A stretch of DNA of 64,000 bases from Novosphingobium huizhouense (lineage in GTDB: Bacteria > Pseudomonadota > Alphaproteobacteria > Sphingomonadales > Sphingomonadaceae): positions 1,116,001-1,180,000 of the forward strand of contig NZ_JAILXZ010000001.1 of assembly GCF_020179475.1 (NCBI RefSeq), given 5' to 3'. The translations under genes were made by a program, and so were the position numbers. Shown here in pieces: positions 1-64,000 of the stretch (the first letter of the stretch is position 1; each line of letters opens with the position of its first letter). The notes below the pieces were generated by a model. It was not told the origin of the DNA. It saw only the letters and a program-made list of their open reading frames with translations, and searched no databases.

Positions 1-1
1 C

Positions 2-826
2 GGGCTCTACGGCAAGGAGATCACCGACATCCGGCTCGAGATCGACCCGGTCGCGCACAAGGTCGTCTCGAAGCGCGCGCACAACGTGATCGTCCAGTCG
101 GTGCCCTATACTTCGGCCAAGGGGCCGCTCGGCAATAGCGACCTCGTCCCGCAGTTCGCCCCGCGCCCCGACATCGCGGCCTATGTCCAGCGCTACGTCG
201 ATGCCTCGAAGGCCTATACCGCGCGCGCCGTGGGCAAGCTGTCGGGCCCCGCCACCAAGGGCGAAGGCGCCGAAGCCGGCGTGGGCGGGACGCTCGGCAA
301 CATCATCGCCGATGCCCAGCGCGACGCGACCGCGGGCGCGGGCGCGCAGATTGCGTTCATGAACCCGTTCGGCATCCGCGCGCCGCTGGTCCCCGCCGCC
401 GACGGCACGCTGACCTATGGCGACATCTACCTGACCCAGCCCTTCGGCAACCAGGTGGTGACCGAGACGCTGACCGGCGCGGAGATCAAGGCCGCGCTCG
501 AGCAGGGCTTCGACGACAAGGGGCCGGAACAGGCGCTCGCCCCCTCATCGGGCTTTTCCTACGTCGTCGATCGCAGCAAGCCGGTCGGCAGCCGGATCGC
601 GTCGATCAGCTTCATGGGCAGGCCGCTCGACATGGCCGCGCGCTACCGCGTGACGATCAACGGCTTCCTTGCGCTCGGCGGCGACGGCTTCGGGGTGTTC
701 GCCGGCAAGCCCGACGCGGTGACCGGCCCGACCGACCTCGATACGCTCGAAAGCTGGCTGCGCGCCGCGCCTTCGCGCACCGTTCCGGCCGAGGCGCGGG
801 TCACTTTCGCGGCGGCAGGGGGATGA
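2..826 (+). CDS. 5'-nucleotidase / cyclic phosphodiesterase (UshA-like), C-terminal part
   Basis: The last 274 residues of a periplasmic nucleotidase of the UshA/CpdB-like metallophosphoesterase family, which hydrolyses 5'-nucleotides or cyclic nucleotides outside the inner membrane. The reading frame is open from base 2, so the start and the metal-binding catalytic domain lie before the window. What is visible is the C-terminal specificity domain: GNIIADAQ at about residue 100 of the visible part, then FMNPFGIR, the QPFGNQ segment and GGDGFGVF near the end, the stretch that stacks against the base in characterised members. It converges on the DUF1295 gene, the two stop ends overlapping by 26 bases. 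The exact substrate cannot be told from this domain alone. Confidence 0.88.
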   Translation, partial: GLYGKEITDIRLEIDPVAHKVVSKRAHNVIVQSVPYTSAKGPLGNSDLVPQFAPRPDIAAYVQRYVDASKAYTARAVGKLSGPATKGEGAEAGVGGTLGNIIADAQRDATAGAGAQIAFMNPFGIRAPLVPAADGTLTYGDIYLTQPFGNQVVTETLTGAEIKAALEQGFDDKGPEQALAPSSGFSYVVDRSKPVGSRIASISFMGRPLDMAARYRVTINGFLALGGDGFGVFAGKPDAVTGPTDLDTLESWLRAAPSRTVPAEARVTFAAAGG

Positions 827-1592
827 AGCCCGAGGTGCGGCGGACGTAGTCGGCATAGCCGGGGCGGCGCTTGGCCATGCCGCGCTCGAGCATCGGCTTG
901 CCCGACCACTGGGTCAGCGTGAACGTCAGGAACACCGGCCCGATCAGCCCGGCAAGCGCCACCAGCCCGCCGGCGTCGGCGGACATCAGCCAGATGCCCC
1001 ACCACACGCAGGCGTCGCCGAAGTAGTTGGGGTGGCGGGTGTAGCGCCACAGCCCGGTGTCGAGCACCTTGCCCTGATTGGCCGGATCGGCGCGGAAGCG
1101 GGCGAGCTGCGCATCGCCGACGCTCTCGAACACGAAGCCGACCAGCCAGAGCAGCCCGCCCGCCACGACCAGCGGGCCGATCTGCGCCCCGCCCGGAGCG
1201 AGGATGCCGAACTGGGCGGGCAGGCACGTCGCGAACAGCAGCAGGCCCTGCATCGCGAACACCGTGGTCAGCGCCGCGAAGGCGAAGCGTCCTTCCGCCT
1301 TCGCCTTGCCGAGAATGCGCGCATAGCGCGGGTCCTCGCCGGTCGCGCGCCAGCGGCGGAACAGGTGGAGGCCGAGCCTTGCGCCCCAGATCGCCGTCGC
1401 CGCCGCGATCGGCAGCGCCCGCGCCGCAGCGCCCGACCCTGCCTGCGCCAGCGAAAGCAGCGCTAGCGCGGCCATGCCGCCCGCCCACACCGCATCGACG
1501 AAGCTGACGTCGCCGATCCGCACCGCCACGCGCCACAGCACCAGCATCGCGAGCGCCAGCGCGGCCGCGTTTACCAGCAGGGCATCGGTCAT
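801..1592 (-). CDS. DUF1295 family membrane protein (steroid 5-alpha-reductase-like)
   Basis: A 263-residue integral membrane protein with about six hydrophobic segments. The C-terminal half carries the DUF1295 signature: TGLWRYTRHPNYFGD near residue 190 followed by WWGIW, the motif shared with steroid 5-alpha-reductases and isoprenylcysteine methyltransferases, where it binds the cofactor. A reductase or methyltransferase acting on a lipid is therefore likely, but the substrate is unknown. The start at MTDALL overlaps the stop of the upstream acyltransferase gene by four bases (ATGA), so the two are translated as a coupled pair, which points to a common role in lipid modification. Its 3' end overlaps the convergent nucleotidase gene. 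Confidence 0.85.
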   Translation of the reverse strand: MTDALLVNAAALALAMLVLWRVAVRIGDVSFVDAVWAGGMAALALLSLAQAGSGAAARALPIAAATAIWGARLGLHLFRRWRATGEDPRYARILGKAKAEGRFAFAALTTVFAMQGLLLFATCLPAQFGILAPGGAQIGPLVVAGGLLWLVGFVFESVGDAQLARFRADPANQGKVLDTGLWRYTRHPNYFGDACVWWGIWLMSADAGGLVALAGLIGPVFLTFTLTQWSGKPMLERGMAKRRPGYADYVRRTSGFIPLPPRK

Positions 1593-2200
1593 GGCAGCAG
1601 CTCCTCGAAGTTGCGGATGCTTCGCTCGGGGTGCTTGGGTGTCACCGAGCGGTAGACTTGCGCGATCTGCCGCATGTCCGAGGCATAGTCGCCGGTGGGC
1701 ATGATCGTGGGGCCAAGACCGCCGGTCTTGGTGCCGTAGTCCATCAGCCCGACGACCATCGGCACCCCTGCGCCCAGCGCGATCTGGTAGAAGCCCGTGC
1801 GCCATTGCGTCACCGCGCTGCGCGTGCCCTCGGGCGCGATGGTCAGCACGAAGCGGTCGCGCCTGCCGAACTCCTCGATCATCGCCTGGACGACGTTGCG
1901 CCGGTGCTTGCGGTCGATCGCGATGCCGCCCATGTCGCGCATGAAGCGCCCCAGCGGCCAGCGGAACAGGCTGTCCTTGGCCATGAACCGCGTATCGAGG
2001 CCGAGCGCGTTCACCAGCCCGAGGAAATAGACGAAGTCCCAGTTGGAGGTGTGCGGCGCGGCGATCAGCACGTAGCGACCGCCTGGCGGCGGCGTGCCGA
2101 TCGCGGTCCAGCCCTGGCGCTTGTAGAACCACAGCAGCACCCGCCGCAGCAGGCGCGACATCAGGCTCGGCCGTGGCCCGGCCGCATCGGTCTTGTCCAT
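1589..2200 (-). CDS. 1-acyl-glycerol-3-phosphate acyltransferase-like protein
   Basis: About 203 residues, of the PlsC-like glycerolipid acyltransferase superfamily. The acyltransferase motif is seen as HTSNWD (HX4D) near residue 50, with the second motif around FPEG replaced by IAPEGTR about residue 125. Members of this short subgroup transfer an acyl chain to lysophospholipid or related acceptors at the membrane face. I chose the ATG at MDKTDAAG because a GGGAG Shine-Dalgarno sits about six bases upstream; ATG at 2206 and GTG at 2218 are alternatives adding two or six residues. It is coupled by ATGA to the DUF1295 gene. The acceptor lipid is not evident. Confidence 0.82.
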   Translation of the reverse strand: MDKTDAAGPRPSLMSRLLRRVLLWFYKRQGWTAIGTPPPGGRYVLIAAPHTSNWDFVYFLGLVNALGLDTRFMAKDSLFRWPLGRFMRDMGGIAIDRKHRRNVVQAMIEEFGRRDRFVLTIAPEGTRSAVTQWRTGFYQIALGAGVPMVVGLMDYGTKTGGLGPTIMPTGDYASDMRQIAQVYRSVTPKHPERSIRNFEELLP

Positions 2201-2283
2201 CCCCATCTCCCGCGGCACAGATTATCGCACTCGCCGCGGCTTGTCGAAGGGAACAAGCCGCCCCGTGGTGCCGTTGCCGGGGG

Positions 2284-3090
2284 ATGGACAGACTGGCCGA
2301 TATTCCTTCGCAAGAACAACCACTTGCCTCGACGCGCTGGCCCTCGGTGCTGTGGGTGGTGCGCCATGGACAAAGCGCGGGCAACGTCGCCCGCGACGCT
2401 GCGACCGAGCAGGGGCTCGCGCGGATCCCGCTGACCCATCGCGATGTCGACGTGCCGCTGTCCGACCTCGGCCGCCAGCAGGCCGCCGCGCTCGGCCGCT
2501 GGTTCGCCGAAGCGCACGAGGACGGCCGCCCGGAAGTGCTGCTCGCCTCGCCCTATGTCCGCGCGGTCGAGACCGCCCGGCTGTTCCGCGAACACGGCGG
2601 CTGCGCGCCCGACGAGCCGGTGTGCATCGACGAGCGGCTGCGCGAGAAGGAGTTCGGCATCCTCGACGGGCTGACCACCAGCGGCATCCACCAGCTGCAG
2701 CCCGACCAGGCCGAGTTCCGCCGCCTGCTGGGCAAGTTCTACCATCGCCCGCCGGGCGGCGAATCGTGGGTCGACGTGATCTTCCGCCTGCGCGCGCTGC
2801 TCGACACGGTCTCGCTCCACCACGCCGGCCGCCGGGTGATGATCGTCGCCCACCAGGTCGTGGTGCTGTGCCTGCGCTACATCATCGAGGGGCTCGACGA
2901 GGCGCAGGTGCTCGCGATCGACCGCGAGGGCGATGTCGCCAACTGCGGCATCACTGAATATCGCTTCGACCCGGAAGCGGGTCACCACGGCGCGCTGGTG
3001 CTGGCGCGCTACAACGTGACCGCGCCGATGGTCGCCGACGATACCCCCGTCACCGCCGCGCCCGACAAGATGGTCGCTGCGCGTGGCTGA
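2284..3090 (+). CDS. histidine phosphatase family protein (phosphoglycerate mutase-like)
   Basis: A 268-residue soluble member of histidine phosphatase superfamily branch 1. The catalytic RHG motif is in VVRHGQSAGN near residue 25; a second conserved histidine is in IVAHQVV near residue 200, and the acid REKEFGILDG near residue 120. The catalytic pattern fits a phosphatase rather than a glycolytic mutase, which is usually encoded with other features. The ATG at MDRLADIPS was chosen because it follows a CCGGGG element; the frame is open further upstream but would overlap the divergent acyltransferase gene. Its stop lies inside the start region of nnrD (eight-base overlap), so the two are co-translated. 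The natural substrate is unknown. Confidence 0.85.
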   Translation: MDRLADIPSQEQPLASTRWPSVLWVVRHGQSAGNVARDAATEQGLARIPLTHRDVDVPLSDLGRQQAAALGRWFAEAHEDGRPEVLLASPYVRAVETARLFREHGGCAPDEPVCIDERLREKEFGILDGLTTSGIHQLQPDQAEFRRLLGKFYHRPPGGESWVDVIFRLRALLDTVSLHHAGRRVMIVAHQVVVLCLRYIIEGLDEAQVLAIDREGDVANCGITEYRFDPEAGHHGALVLARYNVTAPMVADDTPVTAAPDKMVAARG

Positions 3091-3964
3091 ACGGCCCGAG
3101 GCGCTCGACAGCGACTGGCTGCGCGCCCATCCGCTGCCGCAGCCGGCCTCCGACGCCGACAAGAACGCGCGCGGGCGCGTGCTCGCGGTCGGCGGCTGCC
3201 GGACGGTGCCGGGCGGCATCCGCCTGACCGCCGAAGCCGCGTTCCGCGCCGGCGCGGGCAAGGTCCAGGTTGCGACCATCGCCGGCGCCGCGCTGGCGCT
3301 CGGCATCGCCATGCCCGAAATCGCGGTCCACGCCATGCCCGAGGCGGACAATGGCGAGCTCGGCGCGTGCGGCGATGCGCTGCGCCGGCTCGCGGCCCGC
3401 GCCGATGCGATCATCGCCGGGCCTGCCGTCGCCTGCCACGAGGCCGCGCGGCGCCTGGTCGCGGACCTCCTCGCCGACGAGGGCGAGGCGGAGCTGGTGC
3501 TCGATGCCGGCGCGCTGATGGTGCTCGCCGACCACGCGCCTGTCCTCGCCCGTCGCCGCCGCCCGGCGGTGCTGACGCCGCACATCGGCGAGATGGCGGC
3601 GCTGCTCGGCGAACCTGCCGACGCGATCGAGGCCGACCGCGCCGCCGCCGTGCGCCGCGCCGCCGACCGCTTCGGTGCAGTCTGCGTGCTCAAGGGCGCG
3701 ACCAGTCTCGTCGCCGCGCCGGGCGCGCCGGTGCTCGCCTATGCCGGGGGCGGAGTGGGTCTTGCCACCGGCGGCTCGGGCGACGTGCTCGCCGGGATCG
3801 TCGCCGGGCTCGCCGCGCGCGGGGCCGCGCCGCCGGTCGCAGCGGCCTGGGCGGTGTGGCTCCACGGCGAGGCGGGACGGCGCTGCGCCGAGCAGATGGG
3901 GCCGCTCGGCTTCCTCGCCCGCGAGCTGCTGGCCCATGTCCCGGGGCTGATGCGCGCGCTCTGA
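3083..3964 (+). CDS. nnrD: ADP/ATP-dependent NAD(P)H-hydrate dehydratase
   Basis: A 293-residue protein of the YjeF C-terminal/ribokinase-like family that repairs hydrated NADH and NADPH, using ADP or ATP. Diagnostic stretches are the N-terminal GRVLAVGG, LTPHIGEMAALLG near residue 165, VLKGATSLVA, and the nucleotide-binding GGSGDVLAGIVAG near residue 230. It is the stand-alone dehydratase; the NAD(P)HX epimerase domain that is fused in E. coli is absent from this reading frame. Translation starts at GTG (GTGGCTGAAC), overlapping the end of the histidine phosphatase gene by eight bases. The pairing with a phosphatase suggests metabolite repair, but this is inference. Confidence 0.88.
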   Translation: MAERPEALDSDWLRAHPLPQPASDADKNARGRVLAVGGCRTVPGGIRLTAEAAFRAGAGKVQVATIAGAALALGIAMPEIAVHAMPEADNGELGACGDALRRLAARADAIIAGPAVACHEAARRLVADLLADEGEAELVLDAGALMVLADHAPVLARRRRPAVLTPHIGEMAALLGEPADAIEADRAAAVRRAADRFGAVCVLKGATSLVAAPGAPVLAYAGGGVGLATGGSGDVLAGIVAGLAARGAAPPVAAAWAVWLHGEAGRRCAEQMGPLGFLARELLAHVPGLMRAL

Positions 3965-4004
3965 CCTGTTCCTTGCACCAGCTTCGCGCGGCGCTTCCTT
4001 GACC

Positions 4005-4024
4005 ATAATAAGCATGGTTATTAT
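4005..4024. promoter_or_regulatory. palindromic operator upstream of the MarR gene
   Basis: A perfect inverted repeat, ATAATAA-GCATGG-TTATTAT, ends 12 bases before the ATG of the MarR gene. The length and AT-rich arms fit the sites bound by MarR dimers, so autoregulation of the marR-emrAB unit is the natural reading. AT-rich sequence is rare in this genome, which makes the element stand out. Confidence 0.75.
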
Positions 4025-4036
4025 CATCATGGCCCG

Positions 4037-4489
4037 ATGCAGAACAACATCGCCTTCCTCTCGGCCGACGTCAGCCGGCTGATCCGCAAGCGCTTCGACC
4101 TTGCGGCGCGCGCGCTCGGCGTCACCGGGCCGCAATGGCGCGTGCTCGCCGCGCTCGAGCGCACTCCCGGCATGAACCAGTGCGCGCTCGCCGCCTGGCT
4201 CGAGGTCGAGGCGATCACCGCCGGGCGGATGATCGACCGGCTGGAGAAGGCCGGGTTCGTCGAACGCCGGCCCGACCCTGCCGACCGCCGCGTCTGGCGG
4301 CTTTACCTTACCGCCGCGGCCGACCCGCAGATGGCGCACCTGCGCGCCTGCGCCGACGACGTCTTTGCCGAAGCGCTCCACGGCCTGGGCGAGGACGAGC
4401 ACCAGATGCTGCTCGCCCTGCTCGGCCGGGTCCGCACCAACCTCCTTGAAAATTCGCCCGGCGACGCCGCCGTGGCCGCTGCCGAGTGA
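4037..4489 (+). CDS. MarR family transcriptional regulator
   Basis: A 150-residue winged-helix repressor. The helix-turn-helix lies at about residues 45-75 (MNQCALAAWLEVEAITAGRM) and the wing at RRPDPADRRVWRLYL, the usual MarR wing with its conserved D-x-R-x-W-type residues. Dimerisation helices lie at both ends. It is the first gene of a unit with an EmrA-like and an EmrB-like protein, whose start overlaps or abuts its stop, so it most likely represses this efflux system and itself through the palindrome just upstream. The inducing ligand, probably a phenolic or lipophilic toxic compound as in other MarR/EmrAB systems, cannot be read from sequence. Confidence 0.9.
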   Translation: MQNNIAFLSADVSRLIRKRFDLAARALGVTGPQWRVLAALERTPGMNQCALAAWLEVEAITAGRMIDRLEKAGFVERRPDPADRRVWRLYLTAAADPQMAHLRACADDVFAEALHGLGEDEHQMLLALLGRVRTNLLENSPGDAAVAAAE

Positions 4490-4494
4490 ACGCC

Positions 4495-5565
4495 ATGGCC
4501 GAAGCCGATCCCTTTCCGATCCACCAGGATGCGGCCGAGGCCGCGCGTGAGCGCGCCGCCGCCACCCGGCGCAAGCGCGTGCGGCTGGTGCTGATGACGA
4601 TCGTCCCGGCGCTGATCGTCGGCGCGGGGTTGTGGTACTGGTTCGGCAGCCCGGGCGAGGTCGATACCGACAACGCCTACGTCAAGCAGGACATCGTCTC
4701 GATCGCGGCCGAGGTGAACGGCCTGATCGTCAAGGTCGCGGTGCGCGAGAACCAGCAGGTCAAGGCGGGCGACGTTCTGTTCACGATCGATCCCTCCTCG
4801 TTCAAGGTCGCGATGCAGCAGGCCGACGCGCAGATCGCCTCGGCGCAGGCCAAGGTCACCGCGCTCCAGGCCGACGTCGGCGCCAGCGCCGCCGACCTTG
4901 CCGCCGCGCGCGACGAAGTGCGCCTCGCCCAGGCCAACTACGCCCGCGGCAAGGCGCTGATGGATCGCGGCTTCAACACCCGCGCCAGCATGGACCAGGC
5001 CGAGTTCGCCGTCGCCAGCGCGCGCGACAAGCTCCGCGCGCTCGAGGCCGAAGTGACCAAGTCGCAGGCCCAGCTCGCCACCGGCGCGCAGGTGCCCGGG
5101 GTCAATCCGGCCATCGCCGCGGCGCAGGCGGTGCGCGCCAAGGCCGCGCTCGACCTCACCCGCACGGTCGTGCGCGCGCCCGCAGACGGCCGCGTGACGC
5201 AGGTCAACCGGCTGCAGATCGGCCAGATGGTCTTCGCCGGGGTGCCGATGCTGTCGATCGTCCGCGACGACGGCGCGCGGGTCGAGGCGAACTTCAAGGA
5301 GACCGACCTTGCCCGGATGCGCGCCGGCCAGCCTGCAGTCGTCCGGCTCGACGCCTATCCGGGCCTCAAGCTCAAGGGCCACGTCGATTCGATCGGCGCG
5401 GGCACCGGCTCGGAATTCTCGGTGCTGCCGGCGCAGAACGCGACCGGCAACTGGGTCAAGGTGATCCAGCGCGTGCCGGTGCGCATCGCCATCGACGACA
5501 AGACCGACCGCCCGCTGATCGCCGGGCTGAGCGCCGACGTCACGGTCCATGTCGGCAAGGACTGA
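4495..5565 (+). CDS. emrA: EmrA-like HlyD family membrane fusion protein
   Basis: The periplasmic adaptor of a tripartite drug efflux pump, 356 residues. One N-terminal membrane segment (about residues 30-50, ending GLWYWFG) is followed by the biotinyl-lipoyl half-motif DTDNAYVKQDIVSIAAEVNG (about 60-80), a long alpha-helical hairpin (about 105-200) and the beta-barrel domain with the second lipoyl half around VRAPADGRVTQVN. This matches the EmrA/HlyD architecture in order and length. A GTG at 4486 would add three residues and overlap the marR stop; I preferred the ATG. The gene overlaps the following MFS transporter gene by 17 bases. It links EmrB in the inner membrane to an outer-membrane channel encoded elsewhere. 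Confidence 0.88.
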   Translation: MAEADPFPIHQDAAEAARERAAATRRKRVRLVLMTIVPALIVGAGLWYWFGSPGEVDTDNAYVKQDIVSIAAEVNGLIVKVAVRENQQVKAGDVLFTIDPSSFKVAMQQADAQIASAQAKVTALQADVGASAADLAAARDEVRLAQANYARGKALMDRGFNTRASMDQAEFAVASARDKLRALEAEVTKSQAQLATGAQVPGVNPAIAAAQAVRAKAALDLTRTVVRAPADGRVTQVNRLQIGQMVFAGVPMLSIVRDDGARVEANFKETDLARMRAGQPAVVRLDAYPGLKLKGHVDSIGAGTGSEFSVLPAQNATGNWVKVIQRVPVRIAIDDKTDRPLIAGLSADVTVHVGKD

Positions 5566-7111
5566 CGCCGCCGCCGCCGCCGCGGCGCTGGCGCCGCTGC
5601 AGACGGCGAACCGGCCGCTGCTGATCGTCGCGGTCATGGCCGCGATGGTCATGCAGATTCTCGACACCACCATCGCCAACGTCGCCCTGCCGCACATGCG
5701 CGCCTCGCTTTCGGCGACGCAGGAGACGATCACCTGGGTGCTGACGAGCTACGTGCTCGCCTCGGCGGTGGCGCTGCCGCTCGGCGGCTGGCTGGTCGCC
5801 AACTTCGGCCTGCGCCGGGTGTTCGTCATCTCGGTGATCGGGTTCACCGCCGCCTCGGTGATGTGCGGGCTTGCCCAGAACCTGACGCAGATGGTGCTGT
5901 TCCGGGTCGCGCAAGGTCTGTTCGGCGCCTTCCTCGGCCCCTTCGCGCAGACCGTCATGCTCGACGTCTCGACGCCCGAGGAACGGCCCCGGATGATGAG
6001 CCTGTTCAGCCAGGGCATCATGCTCGGCCCCATCGCCGGGCCGGTGCTGGGCGGCTGGATCACCGAGAATTCCGACTGGCGCTGGGTTTTCTTCATCAAC
6101 GTGCCGGTCGGCATCTTCGCCGCGCTCGTGCTGATCGCGCTGCTGCCGCGCACCGAGGTCCGGCCGCAGCGGATGGACATCATGGGCTGGCTGTTCATCG
6201 CGCTGGCGCTTGCCTGCTTCCAGTTGATGCTCGACCGCGGCGAGACCAAGGACTGGTTCGGTTCGGGCGAGATCGTCACTTATGCGGTGATCGCGGCGGT
6301 GGGCGCGTGGCTCGCGGTGGTCCACCTGTCGACCACCGCCCGCCCGATCTACGCCCGCCGGATCTTTGCCGATCCCAACTTCGTCGTCAGCATGGGCCTG
6401 CAGTTCCTGATGGGCTCGATCCTGATCTCGGTCTCGGCGCTGATGCCGGGCCTGCTGCAGAACCTCTACGGCTATCCTGTGATCGATGCCGGGCTGCTGC
6501 TGGCGCCGCGCGGCATCGGCATGCTCGCCTCGATGATGCTGCTGGGCAAGGTCATGGCGAAGATGGACCCGCGCCTGGCGCTGGGGCTGGGCCTCGTCGT
6601 CACCGGCTGGTCGCTGCACATGATGGCCGGCTGGGCGCCCGACATGCCGACCTGGCCGATCGTCGTCTCGGGCGTCATCCAGGGCATCGGCATGAGCTTC
6701 ACCTACATGCCGGTCAACCTGATCGCCTTCTCCACCCTGCCGGGCGAATATCGCACCGATGCGGCCGGCCTGCTCAACCTGTGCCGCTCGATCGGCTCCT
6801 CGATCGGCATCGCGGTGGTGACCGTGCTGCTCAGCCAGGGCATCCAGCGCAACCATGCCGAGCTTGCCGAGCGCATCACCCGGATGAGCGTGCCGGCCGA
6901 TCTCGACCGCATCACCGCCTATGGCGGCGCCGCCGAAAGCGTGGCCCGCGTGGTCGACGGCATGGTCAACCAGCAGGCGGCGATGATCGCCTATCTCAAC
7001 GACTTCTACCTGATGGCGCTGGTGTGCTGGGCGACGATCCCGGTGCTCGCGCTGGTCAAGGTGAACCGCCAGCCGGCAGGGCCGCTGCCGCAGATGGCCG
7101 CCGACCACTGA
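5549..7111 (+). CDS. emrB: EmrB-like DHA2 family MFS drug:proton antiporter
   Basis: A 520-residue inner-membrane transporter with 14 predicted segments, the DHA2 topology. Typical motifs are LDTTIANVALPHM (motif D1) in the first segment, WVLTSYVLA, GGWLVANFGLRRVF (motif A) near residue 80, and GPVLGGWITENSDWRWVFFINVP (residues about 155-175), which is the motif C to loop region of EmrB proteins. Translation starts within the end of emrA, so adaptor and transporter are coupled. Together with the MarR gene this is an inducible export system for hydrophobic toxic compounds; substrates are not predictable. Confidence 0.9.
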   Translation: MSARTDAAAAAAALAPLQTANRPLLIVAVMAAMVMQILDTTIANVALPHMRASLSATQETITWVLTSYVLASAVALPLGGWLVANFGLRRVFVISVIGFTAASVMCGLAQNLTQMVLFRVAQGLFGAFLGPFAQTVMLDVSTPEERPRMMSLFSQGIMLGPIAGPVLGGWITENSDWRWVFFINVPVGIFAALVLIALLPRTEVRPQRMDIMGWLFIALALACFQLMLDRGETKDWFGSGEIVTYAVIAAVGAWLAVVHLSTTARPIYARRIFADPNFVVSMGLQFLMGSILISVSALMPGLLQNLYGYPVIDAGLLLAPRGIGMLASMMLLGKVMAKMDPRLALGLGLVVTGWSLHMMAGWAPDMPTWPIVVSGVIQGIGMSFTYMPVNLIAFSTLPGEYRTDAAGLLNLCRSIGSSIGIAVVTVLLSQGIQRNHAELAERITRMSVPADLDRITAYGGAAESVARVVDGMVNQQAAMIAYLNDFYLMALVCWATIPVLALVKVNRQPAGPLPQMAADH

Positions 7112-7176
7112 CGGCCGCGATGCTTGCCCCGGCGGGCAGGCGGGCCTATCGCGCGACCAGCCACGAAGGACGCACG

Positions 7177-7626
7177 ATGAGCCTGTTGACCAACCAGAAG
7201 TTCCGCTGGATCCTCGATTGCGGCTGGAAGGGCCGGTGCCCGCGCTGCGGCAAGGGCAAGATGTTCGACGGCTGGCTCAAGCTCGCCGACAAGTGCGACG
7301 TCTGCGGGCTCGATTACAGCTTCGCCAATGCCGACGACGGCCCGGCCTTCTTCGCGCTGTGCATCACCGCCTTCCCGCTGACCTTCGTCGCGGTGTGGGT
7401 GCAGGTCGCCTACGATCCGCCGTGGTGGGTGCACCTGCTGACCTCGGTGCCGATCCTGGGGGTCGGCTGCCTCGCTACGCTGCGCCCGTTCAAGGGCTGG
7501 CTGGTCGCTTCGCAATACGTCAACAGGGCGATCGAGGCGGGCACCGAGGGCCTGTGGGCCAAGCTCAACGCGCGCGAGGGCGATGGCGTTAGGGTGGGCG
7601 AGGGCGACGACATGCCGCCCGCCTGA
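7177..7626 (+). CDS. DUF983 family membrane protein
   Basis: A 149-residue protein with a zinc-ribbon-like N-terminus: CPRCGKGKMF near residue 20 and CDVCGLDY near residue 40, giving two CxxC pairs, followed by two hydrophobic segments (about 55-75 and 85-105) separated by a short DPPWW loop. This is the DUF983 pattern, a small alphaproteobacterial membrane family sometimes found next to cytochrome oxidase genes; its function is not established. The ATG follows an AAGGA ribosome-binding site. It lies 65 bases after emrB on the same strand, but the gap and lack of functional link suggest it need not belong to that unit. Confidence 0.85.
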   Translation: MSLLTNQKFRWILDCGWKGRCPRCGKGKMFDGWLKLADKCDVCGLDYSFANADDGPAFFALCITAFPLTFVAVWVQVAYDPPWWVHLLTSVPILGVGCLATLRPFKGWLVASQYVNRAIEAGTEGLWAKLNAREGDGVRVGEGDDMPPA

Positions 7627-7683
7627 TCGAGCAGCGCGCCCGCCGCGCCGCGCCGGCCTCCGCTTATGCGCAAACGTTGGCCG

Positions 7684-7714
7684 AAAAAAAGCCCGGCCGT
7701 TGCCAGCCGGGCTT
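7684..7714 (-). terminator. strong intrinsic terminator for the minus strand
   Basis: A perfect nine-base stem, AAGCCCGGC and GCCGGGCTT around an eight-base loop, followed on the minus strand by seven T residues. It ends transcription of the universal stress protein to methyltransferase run, and of any small RNA made from the same strand. On the plus strand the hairpin lacks a continuous T tract but may still help end the DUF983 transcript. Confidence 0.85.
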
Positions 7715-7745
7715 GGAAGTTTTGGGAGAGGATGCCTGAAAGGCC
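7684..7745 (-). ncRNA. candidate small RNA (two hairpins and terminator)
   Basis: On the minus strand a promoter-like pair, TTGCAC and CATATC with 17-base spacing (bases 7774-7779 and 7751-7756), stands just before a hairpin with two GC-rich segments, GAGG-AG-GCCT and AGGC-AT-CCTC. A short single-stranded linker with TCTCCC follows, then the strong terminator. A transcript of about 60 bases of this shape would resemble an alphaproteobacterial small RNA with exposed CU-rich seed. It could equally be just the 3' untranslated end of the methyltransferase mRNA. Nothing in it codes for a convincing peptide. The family is not recognised. Confidence 0.35.
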
Positions 7746-7833
7746 TCCTCGATATGCTCGCGACTCGGGTTTTGTGCAAGTGCGAAATGGGTCAAACTGG
7801 TTGCAGTTTTTGCATCTGGACCTGTAACGAATC

Positions 7834-8592
7834 TCAGGGCCGGCGGAATTTCAAGATGAAGCGGTCGGTCTTGCCGCGGATCGCGGGATCGAACACCCCG
7901 ATGTCGTGCGGGTCCGCTGTGCGCTGCAACACGTCCGAGCTGCCTTCGTAGACGAAGCCCGCGCCTTCCAGATCCGCGCGGACGCGCGCCGGGTCGATGC
8001 GGTGGTACTTCTCGACCACCTCGCGCGGGTCGCCCGCCGGGCCGACATGGTCGACGATCACCACGCGCCCGCCCGGGCGCACCGCGGCGAACCAGTTGCG
8101 CAGCACCGCGGGCACGTCGAGCGCGGGGTGTTGGTACTTCTCCGAAACGAAGTAGAGATCGTGATATTCGAGATGGGCGAAGATCCCGTCGAGGCTCGCC
8201 GGGGCGAGCGCCTGCGCCTGCGCCGGCGCCAGCAGGGCCAGCACGTTGGGATGCGCCTTGCCGATCGCCGCCCAGACCTCGGGCTTGGCGAAAGCGGGGC
8301 TGTTGATCGCATAGACCCGGCCCTTCGGACCGACCACGTCGGCAAGAAGCTCGGTGTAATAGCCGCCGCCCGCACCCCAGTCGGCCACCGCATCGCCCGG
8401 GCGGAACCCTGCGAAGGCGAGCACCTTGTCGGGCATGCGGCCCTCGTCGAGCTTGCGGTTGTCGTCGCTGCGGGCCGTGTCGGCGATCGCGGCGGCCACC
8501 GGGTCGGCCGCCACGGCCTTTTTCGGCGCGGCCGCGGCGGGTTGGGCCAGCGCGAATGCGCCCACCAGGGCAAGCACGACGGTCTGCTTCAT
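7834..8592 (-). CDS. exported SAM-dependent methyltransferase-like protein (COG4798 type)
   Basis: A 252-residue protein with a clear Sec signal peptide (about residues 1-22, ending AQPAAAA) in front of a class I methyltransferase fold. The SAM-binding motif I is ADWGAGGGYYTELLAD near residue 80, and later VIVDHVGP near residue 175. The family is annotated as predicted methyltransferase, but it is exported, where SAM is not expected, so its true activity is open. The ATG at MKQTVV follows GAAGGGGAAA. It is the last gene of a run with a lipoprotein and a universal stress protein gene, 33 bases after the lipoprotein stop, and is followed by a strong terminator. Confidence 0.85.
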   Translation of the reverse strand: MKQTVVLALVGAFALAQPAAAAPKKAVAADPVAAAIADTARSDDNRKLDEGRMPDKVLAFAGFRPGDAVADWGAGGGYYTELLADVVGPKGRVYAINSPAFAKPEVWAAIGKAHPNVLALLAPAQAQALAPASLDGIFAHLEYHDLYFVSEKYQHPALDVPAVLRNWFAAVRPGGRVVIVDHVGPAGDPREVVEKYHRIDPARVRADLEGAGFVYEGSSDVLQRTADPHDIGVFDPAIRGKTDRFILKFRRP

Positions 8593-8625
8593 CTCGTTTC
8601 CCCTTCGGTCGATCACGGCGCGCCG

Positions 8626-9186
8626 TCAGCGCGCCCGCGCGCAGCCCTGTTCGGTCTCGGGGCCGATGGTGCGGGTGGCGCGGAATTGATAGATGCGGTC
8701 GGACATGCCGTCGCTGCAAGGGCCTTTCTCGACCCGCAGGGTCAACGGCTTGCCGTCGAGCGCGCCGCTCCATTCGGCAAAGCCCGGGCCGTCGCGACGC
8801 GCGACGGTGATCGACATGCCCGCCGGGAAATCGGGCGTGCCGTAGGTCAGCGTGGCGCCGACCACATCGGCGCTCCAGAACGGCTCGGTGCCGATCGCGC
8901 GGAGCTTGCGGGGCAGGTCGAGCGACCCGCCGACAGGGACGGGGTCGGCGGCTCCGGCCGGGCCTGCGGCGGGCGCTGCGGCTGCGGTGGGGGCGGGCGA
9001 GGGCGGTGCGGCGGACACCCGCGCTTCGATGGCGGCGCTGGCGGCGGCATCGGGCGCGGTGGCGTCGACCGGGGGCGTCGCCGGCGGCTTCGAGCAGCCG
9101 GCGAGGAGGGCGGCGAGGAGGGCGGGCGCAAGGAGCGCCAGCCGGGACGGGGCCGGCGCGGGATGCGGCAACGGGCGTGTGGTCAC
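8626..9186 (-). CDS. putative lipoprotein with GTEPFW domain (COG3650-like)
   Basis: A 186-residue envelope protein. It begins at GTG, nine bases after an AGGAGA site, and has a lipoprotein signal with the lipobox LLAGC at about residues 27-31. A low-complexity alanine/proline linker follows up to about residue 85; the folded domain begins with AIGTEPFWSADV and ends near a conserved cysteine in TEQGCA. This GTEPFW domain occurs in many proteobacterial lipoproteins and heat-shock-like periplasmic proteins of unknown role. It sits between the universal stress protein and methyltransferase genes on the same strand, suggesting co-transcription in a stress-related unit, but no biochemical function can be assigned. 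Confidence 0.8.
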   Translation of the reverse strand: MTTRPLPHPAPAPSRLALLAPALLAALLAGCSKPPATPPVDATAPDAAASAAIEARVSAAPPSPAPTAAAAPAAGPAGAADPVPVGGSLDLPRKLRAIGTEPFWSADVVGATLTYGTPDFPAGMSITVARRDGPGFAEWSGALDGKPLTLRVEKGPCSDGMSDRIYQFRATRTIGPETEQGCARAR

Positions 9187-9239
9187 GCGAAACGGTCTCC
9201 TGCCCCCGGATGGTTGGCGGCAGGATAGACCGGGCGGCG

Positions 9240-10019
9240 TCAATGCGCCAGCAGCAGCGGGATGCGGCTGCGGTCGAGCATCGAGCGCGACACGCCGCCA
9301 AGCAGCAGCTCGCGCAGCCGGCTCTTGCCGAACAGCCCCATCACGACGAGACCGGCGCCAAGGCGCAGCGCGGTCTCCTCGATGGTGAAGGCGATCGTGC
9401 CGTTGGGCTCGGCCTCGCGCACTTCGGCGTGGATGCCGTGGCGCGAAAGGTAGCTGGCCGCCTCGCTTGCGGGGAAGTCCTCCGATTTCTCGCGCACGGT
9501 CAGGATGTGGACGGCCGGCGCGAGCGCGAGCAGCGGCAGGCTGGCGCGCAGGGCGTTGGCGCTCTCGTAACCGCCGTCCCAGGCCACCAGCACCGGCGCA
9601 TCGAACGCCAGCTTCGGCGCGCCCTGCGGCAGCGCGAGCACCGGGCAGCGCACTTCGAGCGCGACTTCCTCGAGCGCCGGGTCGTCGAGGCTGGCGACGA
9701 TCACATCGGCAAAACGCGACGCCGCGGCCAGGCCCTCGACCCGGCCGACGTCGACCACCGTCACGTCGAAGGCGACGTCCTGGCGGGCGAGGCGCGCATC
9801 GAGCGCGGCCGCCAGCTTCTCGTCCTCGGCGCGCACCTCGTTGATCGCGACCGCCGAAAGCGCGGCGCCGCCGAACGGCTCCCACAGCGCCATCTGCGCG
9901 AACGGGGTGGCGATCTGGAAGGTCACGTGCCCGCCGGTGGCGCGGGCGAGCGCGAGCGCGGTCTCGACGCGGTCGTCGAGCGTGGGGGCGTTGTCGGCGG
10001 GGCAGAGAATGGAGCGCAT
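9240..10019 (-). CDS. universal stress protein, tandem Usp domains
   Basis: A 259-residue cytoplasmic protein made of two Usp-like halves. The second half keeps the usual nucleotide-binding elements: VAWDGGYESANALRAS near residue 145 and VMGLFGKSRLRELLLGG near residue 230, the latter matching the G-x2-G-x9-G(S/T) loop of ATP-binding Usp proteins. The first half is degenerate, as is common in tandem proteins. A GGAGGATCC site precedes the ATG. It is the first gene of the minus-strand run ending at the terminator near 7.7 kb, and its promoter lies in the 158-base divergent gap shared with the HAD hydrolase gene. Role in stress survival is inferred from the family. Confidence 0.85.
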   Translation of the reverse strand: MRSILCPADNAPTLDDRVETALALARATGGHVTFQIATPFAQMALWEPFGGAALSAVAINEVRAEDEKLAAALDARLARQDVAFDVTVVDVGRVEGLAAASRFADVIVASLDDPALEEVALEVRCPVLALPQGAPKLAFDAPVLVAWDGGYESANALRASLPLLALAPAVHILTVREKSEDFPASEAASYLSRHGIHAEVREAEPNGTIAFTIEETALRLGAGLVVMGLFGKSRLRELLLGGVSRSMLDRSRIPLLLAH

Positions 10020-10120
10020 GGGGATCCTCCGGGGTCTCGGGTGCCGTCATGCTGCGCGCGCCTTCGCGATTCGCCCATGATCCACGTCAAATCGGCGGCG
10101 GCTCGCGGCGCTTGCAGTGT

Positions 10121-10136
10121 TTAACCGAGCCGTTAA
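10121..10136. promoter_or_regulatory. TTAAC-N6-GTTAA palindrome in the usp/HAD divergent gap
   Basis: An inverted repeat, TTAAC-CGAGCC-GTTAA, lies about 40 bases before the HAD gene. A near copy (TTAACCGA...TTAAG) occurs before the nitronate monooxygenase gene at 13148-13165; both have two TTAA boxes separated by eight bases. It resembles but does not match the CtrA consensus, which has a seven-base spacer. Confidence 0.4.
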
Positions 10137-10177
10137 GGACAGGCGCGACCAGAACGACGACGAGAGGATGCAGGCTT

Positions 10178-10834
10178 ATGGCCTATGCGGCGGTGATTTT
10201 CGATTTCGGCGGAGTGATCACGGCCTCGCCGTTCGAGGCGTTCAACCGGCTCGAGGCCGAGCGCGGGCTGCCGCGCGACTTCATCCGCACCATCAACGCC
10301 ACCAATCCCGACACCAACGCCTGGGCGCTGTTCGAGCGCGCCGAGATCAGCCGCGACGAATTCGACCGGCTGTTCGCCGCCGAGGCGCGCGCGCTCGGGC
10401 ACGAGATCGAGGGCCGCGCGGTGCTCGACGTGCTGGCGGGCGCGGTCCGCCCGGCGATGGTCCGCGCGCTCGACACGCTCAAGGACGCGGGCTTTCGCCT
10501 GGGGTGCATCACCAACAACGTCCCCACCGGTCACGGCGCGGGCATGGCGCGCAGCGCCGACGCGCACGACCAGATGGAGCAGATCTTCGCGCGCTTCGAG
10601 CATGTCATCGAAAGCAGCAAGGCGGGCGTGCGCAAGCCCGATCCGCGCATCTACCAGATGATGTGCGACCATCTCGGCCTCGCGCCGTCGGACTGCGTCT
10701 ACCTCGACGACCTCGGCATCAACTGCAAGCCCGCCGCCGCGCTCGGCATGCATGCGATCAAGGTGACGAGCGGCGAGCAGGCGCTGGCGGACCTTTCTTC
10801 GGTGCTGGGTATCGACCTCAATTCGCCTGCCTGA
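10178..10834 (+). CDS. HAD-IA family hydrolase
   Basis: A 218-residue haloacid dehalogenase superfamily hydrolase. The nucleophile motif is FDFGGVIT near residue 8; the second Asp of the usual DxD is replaced by Gly, as in the YihX and epoxide-hydrolase-phosphatase subgroup. Motif II is CITNNVP near residue 110, motif III lysine is in SSKAGVRKPDPRIY near residue 148, and motif IV is VYLDDLGIN near residue 180. The cap is the C1 helical type. These features indicate a small-molecule phosphatase or dehalogenase, substrate unknown. The ATG of MAYAAVIF was chosen because it coincides with the domain start and follows GAGGATGCAGG. Confidence 0.85.
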   Translation: MAYAAVIFDFGGVITASPFEAFNRLEAERGLPRDFIRTINATNPDTNAWALFERAEISRDEFDRLFAAEARALGHEIEGRAVLDVLAGAVRPAMVRALDTLKDAGFRLGCITNNVPTGHGAGMARSADAHDQMEQIFARFEHVIESSKAGVRKPDPRIYQMMCDHLGLAPSDCVYLDDLGINCKPAAALGMHAIKVTSGEQALADLSSVLGIDLNSPA

Positions 10835-10902
10835 TAGGGCCGGCCGCGCATGTCGCGGCGCCGGCCGACCGGTCGCCGCGTCGACTTCGGCCGGAGTGAT
10901 GA

Positions 10903-11613
10903 ATGGCAAACAAGCTCTATCCCGATGCCGCCGCCGCGCTCGACGGGCTGCTGCGCGACGGGTTGCTGATCGCCTGCGGGGGCTTCGGCCTTTGCGGGAT
11001 CCCCGAGCGCCTGCTCGATGCGGTGCGTGACAGCGGGGTCAAGGACCTGACCTTCGCCAGCAACAACGCAGGGATCGATGGCGAAGGCATCGGCAAGCTG
11101 CTGCGCACGCGGCAGGTCAGGAAGATGATCTCGTCCTACGTCGGCGAGAACAAGGAGTTCGAGCGACAGTACCTTTCGGGCGAGCTCGAGGTCGAGTTCT
11201 GCCCGCAGGGCACGCTCGCCGAGCGGATGCGCGCGGGCGGCGCGGGAATCCCCGGCTTCTACACCAGGACCGGCGTCGGCACGCTGGTGGCCGAGGGCAA
11301 GGAAGTGAAGAGCTTCCGGGGTGAAGACTACATCCTCGAGGAAGGCATCTTCGCCGACCTCGCCCTGGTCAAGGCATGGAAGGCGGACGAGACCGGCAAC
11401 GTCGTGTTCCGCAAGACCGCGCGCAACTTCAACGTGCCCGCCGCCACCTGCGGCAAGGTCTGCGTGGTCGAGGTCGAGGAAATCGTGCCCACCGGCAGCC
11501 TCGATCCCGATGCGATCCACCTGCCCGGCGTCTACGTCCAGCGGCTGGTGGTCGGCGCGCCCTACGACAAGAAGATCGAGTTCCGCACCGTCCGCGAGAA
11601 GGAGACCGCCTGA
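10903..11613 (+). CDS. scoA: 3-oxoacid CoA-transferase subunit A
   Basis: The 236-residue alpha subunit of succinyl-CoA:3-ketoacid CoA-transferase, which moves CoA between succinyl-CoA (or acetyl-CoA) and acetoacetate or another 3-oxoacid. Family landmarks are [16 protein letters not shown] near residue 25, ASNNAG near residue 50, FYTRTGVGT near residue 120 and the C-terminal [11 protein letters not shown]. It directly precedes the beta subunit, the stop TGA sharing one base with the next ATG, so the two are made in equal amounts. Subunit identity is certain; whether acetoacetate or 3-oxoadipate is the acceptor is less so, but the overall motifs resemble the Sco/Ato type. Confidence 0.9.
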
Positions 11614-12248
11614 TGCCCTGGTCACGTGACGACATGGCGGCGCGGGCCGCGCGCGAATTGCAGGACGGCTTCTACGTCAACCTCGGCATCGGCATCCCGA
11701 CGCTGGTCGCGAACCACATCCCGCAAGGCATGACGGTGACGCTGCAGAGCGAGAACGGGATGCTCGGCATCGGGCCGTTCCCCTATGCCGGCGAGGAAGA
11801 CCCGGACCTGATCAACGCCGGCAAGCAGACAATCAGCGAGCTGCCGCAGTCGGCCTATTTCGACAGCGCGCAAAGCTTCGCGATGATCCGCGGCGGGCAT
11901 ATCGACCTGACCGTGCTGGGCGCGATGGAAGTGGCCGAGAACGGCGACATCGCCAACTGGATGGTGCCGGGCAAGATGATCAAGGGCATGGGCGGGGCGA
12001 TGGACCTTGTCGCCGGCGTCAAGAAGATCATCGTGGTGATGGAGCACTGCGCCAAGGACGGCAGTCCGAAGTTCGTGCCCGCCTGCACCCTGCCGCTGAC
12101 CGGCAAGGGGGTGGTCGACATGATCGTCACCGACCTCGCCGTCTTCGCGCGGCCCGACCATTCCTCGCCCTTTCGCCTGGTCGAGCTGGCGCCCGGCGTC
12201 ACCGCCGAAGAGGTCGCGGCGAGGACCACCGCCCATTACGAGGTCTGA
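11613..12248 (+). CDS. scoB: 3-oxoacid CoA-transferase subunit B
   Basis: The 211-residue beta subunit of the CoA-transferase. The catalytic glutamate that forms the covalent CoA-thioester is in [10 protein letters not shown] near residue 48, and the family motif [14 protein letters not shown] lies near residue 95. The C-terminal half holds [14 protein letters not shown] and TDLAVF, both conserved in SCOT-type enzymes. It starts one base inside the alpha-subunit stop codon. The pair lets the cell use ketone bodies or polyhydroxybutyrate breakdown products, feeding acetoacetyl-CoA to thiolase. The glutathione S-transferase gene begins three bases after its stop. Confidence 0.92.
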
Positions 12249-12251
12249 GCC

Positions 12252-12941
12252 ATGGCCTACACCCTGATCACCGCCAACCGGAACTATTCGAGCTGGTCGC
12301 TGCGGCCCTGGGTGCTGATGAAAGCGCTGGGAATTCCGTTCGCCGACCGGCTCGAACCGTTCACCAAGCCGTCGAACTACGACGAGTTCCGCGCTTTCTC
12401 GCCCACCGGCCAGGTGCCGGTGCTGGTCGATGGCGAGACCACGGTGTGGGATTCGCTCGGCATCGCGCTCTACCTTGCCGACCGCCACCCCGGCGTCTGG
12501 CCCGAGGACGCGGCGGCGAAGGCCTGGGGCGCGTGCGTGGTGGCCGAGATGCACGGCGGGTTCTCCGCCCTGCGCAACGACTGCACGATGAACGTCGGCG
12601 TGCGCGTCAGCCCGAAGCCGATGCGGCCGGCGCTCCTCCGCGACGTCGCCCGCATCCGCGAGATCTTCGAGCAGGGGCTCGACCGCTTCGGCGGACCGTG
12701 GCTCGCCGGGGAGCGGTTCAGCGTGGTCGACGCCTTCTTCGCGCCGGTCGCCTTCCGCATCCGCACCTACGGCCTCGACGTCGGGCGCGGGCAGGCCTGG
12801 GTGGACCATGTGCTGGCCAGCGAGCCGATGCGCCAGTGGGAAGCCGAGGCGCTGCTCGAGAGCTGGCGCGAGGAAAGCCACGAGGCCGAACTGGCCGAGG
12901 CCGGGGCGATCACGGCCGACTTCCGGGCGCCCCCACGCTGA
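12252..12941 (+). CDS. glutathione S-transferase family protein
   Basis: A 229-residue cytosolic GST with an N-terminal thioredoxin-like domain and an all-helical C-terminal domain. The putative active-site serine is in NYSSWSLRPW near residue 13; the glutathione gamma-glutamyl binding TVWDSLGIALYLADR lies near residue 65 (the usual E/D-S pair), and the helical N-cap motif is in SVVDAFFAPVAFR near residue 158. It is the last gene of the scoAB unit, three bases downstream. A second GST with the same NYSSWSLR start is encoded at 24014. A detoxification role is likely; the substrate is unknown. Confidence 0.87.
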   Translation: MAYTLITANRNYSSWSLRPWVLMKALGIPFADRLEPFTKPSNYDEFRAFSPTGQVPVLVDGETTVWDSLGIALYLADRHPGVWPEDAAAKAWGACVVAEMHGGFSALRNDCTMNVGVRVSPKPMRPALLRDVARIREIFEQGLDRFGGPWLAGERFSVVDAFFAPVAFRIRTYGLDVGRGQAWVDHVLASEPMRQWEAEALLESWREESHEAELAEAGAITADFRAPPR

Positions 12942-13108
12942 GGGGGGTTTACGGAGTTTACACTGTCCTGGAACAAAAACCGGGAGCCCCGCCGAGTCTG
13001 CCGGACCAGGCCCGCGCCTTGCTCCAAATCGTTGAACCGGTTGGTCATTTCCAATGATCCCGATGTCCGTGCGGCGACTATAGGGCGCAGGTCCAGTGTA
13101 GGACAGAG

Positions 13109-13122
13109 CTTGCATATGCAAG
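13109..13122. promoter_or_regulatory. perfect palindrome CTTGCATATGCAAG
   Basis: A 14-base perfect palindrome about 130 bases upstream of the nitronate monooxygenase-like gene. Length and symmetry fit a repressor operator, but no regulator gene is adjacent, so the binding protein is unknown. Confidence 0.4.
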
Positions 13123-13147
13123 GCGGGCGGCAGGCGCGCGGCCGCGT

Positions 13148-13165
13148 CTTAACCGACCGATTAAG
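13148..13165. promoter_or_regulatory. TTAA-N8-TTAAG element
   Basis: The sequence CTTAACCGACCGATTAAG lies about 90 bases before the nitronate monooxygenase-like gene. It closely matches the element at 10121-10137 before the HAD gene (13 of 17 bases from the first TTAA). Possibly a shared regulator site; the eight-base spacing is one more than the CtrA consensus. Confidence 0.4.
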
Positions 13166-13252
13166 AATCGGCTGGAAATCGCCTGCGCACTGTGGAACAT
13201 CCTGGGCCGAGAGGCGCGCGCGCAACGGCGCGGCCCGAGAGAGGATCACGCC

Positions 13253-14386
13253 ATGAACAACGCCGTGTGCCGCATGGTCGGCTGCGAATTCCCGCTCTTC
13301 GCCTTCAGCCACTGCCGCGACGTGGTCGTCGCGGTGAGCAAGGCGGGCGGCTTCGGCGTGTTGGGCGCAGCGGCCTTCTCTCCGGAAGAATTCGAGCGCG
13401 AACTCGCCTGGATCGACGAGCACATCGACGGCGCGCCCTATGGCGTCGACGTGCTGGTGCCCGAGACGGTCGACCCGCGCGTGATGGAGCTTGCCACCAA
13501 CGCGGCGCGTTCGGCGGCGATCAGCCCCGAGCACAAGGCCTTCACCAGGAACCTGCTCGACAGCTACGGCGTGCCGCCCGCCTCCGAGGACATGGGCGTG
13601 CCCGAAGGCGCGGGCATCACGCCCGAGATCGGCCTTGCGCTGATGGAGGTCGCCTTCCGCCACCCGATCCGGATGATCGCCAATGCGCTCGGCATCGCGC
13701 CCGCCAGCATGATCGAGCAGGCGCACGCGCGCGGCATCCCGGTCGGCGCGCTGGTCGGCGCCAAGGAGCACGCGCTGCGCCAGGCGGCGGCGGGCGTCGA
13801 CATCATCGTCGCGCAGGGCGGCGAGGCGGGCGGCCACTGTGGCGAGGTCGCCACGATCGTGCTGGTGCCCGAAGTGGTCCGCGCGCTGCGCCAGGCGGGC
13901 TACGAGACCCCGGTGCTCGCCGCCGGCGGGATCATGACCGGCAGCCAGATGGCGGGCATGATGGCGATGGGCGCACAAGGCGCGTGGTGCGGATCGGTCT
14001 GGCTGGCGACGACCGAGGCCGAGACCAGCGAGACCTTCCGCGACAAGATGGTCGCCGCGCGCAGCCGCGACACGATCCGTTCGAAGGCGCGCACCGGCAA
14101 GCCCGCGCGCCAGCTCAAGACCGGCTGGCACGAAGCCTGGGAGGGGCCCGACAGCCCCGGCACGCTGCCGATGCCGCTGATGGGGCTGGTGTCCGAACCT
14201 TCGTTCCGCCAGATCGAGAAGGCGGCCGCCGGCGGCAACCAGGGCGCGCGCGAGCTTGTCAGCTATTTCGTCGGGCAGGGCGTCGGCCTGGTCGAGCAGG
14301 TCCGCTCGGCGCGCGCGGTAGTGCAGGAATTCCGCGAGGAATTCGCCGAAGCCGCAGGCCAGCTCGTCGCGATGATCGGGGACTGA
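13253..14386 (+). CDS. nitronate monooxygenase-like flavin oxidoreductase
   Basis: A 377-residue FMN-dependent TIM-barrel protein of the nitronate monooxygenase/2-nitropropane dioxygenase family. Seen are CEFPLFAFSHCRDVVVAVSKAGGFGVLGA at the N-terminus (residues about 8-40), the FMN-phosphate and catalytic-histidine region AQGGEAGGHCGEV near residue 185, and AAGGIMTGSQMAGMMAMGAQGAWCGS near residue 225. The length and C-terminal extension resemble a subgroup often annotated as nitronate monooxygenase with unproved activity. It stands alone, with a 130-base gap before the AAA ATPase. It may detoxify nitronates or act as an enoyl reductase-like quinone enzyme; the sequence does not decide. Confidence 0.85.
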   Translation: MNNAVCRMVGCEFPLFAFSHCRDVVVAVSKAGGFGVLGAAAFSPEEFERELAWIDEHIDGAPYGVDVLVPETVDPRVMELATNAARSAAISPEHKAFTRNLLDSYGVPPASEDMGVPEGAGITPEIGLALMEVAFRHPIRMIANALGIAPASMIEQAHARGIPVGALVGAKEHALRQAAAGVDIIVAQGGEAGGHCGEVATIVLVPEVVRALRQAGYETPVLAAGGIMTGSQMAGMMAMGAQGAWCGSVWLATTEAETSETFRDKMVAARSRDTIRSKARTGKPARQLKTGWHEAWEGPDSPGTLPMPLMGLVSEPSFRQIEKAAAGGNQGARELVSYFVGQGVGLVEQVRSARAVVQEFREEFAEAAGQLVAMIGD

Positions 14387-14515
14387 AAAGCGCCTGTCGC
14401 GAAAGCCCGCCTTTAGCCTTGCGCAACCTTCCTGCCTGCGCGGCGTTTGAAATGCTTCGCGCCGGTTCCTAGCTGGGAAGCCGGAACAATTCGCTGGACG
14501 GAAAGAAGGCGGTTC

Positions 14516-16828
14516 ATGGCAGACGCGGCAACCATTCCCGACAACCGGGTCGTGCGGCTCCAGGTTGCGGGCTCGCGGCAGGAAGAAAGCGGACACGGCA
14601 TCGCGCGGATCAGCCGCGCGGTGATGGGACGCCTCGGCGTGACCGAGGGCGACGTGATCGAGATCGTCGGCAAGCGCAGCACGGCGGCGCGCGCGGTGCT
14701 GCCCTATCCCGAGGACGAAGGGCTCGAGCTGATCCGGCTCGACGGGCTGCAGCGCGCCAATGCCGACGTCGGTTCGGGCGAGCACGTCGAAGTGCGCAAG
14801 GTCGAGAGCCGCCCGGCGCAGCGCGTGGTGTTCGCGCCCGCCCAGCGCGACCTGCGGCTGCAGGGCCCCGCCGCCGCGCTCAAGCGCAATTTCGCCGAGC
14901 GGCCGCTGGTGACGGGCGACCTCGTCGCGACGGCAGGCCAGCAGCAGGTCAATCGCGGCGACATGCCGCCGGCGCTGCGCCAGATGCTCAACGCGCCGGC
15001 CTTCGCGCTCACGCAGATTCGCCTGACGGTGGTGTCGACCGTGCCCAAGGGCGTGGTCCACATTGACGAGAACACCGAAGTCGAACTGCGCGCCGAATAC
15101 GAGGAGCCGCGCTCGAGCCGCGCCGACGTCAACTACGACGACGTCGGCGGGATGGACGACACCATCCGCCAGCTGCGCGAGATGGTCGAACTGCCGCTGC
15201 GCTATCCCGAGCTGTTCACCCGCCTCGGCGTCGAGCCGCCCAAGGGCGTGCTGCTGCACGGCCCGCCGGGAACCGGCAAGACGCGACTCGCGCGCGCGGT
15301 CGCCAACGAAAGCGACGCCTCGTTCTTCACCATCAACGGCCCCGAGATCATGGGCTCGGCCTATGGCGAGAGCGAGAAGCACCTGCGCGAGGTGTTCGAG
15401 GACGCGACCAAGAATGCGCCCGCGATCATCTTTATCGACGAGATCGATTCGATCGCGCCCAAGCGCAGCCAGGTGCAGGGCGAGGCGGAAAAGCGCCTCG
15501 TCGCGCAGCTGCTGACGCTGATGGACGGGCTGCAGGCGCGCTCCAATTTGGTGGTGATCGCGGCGACCAACCGGCCCGACGCGATCGACGAGGCGCTGCG
15601 CCGGCCGGGCCGGTTCGACCGCGAGATCGTGGTCGGCGTGCCCGACGAAAGCGGGCGGCGCGAGATCCTGGGCATCCACACCCGCGGCATGCCGCTGGGC
15701 GAGGATGTCGACCTCAAGGAACTCGCCCGCACGACCCACGGCTTCGTCGGCGCCGATCTTGCCGCGCTGGCGCGCGAAGCCGCGATCGAGGCGGTGCGGC
15801 GGATCATGCCCAAGCTCGACTTCGAGCAGCAGACGATCCCGCAGGACGTGCTCGACAGCTTGCGCGTCGATCGCGACGACTTCCTGCAGGCGCTGAAGCG
15901 CGTGCAGCCTTCGGCGATGCGCGAGGTGATGGTCCAGGCGCCGACGATCGGCTGGTCCGACATCGGCGGGCTGGACGAAGCGCAGGAGAAGCTGCGCGAA
16001 GGCGTCGAACTGCCGCTCAAGAACCCCGAGGCGTTCCACCGGCTCGGCATCCGGCCGGCCAAGGGCTTCCTGCTCTATGGCCCGCCGGGCACGGGCAAGA
16101 CGCTGCTGGCCAAGGCCGTCGCCAAGGAAGCCGAGGCGAACTTCATCGCGATCAAGTCGAGCGACCTCTTGTCCAAGTGGTATGGCGAGAGCGAGCAGCA
16201 GATCGCGCGGCTGTTCGCCCGCGCCCGGCAGGTCGCGCCCTGCGTGGTGTTCATCGACGAGATCGACAGCCTGGTGCCCGCGCGCGGGACCGGGGTGGGC
16301 GAACCGCAGGTGACGGCGCGGGTGGTCAACACCATCCTTGCCGAAATGGACGGACTCGAGGAGTTGCAGTCGGTGGTGCTGATCGGCGCGACCAACCGGC
16401 CCAACCTGGTCGATCCGGCGCTGCTGCGCCCCGGCCGGTTCGACGAGCTGGTCTATGTCGGCACGCCGAGCCGCGAGGGGCGCGAGCACATCCTGCGCAT
16501 CCACACGGCGAACATGCCGCTCGGCAGCGACGTGGACCTGGCGGACGTGGCGCGGCAGACCGAACGCTTCACCGGGGCGGACCTCGAGGACGTGGTGCGC
16601 CGCGCCGGCCTCAACGCCATCCGGCGCGCGGGCGGCGAGGTGCAGCAGGTTACCGGGGCCGACTTCGCCGATGCGCTCGAGGATTCGCGCGCGACGGTGA
16701 CCGAAGAGATGGAAGCCGAATACGGCCGGATGAAGGGCGAGCTGAAGAAGCGCGCGATGGAACCGAGCCCGATCGGGTTCCTGAGCCCCGGCATGGTCCA
16801 GTCGACCCGCGAGACCAAGCACGGGTAA
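14516..16828 (+). CDS. CDC48/p97-family AAA+ ATPase
   Basis: A 770-residue bacterial homologue of the archaeal/eukaryal unfoldase Cdc48 (VAT, p97). The order is complete: an N-terminal double-psi-barrel/substrate domain (about 1-190), then two AAA modules. D1 has GPPGTGKT near residue 256, Walker B IIFIDEID and the arginine finger [10 protein letters not shown]2 has GPPGTGKT near residue 525, [16 protein letters not shown] and the aromatic pore loop SKWYGESE; the D1 pore loop is SAYGESE. It should act as a hexamer pulling proteins through its pore. The C-terminus (TKHG) lacks the HbYX tail that docks archaeal Cdc48 on the 20S proteasome. The ATG follows AGAAGG. A minus-strand frame of over 1300 codons across this gene is only its GC-rich shadow. 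Confidence 0.95.
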
Positions 16829-16830
16829 AG

Positions 16831-16882
16831 CTCGAGTTCGCTCGAGGTTTCGGGAAAGGCGGCGGGAAACTGCCGCCTTTTC
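16831..16882. terminator. bidirectional terminator between cdc48-like and sensor kinase genes
   Basis: First a short CTCGAG-TTCG-CTCGAG hairpin with a UUCG tetraloop (16831-16846), then a perfect nine-base stem AAAGGCGGC/GCCGCCTTT (16855-16880) flanked by T residues on both strands. It serves the two convergent genes. Confidence 0.8.
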
Positions 16883-16883
16883 C

Positions 16884-18197
16884 TTATGCCTCGCGCGGGA
16901 AGTCCATCTCGACGACGATGCCTTCGGCCTCGAAGCGGCGGACGATGGTGCCGCCGAGCTGGCGTTCGGAGCTGCGGATCAGCATCGAGCCGAAGCCTTC
17001 GCGGCCCGGCTTGCCCCCCTCGGGCGGGGAGAAATCCTGGCCGTGTTCCGCCCAGGTCACCCGGACGCGGCCCGCCTCCTCGCGCCAGTCGACCTTGAGC
17101 AGGCCGCCGGGACGCGCCCAGGCGCCGTACTTGACCGCGTTGGTGACGAGTTCGTGGAGGACGAGGCCGAGCGGCACCGCGTGGCGCCCGGAGATGACCA
17201 GCGCCCCGCCCGAGACTTCGCACTTCTCGCTGCTCGAGCGGTAGGGGGCGAGTGCCTTGCCGACGAGATCGGCGATGTCGACCTGGGTCTCGCCCGGCGC
17301 CCCCTGGGTCACGTCGTGCGCGGTGACGAGGGCGTGGATGCGCTTGGCGATGCGGTCGACCGCGGGTGCGGCTTCGGCATCGCCGCGCGCCGACATCTTC
17401 ACGATCGCGAGGATCACCGCGAACAGGTTCTTGACGCGGTGGTTCAGTTCCTTGGCGAGCAGGTCGGCGCGGTCGCGCGCCTCGGCGATGGCGTCGGCGT
17501 TGGCGGCGGCGGCCTCGGCCTGGGCGGTGCGGATCGCCTGCCACAGACCGAGCACGAGCGCGCAGACGATGACCACGAACAGCAGCGCGAGCGAGGGCAC
17601 GATGCGCGCTTCGGCGGCGGCGGCGCGGTGGGTGGCGTCGTCGAGATGCGCGCGTTCGGCGACCTCGAGCCGTCGCACCGCGGCGCGCAGGCCGTTCATC
17701 GCGATCTGCCCTTCGTCGGACAGGATGCGGGTCTGGGCATCGACGATGCGGCCCTGCTCGACCAGCTTGATCGTGCCCGACATTTCGGACCACTTGGCGT
17801 CGCCGAGGCGGTCGATCTCGTCGACGATGGCGAGCTGCTGCTCGCTCGCCTCGTCGCCGAGGCGCTGGCGCAGCGCCGCGCTCTCGCGCTCGTAGTCGGA
17901 GCGGCCGCGGAAGTAGGGCGCGAGGTAGCGGCGGTCGTTGGTGATGAAGTAGCCGCGCTGGGCGGTCTCGCCGTTGATCGTGGCGGTGACCACGCCGTTG
18001 AGCGCGGCGAGCACGCCCGAGGTGCGGGTCGCCTGGGTGCGCTGGACGCGCTCGGCCTCGACCGTGGCGAAGATCAGGGTGAACGCGCCGAGCAGCGCCA
18101 TCGCGACGACGGTGAACAGCACCAGCGTGGGGATGCGGGGAGCACGGCGCCACCAGCGCGTGCGGGGCCGGGGCTCGGCGGGGGGGACGCTGGCCAT
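16884..18197 (-). CDS. HWE-family sensor histidine kinase with CHASE3 domain
   Basis: A 437-residue membrane sensor. Two membrane segments (about 25-45 and 200-220) flank a periplasmic helical CHASE3 domain containing ETAQRGYFITND near residue 80. The cytoplasmic part has the phosphoacceptor histidine in LAKELNHRVKNLFAVI near residue 255 and the ATP-binding N box HELVTNAVKYGA near residue 345, followed by VTWAEHG, the W-x-E that names the HWE family. No response regulator lies beside it, so its partner is elsewhere; in alphaproteobacteria HWE kinases often feed the PhyR general stress response, but that is inference. It starts 83 bases upstream of, and divergent from, the rpmH promoter. Confidence 0.9.
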   Translation of the reverse strand: MASVPPAEPRPRTRWWRRAPRIPTLVLFTVVAMALLGAFTLIFATVEAERVQRTQATRTSGVLAALNGVVTATINGETAQRGYFITNDRRYLAPYFRGRSDYERESAALRQRLGDEASEQQLAIVDEIDRLGDAKWSEMSGTIKLVEQGRIVDAQTRILSDEGQIAMNGLRAAVRRLEVAERAHLDDATHRAAAAEARIVPSLALLFVVIVCALVLGLWQAIRTAQAEAAAANADAIAEARDRADLLAKELNHRVKNLFAVILAIVKMSARGDAEAAPAVDRIAKRIHALVTAHDVTQGAPGETQVDIADLVGKALAPYRSSSEKCEVSGGALVISGRHAVPLGLVLHELVTNAVKYGAWARPGGLLKVDWREEAGRVRVTWAEHGQDFSPPEGGKPGREGFGSMLIRSSERQLGGTIVRRFEAEGIVVEMDFPREA

Positions 18198-18279
18198 AAG
18201 GTCGCGTGCCTAAAGGATGTTCGCGCGCGCGGCAACCGCGCAAGGGGGCGTCGACAGGCAGCGCGCGGCGTCGGCGTGC

Positions 18280-18308
18280 TTGACGGCGGGCGCGCTCTTG
18301 CCTATGCG
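18280..18308 (+). promoter_or_regulatory. sigma-70-type promoter of rpmH operon
   Basis: TTGACG, 17 bases, TATGCG: a good -35 with a plausible -10 at optimal spacing, 74 bases before the rpmH start. No other promoter-like pair is evident in this 184-base gap. Confidence 0.6.
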
Positions 18309-18381
18309 CCGCCCCCTGATTCCGCGTCGCCCCTCTGGTGGCGGTGGCCGGCCAACCGATTCGAACGAAAAGAGCAGACCG

Positions 18382-18516
18382 ATGAAGCGCACTTTCCAGC
18401 CCAGCAACCTCGTGCGTGCCCGCCGCCACGGCTTCCGCGCCCGCACCGCCACCGTCGGCGGTCGCAAGGTGCTGCGCGCGCGTCGCGCCCGCGGCCGCAA
18501 GAAGCTCTCGGCCTGA
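18382..18516 (+). CDS. rpmH: 50S ribosomal protein L34
   Basis: The 44-residue ribosomal protein L34, basic throughout and starting with the invariant [19 protein letters not shown], followed by a C-terminal [11 protein letters not shown]. It belongs to the large ribosomal subunit. It heads the conserved rpmH-rnpA-yidD-yidC-engB unit. Its stop codon TGA is overlapped by the CTG that is the only sensible start of rnpA. This gene is short but unmistakable. Confidence 0.98.
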
Positions 18517-18980
18517 TCCCGCAAGCCGCGCAGTCCGCAGGCGGGGCGCCGGTTTCGGCGCCCGGGCTTGCGACCATTGCCAAGCGGGCGGACTTCCTTG
18601 CCGCAAACCACGCAATCCGGGTCGCGAGGCCCGGATTTGTGCTGTTGGTAAACCCGCTCGCCCGCGCCGACGGATCGCAGCGCTTCGGCGTGACGGTCAC
18701 CAAGAAGATCGGCAACGCGGTGGTGCGCAACCGGATGAAGCGCCGCTTCCGCGCGCTGCTGCGCGAGCTGCTGCCGGTGCAGGGCATCGCCGGGGCCGAT
18801 CACGTGCTGATCGGCCGCGAGACCGGAATCGAGCGCGACTTCGCGCTGCTGCGCGAGGAACTGGCGAGCGCCCTGGCGCGCGCCGCCGCGGGCAAGGGCG
18901 ATCCGCCGCGCGGACGGGGCGGGCGCAAGGGTCGGTCGGGGGGCAAGGCGCCCGGCAAGAGCCAGGGGCGGGGCAAGTGA
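18513..18980 (+). CDS. rnpA: ribonuclease P protein component
   Basis: The protein subunit of RNase P, which assists the RNA subunit in 5' maturation of tRNA. The 155-residue frame contains the diagnostic [26 protein letters not shown] (about residues 60-85, with the RNR motif) and an upstream KRADFLAA. It ends in a basic glycine-rich tail rich in RGGRKG-type repeats, longer than in E. coli. There is no ATG, GTG or TTG in frame between the rpmH region and the conserved domain; the CTG at 18513, which overlaps the rpmH stop as CTGA, is the best start, with ATT at 18576 the alternative. It overlaps yidD by four bases. Confidence 0.9.
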
Positions 18981-19186
18981 AGCGGCTGCTGATCCTGGTG
19001 GCGAAGGCCTGGCAGATGGGCCCTTCGCGGGTGCTGCCGCCCTCGTGCCGCTATGCGCCCTCGTGCTCGCAGTACGCGATCGAGGCGCTCGACAAGCACG
19101 GTGCGATTAAGGGTGGCTGGCTTGCCGTGAAGCGGCTATTGCGCTGCCACCCCTGGGGCGGCCACGGCTATGATCCGGTTCCTTGA
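18977..19186 (+). CDS. yidD: membrane protein insertion efficiency factor YidD
   Basis: A 69-residue protein of the YidD family, which improves insertion of membrane proteins by YidC. The signature is complete: [17 protein letters not shown] near residue 22, then [15 protein letters not shown] and GGHGYDPVP at the C-terminus. The N-terminus is a short amphipathic helix. The start is GTG in the overlap GTGA with the rnpA stop, so rnpA and yidD are translationally coupled. It lies 88 bases before yidC, its functional partner. Confidence 0.95.
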
Positions 19187-19274
19187 GGCCCGTCCATAGC
19201 CGGTGCATCGCGCGGCGCGAGGTCGCACGCCGCCGCACTTCCCCACACGACGATTTGAACGAACGCGAGGCATA

Positions 19275-21074
19275 GTGGAAAACCAGCGCAACCTGATCCT
19301 CACGGTGGTCCTGATGGGCCTGCTGCTGATCGGCTGGGATATCGGCCTCAGGTACTTCTACCCGCAGAGCGGCCAGAAGCCGAGGGCCGTCGCCTCCGCC
19401 CCCGCCGCCACCGGCGATGCCGCGCAGGCCAAGCCGACCCGCGAGGGCGGCCTGCAGAGCCCGGCGGACCAGGCGCTGGAGAAGCAGGACCTCGCGCAGG
19501 CGCTGGCCGCGCCCACCCGCGTTGCCATCGATGCGCCGGGCCTCAAGGGCTCGATCAACCTGATCGGCGGCGCGATCGACGATCTGACGCTCGCCCGCCA
19601 CCGCGAGGCGCTCGACAAGACCAGCGCGCCGGTCCGCCTGTTTTCGCCCGCCGGCACGCCCGCGCAGCACTTCGCGCAGCTCGGCTGGGCGGCCAAGGGC
19701 GGCGGCATCGCCGTGCCGGACGCCCGCACGCAGTGGACGGTCGAGGGTGCGAAGCTGACGCCGGCGACCCCGGTCACGCTCAAGTGGACCAACCCCACCG
19801 GCCAGACCTTCGCGATCCGCTATGCGATCGATGAAAACTACATGATCACCGCGACGCAGAGCGTGGCCAACGCCGGCGCCGCGCCGGTCGTCGTCCAGCC
19901 GATCGCGCAGATCAACCGCACCGACCGCACCGCCAGCGTCGATACCTGGCAGGTCCATTCGGGGCCGATCGGCGCGTTCGACGGCTCGGTGAGCTTTGCC
20001 ACCAACTACAAGGACGTGACCGCCGCGGGCACGGTGACCGCCGCCGGCAAGCCCAACTGGATCGGCTTTACCGACATCTACTGGCTGTCCGCGCTCGTCC
20101 CCGATGCGCGGGCCAAGGTCGATGCGGATTACCGCGCGCTCGGCAACGGGCTGTTCCTCGCCGACCTGCTCTACCAGCCGGTGACCATCGCGCCGGGCCA
20201 GACCCAGACGCAGCAGGTCCGCCTGTTCGCCGGGGCCAAGGAGAACAAGATCCTCGAGGCCTACGAGCAGCAGGGCGTGACCAACCTGTCGCTGTCGATC
20301 GACTGGGGCTGGTTCCGCTGGTTCGAGAAGCCGATCTTCTGGCTGCTCGATTCGCTGTTCCGCGCGGTCAAGAACTTCGGCCTCGCGATCATCCTGCTCA
20401 CGCTGATCGTGCGCGGGATCATGTTCCCGGTCGCGCAGCGCCAGTTCGCCAGCATGGCGGCGATGAAGGCGATCCAGCCGAAGATGAAGGCGCTGCAGGA
20501 ACGCTACAAGGACGACAAGCAGAAGCAGCAGCAGGAGATCATGGCGCTGTACAAGCAGGAGGGCGTCAACCCGCTCGCCGGCTGCCTGCCGATCTTCCTG
20601 CAGATCCCGGTGTTCTTCGCGCTGTACAAGGTGCTGGTGCTGACGATCGAGATGCGCCACCAGCCGTTCGGCCTGTGGATCCACGACCTTTCCTCGCCCG
20701 ATCCGCTGCACGTGCTCAACCTGTTCGGGCTGCTGCCGTTCACCCCGCCGAGCTTCCTTGCGATCGGCCCGCTGGCGATCCTGCTCGGCTTCACCATGTG
20801 GCTGCAATTCAAGCTCCAGCCCGCGGCGATGGACCCGGCGCAGCAGCAGGTCATGGGCATCATGCCCTGGATGATGATGTTCGTGATGGCGCCGTTCGCC
20901 ACCGGCCTGCTGATCTACTGGATCACCTCGAACCTGCTCACCATCGCGCAGCAGCGCTACCTCTACAGCCGCCATCCGCAGCTCAAGGCGCAAGGCGCGA
21001 AGGACCAGCAGGACATCGACCGCGCGGTGGCGCGCGACAAGAAGGCGGCCTCGAACAAGCCGAAGCCGCGTTGA
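19275..21074 (+). CDS. yidC: membrane protein insertase YidC
   Basis: The 599-residue Gram-negative YidC. An N-terminal segment (residues about 7-24) anchors a large periplasmic beta-supersandwich domain (about 60-345). Five further segments form the insertase core from about residue 370: IILLTLIVRGIMFPVAQRQ (with the functionally important arginine of the groove), the coiled cytoplasmic hairpin rich in K/Q, NPLAGCLPIFLQIPVFFALYK, and the last segments with GIMPWMMMFVM. The start is GTG after GCGAGG. It works with SecYEG or alone to insert membrane proteins. The stop TGA is overlapped by the TTG start of engB. Confidence 0.97.
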   Translation: MENQRNLILTVVLMGLLLIGWDIGLRYFYPQSGQKPRAVASAPAATGDAAQAKPTREGGLQSPADQALEKQDLAQALAAPTRVAIDAPGLKGSINLIGGAIDDLTLARHREALDKTSAPVRLFSPAGTPAQHFAQLGWAAKGGGIAVPDARTQWTVEGAKLTPATPVTLKWTNPTGQTFAIRYAIDENYMITATQSVANAGAAPVVVQPIAQINRTDRTASVDTWQVHSGPIGAFDGSVSFATNYKDVTAAGTVTAAGKPNWIGFTDIYWLSALVPDARAKVDADYRALGNGLFLADLLYQPVTIAPGQTQTQQVRLFAGAKENKILEAYEQQGVTNLSLSIDWGWFRWFEKPIFWLLDSLFRAVKNFGLAIILLTLIVRGIMFPVAQRQFASMAAMKAIQPKMKALQERYKDDKQKQQQEIMALYKQEGVNPLAGCLPIFLQIPVFFALYKVLVLTIEMRHQPFGLWIHDLSSPDPLHVLNLFGLLPFTPPSFLAIGPLAILLGFTMWLQFKLQPAAMDPAQQQVMGIMPWMMMFVMAPFATGLLIYWITSNLLTIAQQRYLYSRHPQLKAQGAKDQQDIDRAVARDKKAASNKPKPR

Positions 21075-21772
21075 GCGAGCCCCTGACCCCTTCGCCCGCC
21101 GCCCCTTCGCCCGCCGCGCTTTCGCCCGAAGAGGAAGCCGCGCGCGCCGAACTGGTCGAGCGCGCCCGGCTGCTGTTCGCCGGGCCGATCGAATTCCTCA
21201 AGTCGGCGCCGGCGCTCAAGTTCCTGCCCGATCCGACGGTGCCGGAAGTCGCCTTCGCGGGCCGTTCGAACGTCGGCAAGTCGTCGCTGCTCAATGCGCT
21301 CACCGGGCGCAAGTCGCTGGCGCGCACCTCGGTGACGCCGGGACGCACGCAGGAGCTCAACTACTTCGAGGTGGGCGAGCCGACCCGGCTGCGGCTGGTC
21401 GACATGCCCGGCTACGGCTTCGCCAAGGCCCCGCCCAAGGTGGTCGAGCAATGGCGGCGGCTGGTGCGCGACTTTCTGCGCGGGCGCGTGGTGCTCAAGC
21501 GCACGCTGCTGCTGATCGACAGCCGCCACGGCATCAAGCCGGTCGACGAGGACATGATGCAGATGCTTGACGAAGCGGGCGTCGGCTATCGCGTGGTGCT
21601 GACCAAGGCCGACAAGATCAAGGCGAGCGAGCTGGCGGCAGTGACCGCGGCGACCGAAGCCGCCGCGCGCAAGCGCACTGCGGCCTATCCGCAGGTGATC
21701 GTCACGTCCTCGGAAAAGCGCATGGGCATTGCCGAATTGCGCGCCGCGGTGCTGGAAGACGCCGAGCAGTAG
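21071..21772 (+). CDS. engB: ribosome biogenesis GTPase YihA/YsxC (EngB)
   Basis: A 233-residue GTPase needed for assembly of the large ribosomal subunit. G1 is GRSNVGKSS near residue 65, G2 lies around TSVTPGRTQ, G3 is DMPGYGFAK near residue 112 and G4 is TKADK near residue 178. An N-terminal alanine/proline-rich extension of about 40 residues precedes the domain. The only start in reach is TTG, in a TTGA overlap with the yidC stop. In many alphaproteobacteria argB follows engB; here the next gene is a convergent GGDEF-EAL gene, so the unit ends. Confidence 0.93.
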   Translation: MSEPLTPSPAAPSPAALSPEEEAARAELVERARLLFAGPIEFLKSAPALKFLPDPTVPEVAFAGRSNVGKSSLLNALTGRKSLARTSVTPGRTQELNYFEVGEPTRLRLVDMPGYGFAKAPPKVVEQWRRLVRDFLRGRVVLKRTLLLIDSRHGIKPVDEDMMQMLDEAGVGYRVVLTKADKIKASELAAVTAATEAAARKRTAAYPQVIVTSSEKRMGIAELRAAVLEDAEQ

Positions 21773-21894
21773 GCGGCAGGTCGGCAGAAGGGCGAAACGG
21801 TGGGGCCCCCGGAACCTTGGCCGCCGGCCGGGCTTCCGCCCCGCTCCGTCATTGCCGGCGCCACGACATCGCCCGGGGGCGCGACGCGAATCCG

Positions 21895-23841
21895 TCAGGC
21901 GGCGGCGCGGCCGGGGAAGTCCATGGCGAGGATCGCATCGAGGCTGTCGGGCTTGGCGAGCAGGTAGCCCTGGGCATAGTCGTAACCGGCGAGCGTCGCT
22001 TCCATCAGCTGGATCTCGGTCTCGATGCCTTCGAACACGCACGACAGCGACAGCGTGCGCGCGAGCGTGCGGATCGCGCCGACCAGGCGGCGGCCGACCG
22101 GGTCGTCGAGCCGCGCGGCGAAGCTGCGGTCGATCTTGAGCACGTCGAGCGGCAACTGGTGGAGCGTGCTGAGGCTTGAATAGCCGGTGCCGAAATCGTC
22201 GAGCGCGATGCGCGCGCCGGTGGCGCGCAGCTGTTCGAGCGCACCGCGCGCAATTTCGGGATCGTGGATCAGGCTGGTCTCGGTGATCTCGAACACCAGC
22301 CGGTCGGCGCGGGTCGCGGTCGCGGCGATCATCGTCAGCAGGCCATGGACGGTCTCGACGTCGGCGACGTCGGCGGGCGAGAGGTTGAACGACACGCGCA
22401 TGGCGGGCGGCATGCGCGGGATCTGGGCGAGAACCTTGCCGAACAGGGCGAGGGTGACGCTGCGCGCGATGCCGAGGCGCTCGGCCGTGGTGAACAGCAT
22501 TTCCGCCGGGACCGGCCCGAGGGTCGGCGAGGACCAGCGGGCCAGCGCCTCGAGCCCGCTGATCTCCATCGTCCGGGTCGAGATGATCGGCTGGAACGCG
22601 ATGTCGAGCTCGCGCTCGAGCTCGGCGGCCTGGAGCGCGGCCTCGAGCGCCTGTTCCGAACGGATCATCCGTTCGAGCACCCCGGAGAAGCGCACGCAGG
22701 TGCCGCGATGGTTCTTCTTGGCGTGGTAGAGCGCGAAGTCGGCGCGGTCGAACAGGTCGTGCGCGGTGTGGCCGGCATCGGGCCAGGCGGCGAGCCCGCC
22801 CGACGAGCCGACCGAGACGACGGTATCGCCCAGTTGCACCGGGCGCTGGATGGCGTCGCAGATCTGCTGGCCGACGCGCGCGGCCGCGTCCATCGTGCCT
22901 TCGACGATCAGCCCGAACTCGTCGCCGCCGAGGCGGGCGATGGTGACGTCGGCGTTGCACAAGGGGCGCAGGCGGTCGCCCATCGCCTGGAGCAGCCGGT
23001 CGCCCTGGGCATGGCCGAGCGTGTCGTTGACCGGCTTGAACCGGTCGAGGTCGATCACGCCTATGCAGAACGGCGCGGCCGACCGGTCGCGCGCCAGCAT
23101 CGCATCGAGCCGGGCGAAGAAGTAGCGGCGGTTGGGCAGGCCGGTGAGCGAATCGGAGTGGGCGAGGCGGGCGTTCTCCTCGCTCAAGCGCTGGGCGGCG
23201 ATGCGTTCGGTCTCGAGTGCGCGGCGCGATTCCTCGAGCGCGAGGAACGAGGCGAAATAGTTGCGCAGGACCTTGAGGCTGATCAGCCCGACGATGACGA
23301 TGTTGATCGCCATGGCCGCAAGCACCTCGGTGCCGAGGACGATGCAGTAGGCAAGGAACGTGCCGAGCACGACCACGAAGACGGTGTGCGCGGCGCGGGG
23401 CAGGTGCGTCAGGCACAGGATGCAGCCCATGACGGTGATCCCGATGAACACCGCGACATGGCCGTGCTCGTAGGGTCCGCCGAAGCGGTCGAGCATCAGC
23501 GCCCAGCCGACGAAGCCGATCGAAAGCACGGCCGAGAACAGCTCGGTGCGCCGGAGCATCGAGCTGGCGAAGGCCTCGCCGACCTGGTGCGCCGGCAGCG
23601 GGACGAGCCATTGCGCGAGGCGCACGAGGCTGAGCCCGATGAGCACCGTGGGGAGATAGAGATAGAGCCACGGTGGCGCGACTATGCGGTGGGTGTAGGC
23701 GAGCGTCGCCGCGCTGACCGCGACCATGAAGTACATCGCCGGGACCTGGCGACGCAGGTGGCCGAACTGCGCCACGGCGTGCTGACGTGCGCCGCCCCTG
23801 GCCGGGCCTGACGAAAACAAGGAACGAAACCTGACGCGCAT
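21895..23841 (-). CDS. GGDEF-EAL cyclic-di-GMP protein with membrane sensor
   Basis: A 648-residue membrane protein with about six N-terminal segments (about 35-205), a short coiled coil, a GGDEF domain (about 225-380) and an EAL domain (about 400-640). The cyclase site RLGGDEF is intact; the RxxD inhibitory site before it is missing (CNAD instead). The phosphodiesterase part keeps EAL in SGLEALARW, the DDFGTGYSS loop, LKIDRSF and the QGYLLAKP end, so hydrolysis of c-di-GMP is plausible. Net direction cannot be read from sequence. A short GTAAGC/GCTTAC inverted repeat lies just before the start (23852-23870). It controls the sessile/motile state in general terms. Confidence 0.92.
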   Translation of the reverse strand: MRVRFRSLFSSGPARGGARQHAVAQFGHLRRQVPAMYFMVAVSAATLAYTHRIVAPPWLYLYLPTVLIGLSLVRLAQWLVPLPAHQVGEAFASSMLRRTELFSAVLSIGFVGWALMLDRFGGPYEHGHVAVFIGITVMGCILCLTHLPRAAHTVFVVVLGTFLAYCIVLGTEVLAAMAINIVIVGLISLKVLRNYFASFLALEESRRALETERIAAQRLSEENARLAHSDSLTGLPNRRYFFARLDAMLARDRSAAPFCIGVIDLDRFKPVNDTLGHAQGDRLLQAMGDRLRPLCNADVTIARLGGDEFGLIVEGTMDAAARVGQQICDAIQRPVQLGDTVVSVGSSGGLAAWPDAGHTAHDLFDRADFALYHAKKNHRGTCVRFSGVLERMIRSEQALEAALQAAELERELDIAFQPIISTRTMEISGLEALARWSSPTLGPVPAEMLFTTAERLGIARSVTLALFGKVLAQIPRMPPAMRVSFNLSPADVADVETVHGLLTMIAATATRADRLVFEITETSLIHDPEIARGALEQLRATGARIALDDFGTGYSSLSTLHQLPLDVLKIDRSFAARLDDPVGRRLVGAIRTLARTLSLSCVFEGIETEIQLMEATLAGYDYAQGYLLAKPDSLDAILAMDFPGRAAA

Positions 23842-24013
23842 CGCAGGTTGAGTAAGCGTTGCCGGCTTACCGATTGGGAGTCAGGGACCCTACGCAGTAT
23901 TGCGAGCATGTCCGGGCGGGTCAGCGGGCCTCGCGCCGGGCGCGGCGGGGGCAGCCTCGACAGGGCGGCGCGCAGTGGCTAGGCGGGCGCAGGTGCGAGC
24001 GAAGGCGGACGCG

Positions 24014-24694
24014 ATGAAGCTGGTGATCGGCAACAAGAACTATTCGAGCTGGTCGCTGCGCGGCTGGCTCGCCTGCAGGCAGTCGGGCCTCGTCTTCGAG
24101 GAGATCACCGTCCCGCTCTATGGCGAGGACTGGGACGAGCGCAAGACGCGCGACGGCACGCTGGCGCCCTCGTCGGGCAAGGTGCCGATCCTGTGGGACG
24201 GCGAAGGCGAGGCGGCCGCGGTGGTGTGGGACAGCCTCGCGATCATCGAATACCTTGCCGACAAGGTCGGGCGCGACCGCTTCTGGCCCAAGGACGACGC
24301 CGCGCGCGGCATGGCCCGCTCGATGGTCGCGGAAATGCATTCGAGCTACCTCGCGCTGCGCCGGCAGATGCCGATGAACGTGCGGCGGCGGGTGACGGGC
24401 CTGGCGGTGCCGCCCGAGGTCCAGGCCGACATCGTGCGCATCCTGACGCTGTGGGCGGAGGCGCGGGCGCGCTTCGGGCAGGGCGGGCCGTTCCTGTTCG
24501 GCACGTTCTGCGCCGCCGACATCATCTATGCGCCGGTGGTCTCGCGCTTCCTGACCTATGGGGTGGGGGTGCCGGGCTTCGCCGAAGCCTATATGGAGGC
24601 GATCTGGGAGCACCCGTGGATGCAGGCGTGGGTCGCCGCGGCCGAGGAGGAGGAATGGACGATCGAGCAGTTCGAGCAGGCGCAGCCGGCATGA
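24014..24694 (+). CDS. glutathione S-transferase family protein
   Basis: A 226-residue GST. The N-terminal domain begins MKLVIGNKNYSSWSLRGWL, the same NYSSWSLR active-site motif as the GST at 12252, so the two are paralogues. SGKVPILWDG and VVWDSLAIIEYLADK (about residue 70) are the glutathione-binding elements; the C-terminal helical domain has FCAADIIYAPVVSR near residue 165. Its stop is overlapped (ATGA) by dapE, suggesting that the two are co-transcribed by location rather than by function. The first ATG after a GCGAAGG-like site was taken as the start. Confidence 0.87.
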   Translation: MKLVIGNKNYSSWSLRGWLACRQSGLVFEEITVPLYGEDWDERKTRDGTLAPSSGKVPILWDGEGEAAAVVWDSLAIIEYLADKVGRDRFWPKDDAARGMARSMVAEMHSSYLALRRQMPMNVRRRVTGLAVPPEVQADIVRILTLWAEARARFGQGGPFLFGTFCAADIIYAPVVSRFLTYGVGVPGFAEAYMEAIWEHPWMQAWVAAAEEEEWTIEQFEQAQPA

Positions 24695-25827
24695 CGCTCG
24701 ATCCTGTCGTGCTCGCCGAGCGGCTGATCGACTGCGAGAGCGTGACGCCGGCGACGGGCGAGGTCTTCGCCTGCCTCGAGGCGATGCTGGCGCCGCTGGG
24801 CTTTGCCGTCCATCGCTTCGTCGCGGGCGAGCCGCCCGAGGGGCCGGTCGAGAACCTGTTCGCGATCCGCAAGGGGCCGGAGGGCAGCCGCCACTTCGCC
24901 TTTGCCGGCCACCTCGACGTGGTCCCGGCCGGCGAGGGCTGGTCGAGCGCGCCGTTCAGGGCCGAGCGCCGCGGCGAGCTGCTCTACGGGCGCGGCGCGG
25001 TCGACATGAAGGGCGCGATCGCGAGCTTCGTCGCGGCGGTGGCGCAGATCCCGGTCGAGGCGGGGACGGTGAGCCTGATCATCACCGGCGACGAGGAAGG
25101 CCCGGCGAGGTACGGCACGGTGCCGCTGATCGCGCATATGCGCGCGGTCGGCGAACTGCCCGACTTCTGCCTCGTCGGCGAGCCGACCTCGGTCCGCCGG
25201 CTGGGCGACATGGCCAAGATCGGGCGGCGCGGCTCGGTCAACGTCTGGCTGACCGCCAGGGGCGCGCAGGGGCACGTCGCCTATCCGCACCTCGCCGACA
25301 ACCCGATCCCGCGGCTGGTCGCGCTGCTCGCCGAGCTGGACGCGCTGGTGCTGGACGAGGGCAGCGACTGGTTCCAGCCCTCCAACCTCGAGATCACCGA
25401 CCTCGAGGTGGGCAACCGCGCGACCAACGTGATCCCGGCCGAAGCGCGCGCGCGACTGTCGATCCGCTACAACGACCACCACACCGGGCAGGCGCTGGTC
25501 GACCGCGTGAGCGCGATCGCCGCGCGGCACCGGGTCGAGGTGCGCGCCACGCTCCACGGCGAGGCGTTCATCACCCTACCCGGCGCCGAATCGGCCCTGG
25601 TCTCGGCGGCGGTCGAGGCCGAGACGGGCATCGCGCCCGAGCTGTCCACCACCGGCGGCACGTCCGATGCGCGCTTCCTGCGCAGCCTGTGCCCGGTCAT
25701 CGAGTTCGGCCTCACCAACCCGACGATGCACAAGACCGACGAGGCGGTGGCGATGGAGGACCTGCGCGTGCTCGCGCGGATCTACCGCCGGATCGCCCTG
25801 GCGGCGCTCGCCCCTAGCGCCGCCTGA
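24691..25827 (+). CDS. dapE: succinyl-diaminopimelate desuccinylase
   Basis: The 378-residue DapE, an M20 family zinc hydrolase that removes succinate from N-succinyl-LL-diaminopimelate on the way to lysine and peptidoglycan diaminopimelate. Metal ligands and acids are in place: GHLDVVPAG near residue 72, GRGAVDMKGAIA near residue 105, TGDEEGPA near residue 138, VGEPTS near residue 165 and the final histidine in MHKTDEAV near residue 350. The dimerisation domain GRRGSVNVWLTARGAQGHVAYPHLADNP lies about 180-207. It starts in the ATGA overlap with the GST gene. Its 3' end overlaps the convergent Smr-domain gene by 14 bases. Confidence 0.95.
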   Translation: MTLDPVVLAERLIDCESVTPATGEVFACLEAMLAPLGFAVHRFVAGEPPEGPVENLFAIRKGPEGSRHFAFAGHLDVVPAGEGWSSAPFRAERRGELLYGRGAVDMKGAIASFVAAVAQIPVEAGTVSLIITGDEEGPARYGTVPLIAHMRAVGELPDFCLVGEPTSVRRLGDMAKIGRRGSVNVWLTARGAQGHVAYPHLADNPIPRLVALLAELDALVLDEGSDWFQPSNLEITDLEVGNRATNVIPAEARARLSIRYNDHHTGQALVDRVSAIAARHRVEVRATLHGEAFITLPGAESALVSAAVEAETGIAPELSTTGGTSDARFLRSLCPVIEFGLTNPTMHKTDEAVAMEDLRVLARIYRRIALAALAPSAA

Positions 25828-26389
25828 GCACGATGTAGACCGCGCCCGCGCCGCCGTGGCGCGGCTGGGCGGGTCGCACGGCGGCGATGCTGCCGGCGTG
25901 CGGGCTGTGCGCGAGCCAGTCGAGCAGCTTGGCCCGGATCGCGCCGCGCCGTTCTCCGCGGAGGTCATGGTCGCCGTGGGGGCGCGGCTTGCCGGCGATC
26001 AGCAGGATCACGCGATAGCCCATCGCGAGCGCCTGGCCGATGCCGCCGACGAGGCGCGCGTGCGCCTGGTCGAGGTTCATGCCGTGCAGGTCGATGGTGA
26101 CGTCGGGCTCGACGCCCCCCCGCGCGAGCTTGCGGTCCCAGCTCGAATCGAGGCCGTGGCGGGTGAGCGGACGGGTGGGCGCGGGCGGTGGCGGCGCCGG
26201 CGCGGCGACGCGCGGCGGCGGCGCGCGGCCCTTGACGCGCTTGGGCGGCGGCGCCGCGGGGGCGGCGGGCTCTGGCGCGGGGGCCGCGGCAGCGGGCGCG
26301 GCGCGCGGCGGATGGAGCGGGGTGACGGTCTGGGCGACGCGGCGCCACAGTTCGGCTTCCTCGGGGCTGAGGCCACGCGGTGTGCGCAT
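25814..26389 (-). CDS. Smr/MutS2-domain protein
   Basis: A 191-residue protein with a C-terminal Smr domain. An N-terminal helix (ELWRRVAQTVTPL) is followed by a long alanine/proline linker (about residues 30-80), then TIDLHGMNLDQAHARL near residue 102, the DLHG motif of Smr nucleases, a degenerate GKPRPHGD loop and the closing GGAGAVYIVLRR. Smr domains cut or bind DNA or RNA; stand-alone forms in proteobacteria are of uncertain role, some in ribosome rescue. The ATG shares one base with the mltA stop (TGATG), so it is translated after mltA. Confidence 0.87.
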   Translation of the reverse strand: MRTPRGLSPEEAELWRRVAQTVTPLHPPRAAPAAAAPAPEPAAPAAPPPKRVKGRAPPPRVAAPAPPPPAPTRPLTRHGLDSSWDRKLARGGVEPDVTIDLHGMNLDQAHARLVGGIGQALAMGYRVILLIAGKPRPHGDHDLRGERRGAIRAKLLDWLAHSPHAGSIAAVRPAQPRHGGAGAVYIVLRRR

Positions 26390-27576
26390 CACCGGCCGAG
26401 CCTTGCCAGCGTGCCGCGGGGGAGCAGGATCAGCGCCCGCCCGCGGGCGCTCATGCCCCCGGCGATGCGGCGCGCTTCGGGTCCAGCGCCCCAGAAGCTG
26501 TCGAAGCGGTTGGCGCCCTTGATCGCGCCGCCGGTGTCCTGCGCGACCCACAGGCCGCCGACTTCAGGGCGGTCGGTCGCAAGGAACACCGGCGCGCCGA
26601 GCGGCACGAACAGCGGATCGGCGGCGAGCGTGGCGCCGCCGGTGACGGGCACGCCGAGCGCGCCGACCGGCCCATCGCCGGTGACTTCGCGGAAGAACAC
26701 GTAGCTGCGGTTGCGGCGCATCAGCGCGCGGCCTTCGGCGGGGTGTTCGCGGATGTAGCGCAGGATGCCCTGCATCGAGCCGGGGTATTCGCCGGGACCG
26801 TTGCCGATGAGGCCTTGGGCCGCCATGACCGAGCCGATCCCGGTGTAGTCGTAGCCGTTGACTGCGCCATAGCCGATGCGGATCACGCTGCCGTCGGGGG
26901 CGCGCAGCCGGCCCGAGCCCTGGACCTGGAGGAAGAAGAACTCGGCCGGGTCCGCCGCCCAGGCGATTTCGAGCCCCTTTCCGGCAAGCGCGCCGTCCTC
27001 AATCGCGGCGCGGTCCCAATAGGGCACGAAGCGCCCGGTTTCGTCGTAGCGGCCGAGCGGGGTGCGCCCGTCGGGCATCGGCGCGGCATCGCCCGGCCGT
27101 GCGCGCACCAGATCGGGCGGAACGGCATAGACCGGGACGTCGTAGCCGGGCTGGCGCTGGCGTACCCCGGCGATCTCGGGTTCGAAGTAGCCGGTGACGT
27201 AGCTGCTGCCATCGCCGACCTGAGCGGTTTCGAACCAGGTGGTGAAGAAGCTCGCCGCATTGGCCGGGCTCCAGGTCGCCGCGGCGGCGCAGGGCGCGGC
27301 CCAGTCCGATGGCTGGGTAAGGCCGCTGGCGTCGGTGCGGCGCACAAGGCGCGGGCAGCTCGCGACGAACGAGGCAAGCGCGGCGCGGGCGCTCTGGTCG
27401 CTAAATCCGAGCCCCGGCGTCGACGGTCCCGGGGTCACGCCGAGCAGGGCGGCGGTCAGCTGGGGCCTGGCCGGAGGCAGGGGGCGCGGTGTTGCTGCGG
27501 GACCGCCGGTCTGCGGGATGACGCGCCCGCACGCCGACAGCAGCGCGAGCGCGAGAAGCAGCACGGCGCCGCGCAT
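26389..27576 (-). CDS. mltA: membrane-bound lytic murein transglycosylase A
   Basis: A 395-residue lipoprotein that cleaves peptidoglycan to 1,6-anhydromuropeptides. The lipobox is LLSAC at about residues 12-16. The MltA barrel starts with FTTWFETAQVG...YVTGYFEPEI near residues 110-130; the 3D-like end carries VAQDTGGAIKGANRFDSFWG near residue 348, with the aspartates that catalyse in E. coli MltA. The pair with the upstream Tim44-like gene (12 bases) and the downstream Smr gene is the usual alphaproteobacterial order. Confidence 0.93.
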   Translation of the reverse strand: MRGAVLLLALALLSACGRVIPQTGGPAATPRPLPPARPQLTAALLGVTPGPSTPGLGFSDQSARAALASFVASCPRLVRRTDASGLTQPSDWAAPCAAAATWSPANAASFFTTWFETAQVGDGSSYVTGYFEPEIAGVRQRQPGYDVPVYAVPPDLVRARPGDAAPMPDGRTPLGRYDETGRFVPYWDRAAIEDGALAGKGLEIAWAADPAEFFFLQVQGSGRLRAPDGSVIRIGYGAVNGYDYTGIGSVMAAQGLIGNGPGEYPGSMQGILRYIREHPAEGRALMRRNRSYVFFREVTGDGPVGALGVPVTGGATLAADPLFVPLGAPVFLATDRPEVGGLWVAQDTGGAIKGANRFDSFWGAGPEARRIAGGMSARGRALILLPRGTLARLGR

Positions 27577-27588
27577 GGCCGTGAACGA

Positions 27589-28269
27589 TCAGGCCTGGTC
27601 GGTTTCGTCGAGCAGCCAGTCGGGATCGCGCGCGGTCAGGTTGCGGGTGAACGTCCACAGGTCGCGGCTCTCGATCGCGTCGTCGAGCGAGCCGGCGATG
27701 ACCACGCCGTCGGCGTCGCGCGTCACCGAGGCGACGTCGGCGACGAAGCGGACGGTGATGCGCGCGACCGGCGCGCTGTAGTCGGCCGCGACGATGCGGG
27801 CCTCCTCGATGCGGATGAGCCGCGCATCGACGGTTTCGCCCGCCTGCGCCCGCGCGTCGATCGCATCGGCGAAGCCTTCGAACACGTCGCGGTCGCACAG
27901 CTGGGCAAGCTCGTCCTTGTCGCCGCGCCAGAAGGCGGCGAGGATCATGCCGTAGGCGCCCTTCGCGCCGGCGACGAACTGCGCCACGTCGAAGCGGCGG
28001 TCGGCGGCGATGATGGCGCGGATGCCGGCTTCGGCGGGGCTTTCGAAGGCGTTCGCTTCGGGCGCGGCGAGCGCCGGGCGGGTGGCCGCGGCGGCTTTCT
28101 CGGGCAGGCGCGGGGCGAGCGGGCGCGGGGCGGCAGCCGAAGGATCGGGCTGCTCGACCCGGCGGCGCAGGGGCTCCTCGTTCTGCTCGGGACGGCGCCC
28201 GAGCACGGAATAGAGTCGCAGGCCGAGGAAGGCTGCGATCATCGCCAGGATGACAATTTCAACAATCAC
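27589..28269 (-). CDS. Tim44/TimA-like domain membrane protein
   Basis: A 226-residue protein with one N-terminal membrane segment (about 3-20, VILAMIAAFLGLRLYSVLG) and a C-terminal Tim44-like domain. It contains FVAGAKGAYGMILAAFWRGDKDELAQL near residue 100 and ends with LWTFTRNLTARDPDWLLDET, both characteristic of the bacterial Tim44-like (TimA) proteins. They are bound to the inner membrane facing the cytoplasm and are thought to take part in membrane-protein or respiratory-complex assembly. The GTG at 28269 was taken; a GTG at 28275 is possible. It is divergent from secB across a 322-base gap and heads the unit with mltA and the Smr gene. Confidence 0.85.
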   Translation of the reverse strand: MIVEIVILAMIAAFLGLRLYSVLGRRPEQNEEPLRRRVEQPDPSAAAPRPLAPRLPEKAAAATRPALAAPEANAFESPAEAGIRAIIAADRRFDVAQFVAGAKGAYGMILAAFWRGDKDELAQLCDRDVFEGFADAIDARAQAGETVDARLIRIEEARIVAADYSAPVARITVRFVADVASVTRDADGVVIAGSLDDAIESRDLWTFTRNLTARDPDWLLDETDQA

Positions 28270-28591
28270 GCGCACTCGTCCCGAACATGGCCCGGCCCGG
28301 GCTCCGCGAAAGTCGGTCGCTGAGTTCGGTTCCGGGGACAGTGAGTCACCGTGCCTCAAATAGGTACGGATTACAAATGAACAACGTGTGGACGACGGTA
28401 AGTTGCCCTTACAAAGCCGCCGGCGGGGCCGGCTTGCCCACAAGGGAACGCAGCCAGCCGGCGCGACCGGGCCTTGCCGGGAAGAACCGATGCGGCGGCG
28501 GGCGAAGCGCGCAAGCGTTGCCCGACCCCGGCTGGGGTGCTAGGCGGCGCGCAACACCACGTCCCGCCCATTTCCACGAAAGCTTGCGACC
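28270..28591. other. divergent promoter region between timA-like gene and secB
   Basis: These 322 bases contain no convincing gene. A GC-rich stem-loop lies at 28414-28435 (AAGCCG...CGGCTT). A possible secB promoter, TTGCCC, 17 bases, TAGGCG (28518-28546), is weak but correctly placed. AT-richer sequence around 28355-28385 may hold the promoter of the minus-strand timA-like gene. Confidence 0.45.
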
Positions 28592-29107
28592 ATGGCCGAC
28601 GAAGGCAACATCATTTCCGACCTCAACCTCGACGCCGCGCCCGACGGCGAGGACACCGCCCCGGCGATCGGCCTGATCTCGCAGTACGTGAAGGACCTTT
28701 CGGTCGAGAACCCGAACGCGCCCGAGTCCTACCAGTGGACCGAGCAGCCGGAGATGAACATCGACTTCAACATCGCCGCGCGCACGCTGGCGCCCGATGT
28801 CCACGAGATCGAACTGAAGATCAACGCCACATCGAAGACCAGCCAGGGCACCGCCTTCGCGATCGAGCTGGTCTATGCCGCGCTGATCGGCATGCGCAAC
28901 GTGAGCGACGACCAGGCCCACCCGTTCCTGTTCGCCGAAGGCCCGCGCCTGATCTTCCCGTTCGCCCGCCGCATCATCGCCGATGCCGTGCGCGACGCCG
29001 GCTATCCGCCGCTGATGCTCGAGCCGATCGACTTCAACGGCCTCTATTTCGCGCAGCTCCAGCAGCGCCAGCAGGAAGAACTGGCCGCCGGCGCGGGCCA
29101 GGCCTGA
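28592..29107 (+). CDS. secB: protein-export chaperone SecB
   Basis: The 171-residue tetrameric SecB, which keeps precursor proteins unfolded and hands them to SecA. After an acidic N-terminal extension come YVKDLSVENPNAPESY near residue 32, NIDFNIAARTL, ELKINATSK, TAFAIELVYAAL near residue 90 and FPFARRIIADAVRDAGYPPLMLEPIDFNGLY near residues 125-155, all standard. The acidic C-terminal tail is rich in glutamine. The start follows a weak GAAAGC site. It precedes murJ and trpS on the same strand. Confidence 0.95.
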   Translation: MADEGNIISDLNLDAAPDGEDTAPAIGLISQYVKDLSVENPNAPESYQWTEQPEMNIDFNIAARTLAPDVHEIELKINATSKTSQGTAFAIELVYAALIGMRNVSDDQAHPFLFAEGPRLIFPFARRIIADAVRDAGYPPLMLEPIDFNGLYFAQLQQRQQEELAAGAGQA

Positions 29108-29142
29108 TTCCGGGACGATAGCCGGTCGCAGCAGGTCATCGC

Positions 29143-30720
29143 ATGAATCTCCTGAAGGCGACCGGCACCATCGGCGGGCTGACGCTGGCGAGCCGGGTGC
29201 TCGGGCTGGTGCGCGACAGCCTGTTCGCGCGCTACATCGGGGCAAGCTTCGCCTCGGATGCGTTCCTCGTCGCATTCCGCCTGCCCAACCTGTTCCGGGC
29301 GCTGTTCGCCGAAGGGGCCTTCGCCTCGGCGTTCATCCCGATGTTCAACCAGAAGGTGGCGGACCCCGACGGGCGAGGGCTCGACGACGGACTGGCCTTT
29401 GCCGAGCAGGCGCTGGCGGTGCTGCTGCCGGTGCTGCTGGCGATGACGGTGCTGCTCGAGGTCTTCGCCTGGCCGGTGACGTTCCTGCTTTCGGGCAAGT
29501 TCAACGGGGTTTCGGCCGAGCAGTTCGCCTTTGCCGTCACCCTTTCGCGGATCACCGTGCCCTACCTGATGCTGATCAGCCTGGTTTCGCTGTTCGGCGG
29601 CATCCTCAATTCGTTGCACAAGTTCTGGGTCAACGCGGCGGCGCCGATCCTGCTCAACCTGACGCTGATCGCGGCGCTCTTGTTCTTCCACCACGCCGAT
29701 CCGCTGGTGACCGCGCGCAACCAGGCGATCGCGGTTTCGGTTTCGGGCGCGTTGCAGCTGGGCTGGCTCGCCTGGGCGTGCAGGCGCAACGGCGTTTCGC
29801 TGCGGTTGCGGCGGCCGCGCCTGACTGCCGAGGTGCGGCGGCTGCTCGCGCTGATCTGGCCTGCCGCGGCGGGCGCGGGCGCGGTCCAGATCAACCTCGT
29901 CATCTCGACCGCGCTGGCCGCCTCGCTGCTGGCGCACGGCTCGGTCACCTACATCTACATCGCCGACCGGCTGAACCAGCTGCCGCTCGGGCTGATCGGC
30001 ATCGGGCTCGGCACGGTGCTGCTGCCCACGATCTCGCGCCAGTTGGGCGCGGGCGACGACAGGGCGGCGATGGAGACGCAGAACCGCGGGCTCGAGCTGG
30101 CGCTGCTGCTGACGCTGCCGGCGACGACGGCGCTGGTGCTGGCGGGCGAGCCGATCGCCGCCGCGCTGTTCGGTTATGGCCGCTATACCGCGCAGGACAC
30201 GCACTTCACCGCGCAGGCGCTGGCGGCCTTTTCGATCGGGCTGCCGAGCTACATCCTGGTCAAGGTGCTCACCCCCGGTTTCTATGCGCGCCAGGACACC
30301 AGGACGCCGGTGCGCTATGCCACGCTGTCGATGCTGGTGAACCTGGTCGGCAACCTCGTGCTGATCGTGCCGTTGCAGCACGTGGGCCCGCCGCTCGCCA
30401 CCGCGATCGCCAGCACGGTTAACGTCGCCATGCTCTATCGCACCCTGGTGGCGCGCGGCCATTTCGTCGCCGATGCGCAACTGAAGCGTCGCGTGCCGCG
30501 GCTGGCGCTGGCGGCGATCGCGATGGGCGCGGTGCTCTGGGCGACGCAAGGCTACCTGACGCCGTATGTCCATGGCAGCTGGGCCGTGCGCTTTGCTGCG
30601 CTCGCCGTGCTGGTTTGCGCGGGCGGGCTGGTCTATGGCCTCGCCGCCATCCTCCTCGGGGCTTTCTCGAAGGCGGACCTGGCGCTTCTCCTGCGCCGCA
30701 AGCGCTCCACCATCACGTAA
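29143..30720 (+). CDS. murJ: lipid II flippase MurJ
   Basis: A 525-residue inner-membrane protein with 14 predicted segments that flips lipid II to the periplasm for peptidoglycan synthesis. N-terminal family residues are [22 protein letters not shown] (about 12-33, with the essential arginines) and [22 protein letters not shown] (about 45-67). [17 protein letters not shown] near residue 375 is another MurJ hallmark. The SD is GATCTCC-poor, but the ATG fits the length of other MurJ proteins. The trpS ATG is 11 bases after its stop, so the two form one unit. Confidence 0.95.
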
Positions 30721-30731
30721 GGCACCTTCCA

Positions 30732-31748
30732 ATGCGTATCGTTTCCGGCATCCAGCCCACCGGCAATCTCCACCTCGGCAACTACCTGGGGGCGATCCGC
30801 AACTGGGTGGCGATGCAGGACGAATGGACGGCGCGCGGCGCGACCTGCCTCTACTTCCTTGCCGACCTCCACGCGATCTCGATGCCGCACAAGCCCGAGG
30901 AGCTTGCCGCGAGCACGCGCGAGATGGTCGCCGCGCTGGTGAGCTGCGGGATCGATCCCGACCGGTCGATCCTGTTCAACCAGGCGCAGGTGCCCGAGCA
31001 CGCGCAGCTGCAGTGGCTGCTCAACGGCACCGCGCGGATGGGCTGGCTCAACCGCATGACGCAGTGGAAGGACAAGGCGGGCAAGAACCGCGAGGGCGCG
31101 AGCGTCGCGCTGTTCACCTATCCCGTGCTGCAGGCGGCCGACGTGCTGTTGTACAACGCCACGCACGTGCCGGTGGGCGAAGACCAGAAGCAGCATCTGG
31201 AACTGGCGCGCGACATTGCGCAGAAGTTCAACAACGACTTCTGCCCCGAAGACGCGCCGCTGTTCATCCAGCCCGAACCGATCATCCCGCCAGAAGCCGC
31301 GCGCATCATGTCGCTGCGCGATGGTACCGCGAAGATGAGCAAGTCCGATCCTTCGGACATGAGCCGCATCAACCTGACCGACGATGCCGACGCGATCATG
31401 GCCAAGGTGCGCAAGGCCAAGACCGACCCCGAGCCGCTGCCTTCGGACAAGGCGGGGCTCGAAGGCCGGGCGGAGGCTGCGAACCTCGTCGGGATCTACG
31501 CCGCGATGGCGGGCACCAGCGTCGAGGCGGTGCTCGGCCAGTTCGGCGGGCAGGGCTTCGGCGCGTTCAAGCCCGCGCTGGGCGAGCTGCTGGTCGAGAA
31601 GCTTTCGCCGATGGCGGCGCGCTATCGCGAATTGCGCGAGGACCGCGCGGCGTTGGACGCGATCCTCGCCAAGGGTGCGCAAAAGGCGCGGGCGCTGGCC
31701 GTGCCGACCCTGGACGCCGCCTACGCGGCGCTCGGGCTGGTTCGCTAA
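30732..31748 (+). CDS. trpS: tryptophanyl-tRNA synthetase
   Basis: The 338-residue class I synthetase charging tRNA-Trp. The first signature, [13 protein letters not shown] near residue 10, holds the HIGH equivalent HLGN; the second, [13 protein letters not shown] near residue 203, is the KMSKS loop. [12 protein letters not shown] near residue 130 and [16 protein letters not shown] are also typical. Length matches the usual 330-340 residues. Located 11 bases after murJ. Its 3' flank is the palindrome-rich region described separately; no classical terminator with a T tract was seen there. Confidence 0.97.
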
Positions 31749-31762
31749 CACGCTTGAATCGT

Positions 31763-31849
31763 TGCTGAATGCTGCAGTGCTGCAACAATTGTTGCAGGAC
31801 CCATTCAACGCGCATTCAGCACCTCCCGCCTAGCATCGGGCCATGCTAG
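31763..31849. promoter_or_regulatory. palindrome cluster upstream of the DUF4136 lipoprotein gene
   Basis: Three inverted repeats lie in 87 bases. An outer pair, TGCTGAATGC (31763-31772) and GCATTCAGCA (31812-31821), brackets a perfect 18-base palindrome CTGCAACAATTGTTGCAG (31780-31797). Further on is CTAGCAT-CGGGCC-ATGCTAG (31830-31849), with seven-base arms and a six-base spacer. None is followed by a T tract, so operators are more likely than a terminator. The DUF4136 start is about 60 bases downstream. Confidence 0.6.
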
Positions 31850-31910
31850 AACCGAGCCGCGCCCGCCGTCAGCCGGGGGACCCGGGCCGCACCTGATGGA
31901 GTCGCTTAGG

Positions 31911-32597
31911 ATGAACACCGCTTCCGGCCGTAACCGTTTCGCCCCCAATCGCCTCGCTCTGGCTGCAGCACCGCTGCTCCTTGCGCTGTCGGCCTGCGCC
32001 ACCCCGTTCAACGCCAATGTCTCGCGCTACCAGCGCGAACTGCCCGCGCCCGCCGGCCAGACCTTCGCGATCGTGCCGCAGGACCCGCGCGACGAGGGCG
32101 GGCTCGAGTTCGCCAACTATGCCGCGCTGGTGTCGGCGCAGATGCAGAAGGTCGGCTACGTGCCGGGCAACCCGCAGAGCGCGGACCTGCTGGTGAAGTT
32201 CGACTACGGCGTCGACAAGGGCCGCGACAAGCTGCGCACGACCGGCTTCGGCGATCCCTACTGGGGCGGCTGGTACGGGCCGGGCTGGGGCGGCTGGGGC
32301 CGTCCCGGGTTTTATGGCCGTCGCGGCTGGGGCTATGGCTGGTACGATCCGTTCTTCTTCGGCGGGCCCGGCTACAACAACGTCGACGTCACGACCGTCT
32401 ATACCAGCGGCATCGACCTGAAGATCGACCGCCGCGCCGACGGCAAGCGCCTGTTCGAGGGCAAGGCCGAGGCCGCCTCGACCTCGAACCGCCTGCCCTA
32501 TCTCGTGCCCAACCTGGTCGAGGCGATGTTCACCGACTTCCCCGGCCACAACGGCGAGACGGTGCGCATCAGCGTGGCGCCCGAAAAGAAGAAGTGA
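31911..32597 (+). CDS. DUF4136 family lipoprotein
   Basis: A 228-residue outer-envelope lipoprotein with lipobox ALSAC near residue 30. The DUF4136 domain occupies the rest: FNANVSRYQ near residue 38, ADLLVKFDYGV near residue 95 and the closing NLVEAMFTDFPG. Between about residues 112 and 145 is a striking segment made almost only of glycine, tryptophan, tyrosine and proline (YWGGWYGPGWGGW and similar), which interrupts the domain. Function is unknown; relatives occur in stress-induced envelope proteins. I chose the ATG at MNTASG, nine bases after GGAG; an in-frame ATG 15 bases earlier has no ribosome-binding site. Expression is probably controlled by the upstream palindromes. Confidence 0.85.
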   Translation: MNTASGRNRFAPNRLALAAAPLLLALSACATPFNANVSRYQRELPAPAGQTFAIVPQDPRDEGGLEFANYAALVSAQMQKVGYVPGNPQSADLLVKFDYGVDKGRDKLRTTGFGDPYWGGWYGPGWGGWGRPGFYGRRGWGYGWYDPFFFGGPGYNNVDVTTVYTSGIDLKIDRRADGKRLFEGKAEAASTSNRLPYLVPNLVEAMFTDFPGHNGETVRISVAPEKKK

Positions 32598-32702
32598 GCG
32601 CGCGCGGCGCGGCTTCCCGGTACGGGGCCGCGCCCGCCCATTGACCGCGCGCCAGCGCCGGGGCATCGCCGCGCCACACTTCGGCAAGGGCAGCGCACGA
32701 CC

Positions 32703-33875
32703 ATGGCACATACCGCACGCATCCTCCTGCTCGGTTCGGGCGAACTGGGGCGCGAGTTCGTGATCTCGGCCAAGCGGCTGGGCTGCCATGTCACCGCCTG
32801 CGATTCGTACGACGACGCGCCCGCGATGCAGCTGGCGGACGAGCGGCGCGTGTTCTCGATGCTCGACGGCGAGGCGCTGGCCGGCGCGATCGAGGCGGCC
32901 AGGCCCGACTACATCGTGCCCGAGATCGAGGCGATCCGCACCGAAGTGCTCGCCGATTTCGAGGCGAAGGGCTTCAACGTCGTGCCCTCGGCGCGCGCGA
33001 CGATCATGACCATGAACCGCGACCGCATCCGCGAAGTTGCCGCGGTCGAGCTGGGCCTCAGGACCTCGCGCTACCGCTATGCCGAGAGTCTCGACGAAGT
33101 GCGCGAGGGCGCTGCGCACACCGGTTTGCCTTGCGTGATCAAGCCGGTGATGTCGTCGAGCGGCAAGGGCCAGAGCACCGTGCGGGACGCGGCGGGGCTG
33201 GAAGCGGCGTGGGACTATGCCGTCGCCAACATGCGCGGCGACCGCAAGCGCGTGATCGTCGAGGAGTTCGTCGCCTTCGACTACGAAATCACCCTGCTGA
33301 CCGTGCGCCATCGCGGCGGCGTGTCGTTCTGCCCCGCCATCGGCCACCGGCAGGAGCGCGGCGACTACCAGGAATCGTGGCAGCCGACGCCGATGAGCGC
33401 GCAAGCCATTGCGGATGCGCAGGCGATGGCGACCAAGGTGGTCGACAACCTCGGCGGCTACGGCCTGTTCGGCGTCGAGTTCTTTGTGCGCGGCGAGGAG
33501 GTGATCTTCTCCGAGCTTTCGCCGCGCCCGCACGATACCGGCATGGTCACGCTCGTCTCGCAGGACCTGACCGAATTCGACCTCCACGCCCGGGCCATCC
33601 TCGGCCTGCCGATCCCGGCCGAGATCGGCTTGCGCGGCCCCAGCGCCTCCGCCGTGGTGCTGGCCGACCGCCACGCCGAGGATTTCCGTGTCGAGGGCCT
33701 CGCCGAGGCGCTGGCGGTGCCGGCCGAAGCGATGGACGTGCGCGTCTTCGCCAAGCCGGTGACGCGGCCCTATCGCCGCATGGCCGTCGCGCTCGCGCGC
33801 GCGGCGACGACGGACGAGGCGCGGAAGCTGGCGGCAGAAGCGGCGGGCAGGGTGCGGCTGGTCTACGAGGACTGA
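32703..33875 (+). CDS. purT: formate-dependent phosphoribosylglycinamide formyltransferase
   Basis: The 390-residue PurT, an ATP-grasp enzyme that formylates glycinamide ribonucleotide using formate and ATP in purine synthesis. Seen are LLLGSGELGREFVISAKRLG at the N-terminus, the YDDAPAMQLAD segment near residue 37, the ATP loop KPVMSSSGKGQS near residue 147, and FSELSPRPHDTGMVTL near residue 265, which binds metal and substrate. Length is close to E. coli PurT. It stands as a single gene between a lipoprotein gene and the convergent dut gene, whose stop is four bases away. Confidence 0.95.
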   Translation: MAHTARILLLGSGELGREFVISAKRLGCHVTACDSYDDAPAMQLADERRVFSMLDGEALAGAIEAARPDYIVPEIEAIRTEVLADFEAKGFNVVPSARATIMTMNRDRIREVAAVELGLRTSRYRYAESLDEVREGAAHTGLPCVIKPVMSSSGKGQSTVRDAAGLEAAWDYAVANMRGDRKRVIVEEFVAFDYEITLLTVRHRGGVSFCPAIGHRQERGDYQESWQPTPMSAQAIADAQAMATKVVDNLGGYGLFGVEFFVRGEEVIFSELSPRPHDTGMVTLVSQDLTEFDLHARAILGLPIPAEIGLRGPSASAVVLADRHAEDFRVEGLAEALAVPAEAMDVRVFAKPVTRPYRRMAVALARAATTDEARKLAAEAAGRVRLVYED

Positions 33876-33879
33876 GGCG

Positions 33880-34350
33880 TCAGCCCGGCAGCGCAGACAG
33901 CCCTCCGGTCGAGCCGAAGCCGCCGGCGCCGCGCGCGGTGTCGTCGAGTTCGCTCGCTTCCACCCAGCCGGCGCGGGTCACGGGGGCGAGGACGAGTTGG
34001 GCGATGCGGTCGCCGCGGCGAATGGCGAAGGGCTCGCTGCCGAGGTTGATCAGGATCGCCTTCAATTCGCCGCGATAGTCGCTGTCGATCGTGCCGGGCG
34101 CGTTGGCGACGGTGACGCCGTGCTTGAGCGCGAGGCCGGAGCGGGGGCGGACCTGGATTTCGTAGCCGTGGGGGATCGCCACGGCGAGGCCGGTGGCGAC
34201 CGCGTGGCGCGCGCCCGGCGCAAGGTCGACGTCCTCGGCGGCGACCACGTCCATGCCGGCTGCGCCTTCGGTGGCATAGGCGGGCAGCGGCAGGTCGTCG
34301 TTGCCGGCCAGGCGCTTGACGAGGACGGGGACGTTATCGGGCGAGGACAT
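33880..34350 (-). CDS. dut: dUTP diphosphatase
   Basis: The 156-residue trimeric dUTPase, which hydrolyses dUTP to dUMP. All five conserved motifs are visible in order: [10 protein letters not shown] (near residue 30), [13 protein letters not shown] (near 65), [13 protein letters not shown] (near 85), [14 protein letters not shown] (near 108) and the C-terminal [12 protein letters not shown]. The start overlaps the end of coaBC by 17 bases, a common alphaproteobacterial arrangement. Expressed from the coaBC promoter. Confidence 0.96.
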
Positions 34351-35539
34351 CGGCGACTTTCTCGATCAGAGCGGCGGCAGCCGCGTCCTTGGGCAGTTCG
34401 GGCAGGCTGTCGACGCCGGCAGCGCTGACAATGTGGAGGCGGTTGATGTCGCCACCCATGGCGTGCGTGGCGACATCGTTGGCGACGATCCAGTCGGCGC
34501 CCTTGCGCGCCAGCTTGGCGGTGGCGTGGTCAATCACGTCATTGGTTTCGGCCGCGAACCCGATCACCAGCGGCGGGCGGCGATCCGAGCGACACAGCGT
34601 GGCGAGGATGTCGGGGTTTTCGACGAGCTGCAGCGGCGGCGGCGCGCCCGAGCCGTCCTTCTTGATCTTCTGCGCGGCTTCCCCGGCGCTGCGCCAGTCG
34701 GCGACCGCAGCGACCATGATCGCGACGTCGGCGGGAAGCGCCGCGTCGACCGCTGCGGCCATCTGCCGCGCGGTCTCGACGTCGATGCGGGTGACGCCAG
34801 GCGGCGTGGGCAGGGCGACCGGGCCGCTGACCAGCGTAACCTGCGCGCCGGCCTTCGCGGCGGCGGCGGCGATGGCATAGCCCTGCTTGCCGCTCGAGCG
34901 GTTGGCGATGTAGCGCACCGGGTCGATCGGCTCGTGCGTCGGGCCGGCGGTGATAAGCACGTGGTGGCCGGCGAGAGGCTTCGGTTCTTGCGTAGCAGGG
35001 CCGAGCGCGGCCTTGATCGCGGTCCAGATCGCCTCGGGCTCGGGCAGGCGGCCGGGGCCGTATTCGCCGCAGGCCATCGCCCCTTCGTCGGGATCGAGCA
35101 CGGTCACGCCGCTGGCGCGCAAGGTGGCGACGTTGCGCTGCGTGGCGGCGTGGCTCCACATGCGCACGTTCATCGCGGGCGCGGCAAGCACCGGCTTGTC
35201 GGTCGCGAGCAGTAGCGTCGTGGCGAGATCGTCGGCGATGCCCGCCGCCATCTTCGCCATGAGATCGGCCGTCGCCGGGCAGACCACGACGAGGTCGGCC
35301 TGGCGCGAGAGCTGGATGTGACCCATCTCGACCTCGTTCTTGAGGTCCCAGAGCGTGGTGTGCACCGGGTTCTCGCTGAGCGCGGCGAGCGTCATGGCGG
35401 TGACGAAGTGCGATCCGCCTTCGGTGAGGACGCAGGTGACCTCGCCGCCGTTCTTGCGGATCAGGCGAACGAGCTCGCACGACTTGTAGGCGGCGATGCC
35501 GCCGCCGACGATCAGCAGGATGCGGGGAGACGAAATCAT
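34334..35539 (-). CDS. coaBC: bifunctional phosphopantothenoylcysteine decarboxylase / phosphopantothenate-cysteine ligase
   Basis: A 401-residue fusion catalysing two steps of coenzyme A synthesis. The N-terminal CoaC flavoprotein has [20 protein letters not shown], the active-site histidine in [18 protein letters not shown] near residue 75 and the substrate-clamp APAMNVRMW near residue 118. The C-terminal CoaB ligase starts about residue 190 with [20 protein letters not shown] and [13 protein letters not shown] took the ATG at MISSPRIL, which places the domain at the very start; a longer frame upstream has no family similarity. It is followed by dut. Confidence 0.95.
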
Positions 35540-35634
35540 CGCCCGGCTTGTGCAATGGGGCGCGAGCGGGCGCAATCCCTTTGCGTCGCGCGCCGCAAGC
35601 GCGCAGGGTGGCGTAAACAACGAAGGATATGCCG

Positions 35635-36033
35635 ATGCGTCTGGTGCTGACCGCGCTGATCTTCCTGGCCGGGATGTTCGATCTGTTCCTGGCCGTTTCG
35701 TTTCTGACCGGGCCGCAGCAGGCTGGGGCAGGCTTCGGCCTGGCGCCGACGGGCCTCGCCGGGCTGTCGTCGCTGCGCGCCGACTTCACCGCCTTCTTCG
35801 GCGTGGCGGCCTTCTGCATGATGTGGGGCGCCTGGCGACGCAATGCCGACCTGCTGCTGGTGCCGACGCTGCTGTTCGGCACGGCGGCGGCGGCGCGCCT
35901 CGTCAACGTCGTCGTGGCCGGACCCTACGAGGGCTGGCCGGTGCCGATCGCGGTCGAGCTGTTCCACGTCGTGCTGCTGCTGGTCGGCTGGCGGACGCTG
36001 CCGCATCACCGCATCCAGGAGATCGCGGCCTAA
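35635..36033 (+). CDS. small membrane protein, unknown function
   Basis: A 132-residue protein with four predicted membrane segments (about 3-24, 48-66, 75-93 and 103-122) and little else. There is no recognisable catalytic motif; the layout resembles small four-helix DoxX-like or DUF4345-like proteins, but this is a guess. The ATG at MRLVLTAL is seven bases after GAAGGA; the ATG two codons earlier is too close to it. It lies alone between the divergent coaBC gene and the convergent acyltransferase gene, whose stop overlaps its own by four bases. Confidence 0.7.
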   Translation: MRLVLTALIFLAGMFDLFLAVSFLTGPQQAGAGFGLAPTGLAGLSSLRADFTAFFGVAAFCMMWGAWRRNADLLLVPTLLFGTAAAARLVNVVVAGPYEGWPVPIAVELFHVVLLLVGWRTLPHHRIQEIAA

Positions 36034-37148
36034 GCTGCGGCAGTCTTGCCGGGCCGCACGCGTCCGGCAAGGCGCTGGATCGCCTTCTGCGCAGGGCGCT
36101 CGAACCAGCGGTGCGAGGCGAACCCGGCGAGCGTGGCGAGTCCGACGAAGAACACCAGGAAGGCCGGCTGGCTGGCGATGGCGCGGCTGTGCAGCGTCGC
36201 GTCGATCACCAGCACCAGCATGAGCTGGAGCGGGAAATGCCACAGGTAGATGCCGTAGGAGGCATCGCCGAGCTGGCGCCCGAGCTTGAGCAGGTCGCGC
36301 TTGTCGGCAAGATCCACCGCCAGCATCGCGAACAGCGCGGCGAATGTGCCCGCGAGCGTGGTCGCGTCGAGCGAGTGGAACGCGAGCTGCGCGTAAAAGG
36401 CGAGGCCCACGGCGACGGCACTCAGCGCCAGCAGCGCGACCGGGCCGAGCCGCAGGCGCAGGACGAGGCCATAGGTGGCGACGCCGCCGAAGAAGAAGCC
36501 GGTGCAGGTGAGCACGGGCTTGTTCGGCGCGCCCATGAAGAAGGCGCCGAGCGTGATCGCCGCGACCGGCAGCGCGAGCAGCACCGGCAGCCGCCGCAAC
36601 CCCGGCAGCAGCAGCCAGAAGGCGAGGTAGGCGAGAATCTCGGTCGAGAGCGACCACGAGGGACCGTTGAACGACTGGTTGGTCTGCCAGCCCCAGTAGT
36701 GCGCCAGCGGCAGGCTGAGCAGGAAGTGCTTCATGTCCTGCTGGTGATAGATGAAGGCGGTGCCGTTGATCCCGGTATAGGTCGCCTGGAGCACCGCGAC
36801 GAGCAGCAGCGTCAGCAGGTGGAGCGGCCAGAGCCTGGCGAAGCGGGCGAGCCAGAACCGGCCGCGGGCATTGCGGTCGGCGAGGTAGACGTGGGCGAAG
36901 ACGAAGCCCGAGACCGCCCAGAAATACTGCACCGCGACGTGGCCGTAGTCGAACAGCCAGCGCAACGGGTGGTAGAGCGGGGTCAGCGCGACGCGGTCGA
37001 CCTGGTAGCCATAGTCGACCGGGGGCACGAAGAAGTGCTGGTAGTGCCAGAACAGCACGGCGCAGGCGGCGACGAGGCGCGACAGGTCGAGCGCGTTGAA
37101 GTGCCGCTTTTTGAGCTGCAGGCCGGGCAGGGGTTCGGAGCGCGCCAT
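36030..37148 (-). CDS. acyltransferase family 3 membrane protein
   Basis: A 372-residue integral membrane O-acyltransferase (OafA/NodX family) with about ten segments. The conserved N-terminal feature is RHFNALDLSRLVAACAVLFWHYQHFF, with the catalytic histidine near residue 35, followed by VAVQYFWAVSGFVFAHVYLADR near residue 73. Later GPSWSLSTEILAYLAFWLLLPG near residue 170 contains the usual W-S-L-S/T-E. Members acetylate or acylate sugars of exopolysaccharide or lipopolysaccharide. The gene begins 10 bases after the ubiB stop, so it is probably read with ubiE-ubiB although there is no obvious link to quinone synthesis. Confidence 0.88.
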   Translation of the reverse strand: MARSEPLPGLQLKKRHFNALDLSRLVAACAVLFWHYQHFFVPPVDYGYQVDRVALTPLYHPLRWLFDYGHVAVQYFWAVSGFVFAHVYLADRNARGRFWLARFARLWPLHLLTLLLVAVLQATYTGINGTAFIYHQQDMKHFLLSLPLAHYWGWQTNQSFNGPSWSLSTEILAYLAFWLLLPGLRRLPVLLALPVAAITLGAFFMGAPNKPVLTCTGFFFGGVATYGLVLRLRLGPVALLALSAVAVGLAFYAQLAFHSLDATTLAGTFAALFAMLAVDLADKRDLLKLGRQLGDASYGIYLWHFPLQLMLVLVIDATLHSRAIASQPAFLVFFVGLATLAGFASHRWFERPAQKAIQRLAGRVRPGKTAAA

Positions 37149-37158
37149 GGCGAAGCGT

Positions 37159-38718
37159 TCAGCCCCACCAGCCGAGGGTGAACCCCGCGGCGACCACGGC
37201 AGCGCCGGCCGCGCCCGAGAACAGGTAGCCGAGCCAGACAGGGAAGGTGCGGCGGCGGTCGCGGTCCCACATCAGCGGGATTTCGGGGAGCGGCGGCGCC
37301 TCGGGCGCGCCGCCCTTGGGCGGGAAGCGCTCCTCGATCCGGCGGATCAGGTCGGGCACGCGCAGCAGCGTTTCGGCATCGCTGCGCAGGCGCTCGGCGA
37401 TGGCCGCCTCGGGGCCGAGCTCGTCGCGGATCCAGCCGCGCACGAAGGGCGCCGCCGTGTCCCACAGGTTGATCTCGGGATCGAGTTGCGTCGCGATGCC
37501 TTCGACCATGACCATCGTCTTCTGCAGCAGCAGCAGGTGCGGCTGGGTCTGCATGTCGAAATCGCGGGTGATGGCGAACAGGCCGTCGAGCATCTGGCCG
37601 ACCGACAGTTCGCTGACCGGCTTGCCGCGCATCGGCTCGCCGACCGCCCGGAGCGCGGTGGCGAATTCCCCGACCGAATGGTAGCTTGGCACGTATTGCG
37701 CCTCGAAATGGATTTCGGCGACGCGGCGGTAGTTGCCGGTGGTGAGCCCGTAGAGGATTTCGGCGAGCCACTGGCGGGCGCGGCGGTCGATCCGGCCCAT
37801 GATGCCGAAGTCGATCGCGGCGATCGTGCCGTCGGGTTCGACGAACAGGTTGCCCTGGTGCATGTCGGCATGGAAGAAGCCGCCGCTGATCGCCTGGGTG
37901 AGGAAGGCGAGCACCAGCCGTTCGGCAAGCTCCTTGCGATCGTGGCCGGCGGCATCGAGCGCGGCGTTGTCGCTGATCTTGATGCCGTCGATCCAGTCGA
38001 GCGTCATCACCCGGCCGTTGGTGCGGTCCCAGTCGATCGCGGGGATGCGGTAGCCTTCGAAGGCGTGCATCGTCTCGGCGAGTTCCGAGGCCGAGGCGGC
38101 TTCGCGGCGCAAGTCGAGCTCGCGCACGGTCCAGCGCTTGAAATTGGCGATGACCATGCGCGGGCGCAGGCGGCTGGCTTCGCCGCCGAGCGCCTCGAGA
38201 TGCGCGGCGGCCCATTCGTAGGTGTCGATGTCGCACGCGAACTTCTCACGCACGCCGGGGCGCAGCACCTTGACCGCGACCTTGCGCCCGTCGGCGGTGA
38301 CGGCGCGGTGGACCTGCGCGACCGAGGCGGCGCCGACCGGCACGGGGTCGAACTCGGCATAGAGCGATTCGAGCGGGCGTTCGAAGGTCGTCTCGATCTC
38401 GCGCCGGATCAGCGCGAAGTCGACCGCGGGAAGGCTGTCCTGCAGCGAGAGCAGGTTGCGCGCCGCTTCCTCGCCGACGAGGTCGGGGCGCGTCGCCAGC
38501 GTCTGGCCGAGCTTGATCGCGGCGGGCCCGATCGCGCGGAAGGCGCCGGCGTAGTCGGGCACCTCGGGCTGGCGCGTGCCGAAGCGGGCGATCCGGCACA
38601 GCGAGCGGACCTGCGCCGGGGTGTTGGGGTTCTCCTCGAGCAGGCGCAGCGCGCCGTGCCGCGCGACGGTGCGGCCCCAGCCGAGCAGGCGGCGGATATG
38701 CGTGGAAGGTCGCGCCAT
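37159..38718 (-). CDS. ubiB: ubiquinone biosynthesis ADCK/UbiB kinase-like protein
   Basis: A 519-residue member of the UbiB/ADCK atypical kinase family, required for ubiquinone synthesis. The KxGQ motif is in AAIKLGQTLATRPDLVGEE near residue 66, the alanine-rich loop in VPVGAASVAQVHRA near residue 127, HADMHQGNLF near residue 283 and the metal aspartate in IDFGIMG near residue 300. Two C-terminal hydrophobic segments (about 480-515) anchor it in the membrane, as in E. coli. It lies 14 bases after the ubiE stop. The start at MARPSTHIR gives a normal length. Confidence 0.95.
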   Translation of the reverse strand: MARPSTHIRRLLGWGRTVARHGALRLLEENPNTPAQVRSLCRIARFGTRQPEVPDYAGAFRAIGPAAIKLGQTLATRPDLVGEEAARNLLSLQDSLPAVDFALIRREIETTFERPLESLYAEFDPVPVGAASVAQVHRAVTADGRKVAVKVLRPGVREKFACDIDTYEWAAAHLEALGGEASRLRPRMVIANFKRWTVRELDLRREAASASELAETMHAFEGYRIPAIDWDRTNGRVMTLDWIDGIKISDNAALDAAGHDRKELAERLVLAFLTQAISGGFFHADMHQGNLFVEPDGTIAAIDFGIMGRIDRRARQWLAEILYGLTTGNYRRVAEIHFEAQYVPSYHSVGEFATALRAVGEPMRGKPVSELSVGQMLDGLFAITRDFDMQTQPHLLLLQKTMVMVEGIATQLDPEINLWDTAAPFVRGWIRDELGPEAAIAERLRSDAETLLRVPDLIRRIEERFPPKGGAPEAPPLPEIPLMWDRDRRRTFPVWLGYLFSGAAGAAVVAAGFTLGWWG

Positions 38719-38732
38719 GCGTGCGGTGCCGT

Positions 38733-39470
38733 TCAGACCTTCCAGCCCGAATGGATCGCGACGAGCCCGCCCATGATCGGCTCGACCCGCGTGTGGCGGA
38801 AGCCGGCGGCGTGGATCATCCGCTCGAACTCGCGCATCTTGGGGAAGCGGCGGATCGATTCGATCAGATAGCGATAGGATTCGGCGTCGCCGGCGATCGC
38901 CTTGCCGATCTGCGGCACCAGCTTGTGGGAATAGACATCGTAGGCCTGGGCGAAGCCGGGCCACTCGGTGGTCGAGAATTCCAGGCAGTAGAACCGTCCG
39001 CCGCGCTTCAGCACGCGGAAGGCTTCGGCCAGCGCCTTGTCGATGTGGGTCACGTTGCGGATGCCGAAGGCGATGGTGTAGGCGTCGAACGCCTTGTCGG
39101 CGAAGGACAGCTCCTCGGCATTCTGGCGCGACCATTCGAGGCCCGCGATGCCGCGCTTTTGCGCGCGCTCCATGCCGACGTCGAGCATATCCTGGTTGAT
39201 GTCGGAAACGGTGATGTCCGCCCCCGAAGACGCCATGCGAAAGGCGATGTCGCCCGTGCCGCCGGCCATGTCGAGGATCGATTCGCCGGCGCGCGGCTTG
39301 ACCCGGCGCACGAAGCGATCCTTCCACAGCCGGTGCATGCCGCCCGACATCGCATCGTTCATGATGTCGTACTTCTTGGCGACGCTCGAAAACACCGCGC
39401 CGACGCGGGCCTGCTTCTCCTCGGCGGGGATTTCCTCGTAGCCGAACGACACGGTCTCGGATGTGGTCAT
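38733..39470 (-). CDS. ubiE: ubiquinone/menaquinone C-methyltransferase
   Basis: The 245-residue UbiE, a SAM-dependent C-methyltransferase acting on the polyprenyl benzoquinol ring. Features are VFSSVAKKYDIMNDAMSGGMHRLWKD near residue 30 (the UbiE N-signature), LDMAGGTGDIAFRMA near residue 70 (SAM motif I), FGIRNVTHIDKALAEAFRVLKRGG near residue 138, and EFSTTEWPG. It is divergent from mutM with a 60-base gap, and followed by ubiB, a common order in alphaproteobacteria. Confidence 0.96.
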   Translation of the reverse strand: MTTSETVSFGYEEIPAEEKQARVGAVFSSVAKKYDIMNDAMSGGMHRLWKDRFVRRVKPRAGESILDMAGGTGDIAFRMASSGADITVSDINQDMLDVGMERAQKRGIAGLEWSRQNAEELSFADKAFDAYTIAFGIRNVTHIDKALAEAFRVLKRGGRFYCLEFSTTEWPGFAQAYDVYSHKLVPQIGKAIAGDAESYRYLIESIRRFPKMREFERMIHAAGFRHTRVEPIMGGLVAIHSGWKV

Positions 39471-39530
39471 GGAATGGGCCTTTAGTGGGGAATTGCCCGG
39501 ACGGCAAAGACTGTTACGGGTTGCGTCACG

Positions 39531-40343
39531 ATGCCTGAACTCCCCGAAGTAGAGACCACCGTTCGCGGCCTTGCCACCGTGCTTGAAGGGCAGACCGTCG
39601 CGCGCGTGGCGGTCAACCGTGCCGACTTGCGCCGGCCATTTCCCGCCGACCTTGTCCAGACGCTGACCGGCACCCGCGTCACGGGGCTGGGCCGGCGGGC
39701 GAAGTACGGGCTCATCCATACCGATCGCGACAGCACGATGGTGTTCCATCTCGGCATGTCGGGGCGGTGGCGAATCGATCCCGCGGAATTGGGCAAGCAT
39801 GACCACCTGGTGATCGAGACGGGCAATGGACACGTTCTGGCGCTCAACGATGCGCGCCGGTTCGGCTCCGTCGATCTGGTCGATACGGACAAACTCGATG
39901 CGTTTCCCGCCTTCGCGGCGCTTGGACCCGAGCCGTTGGGACCGGGGCTGACCGCCGCGCATCTTCACCGCGCCTTCGAGAACCGATTTGCTGCGGTAAA
40001 GCTGCTGCTGCTCGACCAGCGGATCGTGGCGGGACTTGGCAACATCTACGTTTGCGAGGCGCTGAACCGCGCCCGCATCCATCCCGAGCGCGAGGCTGGC
40101 AAGGTGTCGAAACCCGCGCTGGCGCGGCTGGTGCCGGCAATCCGCACGGTGCTCGAGGAATCGATAGCCGCCGGCGGATCGACCTTGCGCGACTATGCCC
40201 GTCCCGACGGTGAGCTGGGCTACTTCGCCAAGGACTGGCGCGTCTACGGCCGCGAGGGCGAGGCCTGTCCCTGCGGCGGCACGGTCAAGCGGATCGTGCA
40301 GGGCGGGCGATCGACGTTCTTCTGCGATCGCTGCCAGAAGTAG
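39531..40343 (+). CDS. mutM: formamidopyrimidine-DNA glycosylase
   Basis: The 270-residue MutM/Fpg, which excises 8-oxoguanine and formamidopyrimidines from DNA. The catalytic proline and glutamate are at the N-terminus (PELPEVETTVRGL), the conserved lysine is in GRRAKYGLI near residue 57, and the helix-two-turn-helix lies around QRIVAGLGNIYVCEALNRA near residue 163. The C-terminal zinc finger is complete: CPCGG and CDRC. Divergent from ubiE. The operator-like element of the next gene begins immediately after its stop codon. Confidence 0.96.
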   Translation: MPELPEVETTVRGLATVLEGQTVARVAVNRADLRRPFPADLVQTLTGTRVTGLGRRAKYGLIHTDRDSTMVFHLGMSGRWRIDPAELGKHDHLVIETGNGHVLALNDARRFGSVDLVDTDKLDAFPAFAALGPEPLGPGLTAAHLHRAFENRFAAVKLLLLDQRIVAGLGNIYVCEALNRARIHPEREAGKVSKPALARLVPAIRTVLEESIAAGGSTLRDYARPDGELGYFAKDWRVYGREGEACPCGGTVKRIVQGGRSTFFCDRCQK

Positions 40344-40350
40344 TTGATTG

Positions 40351-40364
40351 ACTAACTAATTAAG
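40351..40364. promoter_or_regulatory. TetR-type operator candidate, site A (PRISE gene)
   Basis: ACTAA-CTA-ATTAAG, preceded by TTG. It aligns with four other sites upstream of catabolic genes at 49112-49125, 59097-59110, 61648-61661 and 62412-62425 (general form CTTRA-NNN-RTTAAG). It is 58 bases before the PRISE gene. Confidence 0.5.
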
Positions 40365-40421
40365 GCTGCCGTACGCTCCCGCCAAGCGGACGCAGACGAT
40401 CCGGCGAGTGGAGACAAGAGG

Positions 40422-41519
40422 ATGCAGCAGCGCCCCACGGTGCTTATCGCCGGCGCGAGCGGCGTGATCGGACAGGCCTGCGTCGACCATTTCGGCGGCT
40501 CGGGCGAATGGGACGTGCTTGCGCTGTCGCGGCGCGCGCCCGACAGCAGCGCCCCGCATGAGCACCTCGCGGTAGACCTGACCGATGCCGAGGCTTGCGC
40601 GGCGCTTGGGCCGAAGTTGGCGCGCGTCACGCATCTGGTCTTCGCCGCGCTCTACGAAAAGCCGGGGCTCTATGCCGGATGGCTCGAGCGCGACCACATG
40701 GAGCGCAACCTCGCCATGCTGCGCAACCTGATGGAGCCGCTTCTGGCGCACGCCAAGGGCCTGCAACATGTGAGCGCGCTGCAGGGGACCAAGGCCTATG
40801 GCGCGCACGTCCACCAGATCGCGGTCCCGGCGCGCGAGAGCGCCCCGCGCGACCCGCACGCCAACTTCTACTGGCTGCAGGAGGACTACCTGCGCGAAAA
40901 GCGGGAGGGGGCGGATTGGGCGCTGACGATCTGGCGTCCGCAGATCGTGTTCGGTGAGGCGACCGGCGTCGCCATGAACATGATCCCGGTGCTGGGCGCC
41001 TATGCCGCGATCTGCCGCGAGCTCGGCATGCCGCTCGCCTTCCCGGGCCGGCCGGGCGGGGTTTCGGAAGCGGTCGATGCCGGGCTGGTCGCGCGGGCGC
41101 TCGGCTGGGCGGCAACCGCGCCCTCGGCGCGCGACGAGACCTTCAACCTGACCAACGGCGATGTCTTCGCGTTTGCCAATGTCTGGCCCGCCATCGCCCG
41201 CGCAGTGGGGCTGGAGCCTGCGTTCGGCCAGCCCTTCAGCCTCGTCGACTTCCTAATGGAACACCGCGACACTTGGGCGCGGATCGCGAGCCGCGAGGGC
41301 TTGCGCGAGCCCGACCTCGAGAAGCTGGTCGGCGAGAGCCACCACTATGCCGACCTGCTGTTCGGCGTGCACGCGCCGGCCGATGCCGAGCGGGCGCCGG
41401 TGCTGGTCTCGACGATCAAGCTGCGCAAGGCAGGCTTTGCCGATTGCGAGGATACCGAGGAAATGTTCGTCCGCCTGCTGCGCCGCATGGGCGAGCGCGG
41501 GATCACACCACGAGTCTAG
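40422..41519 (+). CDS. PRISE-type SDR (enone reductase-like)
   Basis: A 365-residue short-chain dehydrogenase/reductase of the progesterone 5-beta-reductase/iridoid synthase-like (PRISE) type. The NADP(H) motif is VLIAGASGVIGQACVDHF near residue 8; the catalytic lysine sits in SALQGTKAYGAHV near residue 120 and the tyrosine in NFYWLQEDYL near residue 148, the pattern that distinguishes these enone reductases from ordinary extended SDRs. Such enzymes reduce activated carbon-carbon double bonds of 1,4-enones. A TetR-type operator lies just upstream, shared with genes of the acyl-CoA cluster, so a role in the same catabolic pathway is inferred. Its stop overlaps the end of the Nudix gene by four bases. 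Confidence 0.82.
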   Translation: MQQRPTVLIAGASGVIGQACVDHFGGSGEWDVLALSRRAPDSSAPHEHLAVDLTDAEACAALGPKLARVTHLVFAALYEKPGLYAGWLERDHMERNLAMLRNLMEPLLAHAKGLQHVSALQGTKAYGAHVHQIAVPARESAPRDPHANFYWLQEDYLREKREGADWALTIWRPQIVFGEATGVAMNMIPVLGAYAAICRELGMPLAFPGRPGGVSEAVDAGLVARALGWAATAPSARDETFNLTNGDVFAFANVWPAIARAVGLEPAFGQPFSLVDFLMEHRDTWARIASREGLREPDLEKLVGESHHYADLLFGVHAPADAERAPVLVSTIKLRKAGFADCEDTEEMFVRLLRRMGERGITPRV

Positions 41520-42268
41520 CCTCGGCGCGGGTAGGGCGTGAACTCCTCCCACTCGGCATAGCCCGCATCCTTGGGAATGGCGACGACTGTGCCGCCGTCG
41601 CGCGCGCTGACCACCGGGGTCAGTGGCACGATGGCGCGCTGCAGCGCGGCTTCGAACGCGGTGCGCGGGCAGGGTGTTTCGGTCAGGCGGAGCAGGCTGA
41701 GCTTGGTCGGGAACATGATCCCGGCATCGCCGCGCCGTGCGCGCTCCAGCGCTTCGTGCGGCGCGATCCATTCGAGCTCGACCGTTTCCGCGCCGTCGCA
41801 GCGCGCCTCCTGGTCGCGGCCGACGTGGGCGAGGTAGAAGCGCGTGTCGAAGCGCTTGGGGGCATCGACCGGAGTGATCCAGTGGCCGAACGGCGCGATG
41901 GCCAAGAGGTCGAGATGGCCGCCGCTTTCCTGCACCACTTTGCGGAACAGGCTGCCGTGCGGGCGCTCGGGCGGAAGCGAGCATTCGCCATTGCCGCCGG
42001 TGACGAGCAAGATCGCGGCCTCCTCCCAGGTTTCCCGGGCCGCGGCGATGCGGTGCGCGCGCTCGTGATCGCTCAGCGCCTCGTGGCCGCGCAGCAGCGG
42101 CAGCCAGTCGGGGTGCGAATCCTCGGGGTCGACCACGCCGCCGGGGAAGACCAGCGCCGAGGCGAAGGTCGCGGCGGCGTGGCGGCGCACCATCAGCACC
42201 TCGAACGGGTCGTCCCGCACCAGCAGGACGGTGGCGGCTGGGCGCGGCGTGGCGGGCGCGGTGGTCAT
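41516..42268 (-). CDS. Nudix hydrolase, NUDT19/CoA-diphosphatase-like
   Basis: A 250-residue Nudix protein. The Nudix box is split: VFPGGVVDPED near residue 40 is followed by an insertion of about 25 residues before AAARETWEEAAILL near residue 78, where the canonical REUXEE is intact. This long insertion is typical of peroxisomal NUDT19/NUDT7 coenzyme A diphosphatases, so cleavage of CoA or acyl-CoA is likely, but unproved. It is the last gene of the minus-strand acyl-CoA operon, starting in an ATGA overlap with the DUF2889 gene, in keeping with a CoA-related role such as removing dead-end CoA esters. Confidence 0.8.
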   Translation of the reverse strand: MTTAPATPRPAATVLLVRDDPFEVLMVRRHAAATFASALVFPGGVVDPEDSHPDWLPLLRGHEALSDHERAHRIAAARETWEEAAILLVTGGNGECSLPPERPHGSLFRKVVQESGGHLDLLAIAPFGHWITPVDAPKRFDTRFYLAHVGRDQEARCDGAETVELEWIAPHEALERARRGDAGIMFPTKLSLLRLTETPCPRTAFEAALQRAIVPLTPVVSARDGGTVVAIPKDAGYAEWEEFTPYPRRG

Positions 42269-43332
42269 GGCAGGGGCATCTCCTTGGGCGCGCGTTCGAG
42301 CATCGCAGGGACTTCGGCGAGCGAGCGCACGACATCGTTGAGGTGCGTGCAGCCGTTGGTGCGACGCAGCATCTGGAGGACGGTGCTGCGCAATTGCGTC
42401 AGCGGCGTGCCGATGAGGAAGCGCAAGTTGGCGATCGCGCCCGGGCATTCGCCATAGGGAAGGGTGCCGGCGCGGGCCTCGATCGCGGTGACGAGGCCGC
42501 TTCCCGCATCGGCGCTCGCCCACAGCAGGTATTCGTGAAGCGCGCGCCTGCCGCCTTCGCGGGTGTTCGCGCTGTCCTGGAAATGGGTCTCGACGTGGAT
42601 CGTGTCGCCATCGCGCCAGGCATCGATGCGACGGGCGCGGCGGAACTGGATCTCGTCCGACAGGTCGGTGAAGGCGTGCCAGCCTTCGGGATCGGCGGCG
42701 TTGCGCATCGATCCGACCGCGCTGCTGTTCTGCTGCAGCACCGGCGCGCCCTGGTCGACGATCCCGCGCGATCCGGGGCGAAGGCCGAGGCAGTTGCCGA
42801 GCATCGCCGCGGCGTGGGCCTTGCGGCCTTCCTCGGTCGGCGCGGTGGCCCAGCCGGGAAACCAGCGGCTCCACGCCCAGCGCGAGACGAGCGTGGTGCC
42901 GGCAAGATCGTCGAGCATCAGGTAAAGCGGCGTGCCGGACTCGCGCTCGCCCGGCAGCGCTTCGTTGAGGATGCCGCGGAACTTGCCGCCCGGCCGCGCG
43001 CCTTCAAGCGCGGCGAGACCGGGGCGCGCCGGCGCCGAGCAAAGGGCGACAATCGTGCGGTCCTGCGCCTCGGCTTCGAGCGCGTCCTCGGCCAGAACTT
43101 CGGGCGCGGCGGCGGGATCGCGGGTCCACGCATCGCGGCAACGCCCGTGGATCATCGTCGGCCCGCGCAGGCCCTGCGGCCAGGTCGCCTCGAGCGTCAT
43201 CGTCCGGCGCACCGAGTTGCGGCGGCGCGGCGGCGAGGCGCCGATCGGCTGCGAGGGCGCCTGCGGCCAGACCGGCAGCGGATCGCCGGCAAGGTCGAGG
43301 CCGCGCGTGCCCGGCTCGTTCTCGTAGCTCAC
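42265..43332 (-). CDS. DUF2889 family protein
   Basis: A 355-residue protein, all soluble. The DUF2889 marks are RRRNSVRRTMTLEATWPQGLRGP near residue 35, GRCRDAWT near residue 62, LYLMLDDLAGTTLVSRWAWSRW near residue 135, and the C-terminal half with PYGECPGAIANL. No catalytic motif is known for the family; members are often found beside acyl-CoA or aromatic degradation genes of sphingomonads and rhizobia. The start is GTG in the GTGA overlap with the alpha/beta hydrolase stop. The tight coupling on both sides (GTGA, ATGA) makes it a genuine component of the pathway, not a bystander. Confidence 0.78.
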   Translation of the reverse strand: MSYENEPGTRGLDLAGDPLPVWPQAPSQPIGASPPRRRNSVRRTMTLEATWPQGLRGPTMIHGRCRDAWTRDPAAAPEVLAEDALEAEAQDRTIVALCSAPARPGLAALEGARPGGKFRGILNEALPGERESGTPLYLMLDDLAGTTLVSRWAWSRWFPGWATAPTEEGRKAHAAAMLGNCLGLRPGSRGIVDQGAPVLQQNSSAVGSMRNAADPEGWHAFTDLSDEIQFRRARRIDAWRDGDTIHVETHFQDSANTREGGRRALHEYLLWASADAGSGLVTAIEARAGTLPYGECPGAIANLRFLIGTPLTQLRSTVLQMLRRTNGCTHLNDVVRSLAEVPAMLERAPKEMPLP

Positions 43333-44261
43333 GCGCGGCGCCTCGGGTGCGCGAACAGGCCGTTGAGCGCGGCGACCAGCGCGACCGGCTGCTCGATCAT
43401 CGCATGGTGGTGGCAGAACGGCAGCGAGACGGGCGCGCCGCAATTTGGCATCGCCGCGACAAAGGCCTCGACCGCGTCCATCCCGGCGAAGTCCGAGCGG
43501 TCGGCGTGGATGTAGTCGACCGGCACGGCAAGGCCGCGCAGCGCGGCGGTCATTTCCTCGCGGTCGCTAGCCGCGAAGGTCTTCGGATCGAACTTCCAGC
43601 CCCAGCCTTGTGCGCTCTGCCGCAGCGAATGCTGCGCAACATAGGCGAGCACGTCCTTGTCCGGCCAGGCGCCGGGCGGGCTCAACCGGTAGCGGGCGAG
43701 CGCCTCCTCGCGCGTCGCATAGAACTTTTCCGCCGGGGCCTCGCCCAGCTTGCTGCCGCCTTCGCGGAAGGGGTGCGCGTCGATCACCACCGCGCGCTCG
43801 ACCAGATCGGGCGCGAGCCAGGCGGCATAGAGCCCGGTGATCGCGCCGAAGCTGTGCGCGACGATCGTCAGCGGCTCCAGCGCCGCATCGCGCGCCACCG
43901 CCAGCACTTCGCGCGCGTATTGCTTACGGCTGTAGGTCTCGCGCCGGTCACTGTCGCCCATGCCCGACAGGTTGATCGCGGCGACGCGGTAGCGGTCGGC
44001 GAACCACGGCGCGATGTGATCCCACCAGCGGGCGTGGGCGATGAAGCCGTGGACGAAGATCAGGCCCGGCTTGCTCGCATCGTCAAGGCCCCAGCCGCGG
44101 TAGCGGATGACCGCGCCCTCGACCTCGACCGCGCGCTCCTCGGCCGGCGCGGCCCAGGCGGTCTCGAGCCACTGGCGCTGCGGCGGCGCGTCGGCGGGCG
44201 GATCGTCGTAGCCCATGCCGCCGGGGCGGATGGCGAAGGTTTTGCGCGGCTTGTCGCTCAA
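43329..44261 (-). CDS. alpha/beta hydrolase
   Basis: A 310-residue alpha/beta-fold hydrolase. The oxyanion region is IFVHGFIAHARWWDHI near residue 70, the nucleophile elbow AHSFGAITG near residue 140 (G-x-S-x-G-like, with H-S-F-G), and the catalytic histidine in CHHHAMIEQP near residue 285. It may hydrolyse a lactone, ester or CoA-thioester. The start used here is a TTG in a TTGA overlap with the upstream kinase stop; an in-frame ATG at MGYDDP is a possible later start. The gene is between the second APH-type kinase and the DUF2889 gene in the seven-gene operon. Confidence 0.8.
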   Translation of the reverse strand: MSDKPRKTFAIRPGGMGYDDPPADAPPQRQWLETAWAAPAEERAVEVEGAVIRYRGWGLDDASKPGLIFVHGFIAHARWWDHIAPWFADRYRVAAINLSGMGDSDRRETYSRKQYAREVLAVARDAALEPLTIVAHSFGAITGLYAAWLAPDLVERAVVIDAHPFREGGSKLGEAPAEKFYATREEALARYRLSPPGAWPDKDVLAYVAQHSLRQSAQGWGWKFDPKTFAASDREEMTAALRGLAVPVDYIHADRSDFAGMDAVEAFVAAMPNCGAPVSLPFCHHHAMIEQPVALVAALNGLFAHPRRRA

Positions 44262-45316
44262 CGTTCGCGCTCCGCGCGCTGCGCCTGTTCCCAAGCTGCG
44301 GCCGCCAGGGGGGCGAAGCGCCTCGCCACCTCGTGCGACTGCGCGTTCGAGGCGTTGCCGCGCAGCGTCCGCCCGATGATGCCGTGGAGGATCGCGGCGA
44401 GGCGGAACATGTTGAACGCGACGTAGAACGAGAGGTCCGGAATGCCATCGCGCCCCGTGCGCGCGCAATAGGCGGCGACGTAGTCCTCCTCGCTCGGGAT
44501 GCCCTCGGGGCGTGCCGTCGCGAGCGAGTTGCCCGCCTCGCCCGGCGTGCGCCAGACCATCACGTTGTAGGCGAAGTCGGCCAGCGGATCGCCCAGCGTC
44601 GACAGTTCCCAGTCTAGCACCGCGCTGATCTCGGGCCGGTCGGCCGCGAACATCACGTTGTCCATCTTGTAGTCGCCGTGGACGAGGCGGCGGCTTTCGG
44701 TGTCCCGGGGCATGTTCGCCGGGAGCCATTCGATCAGCCGGTCCATGTCGGCATTGCGTCCGGCAAGCTCGTCCTCGCGATACTGCTTGGAAAAGCGCGC
44801 GACCTGCCGTTCGACGTAGTTGCCGGGGCGGCCGTAGTCGCCAAGGCCGATCGCATCGACATCGAAGGCATGCATCCGCGCGATCGTGGCGTTCATCGAA
44901 TCGTAGGCGGCGGCGCGCTCGGCGGGCGAAAGCTCGGGCAGCAGCGGGTCCCAGAACACCCGGCCGGGGACGAGGTCCATGACATAGAACATCGAGCCGA
45001 TGACGGCATCGTCGCTGCACAGGCCCAGCACGCGCGGGACGGGGAAGCCTTGCCCCCCCAGCGCCTGCATCACCCGGAACTCGCGGTCGACGGCATGGGC
45101 CGAGGCGTGGAGCAGGCCCGCGGGCTTGCGGCGGAGCACGTACTGGCGCGTCGGCGTCGACAGGCGGAACGTGGGGTTCGATTGCCCGCCAGCGAACTTC
45201 TCCACCGTCAGCGGCCCGGCGTAGCCTGCGACGTTCGCTTCCATCCAGCGCGCCAGCGCCGCCTCGTCGAACCTGTGGCGCTCCTCGACCGGGCCTGCCG
45301 TCCGCTCCGTGCTCAT
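44258..45316 (-). CDS. APH/ACAD11-type kinase (acyl-CoA phosphotransferase-like)
   Basis: A 352-residue protein of the aminoglycoside-phosphotransferase fold subgroup found fused to the dehydrogenase in ACAD10/11. FAGGQSNPTFRL near residue 42 is the nucleotide loop, YVLRRKP the lysine strand, LVHGDYKMDNVMF near residue 215 the catalytic loop (Brenner HGDxxxxN) and LDWELSTLGDPLADFAY the metal-binding segment. In ACAD11 and in LvaA of Pseudomonas such kinases phosphorylate the 4-hydroxyl of 4-hydroxyacyl-CoA before elimination. The ATG of MSTERT follows a GGGGAAGTGA site. A paralogue with about the same layout is encoded at 46165. It lies four bases after the crotonase gene. Confidence 0.85.
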   Translation of the reverse strand: MSTERTAGPVEERHRFDEAALARWMEANVAGYAGPLTVEKFAGGQSNPTFRLSTPTRQYVLRRKPAGLLHASAHAVDREFRVMQALGGQGFPVPRVLGLCSDDAVIGSMFYVMDLVPGRVFWDPLLPELSPAERAAAYDSMNATIARMHAFDVDAIGLGDYGRPGNYVERQVARFSKQYREDELAGRNADMDRLIEWLPANMPRDTESRRLVHGDYKMDNVMFAADRPEISAVLDWELSTLGDPLADFAYNVMVWRTPGEAGNSLATARPEGIPSEEDYVAAYCARTGRDGIPDLSFYVAFNMFRLAAILHGIIGRTLRGNASNAQSHEVARRFAPLAAAAWEQAQRAERER

Positions 45317-45320
45317 GCGA

Positions 45321-46130
45321 TCACTTCCCCTTGAACACCGGTTCACGCTTTTCGAGGAAGCTGGCGACGCCTTCCTTGTGGTCTTCGGTTTCCATCAGGC
45401 GGCGGATCGCCTCGATTGCCCAGGCGCCGATTTCGCGCGGGTTTCCGTAGGAATGGCGGGTGAGGCCCTCCTTGATGAAGCGCAGCGCGAGCGGCGGGTT
45501 GGCGGCGATCCGCGCGGCGAGCGCCTGCGCCCGCGTCAGCAGCTCCTCGTGCGGCGTGACTTCGGTGACGAGGCCGATCCTCAGCGCCTCGGCGGCGTCG
45601 ATCACGTCGCCGGTGAACATCAGCTCGGCCGCCTTGGCAGGGCCGACGATCGCGGGCAGGCGGTAGAAGCCGCCGACGTCGGGGACGAGGCCGCGCTTGA
45701 TGAACATCTCGGAGAACTTCGCCTTTTCCGAAGCGATGCGGATGTCGGCATAGATCGCCAGCTCCATCCCCCAGCCGATCGCGGCGCCGTTGATCGCGGC
45801 GATCATCGGCTTCTCGCATTCGAGCGCGGCCATCGCGGCGGGCGTGGGCGAGTGCTTGACGATGGTCAGCGCCGAACGCGTCGCGGCGAAGGACTTCGGT
45901 CCCGCCATGATCTCGGCCACGTCGTCGCCCGAGCAGAACGCCGGGTCGGCGCCGGTGACGATCACGCAGCGCACCTCGTCGTCGGCGGACGCGGCCTTCA
46001 GCGCGGCTTCGAGCTGGGCATAGGCGTTCCAGTTGAGCGCGTTGCGGCGGTGCGGGCGGTTGAGCGTGATCGTCGCGATGTGGTTATCGACCGCATAGAT
46101 CACGTCTTCGGCGGGGTTTTCCTCGCTCAT
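45321..46130 (-). CDS. enoyl-CoA hydratase/isomerase family protein
   Basis: A 269-residue crotonase. The oxyanion-hole strand is ADPAFCSGDDVAEI near residue 65 and the second strand AAINGAAIGWGMELAIYADI near residue 115. The glutamate equivalent to Glu144 of the mammalian hydratase is present (GMELA) but that equivalent to Glu164 is replaced by phenylalanine (EMFIKRG), so ordinary hydration is doubtful; an isomerase or another acyl-CoA reaction is more likely. GLVPDVGGFYRL follows. The start follows GGAGAGGATGCC. It lies between the two APH-type kinases, 34 bases after the first. Confidence 0.87.
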   Translation of the reverse strand: MSEENPAEDVIYAVDNHIATITLNRPHRRNALNWNAYAQLEAALKAASADDEVRCVIVTGADPAFCSGDDVAEIMAGPKSFAATRSALTIVKHSPTPAAMAALECEKPMIAAINGAAIGWGMELAIYADIRIASEKAKFSEMFIKRGLVPDVGGFYRLPAIVGPAKAAELMFTGDVIDAAEALRIGLVTEVTPHEELLTRAQALAARIAANPPLALRFIKEGLTRHSYGNPREIGAWAIEAIRRLMETEDHKEGVASFLEKREPVFKGK

Positions 46131-46164
46131 GGCATCCTCTCCATTTGGGGCTTGGCGCCCGTGC

Positions 46165-47232
46165 TCACCGGTGCAGCAGCGCCAGCGCCTGTTCGGCCAG
46201 GAACGGGCAGCCATTCTCGCCCACTTGCGCGGTCGGGGTCTGCCCGGCGAGCGCGCGGGCGTAGACGCCGTGGCTGATCGAGGCGAGGCGGAAGACCGAG
46301 AACGCCAGCAGGAAGTTCCAGTCGTCGAGGCTCTCGCGGCCCGTCCGCCGGCAATAGGCATCGACCCATTGCCGCTCGGTCGGGATGCCGCTGGTGGCGA
46401 AGTCCACGCCGTCGAGCGAGCCCCAGCTGCTCCCATGCGAATGCCACAGGAAGCCCGAATAGCCGAGGTCGGCGAGCGGATGGCCGATGGTCGAAAGCTC
46501 CCAGTCGAGCACCGCGACGATGCGCGGCTCGGTCGGGTGGTACATCACGTTTTCAAGGCGATAGTCGCCATGCGCGATGGCCACCGACTGGTCCGCCGGG
46601 ATGCGCGCCGGCAGTTCCTCGATCAGCTGCTCCATCGCCGGCACCGGCGGCAGCGGGCAATCGCGGTACTGGCGCGTCCAGCGCGCGATCTGGCGCTCGA
46701 AGTAGTTGCCCGGCTTGCCATAGTCGCCGAGGCCCACGCCTTGCCAGTCGACCTTGTGCAGCTTGGCGAGCGTGGCGTTGAGATCGTCGTAGATCGCCGC
46801 GCGCTCGGCGGGCGCCATTCCCGGCAGCGTCGCATCGCGGAAGATGCGGCCTTCGAGGAAGTCCATCACGTAGAATGTCGTGCCGATGACCTCGGGGTCG
46901 GTGCACAGCCCGCGCATCACCGGGACGGGGACGTCGGTGGCGCCCAGCGCCTTCATCACCTTGTATTCGCGGTCGACCTGGTGCGCGCTCTGCAGCAGCT
47001 GGCCCGGCGGCTTCTTGCGCAGGACATAGCGCTTGCCGCCCGAGATCAGCAGGAACGTGGGGTTCGATGCGCCGCCTGCGAACTGGCGCACTTCGAGGTT
47101 GCCGGCATAGCCCTCGACGTTCGCCGCCATCCAGCGGTCGAGCGCGGCTTCGTCGAAGCGGTGCTTGCCGGTCACCGCGCCGATGCGCTGGCCGACGCCC
47201 TCTTCCGTTACTTCGGCGCTGCTGGCGCTCAT
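46165..47232 (-). CDS. APH/ACAD11-type kinase (paralogue)
   Basis: A 355-residue kinase of the same subgroup as the one at 44258. FAGGASNPTFLL near residue 50, RYVLRKKPPGQLL, the catalytic loop AHGDYRLENVMY near residue 220 and LDWELSTIGHPLADLGY are seen; the last has GHP for the usual GDP. The two kinases are similar throughout and probably act on different hydroxyacyl-CoA substrates or form a pair. It starts in the ATGA overlap with the acyl-CoA ligase gene, tying it to substrate activation. Confidence 0.85.
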   Translation of the reverse strand: MSASSAEVTEEGVGQRIGAVTGKHRFDEAALDRWMAANVEGYAGNLEVRQFAGGASNPTFLLISGGKRYVLRKKPPGQLLQSAHQVDREYKVMKALGATDVPVPVMRGLCTDPEVIGTTFYVMDFLEGRIFRDATLPGMAPAERAAIYDDLNATLAKLHKVDWQGVGLGDYGKPGNYFERQIARWTRQYRDCPLPPVPAMEQLIEELPARIPADQSVAIAHGDYRLENVMYHPTEPRIVAVLDWELSTIGHPLADLGYSGFLWHSHGSSWGSLDGVDFATSGIPTERQWVDAYCRRTGRESLDDWNFLLAFSVFRLASISHGVYARALAGQTPTAQVGENGCPFLAEQALALLHR

Positions 47233-49031
47233 CCCTTTCGTCCTTCCATCCAGGCGATCATTTCGGCCCGCAGCACCGGCTTGAGCGTCTTGCCGCTGGC
47301 GTTGCGGGGGAATTCCTCGGTGCGCACGTCGATCGCCACCGGCACCTTGAACGGCGCGAGGTGCTGGGCGACGTGCGCCTTCAGTTCGGCCTCGGTCACG
47401 CTTTCGCCGGGCTTCAGCTGGACCAGCGCGCCGACTTCCTCGCCGAGCACGCGATCGGGCAGGCCGACCACGGCGGCGTCGATCACCGCCGGGTGCGAAA
47501 CCAGCACGCTTTCGACCTCGACGCAGTAGACGTTCTCGCCGCCGCGGATCAGCATGTCCTTCTTGCGGTCGAGCAGATAGACGAAGCCTTCCTCGTCGAT
47601 CCGGCAGACGTCGCCGGTGTGGTACCAGCCGTCGGCGAAGGCGGCGGCGGTGCCTTCGGGATTGTTCCAGTAGCCCGCGACGACGTTCGGCCCGCGAATG
47701 CACAGTTCGCCCGAGGCGCCCTGCGGCACTTCGTTGCCGGCATCGTCGACGACCTTGAGATCGACGCAGGGGACCGCGATGCCGACGCTGTCGGGGTGGG
47801 TCAGGTAGTCCTCCGCGCTGTGCGTCGCCGAAACCGACGAGGTTTCGGTCGCGCCATAGCCCTGGCCGACCGGGAACCACGGGAAGACCTGGCTGAAGCG
47901 GATCGTCAGTTCCGGCGCGATCGCCGCGCCGCCATAGCCATAGCCTTCGAGGCTCGACAGGTCGCGTTTGGCAAAGTCGGGCGATTCGAGCACCTGCCAG
48001 ACCATCGCGGGCACACCGGTGGTCGAATTGACCTTCTCGCGCTCGATCAGTTCGAGGAAGCGTTCGGGGTTCCACTTGTACATCAGCACGATCTTGGAGC
48101 CGGCGACGATCGCCGGAACCATCATCGAGTTCGTGCCGGTGACGTGGAACAGCGGCACTGGGATCAGCAGCGTCTTCTGCGGCGCAGGCGGCGCATCGGG
48201 ATCGGCCGGCGGGGGGAGGGCCTCGCCCCGGCGGATCGCGGCGCGCGCGCCATTGAAGGCGAGGCTGATCATGTTGGTCATGATGTTGCGATGCGAGCCC
48301 ATCGCGCCCTTGGGTCGCCCGGTGGTGCCGCTGGTGTAGAGGATCGTGGCGAGATCGTCGGTGTCGCAGGCAGGGTCGGGCATCGGGTCGTCGGGCAGGC
48401 TGCCATAGTCGGCCGGCTTTCCGATCAGGCTTTCGAGCGTCACCGCGCCATGCGCCGCATCACCGCGCGTCACGATCAGGCCGGCGAGCGCGAGCCGCCC
48501 GACTTCGGGAGCGAGGCGGTCGAGTCGCTCGCCGTCGACGATCGCGACCTTCGCGCCCGAGTTCTCGATGCCGTAGGCCAGTTCCTCGCCGGTGCCCCAG
48601 GCGTTGAGCGGGGTCAGCACCGCGCCGATCGAGGCCCCGGCCCAGAAGGCGATGATCCATTCGGGCAGGTTGCGCATGGCGATGACGAGGCGGTCGCCCT
48701 TCTTGACCCCGTAGCGCTCGGCAAGGATGCGGCCGAGCGTGCCCGCCGCGCGGAAGGCCTGGTCATAGGTCAGGCGTTCGTCCTCGAAGACGATGAATTC
48801 CCGGTCGCCCCAGCCGCGTGCGATGTCGAACACTTCGCGCAAGGTGCCCATCGCGTTGACGTAGGTGCGATAGGTGCGCCCGCGAATCTCGGTCTCGCGC
48901 ATTTCGAACGGCGCGCCCGGCGCGGTCAGGATGCGATAGGTCTCGGCGATGCTGACAGCCGGCCAGCCTGCCGGAATCTGGCCCGGCTGGACTTTGGCGA
49001 CGGCCTCGGCGGGGCTTGCAGCAGCTTCCAT
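47229..49031 (-). CDS. fatty-acyl-CoA ligase (AMP-forming)
   Basis: A 600-residue ANL-family acyl-CoA synthetase that activates a carboxylic acid through an acyl-adenylate. The P-loop is ILYTSGTTGRPKGAMGSHRN near residue 200, the A5 motif GYGATETSS near residue 348, A7 YHTGDVCRIDEEG near residue 460 and the catalytic lysine in RNASGKTLKPVLR near the C-terminus. I placed the start at MEAAASPAEA, which follows GGGAGAG; the frame extends 26 codons further, but that would put the start directly against the operator at 49112-49125. It heads the seven-gene operon. Substrate: a medium- or long-chain or cyclic acid, unidentified. Confidence 0.9.
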   Translation of the reverse strand: MEAAASPAEAVAKVQPGQIPAGWPAVSIAETYRILTAPGAPFEMRETEIRGRTYRTYVNAMGTLREVFDIARGWGDREFIVFEDERLTYDQAFRAAGTLGRILAERYGVKKGDRLVIAMRNLPEWIIAFWAGASIGAVLTPLNAWGTGEELAYGIENSGAKVAIVDGERLDRLAPEVGRLALAGLIVTRGDAAHGAVTLESLIGKPADYGSLPDDPMPDPACDTDDLATILYTSGTTGRPKGAMGSHRNIMTNMISLAFNGARAAIRRGEALPPPADPDAPPAPQKTLLIPVPLFHVTGTNSMMVPAIVAGSKIVLMYKWNPERFLELIEREKVNSTTGVPAMVWQVLESPDFAKRDLSSLEGYGYGGAAIAPELTIRFSQVFPWFPVGQGYGATETSSVSATHSAEDYLTHPDSVGIAVPCVDLKVVDDAGNEVPQGASGELCIRGPNVVAGYWNNPEGTAAAFADGWYHTGDVCRIDEEGFVYLLDRKKDMLIRGGENVYCVEVESVLVSHPAVIDAAVVGLPDRVLGEEVGALVQLKPGESVTEAELKAHVAQHLAPFKVPVAIDVRTEEFPRNASGKTLKPVLRAEMIAWMEGRKG

Positions 49032-49111
49032 GATCGTCTTCTCTCCCGGGGCTTCGTCACGGCTGGCTCGTTCCGCGCGAATGCCCTCGACCTGTTTCGT
49101 GGGTGCCATTA

Positions 49112-49125
49112 GTTAATCGCTTAGT
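49112..49125. promoter_or_regulatory. TetR-type operator candidate, site B (divergent ligases)
   Basis: Read on the minus strand the element is ACTAA-GCG-ATTAAC, flanked by TTTG and TAA. It lies in the 212-base gap between two divergent acyl-CoA ligase genes, 81 bases before the minus-strand start, and matches sites A, C, D and E. Confidence 0.6.
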
Positions 49126-49178
49126 CAAACGCTCGCGCCGTGATAGCCCGGCTCGACGCGCTCGGCGCATTGCAAAGT

Positions 49179-49194
49179 TTATAACAGGATATAA
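49179..49194. promoter_or_regulatory. second operator candidate, TTATA-N6-TATAA
   Basis: TTATAACAGGATATAA, 50 bases before the plus-strand ligase. The reverse complement of 58927-58942 upstream of the TonB receptor gene matches it at 14 of 16 positions. AT-rich and palindromic, so a repressor or activator site, or an overlapping promoter. Confidence 0.55.
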
Positions 49195-49243
49195 GTTTGT
49201 CCAGCGACCGGAAACCTCCGGCGCTGCTCGAGAGGAAAAGCCT

Positions 49244-50809
49244 ATGCTGGTGGGAGATATTCCGGCGCTTGCGGCGCATCGCGCGCCCGACGTGCTGGCG
49301 GTGCAGTTCCAGGGCCGCTCCTGGACCTACGCGCAAATGCGCGACAAGGCGTGGCAGCTCGGCAATGCGCTGATGCGAATCGCCGACAAGGGCGATCGCA
49401 TCGCGATCCTCGCCGAAAACTGCCCGGAATACGTTCTTGCCTACTATGGCGTGCCGGCCGCAGGGATGGCGCTGACGTTCCTCAACTACCGCCTCTCCCC
49501 GCGCGAACTGGCCTGGATCATCGGCAATGCCGAGCCTTCGGTGCTGATCGTCGAGGACAAGTTCATCGGCGCGATCGAGCAGATCCGCGCCGAGATCCCC
49601 ACGGTCAGGCACCTGATCTCGATCGGCGGGACGCAGCCCGGCACGCTCGGCTTCGACGCTTTCCTCGCGACCGGAGAGGCCAGTCCGCCGCCGGTGCAGG
49701 TGCGCGAGGACGATCTTGCCTGGCTGCTCTACACCTCGGGCACGACCGGCCTGCCCAAGGGCGCGATGCTGAGCCATCGCAACGTCGTCGCTGCGGTGAT
49801 GAACAGCCTCGTCAGCTGGGACAAGGACCCGCCCGGCGCGCCCGATCCGGTGTTCATGCTGACGTTCCCGATGTATCACGTCGCGGGCTACGCGCTGCTG
49901 GTGAACCATGTCCGCGCGGTGCCGGTGGTGGTGATGCAGAACTTCGACATCGAGGTGTTCTTCGCCACGATCGAGCGGCACAAGGTGACCGCGCTCAGCC
50001 TCGCCCCCACCATGATCGCGATGCTGCTCAACCACCCGTCGCGCGCGAACTACGATCTCTCGAGCCTGCGCAACATCGGCTACGGCGCCTCGGCCATGCC
50101 CGCCGCGGTGCTGCTGCGCGCGCGCGAAATCTGGCCGCAGGTGCGCTTCGCCACCGGCTTCGGCATGACCGAGCTGGCCGGCAACGTCATGGTCCTCACC
50201 GCCGAGGAGCACGACGAGGCGGTCGACAACGGCCTTCCGACGCTCAATTCGGTCGGCCACCAGATGCTGCTCAGCCGGGTCCGGGTGGTGGACGGCGAAG
50301 GCCGCGACGTTGCGCCGGGCGAGGAGGGTGAAATCCTCGTCAAGGGCGACCAAGTCCTGTCGGGCTACTGGCGCAATCCCGAAGCGACGGCCAGCGCCTT
50401 CGTCGACGGCTGGTTCCATACCGGCGACGTCGGCCGCTGGAACGAACAGGGCTTCCTGTGGATCGTCGATCGCAAGAAGGACATGATCGTCACCGGCGGC
50501 GAGAACGTCTACCCGCGCGAGGTCGAGGAAGTGCTCTACAAGCACCCCGCCGTACTCGAAGCCGCCGTCGTCGGCGCCGAGGACGAGAAGTGGGGCGAGG
50601 AAGTGGTGGCGGTGATCTCCTGCCGCAACGGCGAGAGTACCTCGTGCGCCGAACTCGTCACCCACTGCCGCGAACATATCGCGAGCTACAAGAAGCCGCG
50701 CGCGGTCGCCTTCGTCGACGAACTGCCCAAGAACGCCTCGGGCAAGGTGCTCAAGCGCGAGTTGCGCGAATGGATCAGGGACGGGCGGCTCGAACTGCTG
50801 CGGCCGTGA
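49244..50809 (+). CDS. acyl-CoA synthetase (AMP-forming)
   Basis: A 521-residue ANL ligase, shorter than its divergent neighbour and not closely alike. Motifs: LLYTSGTTGLPKGAMLSHRN near residue 162, GYGASAMP and FATGFGMTELAG near residue 305, WFHTGDVGRW near residue 392 and NASGKVLKRELR near the C-terminus. The ATG at MLVGDIPAL follows GAGAGGA. The upstream intergenic region holds both operator types, so it is regulated with both the TetR site set and the TonB receptor. It converges on a crotonase gene with a GC-rich hairpin between. Substrate unknown; likely acts on a different acid or intermediate from the other ligase. Confidence 0.9.
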   Translation: MLVGDIPALAAHRAPDVLAVQFQGRSWTYAQMRDKAWQLGNALMRIADKGDRIAILAENCPEYVLAYYGVPAAGMALTFLNYRLSPRELAWIIGNAEPSVLIVEDKFIGAIEQIRAEIPTVRHLISIGGTQPGTLGFDAFLATGEASPPPVQVREDDLAWLLYTSGTTGLPKGAMLSHRNVVAAVMNSLVSWDKDPPGAPDPVFMLTFPMYHVAGYALLVNHVRAVPVVVMQNFDIEVFFATIERHKVTALSLAPTMIAMLLNHPSRANYDLSSLRNIGYGASAMPAAVLLRAREIWPQVRFATGFGMTELAGNVMVLTAEEHDEAVDNGLPTLNSVGHQMLLSRVRVVDGEGRDVAPGEEGEILVKGDQVLSGYWRNPEATASAFVDGWFHTGDVGRWNEQGFLWIVDRKKDMIVTGGENVYPREVEEVLYKHPAVLEAAVVGAEDEKWGEEVVAVISCRNGESTSCAELVTHCREHIASYKKPRAVAFVDELPKNASGKVLKRELREWIRDGRLELLRP

Positions 50810-50815
50810 GACGGA

Positions 50816-50845
50816 CAGGGCCGCCCCTTCGCGGGAGCGGCCCTG
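50816..50845. terminator. hairpin between convergent ligase and crotonase genes
   Basis: CAGGGCCGC and GCGGCCCTG form a nine-base stem, extended by an inner CCC/GGG. It is strong but not followed by a T tract on either strand, so its terminator role is inferred from position. Confidence 0.6.
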
Positions 50846-50858
50846 CCGGGTCAGCGCA

Positions 50859-51725
50859 TCACCACCACGGATAGCCGGCGGGCATGTCCGTCGAAACCTT
50901 GTTCGGAAACTGCGGCTTGCGCTTTTCGATGAACGAGGCGACCCCTTCCTTTACGTCGCCGCCCGAGCCCAGCTTGAGCGCGAAGGGTCCGTCGAGCTTG
51001 AGCAGGTCGAACGGCAGCTCCGCCGACCCGAACCGCCAGATCATCGCCCGGGTCAGGGCAACCGACACCGCCGAGGTGTTTTCGGCGATGCCGAGCGCGA
51101 TCGCGCGGGCGCGGTCGAGCAGCTGGTCGTGCGGCACGACTTCGCTGACGAGGCCGCCCCGGAGCGCTTCGGCGGCGTCGAAGACATTGCCCTCGATCGC
51201 CCAGCGCAGCGCCTGCGCGGTGCCGACGAGGCGCGGCAGGAACCACGCGCTGCCGGCTTCGGGGACGAGGCCCCGCCGCGCGAAGACGAAGCCGAAGCGC
51301 GCCTGGTCCGAAGCGATCTTGATGTCGGTCGGCAGCGCCATCGTCGCGCCGACGCCGACGGCAGGACCGTTGAACGCGGCGATTGTCGCTTTTTTCGAGT
51401 TGAACAGCGCGCCGACGAAGCCGCCGTCGCCGCCCAGGCCGCCATCGCCCTCGGCGCTGCGGCTGGCGCCGAAGTTCTTCGCGCCTTCGCCCGACTTGGT
51501 GTCGAAGCTGCCCGCGCCCGCCGAAATGTCGGCCCCGGCGCAGAAGCCCCGGCCCGCGCCCGTCATGATGATCACGCGCACGGCATCATCCTCGTTGGCG
51601 AGCCGCACCGCAGCTGCGAGTTCGGCGCCCATCGTCGCGGTGAAGGCGTTGAGCTTGTCGGGCCGGTTGAGCGTGATGGTCGCCACCGGACCGTCGACGG
51701 CGTAGAGGATATCGCTGAATTGCAT
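50859..51725 (-). CDS. enoyl-CoA hydratase/isomerase family protein
   Basis: A 288-residue crotonase with an insertion of glycine-rich sequence around residues 68-95 (AGAGSF...GGLGGDGGF). The oxyanion strands are GRGFCAGADISAG near residue 60 and AAFNGPAVGVGATMALPTDI near residue 115. Both catalytic glutamates of the classical hydratase are missing (methionine and phenylalanine instead), while GLVPEAGS keeps an acid at the position used by PaaG-type isomerases. The C-terminal extension ends PAGYPWW. It is the third gene of the ACAD11-like-dehydrogenase, SMP-30 and crotonase unit and starts 14 bases after the lactonase stop. Confidence 0.85.
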   Translation of the reverse strand: MQFSDILYAVDGPVATITLNRPDKLNAFTATMGAELAAAVRLANEDDAVRVIIMTGAGRGFCAGADISAGAGSFDTKSGEGAKNFGASRSAEGDGGLGGDGGFVGALFNSKKATIAAFNGPAVGVGATMALPTDIKIASDQARFGFVFARRGLVPEAGSAWFLPRLVGTAQALRWAIEGNVFDAAEALRGGLVSEVVPHDQLLDRARAIALGIAENTSAVSVALTRAMIWRFGSAELPFDLLKLDGPFALKLGSGGDVKEGVASFIEKRKPQFPNKVSTDMPAGYPWW

Positions 51726-51739
51726 CGCTTTTCCTCGGC

Positions 51740-52654
51740 TCAGGCGTTGAAGTTGAGCTTGAGGCCGGGCCGCGGCCAGCGCGCCTTGTAGAGCTTGCCG
51801 GTGCCCGAGCAGGTGATGAACGCGTCTCGCATGTCGTCGCCGCCGAAGCAGATGTTGGTCGTGATCGGATCGGGGAAGGCATGGTGCTCCCAGGTCCCGT
51901 CCGCAGGGTCGAACGAGGTGATCCCGCCGTTGACCAGCGTCGCCACGCAGACCCGGCCATTGGCCTCGACCGCGAGGCTGTCGAACAGCTGGTAGCCGGG
52001 AAGCGGCCCCATGACCTTGCCGGCGGTCCACATGTCGGCGGGCGCGGCGAGTTCGCCGGGCGCGGCGACGTCGAATTCCCACAGGCGGCCGGTCTGGGTT
52101 TCCGCCACGAAAACCTGCTTGCCATCGGGCGAGAGGCCGACGCCGTTGGGGGTGGTCATGCCATCGCGCGCCAGCACGATCTTCTGGCCGTCGATCGTCG
52201 CGTAGTGGAGATGGCCGACATGGCTGACATCGCCGTTGCTCTTGCCGAGGTCGGTGAACCAGAAGCCGCCGTCGGCATCGAACACGATGTCGTTGGGCCC
52301 GCGCAGTGGCTTGCCGTCGCATTCGCTGTAGAGCGTAGTGACGTCGCCGGTCGACAGGTCGACGCGCTGGATCGAGCCGCCGGCGTAATAGTCCGGCGTG
52401 CCATGCGGCAGCAGGAGACCACCGGCCTCGTTCCACTGGAAGCCGCCGTTGTTGCAGACATAGACCGCGCCGTCGGGGCCGATGGCGGCGCCGTTGGGGC
52501 CGCCGCCCAGTTCGGCGATCACGTCCTGCCGGCCATCGGGATGCACGCGCGTGAGGGTCTGGCGCTTGATTTCAACCAGCACGACCGAACCGTCGGCCAT
52601 GGCGATCGGGCCTTCGGGGAATTGCAGCCCTTCGGTGATCAGTTCGAATTCCAT
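51740..52654 (-). CDS. SMP-30/gluconolactonase-like protein
   Basis: A 304-residue six-bladed beta-propeller of the SMP-30/LRE family. The metal-binding glutamate is in LQFPEGPIAM near residue 12; asparagines at GGPNGAAIGPDG near residue 52 and TTPNGVGLSPDGKQVFVAE near residue 165 supply further ligands, the last having glutamate where gluconolactonase has aspartate. Enzymes of this family open lactones, here perhaps a lactone formed from a 4-hydroxy acid. The start follows a GGGAGAGAGAA site. It sits between an ACAD11-like dehydrogenase gene, 65 bases upstream, and a crotonase gene. Confidence 0.85.
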   Translation of the reverse strand: MEFELITEGLQFPEGPIAMADGSVVLVEIKRQTLTRVHPDGRQDVIAELGGGPNGAAIGPDGAVYVCNNGGFQWNEAGGLLLPHGTPDYYAGGSIQRVDLSTGDVTTLYSECDGKPLRGPNDIVFDADGGFWFTDLGKSNGDVSHVGHLHYATIDGQKIVLARDGMTTPNGVGLSPDGKQVFVAETQTGRLWEFDVAAPGELAAPADMWTAGKVMGPLPGYQLFDSLAVEANGRVCVATLVNGGITSFDPADGTWEHHAFPDPITTNICFGGDDMRDAFITCSGTGKLYKARWPRPGLKLNFNA

Positions 52655-52719
52655 TGTTCTCTCTCCCGGGGGGGGGGGCGGCGCGCGAGGGAGCGCGCCA
52701 CCCGTTCACGTGGTCTTGC

Positions 52720-54015
52720 TCAGCGGATGCCCGGAACATGAAGCCGGGCGGCTTCGGCATTCTTGGCGCGGGTCAGGTCGTCGGCGTACTTGCCGAACTC
52801 CATCCGCGCGATGGTGCGGGCGTGGACTTCGTCCGGGCCGTCGGCGATGCGCAAGGACCGCTGGCCCGCCCACATCCGGGCGAGGCCCGGATCGCTGGTG
52901 ACGCCCGCACCGCCGAAAGCCTGGATCGCATCGTCGATGATCTGCAGCGCCATGTTCGGCGCCTGGACCTTGATCATCGCGATCTCGAGCCGGGCCGACT
53001 TGTTGCCGGCGCGGTCCATCATGTCCGCCGCCTTGAGGCACAGCAGGCGGGTCATCTCGATGTCGATGCGGGCGCGCGCGATGCGCTGCTCCCAGATCGA
53101 ATGGGTCGAGATGGTCTTGCCGAAGGCGACGCGCGACTGCAGGCGGCGCGCCATCTTCTCGAGCGCAACTTCGGCCGTGCCGATGGTGCGCATGCAGTGG
53201 TGGATGCGGCCAGGCCCGAGGCGGCCTTGCGCGATCTCGAAGCCGCGGCCCTCGCCCCAGATCACGTTCTCGACCGGCACGCGGACGTTCTCGAGCAGGA
53301 TCTCGGCATGGCCGTGGGGCGCGTCATCCCAGCCGAACACCGGCAGCATGCGCAGGACCTTGATGCCCGGCGTATCCATCGGCACGAGCACCTGGCTCTG
53401 CTGCGTGTACGAGCCGGCCGAGGGATCGGTCTTGCCCATCAGGATCGCGACCTTGCAGCGCGGATCGCCGACGCCCGAGGACCACCACTTGCGGCCGTTG
53501 ATGACGTAATGGTCGCCATCGCGCTCGATGCGGGTCTCGACGTTGGTGGCGTCGGACGAGGCGACCTGCGGCTCGGTCATCAGGAAGGCAGAACGGATCT
53601 CGCCGTTCATCAGCGGGCGCAGCCACTGCTCCTTCTGTTCGCGCGTCCCGTAGCGGTAGAGCACTTCCATGTTGCCGGTGTCGGGCGCCGAACAGTTGAA
53701 CACTTCCGAGGCGAAGCCGACGCGGCCGAACAGTTCGGCGACCGGGGCGTATTCGAGATTGGTGAGCTGTTCGCCTTCGAACACGAAGGTGTCGTCAAGC
53801 TGCGGCTGGCCCGAATGCGGGGGCATGAACAGGTTCCACAGGCCGGCGGCCTTGGCCTTGGCCTTCAGCTCCTCGACGATCGGGATGACTTTCCAGCGCT
53901 CGCCCTCGGCGTGCTGCTGCTCGTAGATCGGGATCGCGGGGTAGATGTGCTCGTCCATGAAGCGCGAGACGCGATCGATCCAGTATTGCTGGCGATCGGT
54001 ATAGGTAAAATCCAT
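52720..54015 (-). CDS. ACAD10/11-like acyl-CoA dehydrogenase
   Basis: A 431-residue flavoprotein. Its best relatives by eye are the dehydrogenase halves of ACAD10 and ACAD11: [25 protein letters not shown] near residue 170, [25 protein letters not shown] near residue 215, [23 protein letters not shown] near residue 260 and [10 protein letters not shown] near residue 405, where aspartate stands at the usual catalytic-glutamate position. This subgroup acts with an APH kinase to eliminate phosphate from 4-phosphoacyl-CoA. The ATG of MDFTYT follows AAAGGATG. It is divergent from a TetR gene, across a gap with a GGTTT-CAGC-AAACC repeat. Confidence 0.88.
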
Positions 54016-54065
54016 CAGGACATCCTTTCTTGGGAATTGCGGCCGCATTGCCCGGCCGGTTGCGG

Positions 54066-54079
54066 GGTTTCAGCAAACC
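54066..54079. promoter_or_regulatory. GGTTT-N4-AAACC inverted repeat between ACAD and TetR genes
   Basis: GGTTT-CAGC-AAACC lies in the 113-base divergent gap, about 50 bases from each start. Its position suggests an operator through which the adjacent TetR protein controls itself and the dehydrogenase unit. Confidence 0.45.
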
Positions 54080-54128
54080 TTTTTCGCGCTATGCGGGGGG
54101 TGCCCGGAGCTACGGTGGAGTGGTGGGA

Positions 54129-54839
54129 ATGAGCGAACAGACCTTGCGCAAGACGGTCGCTGCGGCGCCCGCCGGGCGGCGCGAGGCGGGCAAGGAAGAG
54201 CGGCGCCGCCGCATCATTCACGCCGCCAAGGAAATGATCCGCGAAACCGGCAGCACCGGCCTGTCGATGCGGGCGCTGGCCGAGCGCGCGGGGGTGAGCC
54301 TGGCGACGCCCTACAACCTCTTCGGCTCGCGCGGGGCGGTGGTTCTGGCGGTGCTCGAGGACGTGCGCGACTTTCGCGCCCGTTTCGCCGAGGCGCGGAC
54401 CGGCGACCCGGTCGACCACATCCTCGCCGTCGTCGACCTCGGCGTGGACTACTACCTGTCCGACCCCGCCTTCTACACCACCTTGTGGCGCGAGGTTTTC
54501 GCCATCTCGGGCGAAGTGCGCAGCGCGATCTACAATCCGCGGCGCGACGAATTCTGGCTGGGGCTGGTCGAGGACATCGCCGCCGCCGGCCTGCTGCGCG
54601 ACGGCATCGATCCGCGCCAGCTGCTGCGCCAGCTCGACCACCAGTTCCGCTCGGTCATGCTCGACTGGGTGGCGGGCGACCTCTGCGCGATCTCGCTCGG
54701 GCCGACGATCAAGCTCGGCTACGCGCTGATCCTGTGCGGCGCGGCGAGCGAACGCGCGCGCGCCGCGCTCGAACAGCGGGTGGCCGAGTGCCAGGCCCGG
54801 TTGCTGGAAGCCGAAAAACGGAAGGCGCGCGCCGACTAG
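54129..54839 (+). CDS. TetR family transcriptional regulator
   Basis: A 236-residue TetR regulator. The DNA-binding helix-turn-helix is LSMRALAERAGVSLATPYNLFGSRGAVVLAVLED, about residues 45-78, with the typical YxxFGS turn. The C-terminal ligand domain is not close to a named family. It is divergent from the ACAD10/11-like dehydrogenase gene and so is likely to control that unit in response to an acyl-CoA or free acid. I took the ATG at MSEQTL, preceded by GTGGGA; an earlier in-frame start would run through the divergent promoter. Confidence 0.87.
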   Translation: MSEQTLRKTVAAAPAGRREAGKEERRRRIIHAAKEMIRETGSTGLSMRALAERAGVSLATPYNLFGSRGAVVLAVLEDVRDFRARFAEARTGDPVDHILAVVDLGVDYYLSDPAFYTTLWREVFAISGEVRSAIYNPRRDEFWLGLVEDIAAAGLLRDGIDPRQLLRQLDHQFRSVMLDWVAGDLCAISLGPTIKLGYALILCGAASERARAALEQRVAECQARLLEAEKRKARAD

Positions 54840-54901
54840 GCCCGCGCGGCCTTCCGTCCTCCGGGCGGAAGCACGTCCGCTCCGCCGACAGCGAGGCGCA
54901 C

Positions 54902-54921
54902 CGGCCGGCAAGAGCCGGCCG
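54902..54921. terminator. hairpin between convergent TetR and acyl-CoA dehydrogenase genes
   Basis: CGGCCGGC-AAGA-GCCGGCCG, a perfect eight-base stem with a tetraloop, preceded by a weaker CTTCCG/CGGAAG stem (54851-54871). No T tract; probable bidirectional terminator by position. Confidence 0.55.
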
Positions 54922-54956
54922 CCCGCGTTGCAGCGAGGAGTGCCCCCGGGCGGCAT

Positions 54957-56339
54957 TCAGATCGCTTCCGGCCGGGTCGTGTCGATCGCCTGCCAGCCGC
55001 TGCGCGGACGGATCTGCGACTGCTTGCGATAGTCGACGTCGTCGTAGGTGAGTTCGGCGAACTCCTTCCGCTTCGGCCCGAGATAGCCGAACAGGAACGC
55101 CGCGACCTTGCGCATCTGGATTTCCTCGGTGCCTTCGGTGATGCGGTAGCGGCGGTGGTGGCGATAGATGTGCTCGAACGGCTTGTGCCGCGAATAGCCG
55201 ATGCCGCCGTGGACCTGGATCGCCCGGTCGGCCGCCTCGCAGCACAGCCGGTTCGCCCAGTAGTTGCACATCGAGACCTTGTCCGAGATGCGCTTCTCGA
55301 CCTCGGGATGGGTCATCTGGTCCATTTCCCAGGCGGTCTTGCGGATCAGCAGGCGCAGCATCTCGCATTGGGTGGCAAGCTCGACCAGCGGGAACTGGAT
55401 CGCCTGGTTGCGCGCGAGATCCTCGCCGAACGGCTGGCGCATGCGGGCATAGCGCACCGATTCCTCGATGCAGTAGACCGCCGAGCCGAGCGATCCGGCC
55501 GCCTGGCGGATGCGGTTCTCGTGCACGAACGACTGCGCCAGCGGCAGGCCGTTGTCGATGGGCCCGAAGATCGTGCTGTCGGGCACCCAGACATTGGTGA
55601 ACGACACCCGCGGGTGGTCGGTCGGCATGTTGAAGGTCCACAGGTACTGCTCGACCTTCACGCCCGGATCGTCTGCCGGCACGAGGAAGCAGGTGATCCC
55701 GCGCGCCGCGCCGTCCTCGCCCGATGTGCGGGCGAACAGCGCGCAGTGGGTGGCGACGTGCATGCCCGTCGTCCACATCTTCTCGCCGTTGATCAGCCAG
55801 CCTTCGACCCCGTCGCGGGTCTCGCGCACGGCGCGGGTCTCCATGTGGGTGGCGTCGGAGCCGTGGTAGGGCTCGGTCAGGCCGAAGGTCACGCGGCGGG
55901 TGCCGTCGAACATCCCCTGGATGAACTCGGCGCGCTGTTCGGGCGTGCCGAAATCGTCGAACATCTTGGCGAAGGGGTTGTTGGCGACGATCGAGTGCTC
56001 GGTCTGCTGGTCGTAGTGCAGGCCGAGGCCCTTGGCCGCGAGATATTCGCGAATGACCGTCATCCACAGGTTCGACCCGCCCTTCCCGCCGAACTTGGGG
56101 TCCATCGCGAAGCGCAGATGGCCCGCCTTGTCGGCGCGGCGCTTGGCCTCGCGCATCAGCTCTTCCCACTCCTCGCGCGGCAGGCCGTCGCGCTCGAAAT
56201 CGGTGCGCGCCCATTCGCGGCGATGGTCGAAGAAACGGACGTTGTCGTCCTGCTCCTCCAGCGGCCGGATCTCCTTCTCGATGAAGGCGTCGAGCTCCTT
56301 CAGGTAGTCGAGCAGTTCCTGGGGCAGGTTGAAATCCAT
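54957..56339 (-). CDS. acyl-CoA dehydrogenase
   Basis: A 460-residue FAD-dependent dehydrogenase, different from the ACAD11-like one. FAD/substrate segments include FGLTEPYHGSDATHMETRA near residue 160 and INGEKMWTTGMHVATHC near residue 185; QVHGGIGYSRHKPFEHIYRHHRRYRITEGTEEIQMRK near residues 395-430 contains the glutamate in the usual position of the catalytic base. The ATG at 56339 is five bases after GGAGAG. Relatives act on branched or cyclic acyl-CoA substrates. The gene stands alone, between the TetR gene (convergent) and the TonB receptor gene (111 bases upstream on the same strand). Confidence 0.9.
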   Translation of the reverse strand: MDFNLPQELLDYLKELDAFIEKEIRPLEEQDDNVRFFDHRREWARTDFERDGLPREEWEELMREAKRRADKAGHLRFAMDPKFGGKGGSNLWMTVIREYLAAKGLGLHYDQQTEHSIVANNPFAKMFDDFGTPEQRAEFIQGMFDGTRRVTFGLTEPYHGSDATHMETRAVRETRDGVEGWLINGEKMWTTGMHVATHCALFARTSGEDGAARGITCFLVPADDPGVKVEQYLWTFNMPTDHPRVSFTNVWVPDSTIFGPIDNGLPLAQSFVHENRIRQAAGSLGSAVYCIEESVRYARMRQPFGEDLARNQAIQFPLVELATQCEMLRLLIRKTAWEMDQMTHPEVEKRISDKVSMCNYWANRLCCEAADRAIQVHGGIGYSRHKPFEHIYRHHRRYRITEGTEEIQMRKVAAFLFGYLGPKRKEFAELTYDDVDYRKQSQIRPRSGWQAIDTTRPEAI

Positions 56340-56450
56340 CACGTCTCTCCGTCGTTTATAAGAAATTGTCGCCGCAGCTCCGGCCGGGCGCGAAGGCCCG
56401 GCCGGTTGCCTGGGGGTGGCGAAGGGCGTGGTTGTTCGCCATCCGCGCGC

Positions 56451-58808
56451 TCAGTACCGGAAGCTCAGCGTTGCCCCGAAGGTGCGGGGGTTGCCGGGGT
56501 AGCGGTTGATCGAATCGTTCACGCGGAACGCCGAGGTCCAGTAGTACTTGTCGGTCAGATTGCGGGCCCAGACCTGGAAGCGCCATTTGTCGTCGTGCGC
56601 GTTGACGCCGAGGCGCGCGTCGAACGTGGTGTAGGCATCGATGTCGAGGCTAGGGAACTGGCCGAAGGCGCCGTTGGTCTTGCCGTAGTAGAGCATGTTG
56701 CCGCCGATGAAGGCGTCGACGCCCTCGTTCACCGGGAAGCTGTATTCGGCATCGACGTTGGCCTGCCACTTCGGCGTATAGGCGAAGGGTTCGCCCCCGA
56801 AATCACCCTGCACGCCGAAGGAATCGTAGTTCACGAAGCCGTCGCCGATGCGCGAGTTGATGTAGGTGACGGCGGGGCGCAGGCGCAGGCCTTCGACCGG
56901 ATTGAGCGTCAGGTCGAGCTCGGCGCCCCAGATCCGCGACTTGGGCACGTTGACTAGCGCCGGCAGCGGACCGAAGGCGATGTCGGGGATGCGGCCCAGC
57001 ACCTGCTTGTTGGTGTAGTCGTAGTAGAACACCGCGCCGTTGGCCTGGACGCGCCCGCCCGCGGCGGTGATCTTGGCCCCGGCCTCGAAGGCGAGCACCG
57101 ATTCCTGCACCACCGGCTCGAACTGGCGGGTGGTCGCGGCGGCGAGCGTCGGGAAGCTGCCCGCCTTGTAACCGCGCGAGGCGTTGAGATAGAGCAGCAC
57201 GTCGCGGCTGGGCTTGTAGTCGAGCCCGGCGCGCCACGAGATGTTGTTCTCGTCGAGCTTGTCGTGCGCGCCTTCGGGCTGGACGTTGGCGAGGTTGATC
57301 GTGCCGCAGCCGCCGACCGGAACAGGGGTCGAGGTGGGGGCTTCGCCGCGCAGGGTGTGGATGTAGGCCTGGATCGCCTGCGAGACGCGGCCCCAGCTGC
57401 CGTCGATGTCCTGGCCGCAGCCGTAGAGCAGCTCGCGGTTCGCCTGGGTGAAGCGCACGGCACCGTGTGCGGTGAACTGGTCGTTGATCTCGTAGTCGAC
57501 GTTGGCGAAGACGCCGTAGGTGCGCAGGCGCTGCTGGGTGTTGGGGCGCGTGGGGCCCAGGGGAATGCCGAACACGCTCGCGCTCGACGACTGGGTGTAA
57601 TACTGGATCGTGTTGTCGTTGACGAAGTCGTACTCGTAGTTGCCGCCGACGATGTAGCTCAATGCGCCGATCTTTCCGTCGAGGCGCAGCTCCTGGTAGA
57701 AGGTGTTGATCTTGCCGAAGCTTTCGGCGCGGTAGTCGTTGAACGGGGTGCCGTCGCCCTCGACCGGCTGGAAGCGGCGAAAGCGTTCGAAGGCGGTGAT
57801 CGAGGTGATGTGGGCAGCATCGCCGAGGTCGAGCTCGTTGCGCAGCGAGCCGAGGTAGAAGCGGTTGTTGCGGCGGAAGCTGACGCCCGGATCCCAGTCG
57901 GAGACGCGGTTGTCCTGCGGCGCGCGGGGGAAGTTGCGGAAGCCCTCGGGGATCAGCGGGCCGTCGTTGAGCGCGACGAACTGGTAGTACTGCGGCGCGA
58001 CCGATTCCGAATGGTCGCGCTGCGCGGTGAGGTTGAGCGTGGAGCGCCAGCTGGACGTCGGCTCCCACACCAGCAGCACGCGGCCCTGGAGGAAGTCCTT
58101 CGCGCCGAGGCGGTCGCCGGGGCGGGTCTGGCTCTTCTGCCAGCCGTCGCCGCGCGTGTAGCGACCGGCCACGCGGATGCCGAGCGTCTCGGTCAGCGGC
58201 GCGGCGATATGGCCTTGCAGGTCGAGCGTGTTGAAGCTGCCGAAGCTCGCGTCGAGTCCGGCCGAAAGCTTGGACGTGGGCTTGCCGGCGATGTAGTTGA
58301 GCGCGCCGCCGGTCGAATTGGAGCCGAACAGCGTGCCCTGCGGCCCCTTGAGCACTTCGAGCCGCTCGAGATCGAGGGCGAGGCCGAGCGTCTCGGCGGG
58401 GAAGGGCACGGGGACTTCGTCGATGTAGGAACTGACCGTCGGGCTCGCGCCGAGGCTGGTTTCCTGGAAGCCGACGCCGCGGATGGTGAAGACCGGCGTG
58501 CCGTAGGCGGATTCGTTGTAGGTGAAGCCCGGCACGACCTTGGTCAGCTGCGTCGCGTCGGTGACGCCGAGCCTGGTCAGCTGATCACCGCTAGCGGCCG
58601 TGATCGACATCGGCACGTCGTTGATCTTGGCCGCGCGCTTCTGTGCGGTGACGATGATCGCGCCGTACATGTCGTCATCGGCGGTGGCGGCATCGGCCTG
58701 CGCGGCTTGCGGCGCCTGCTGCTGGGCGTGGACGATCGATGGCGCGGCGATCAGGACAATGGCTGCGGTCCCGAGGGAAAGGCCGCGGGCGGTGGCTGTT
58801 CTGGACAT
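56451..58808 (-). CDS. TonB-dependent outer-membrane receptor
   Basis: A 785-residue beta-barrel receptor. Signal peptide about 1-29 (ending IVHAQ), a TonB-box-like YGAIIVTAQKR near residue 50, a plug domain with IRGVGFQET, LERLEVLKGPQGTLFGSNSTGGALNYI near residues 145-170, and a 22-strand barrel closing with TLSFRY. It belongs to the large sphingomonad receptor set that takes up hydrophobic or aromatic substrates rather than a classical siderophore receptor, by context with acyl-CoA genes. The ATG follows GGAGAGGA. Its upstream region (58809-58942) holds two overlapping palindromes, one shared with the 49.2 kb ligase. Confidence 0.93.
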   Translation of the reverse strand: MSRTATARGLSLGTAAIVLIAAPSIVHAQQQAPQAAQADAATADDDMYGAIIVTAQKRAAKINDVPMSITAASGDQLTRLGVTDATQLTKVVPGFTYNESAYGTPVFTIRGVGFQETSLGASPTVSSYIDEVPVPFPAETLGLALDLERLEVLKGPQGTLFGSNSTGGALNYIAGKPTSKLSAGLDASFGSFNTLDLQGHIAAPLTETLGIRVAGRYTRGDGWQKSQTRPGDRLGAKDFLQGRVLLVWEPTSSWRSTLNLTAQRDHSESVAPQYYQFVALNDGPLIPEGFRNFPRAPQDNRVSDWDPGVSFRRNNRFYLGSLRNELDLGDAAHITSITAFERFRRFQPVEGDGTPFNDYRAESFGKINTFYQELRLDGKIGALSYIVGGNYEYDFVNDNTIQYYTQSSSASVFGIPLGPTRPNTQQRLRTYGVFANVDYEINDQFTAHGAVRFTQANRELLYGCGQDIDGSWGRVSQAIQAYIHTLRGEAPTSTPVPVGGCGTINLANVQPEGAHDKLDENNISWRAGLDYKPSRDVLLYLNASRGYKAGSFPTLAAATTRQFEPVVQESVLAFEAGAKITAAGGRVQANGAVFYYDYTNKQVLGRIPDIAFGPLPALVNVPKSRIWGAELDLTLNPVEGLRLRPAVTYINSRIGDGFVNYDSFGVQGDFGGEPFAYTPKWQANVDAEYSFPVNEGVDAFIGGNMLYYGKTNGAFGQFPSLDIDAYTTFDARLGVNAHDDKWRFQVWARNLTDKYYWTSAFRVNDSINRYPGNPRTFGATLSFRY

Positions 58809-58917
58809 GGTACAATCCTCTCCTGCGGGATCGTCACGCCGCCGCTTGGGCAGGGGCGATGCGTCCCTCATTGTGTCGTTTGCCGGTCGACCGGGCGGAG
58901 GCGCGATCGGGGCGGCA

Positions 58918-58942
58918 GTGATATTTTTATATCACGTTATAA
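58918..58942. promoter_or_regulatory. overlapping palindromes before the TonB receptor gene
   Basis: GTGATAT-TTTT-ATATCAC (58918-58935) overlaps TTATATCACGTTATAA (58927-58942), the latter being the reverse-complement match of the element at 49179-49194. They lie about 120 bases upstream of the receptor start. Confidence 0.55.
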
Positions 58943-59096
58943 CTATGTCCAGTGCTCTTGCGCCCGAGTCCCTCGCCGCAGAGGGTTCACGCAGGCCCGA
59001 AGCCGCCTGCAGGAAGCGCAAGGATACGGCCAAACCATTGGATTTGCGTCGATAATTCCTCCAGGCCTGCCCGCTCGGGCGCTGCGAAGTATTTTA

Positions 59097-59110
59097 CTTG
59101 AGCGATTAAT
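59097..59110. promoter_or_regulatory. TetR-type operator candidate, site C (crotonase pair)
   Basis: CTTGA-GCG-ATTAAT, 89 bases before the crotonase start at 59200. One of the five related sites. Confidence 0.6.
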
Positions 59111-59199
59111 TGAAAAATGAGAATGCCGGAACGGACGCGAAAGGCAAGGCCCGCGCGCGTCCGATGACCTGCAGGGCCGAAGGGACAGGAACCAGCGAC

Positions 59200-59982
59200 A
59201 TGGCCGCATCCGGCAAGCTTCTGATCGAGCGCGAAGGCGACGTCTGCGTCATCCGCTTCAACGATCCTGCGACGCGCAACGCGCTCGGCATGGACATGGC
59301 CGCCGAACTGCGCGACGCGCTGCTCGCTGCCGAGGCCGATTGCGGCGCGGTGCTGCTCGCCGGCGGGGACAAGGCGTTCTGCTCGGGCGCGAACCTTTCC
59401 GGCCCGCGCATGGGCAGCGGCGAGATCGACGCCGGGCTCGTGCTGCAGGACACGGTCAATCCGCTGATGATGACCATCCGCGATCTCGCGATCCCGTTCA
59501 TCACCTCGGTGCGCGGCGCGGCGGCCGGCGTCGGCGCCTCGCTCGCGCTGGTCGGCGACCTCATCGTCGCGAGCGAGGATGCCTACTTCCTCCAGGCCTT
59601 CTGCCGCATCGGACTCGTCCCCGATGGCGGATCGCCCTGGCTGCTGACGCGCACGGCGGGCCGCGCCCGCGCCATGGAGATGATGCTGCTGGGCGAGCGC
59701 CTGCCCGCCGCCAAGGCGCTGGAATGGGGCATGATCAACCGCGTGGTGCCGACCGACGAGGCCGATGCGACCGCGCTCGCCATCGCGCAGCGGCTCGCCA
59801 GCGGGCCGCGCCTCGCGCTCGGGCTGATCCGCAAGGCGGGCTGGTATGCGGCCGACAACGGCTTCGGCGACGAGCTGGCGCTCGAGCGCAACCTTCAGCG
59901 CCAGGTCGGCAAGAGCCCCGACTTCGCCGAGGGCGTCGCCGCTTTCCTGCAAAAGCGCCCGGCGCGCTTCAACCAGCGCTGA
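59200..59982 (+). CDS. PaaG-like enoyl-CoA isomerase/hydratase
   Basis: A 260-residue crotonase. Oxyanion strands are DKAFCSGANLSG near residue 58 and SVRGAAAGVGASLALVGDL near residue 108. Neither classical hydratase glutamate is present (serine and phenylalanine instead); IGLVPDGGSPWLLTRTAGRARAMEMMLLGERL (about 138-170) resembles the PaaG isomerase, with the aspartate in LVPDGG. An isomerase shifting a double bond is therefore likelier than a hydratase. The ATG at MAASGK was chosen over a longer frame because a GGACAGG site and the operator at 59097 lie upstream of it. Another crotonase gene follows 27 bases downstream. Confidence 0.85.
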   Translation: MAASGKLLIEREGDVCVIRFNDPATRNALGMDMAAELRDALLAAEADCGAVLLAGGDKAFCSGANLSGPRMGSGEIDAGLVLQDTVNPLMMTIRDLAIPFITSVRGAAAGVGASLALVGDLIVASEDAYFLQAFCRIGLVPDGGSPWLLTRTAGRARAMEMMLLGERLPAAKALEWGMINRVVPTDEADATALAIAQRLASGPRLALGLIRKAGWYAADNGFGDELALERNLQRQVGKSPDFAEGVAAFLQKRPARFNQR

Positions 59983-60009
59983 TCAAGGATAAGAGGGGAG
60001 ATTGAACCA

Positions 60010-60810
60010 ATGAACGATCGTGTCAGCATCACCGTCGAAGGCGGCGTCGCCGATGTCCGCCTGACCCGCGCCGAAAAGCGCAACGCCTTCGATGACGCCA
60101 TGTTCGAAGGCGTCAATGCCGCCATCGCCGAACTCGCCGCCAATCCCGATGTGCGCGCGGTCGTCGTCTCGGGCGAAGGCCCGTGCTTTTCGGCCGGGCT
60201 CGACCTGTCGAACTTCGGCAAGATGGCCTCGGGCGACTTCAAGAGCGGGCAGTCGATCGTCGAACTGCCGCGCACGCCGACGGGCGCCAATCGCGGCCAG
60301 CAGGTGAGCTTCGGGTGGCGCGATCTGCCCGTGCCGGTGATCATGGCGGTGCACGGCGTGGCGCTCGGCGCAGGCTTCCAGCTCGCGCTCGGGGGCGATT
60401 TCCGCTTCGTCACGCCCGATGCCAAGATGAGCGCGTTCGAGATGAACTGGGGCCTCGTGCCCGACATGGGCGCCTTCCCGATCCTGCGCGAACTGGTCCG
60501 CGCCGACGTCGCGCGCGACCTCGTCTATTCGGCGCGGGTGGTCGAGGGCGAGGAAGCCCTCGCCATCGGTCTCGCCACCCGCGTCTGCGCCGATCCGCGC
60601 GCCGAGGCGCTGGCCTATGCCCGCGAGATCGCGGGCAAGAACCCGGACGCGATCAAGGCGGCCAAGCGCATCTTCAACATGGGCCTCGACGCCACCGTCG
60701 CCGACCTGCTCAAGGCCGAAAGCCGCGAGATCGGCGCGCTGATCGGCTCGCCCAACCAGAAGGAAGCGGTCAGCTCGCGCCTCGAGAAGCGCGAGGCGCA
60801 ATACGCCTGA
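60010..60810 (+). CDS. enoyl-CoA hydratase/isomerase family protein
   Basis: A 266-residue crotonase. Oxyanion strands: GPCFSAGLDLSNFG near residue 60 and AVHGVALGAGFQLALGGDF near residue 115. The Glu164 equivalent is present (SAFEMNWG) while the Glu144 position is glutamine, the reverse of the situation in the crotonase at 45321. One-glutamate crotonases act as delta-isomerases or have relaxed chemistry. GLVPDMGAFPILRELV follows. It is in one unit with the PaaG-like gene; together they may move and reduce double bonds in a polyunsaturated or ring-derived acyl chain. It converges on the SDR gene. Confidence 0.87.
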   Translation: MNDRVSITVEGGVADVRLTRAEKRNAFDDAMFEGVNAAIAELAANPDVRAVVVSGEGPCFSAGLDLSNFGKMASGDFKSGQSIVELPRTPTGANRGQQVSFGWRDLPVPVIMAVHGVALGAGFQLALGGDFRFVTPDAKMSAFEMNWGLVPDMGAFPILRELVRADVARDLVYSARVVEGEEALAIGLATRVCADPRAEALAYAREIAGKNPDAIKAAKRIFNMGLDATVADLLKAESREIGALIGSPNQKEAVSSRLEKREAQYA

Positions 60811-60832
60811 TCCGACGAAGCGGCGGCTGGGG

Positions 60833-61606
60833 CTAACGCGTCTGGCCGCCGTCGACCGGCACCACCGCGCCGGTCACGAAGCTGGCCCTGGGGCTGAGCA
60901 GGAAGGCGGCCATGCTGCCGATCTCCTCGGGCGTGCCGAAGCGGCGCAGCGGTACTTCGCGGCGGATCCAGCCCCACCAGGCCTCGCTGCGCTCGCCGGT
61001 CGAGCGCGCCTCCCAGTCGCCGCCGGGGAAGATGATGTTGCCGGGCGCCAGCGCGTTGACGCGAATGCCGTCCTTGCCGCCGACCCGGGCCAGTTCCTTG
61101 GCGAGGTGGTTCATCGCCGCCTTGGCCGTGCCATAGGTGACCGGCGTGCCGAGAGCGCCGAGCCCCGCGATCGAGCTGATCATCAGCACCGCGCCTTCCT
61201 TGCGCGGCGTCATCACCCGCATCAGCGCGCGGGCGAGCTTGAAGGCGGAATCGAGATTCTGGCCGATCCCTGCGTCCCAGGTTTCGTCGTCGACCTCGAA
61301 CCCCGGCGGGCAGGGATGCAGGCCGACGTTGGCGACGCCGCCCCAGACGGGACCGAGGTTGGCTTCCGCGCCCTCGACGAGCGCATCGATCGTGTCGCTG
61401 TCGCGAAGGTCGCCCGACATCGACCAGAGCCGCTCGGCGCCGTATGAGTCGGCAAGACGCGCGCGCTGGTCCTCGAGCGCCTCGGCGCCGCGCGCGGCGA
61501 TTGCGACTTTTGCGCCTTCGTCGAGCAAGGTCTCGACGATGCCGAGGCCGATGCCGCGGCTGGCCCCAGCCACGACCACTACCTTGCCTGCAAGCCCCAG
61601 GTCCAT
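60833..61606 (-). CDS. short-chain dehydrogenase/reductase
   Basis: A 257-residue classical SDR. The cofactor motif is VVVAGASRGIGLGI near residue 8, NVGLHP replaces the usual NNAG near residue 88, and the catalytic tyrosine and lysine are in TYGTAKAAMNHLAKEL near residue 158, with the serine in MISSIAGLG near residue 142. It ends VTGAVVPVDGG. An NAD(P)-dependent oxidoreductase for a hydroxyacyl-CoA, steroid or similar alcohol is likely. A GGGAGAGA site precedes the ATG. It is controlled by the operator at 61648-61661, 42 bases upstream. Confidence 0.9.
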   Translation of the reverse strand: MDLGLAGKVVVVAGASRGIGLGIVETLLDEGAKVAIAARGAEALEDQRARLADSYGAERLWSMSGDLRDSDTIDALVEGAEANLGPVWGGVANVGLHPCPPGFEVDDETWDAGIGQNLDSAFKLARALMRVMTPRKEGAVLMISSIAGLGALGTPVTYGTAKAAMNHLAKELARVGGKDGIRVNALAPGNIIFPGGDWEARSTGERSEAWWGWIRREVPLRRFGTPEEIGSMAAFLLSPRASFVTGAVVPVDGGQTR

Positions 61607-61647
61607 GCGTCTCTCTCCCGAACAGTCGTTTCGGGGCGAGGCTATTG

Positions 61648-61661
61648 CTTAAGCGGTTAAG
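61648..61661. promoter_or_regulatory. TetR-type operator candidate, site D (SDR gene)
   Basis: CTTAA-GCG-GTTAAG, the most symmetrical of the five sites, placed between the TetR stop and the SDR start, 42 bases from the latter. Confidence 0.65.
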
Positions 61662-61677
61662 TTACAAGCGGTTCGGG

Positions 61678-62340
61678 TCACGCCGGCTTGGGCTTGAGGC
61701 CCGCGAGCACGATCTCGGAAACCTGCTCGGCGAAGCGGTCGCGCAGCGTCTCGTCGATCTGGCGCACGCCGAACACGTGGTCGAGCGCCGAGCGCGAGTG
61801 GAAGATCGCGTCGCACGCGCCTACCAGCGCGAAGTGGAAGATCATCGGGTCGACCTTGCGGAAGGCGCCGCTGGCGAAACCTTCCTCGAGGATCGCGGTC
61901 TGCGCGTTCACCGCACGCCGCGTGTAGGTTTCCGAGATGTGCCGCGCGATCTCGGTCTCGCTCTGCGATTGCAGTTCGATCAGCAGGCGGTTGAGATAGG
62001 GGAACTGGTGGTAGAGCCGCATGATCCCGTGGACGTGCTTGCGCATCTTGTCCTCGGGCGGAATGGCCAGCCCGACCAGCCGGTCGAGCCCTTCGTAGCT
62101 CGCGCCGGCGTCGCGTTCGATCAGCGCCTCGAGCAGGCCCTGCTTGCTGCCGAAGTGATAGCGGATCAGCGCGGAGTTGATCCCCGAGCGCTGCGAGATG
62201 TCGGCGAAGCTGACGTTGGTGGTGTTGCCCTCGCTCATCAGCGCGCCGGTGGCATCGAGCAGCAGGTCGCGGGTGGAGCGGGCTTCGGTCGAGGCCTTGG
62301 CATTCGACGCCTTGCGGCGGGCAGTGGTCGGTCGGGTCAT
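61678..62340 (-). CDS. TetR family transcriptional regulator
   Basis: A 220-residue TetR regulator. The helix-turn-helix is TNVSFADISQRSGINSALIRYHFGSKQGLLEALIERD, about residues 38-75. The C-terminal domain (HIMRLYHQFPYLNRLL and beyond) resembles acyl-CoA-responsive TetR proteins. The ATG is at 62340; a TTG one codon earlier is possible. A site of the same family as those before the SDR, crotonase, ligase and PRISE genes lies 72 bases upstream, so it is the best candidate for the regulator of this set, including itself. Confidence 0.88.
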   Translation of the reverse strand: MTRPTTARRKASNAKASTEARSTRDLLLDATGALMSEGNTTNVSFADISQRSGINSALIRYHFGSKQGLLEALIERDAGASYEGLDRLVGLAIPPEDKMRKHVHGIMRLYHQFPYLNRLLIELQSQSETEIARHISETYTRRAVNAQTAILEEGFASGAFRKVDPMIFHFALVGACDAIFHSRSALDHVFGVRQIDETLRDRFAEQVSEIVLAGLKPKPA

Positions 62341-62411
62341 CAAACGCCTGTGGCAACGGCGGCGACGGCGGCGGTCGCCTTTGGGCAGGGAACCCGGCCT
62401 ATCTCCGTTTC

Positions 62412-62425
62412 ATTAGCTGGTCAAG
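62412..62425. promoter_or_regulatory. TetR-type operator candidate, site E (TetR gene)
   Basis: On the minus strand CTTGA-CCA-GCTAAT, 72 bases before the TetR start. The least symmetrical of the five; it would give autoregulation. Confidence 0.5.
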
Positions 62426-62617
62426 CAATTGCCGCGCGGACGCTACGGCGTCCTGCCCTGCCGCGCTGCAAAAGGCAAGCAGGGGGGCACGGTCCGGAGC
62501 CGGCGGCGGCGGGCGCTATACGTATTTGTCACGGGTCGGACATAACCGACGGATAACCACCCGGCGCGGCAGGATTCGCAGGCAGCCTGTCGACCGTATC
62601 CGGGGGATTACATAGAC

Positions 62618-64000
62618 ATGGCCGTCAGTCAGGGCGATATCGCGTTCGTGGGGATCAACACTGCCGGCGCCGGCAGTGGCAGCGACCAGGACTGGGTGGC
62701 CTTCGCCGCGCTGAAGAACATCGCCGCGGGCGAAGTGATCTATTTCAGCGACAACGAACTGACCAGCGCCTCGTCCGGCACCTTCAACGGCAGCCCGACC
62801 GGCGGCGAATCCTATTTCAAGTGGACGGCCCCGGCGGGCGGCGTTGCGGCAGGTACGGTCGTCCAGATCCAGGTGCTCGGCAACCAGACGAACGCTCCCG
62901 TCGCCAGCACCGGGACCGCGGCCTGGGTGACCTCCACCGGCAGCGCCAATCCGGGCCTCAGCAGCACCTCGGACTCGCTCTACGCCTTCACCGCGACCAG
63001 CGATGCGACAGTGGGCACGCCGTCGAGCTTCCTTGCGTTCATCAACATCGGCAATGCGCAGGACCCGATCCCGTCGTCGCTCGACAGCAAGTACGTCATC
63101 AGCTTCACCGACGGCAGCGACAGCGCATACTACAGCGGCGCGCATAGCGGCTATCCCAACATTTCCGACTACCTTGCGTTCATTTCGAACACTGCGAACT
63201 GGACCAAGCAGACCGGCAACCTCGTTTACGGCACCAACCAGTCGGCTTCGCTCGTCGCGACACCGCTTGGCAGTCTTTCGGTCAACAGCGTGAGCGTCGC
63301 CGAAGGCAACAGCGGCACCAGGACATTGACGTTCACCGTCACGCTGAGCTCGGCTTCGGTGCAGACGGTGACCGTCAACTACGCCACCGCCGATGGCACC
63401 GCGACCGCCGGCAGCGACTACGTCGCGGCGTCGGGCACGCTGACTTTCGCGCCGGGCGAGACGACCAAGACCGTCGCGATCACCGTCAACGGCGACCTCG
63501 CCGTCGAGGCCAACGAAACCTTCACGCTCCAGCTCTCGAACGCGGTCAACGGCACGATTTCCGGGAGCACGGGCACCGGCACGATCACCAACGACGATCT
63601 CACGCTGCAGGGCGACGACCACTACACCGTGGCGCTGGGCGATACGCTTTCGGCGAGCAGCACCCCGGTGACGTGGAACGAGGCGGTGGCCTCGACGCCG
63701 GGCGATGGGGTCGAGCTGACCAACAACGGCACGATCAGCAGCACCGGCGGCACCGCCATCGGCGCAGTAGCGACTGCACCGGCTTCGGGCGATTCCAGCT
63801 TCACGCTCTACAACCGCGGTACGGTCAGCGGGGCGACCAACGGGGTTGCGATCACGCTGGCCTCGGCCGGCACCGTCTCGATCCTCAACTACGACGGAGG
63901 CCTGATCAACGGCACCGGCACGCGCGGCGTCGACCTGACGGCGACCGCAGCGGGCGGGACGTTCTATGTCGGCAATCGCGCCGGCGCGACCATCCAGTCG
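62618..64000 (+). CDS. Calx-beta domain surface/secreted protein, 5' part
   Basis: The first 461 residues of a longer protein that runs past the window. There is no Sec signal peptide: it begins MAVSQGDIAFVGINTAGAG. The N-terminal domain (about 1-215) is a beta-sandwich-like region of the kind seen at the start of hemolysin-type secreted proteins (VIYFSDNELTSAS, GESYFKWTAPAGG). Residues about 225-325 are a Calx-beta domain: SVAEGNSGTRTLTFTVTLS, VNYATADGTATAGSDYVAASGTLTFAPGETTKTVAI and EANETFTLQLSN. A glycine/threonine-rich stretch follows. The layout suggests type I secretion with RTX repeats beyond the window. Function unknown. Confidence 0.85.
   Translation, partial: MAVSQGDIAFVGINTAGAGSGSDQDWVAFAALKNIAAGEVIYFSDNELTSASSGTFNGSPTGGESYFKWTAPAGGVAAGTVVQIQVLGNQTNAPVASTGTAAWVTSTGSANPGLSSTSDSLYAFTATSDATVGTPSSFLAFINIGNAQDPIPSSLDSKYVISFTDGSDSAYYSGAHSGYPNISDYLAFISNTANWTKQTGNLVYGTNQSASLVATPLGSLSVNSVSVAEGNSGTRTLTFTVTLSSASVQTVTVNYATADGTATAGSDYVAASGTLTFAPGETTKTVAITVNGDLAVEANETFTLQLSNAVNGTISGSTGTGTITNDDLTLQGDDHYTVALGDTLSASSTPVTWNEAVASTPGDGVELTNNGTISSTGGTAIGAVATAPASGDSSFTLYNRGTVSGATNGVAITLASAGTVSILNYDGGLINGTGTRGVDLTATAAGGTFYVGNRAGATIQS

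Follow-up and report, generated by a model that had tools for sequence, protein, structure and literature searches.

Three inverted repeats lie between trpS and the gene for a DUF4136 lipoprotein in the 64,000-nt stretch of Novosphingobium huizhouense DNA analyzed here (the window). They are present as described in a first-pass annotation, which favoured operators or a structured leader over termination. Does either proposal account for the region, and are the palindromes themselves what selection has kept? The 147-nt intergenic region houses the element, and PurT is encoded downstream of the lipoprotein gene. The relevant features are as follows.

30732–31748, plus strand: trpS, the upstream gene, on the same strand as the lipoprotein gene (Pfam tRNA-synt_1b, E = 5.2e-72)
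31755–31770, minus strand: reverse-facing second box, which reads ATTCAGCAACGATTCA on this strand; forms the outer palindrome with the forward box
31763–31772, no strand: left arm of the outer palindrome, TGCTGAATGC; overlaps the reverse box
31780–31797, no strand: central palindrome, CTGCAACAATTGTTGCAG, 18 bp and perfect; possible site of a second regulator
31803–31818, plus strand: FeuP-type box, ATTCAACGCGCATTCA, a direct repeat ATTCA-N6-ATTCA with an 11-bp period; consensus RTTCA-N6-RTTCA, equivalent to TTCA-N7-TTCA
31812–31821, no strand: right arm of the outer palindrome, GCATTCAGCA; overlaps the second half of the forward box
31830–31836, no strand: left arm of the third palindrome, CTAGCAT; overlaps the −10 element, pairing not conserved
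31831–31836, plus strand: predicted −10 element, TAGCAT, 12 nt after the box
31843–31849, plus strand: ATGCTAG, a conserved stretch where transcription is predicted to start; also the third palindrome's right arm
31911–32597, plus strand: DUF4136 lipoprotein gene, presumed to be the regulated gene (Pfam DUF4136, E = 1e-22)

The lipoprotein carries a lipobox, LSAC, read by eye, and its nearest named matches come from Novosphingobium sp. KCTC 2891, N. percolationis, and N. olei. Translation probably begins at ATG 31911 rather than at the first ATG (31896), because GGAG stands at 31898–31901 and the position aligns with the AGGAGTCGC-ATG arrangement of relatives.

Inverted repeats and the conserved promoter

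To gauge chance occurrence of the palindromes, the 147-nt intergenic region was shuffled 1000 times with its dinucleotides preserved. Gapless palindromes with arms of 9 nt or more (the central type) arose in one shuffle, arms of at least 10 nt with a loop of 13–60 nt (the outer type) in nine, and arms of at least 7 nt with a loop of 1–12 nt (the third type) in 132. None of the 1000 held all three at once. The outer and central palindromes are thus unusual for a sequence of this composition, and the third, taken by itself, is not.

Upstream regions were collected for 30 relatives first and then for 80 named loci, and the box was sought in the forward orientation from −300 to +120 of the lipoprotein match, either strictly or with a relaxed second half (RTT[C/A]A). 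It precedes the DUF4136 gene in 79 of the 80 named relatives (69 strict, 10 more relaxed), compared with 0 of 80 for a reversed-pattern control; the sole locus without it, L120, has just 149 nt of upstream DNA. In a box-anchored alignment of 79 rows, which includes the window, the position 12 nt after the box reads TA in 47 and has A as its second letter in 71, and TA occurs at eleven other offsets in 0–7 rows each. A third conserved spot, seen from the information content at +40 to +45 of the box alignment, is ATGCTA, about 6 nt beyond the −10 element. This spot would fit a transcription start, at approximately 31843 in the window. Sequence conservation thus supports the region as a promoter of the DUF4136 lipoprotein gene that carries a candidate operator.

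Pairing was scored in the same 79 box-anchored rows, window included. At least 8 of 9 pairs of the central palindrome are kept in nine rows, and at least 9 of 10 pairs of the outer palindrome in two; conservation of the central palindrome is confined to one Novosphingobium subclade. Full pairing of the third (7 of 7) was found in the window alone, with a mean of 2.38 pairs in the other rows against 1.28–2.08 for slid controls, and we rejected it as a conserved element; its arms are the −10 and start-site elements, which pair here by coincidence. The outer palindrome exists because a second, reverse-facing box upstream opposes the forward one. The reverse box is shared with 3 of the 78 other rows (L059, L060, and L061) and with genome G009, nearest relatives only. 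On this alignment, the palindromes are not the conserved feature and mostly reflect the box or are local. The earlier proposal of an operator upstream of the lipoprotein gene therefore survives as a conserved promoter with a regulator box, and the identification of the palindromes as operators was mostly wrong because the conserved operator is a direct repeat, an element absent from the first-pass description. Conservation in relatives, on which that proposal had been staked, was found for the box and not for the third palindrome.

A frame of 17 codons (31843–31896) runs from the ATG at the predicted transcription start to a TGA overlapping ATG 31896. A leaderless short ORF beginning at ATGCTAG was considered and rejected, as the subclade keeps the start and not the length or frame: among 27 rows, 3 have no start, 4 have no stop in the stretch read, and 20 have 4–81 codons.

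The repeats might instead act in RNA, as a trpS terminator or as a structured leader of the lipoprotein mRNA. RNA spanning 31763–31821 can indeed fold into a long hairpin of −27.9 kcal/mol, but the region folds with a stability only slightly above that of its shuffles (z = −1.76), and a search of the region with Rfam found no family match. The pairing of the outer and third arms is lost in relatives, and the outer and central elements lie 5′ of the predicted start at ~31843. A role in RNA is accordingly very unlikely, and the suggestion of a structured leader is not borne out. The first-pass argument against termination, which had pointed to the missing T tract, agrees with our search of the region, where no terminator-like site (G+C-rich hairpin plus T tract) was detected.

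The central palindrome deserves consideration as an operator in its own right, bound by another dimeric regulator (repressor or activator) that would fine-tune the promoter within one Novosphingobium subclade. Its rarity in shuffles favors this idea, as does the pairing of its arms in 9 of 79 rows, in each at the same distance from the box. Similar left halves are also present at a comparable distance in Erythrobacteraceae: eight rows (L098, L105, L112, L116, L117, L129, L132, and L137) have a half-element resembling TGCAACA-N-ATGT, with variation in L117, L129, and L137. It lies some two helical turns upstream of the box, at the place taken in Novosphingobium by the full palindrome. A palindromic operator would be expected to recur, but CTGCAACAATTGTTGCAG has a single site in its own genome. 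Over 37 genomes it has 12 sites, only 3 of them at the DUF4136 promoter, and the reversed pattern has 9, and the palindrome, rejected on these counts as a genus-wide motif, is missing from most boxed promoters. We regard a separate operator here as a tentative proposal, somewhat doubtful on present counts; it can coexist with the FeuP-box explanation developed below. In the nearest relatives, the central palindrome and the reverse box may contribute a local layer of control beyond what that explanation covers.

The candidate regulator and its operon

Direct repeats with a 10–11-bp period are general to the OmpR family of regulators, and this genome encodes 13 OmpR-type DNA-binding domains. Only one of the 13 regulators has a box in its own locus (G000:C33:51250–51924), where a PepSY-like gene precedes it and a kinase (HK) follows. 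Its orthologues within the genus are 93–98% identical. It shares 65% identity over 219 aa with FeuP of Sinorhizobium meliloti, and FeuP in turn finds its best match among the 13 in this protein (64.8%, versus 42.9% for the next). The two have in common the stretch VVSRTEL-EH-YDQDFDRDSNTIEVF, near-identical around the recognition helix, and the adjacent kinase is 34% identical to FeuQ (E = 2e-67). On sequence comparison, the regulator is the FeuP orthologue. FeuPQ is known from rhizobia, where it is associated with nodule invasion, osmotic stress, and the response to host peptides. The small first gene of the operon showed no similarity to FeuN (BLASTP E = 0.18) and encodes a small exported protein with a PepSY match below the Pfam cut-off; since it is unlike FeuN, the operon is not identical to feuNPQ. 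FeuP-like proteins were also seen in other settings: Cupriavidus megaplasmids (H16, H17, and H19), outside the Alphaproteobacteria, encode a regulator ~63% identical to the FeuP orthologue, and some alphaproteobacterial genomes (G131 and G133) have two FeuP-like regulators.

The box is a consistent feature of this operon. Within the genus, 30 regulator loci were fetched, and the start could be located in all but two (L156 and L159); of the other 28, 26 have the box ahead of the small gene, and none has the control there. In one exception the box lies further up (L148) and in the other there is no box in the locus (L149). At the level of the order, where 29 loci were fetched and 7 had no located start, it stands at 21 of 22 promoters in strict form and at all 22 in relaxed form, again with a control of 0. 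TA follows at exactly 12 nt in 48 of the 53 boxed regulator-operon promoters from Sphingomonadales, while other offsets from 8 to 17 account for 0–2 each. Across the class, 20 of the 24 places available were fetched and the start was located in all but 5; 10 of these 15 loci carry the box and the control none, so the link, as judged from sequence, is not universal at that level. The link between box and DUF4136 is not universal either, and less so than autoregulation, because the strict box is found at 9 of 20 DUF4136 orthologues outside the family (11 of 20 relaxed).

The PepSY-like gene of the regulator operon begins a few nucleotides past the predicted transcription start (L140, 1501–1545, and relatives L145–L174). 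For that reason its mRNA may be nearly leaderless.

The closest precedent is from S. meliloti. The annotated record gives the gene order feuN-feuP-feuQ, and ATTCATTTGCCATTCA precedes feuN, followed by 12 nt and then TAATGA; the feuNPQ promoter is thus built like those described here, as a box, 12 nt, and TA. A study of S. meliloti start sites (PMC3616915) describes a Motif 3, TTCA-N7-TTCA, ahead of 12 genes, of which five depend on FeuP, and treats it as a candidate FeuP site. The two systems share an identical direct repeat, an orthologous regulator, and the order small gene, regulator, kinase. They differ in the first gene (FeuN there; PepSY-like and unlike FeuN here) and in their targets, with ndvA the named FeuP target in S. 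meliloti and DegP-like, BamE, LolA, DUF4136, and other proteins predicted here.

Geometry provides the second precedent. Salmonella PhoP architecture I promoters, that of phoP included, have a single directly oriented box that is separated by 12 nt from the −10 element downstream, and they are predicted to be class II (PMC3335776). The likeness extends to the direct hexamer repeat, its direct orientation, the 12-nt spacing, and a place in the regulator's own promoter. The half-sites, however, are (T/G)GTTTA there and RTTCA here, and the regulator scores below the NCBIfam cut-offs for PhoP and PmrA. NCBIfam places it near PmrA, QseB, and PhoP, under all cut-offs shown, and its solved relatives include the BasR/PmrA entries 4s04 and 8jo2. 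A PhoP box proper was rejected both on the half-sites and on the PhoP equivalog model, which the regulator matches with 195.6 bits against a cut-off of 336.

Because its geometry is the same as that of PhoP architecture I, we read the element in the window as a class II promoter that would be activated by FeuP and would belong to an envelope-maintenance regulon, and we put the probability of this reading at roughly 0.8. The phosphorylated FeuP orthologue, an OmpR-family protein, would bind both RTTCA half-sites of 31803–31818 head-to-tail. The bound dimer would then cover the −35 region, with 12 nt between it and the −10 element TAGCAT, and recruit RNA polymerase as PhoP does at Salmonella architecture I promoters. 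The box before the feuPQ operon would make the system autoregulated, and boxes before genes for DegP-like, BamE, LolA, PspA/PspC, and lipoprotein or exported proteins would tie these into an envelope-maintenance regulon. The sequences themselves show the box, its conservation, its constant distance from the −10 element, its occurrence at the regulator's operon, and the orthology with FeuP; binding by the regulator, activation, the start site, and an inducing signal are the parts of this model that we infer.

The box could also be bound by another OmpR-family regulator, with the PepSY-like-regulator-kinase operon merely one of its targets. The genome offers thirteen candidates, repeats of this period are family-wide (PMC9275681), and the pairing of FeuP with the box is drawn from sequence. 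Yet of the 13 loci, that of the FeuP orthologue is alone in containing a box, no other operon is boxed as consistently, and the same motif occurs at S. meliloti FeuP-dependent genes (PMC3616915). A different regulator is therefore unlikely.

Better-known alphaproteobacterial envelope regulators, CenR and ChvI, make very improbable owners of the site. CenR recognizes TGA-N8-TGA, which on the other strand reads TCA-N8-TCA with the same 11-bp spacing, and it too controls an envelope regulon. In 28 of 31 promoters, however, its sites lie upstream and point the same way as transcription, contrary to the orientation in the window, and CenK/CenR are reported absent from Sphingomonadales (both from PMC9275681); a CenR site was rejected on these two points. 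The ChvI motifs given in PMC9731502, TTGC-N3-GCAA or GCC-N8-GCC, differ from the box, and a ChvI site was likewise rejected. UzcR of Caulobacter resembles the FeuP orthologue as a two-component regulator of many exported-protein genes, and its m_5 motif starts with CATT; that motif (CATTAC-N6-TTAA) has a ~10-bp spacing and another second half, and a UzcR site was rejected for these differences. In Burkholderia, DUF4136 is linked with a two-component operon, according to PMC5192318, although the regulator there is CreB-like and the operon different.

Boxes elsewhere and the predicted regulon

The N. huizhouense genome contains 10 matches to RTTCA-N6-RTTCA, against 2 for the reversed pattern. 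They fall at 9 places, each with the start of an exported or envelope-related gene ~200 nt or less downstream (signal sequences were judged by eye). The genes behind them encode the DUF4136 lipoprotein, the PepSY-like-regulator-kinase operon, a DegP-like protease, DUF3576, DUF2141, BamE, and PspC, along with two further exported proteins, one with a sub-threshold TPR match and one without a Pfam family. TA stands 12 nt after the box at just 3 of the 9 places, read by eye. In 37 genomes of the genus there are 402 box sites and 92 control sites, and the box exceeds its control in every genome (37 of 37).

Forty sites were listed from G009, G011, and G021; 7 at DUF4136 or regulator-operon places were excluded, leaving 33 further sites. 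Fifteen of the 33 lie before a Pfam-confirmed LolA, DegP-like, BamE, SIMPL, DUF2141, DUF3576, or VWA/YfbK protein; the others comprise unassigned sites, unscanned sites, and sites lacking a clear gene, and L212 was left unscored. Seven sites from other genomes were picked for their recurring letters. Pfam identified LolA (L224), BamE (L222), and PspA (L226) among them; by eye, L221 is DegP-like, L223 BamE-like, and L225 LolA-like, with L220 unassigned. Some box matches are probably due to chance, and L208 is probably one such because it lies inside an ORF. L237 has three half-sites in 11-bp phase, and L279, from Azospirillum, has two complete boxes.

A predicted envelope-maintenance regulon in Sphingomonadales

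The site is of a known kind, in a new order (Sphingomonadales) and with a newly predicted envelope regulon. No report linking FeuP with Sphingomonadales was found in the literature searched. We would give even odds to a broader proposal, that throughout Sphingomonadales FeuPQ acts as the master system for envelope stress, standing in for Cpx/PhoP and for the missing CenKR. By way of class II promoters it would drive the DegP-like protease, BamE, LolA, PspA/PspC, and uncharacterised lipoproteins (DUF4136 and DUF3576), with a PepSY-type periplasmic protein as its brake in place of FeuN.

The box, the promoter geometry, and the predicted autoregulation across Sphingomonadales together offer a testable envelope-stress regulon in an order from which CenKR is reported absent. 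Its boxes stand before genes for outer-membrane assembly and quality control, and uncharacterised lipoprotein families become attached to the predicted FeuPQ regulon.
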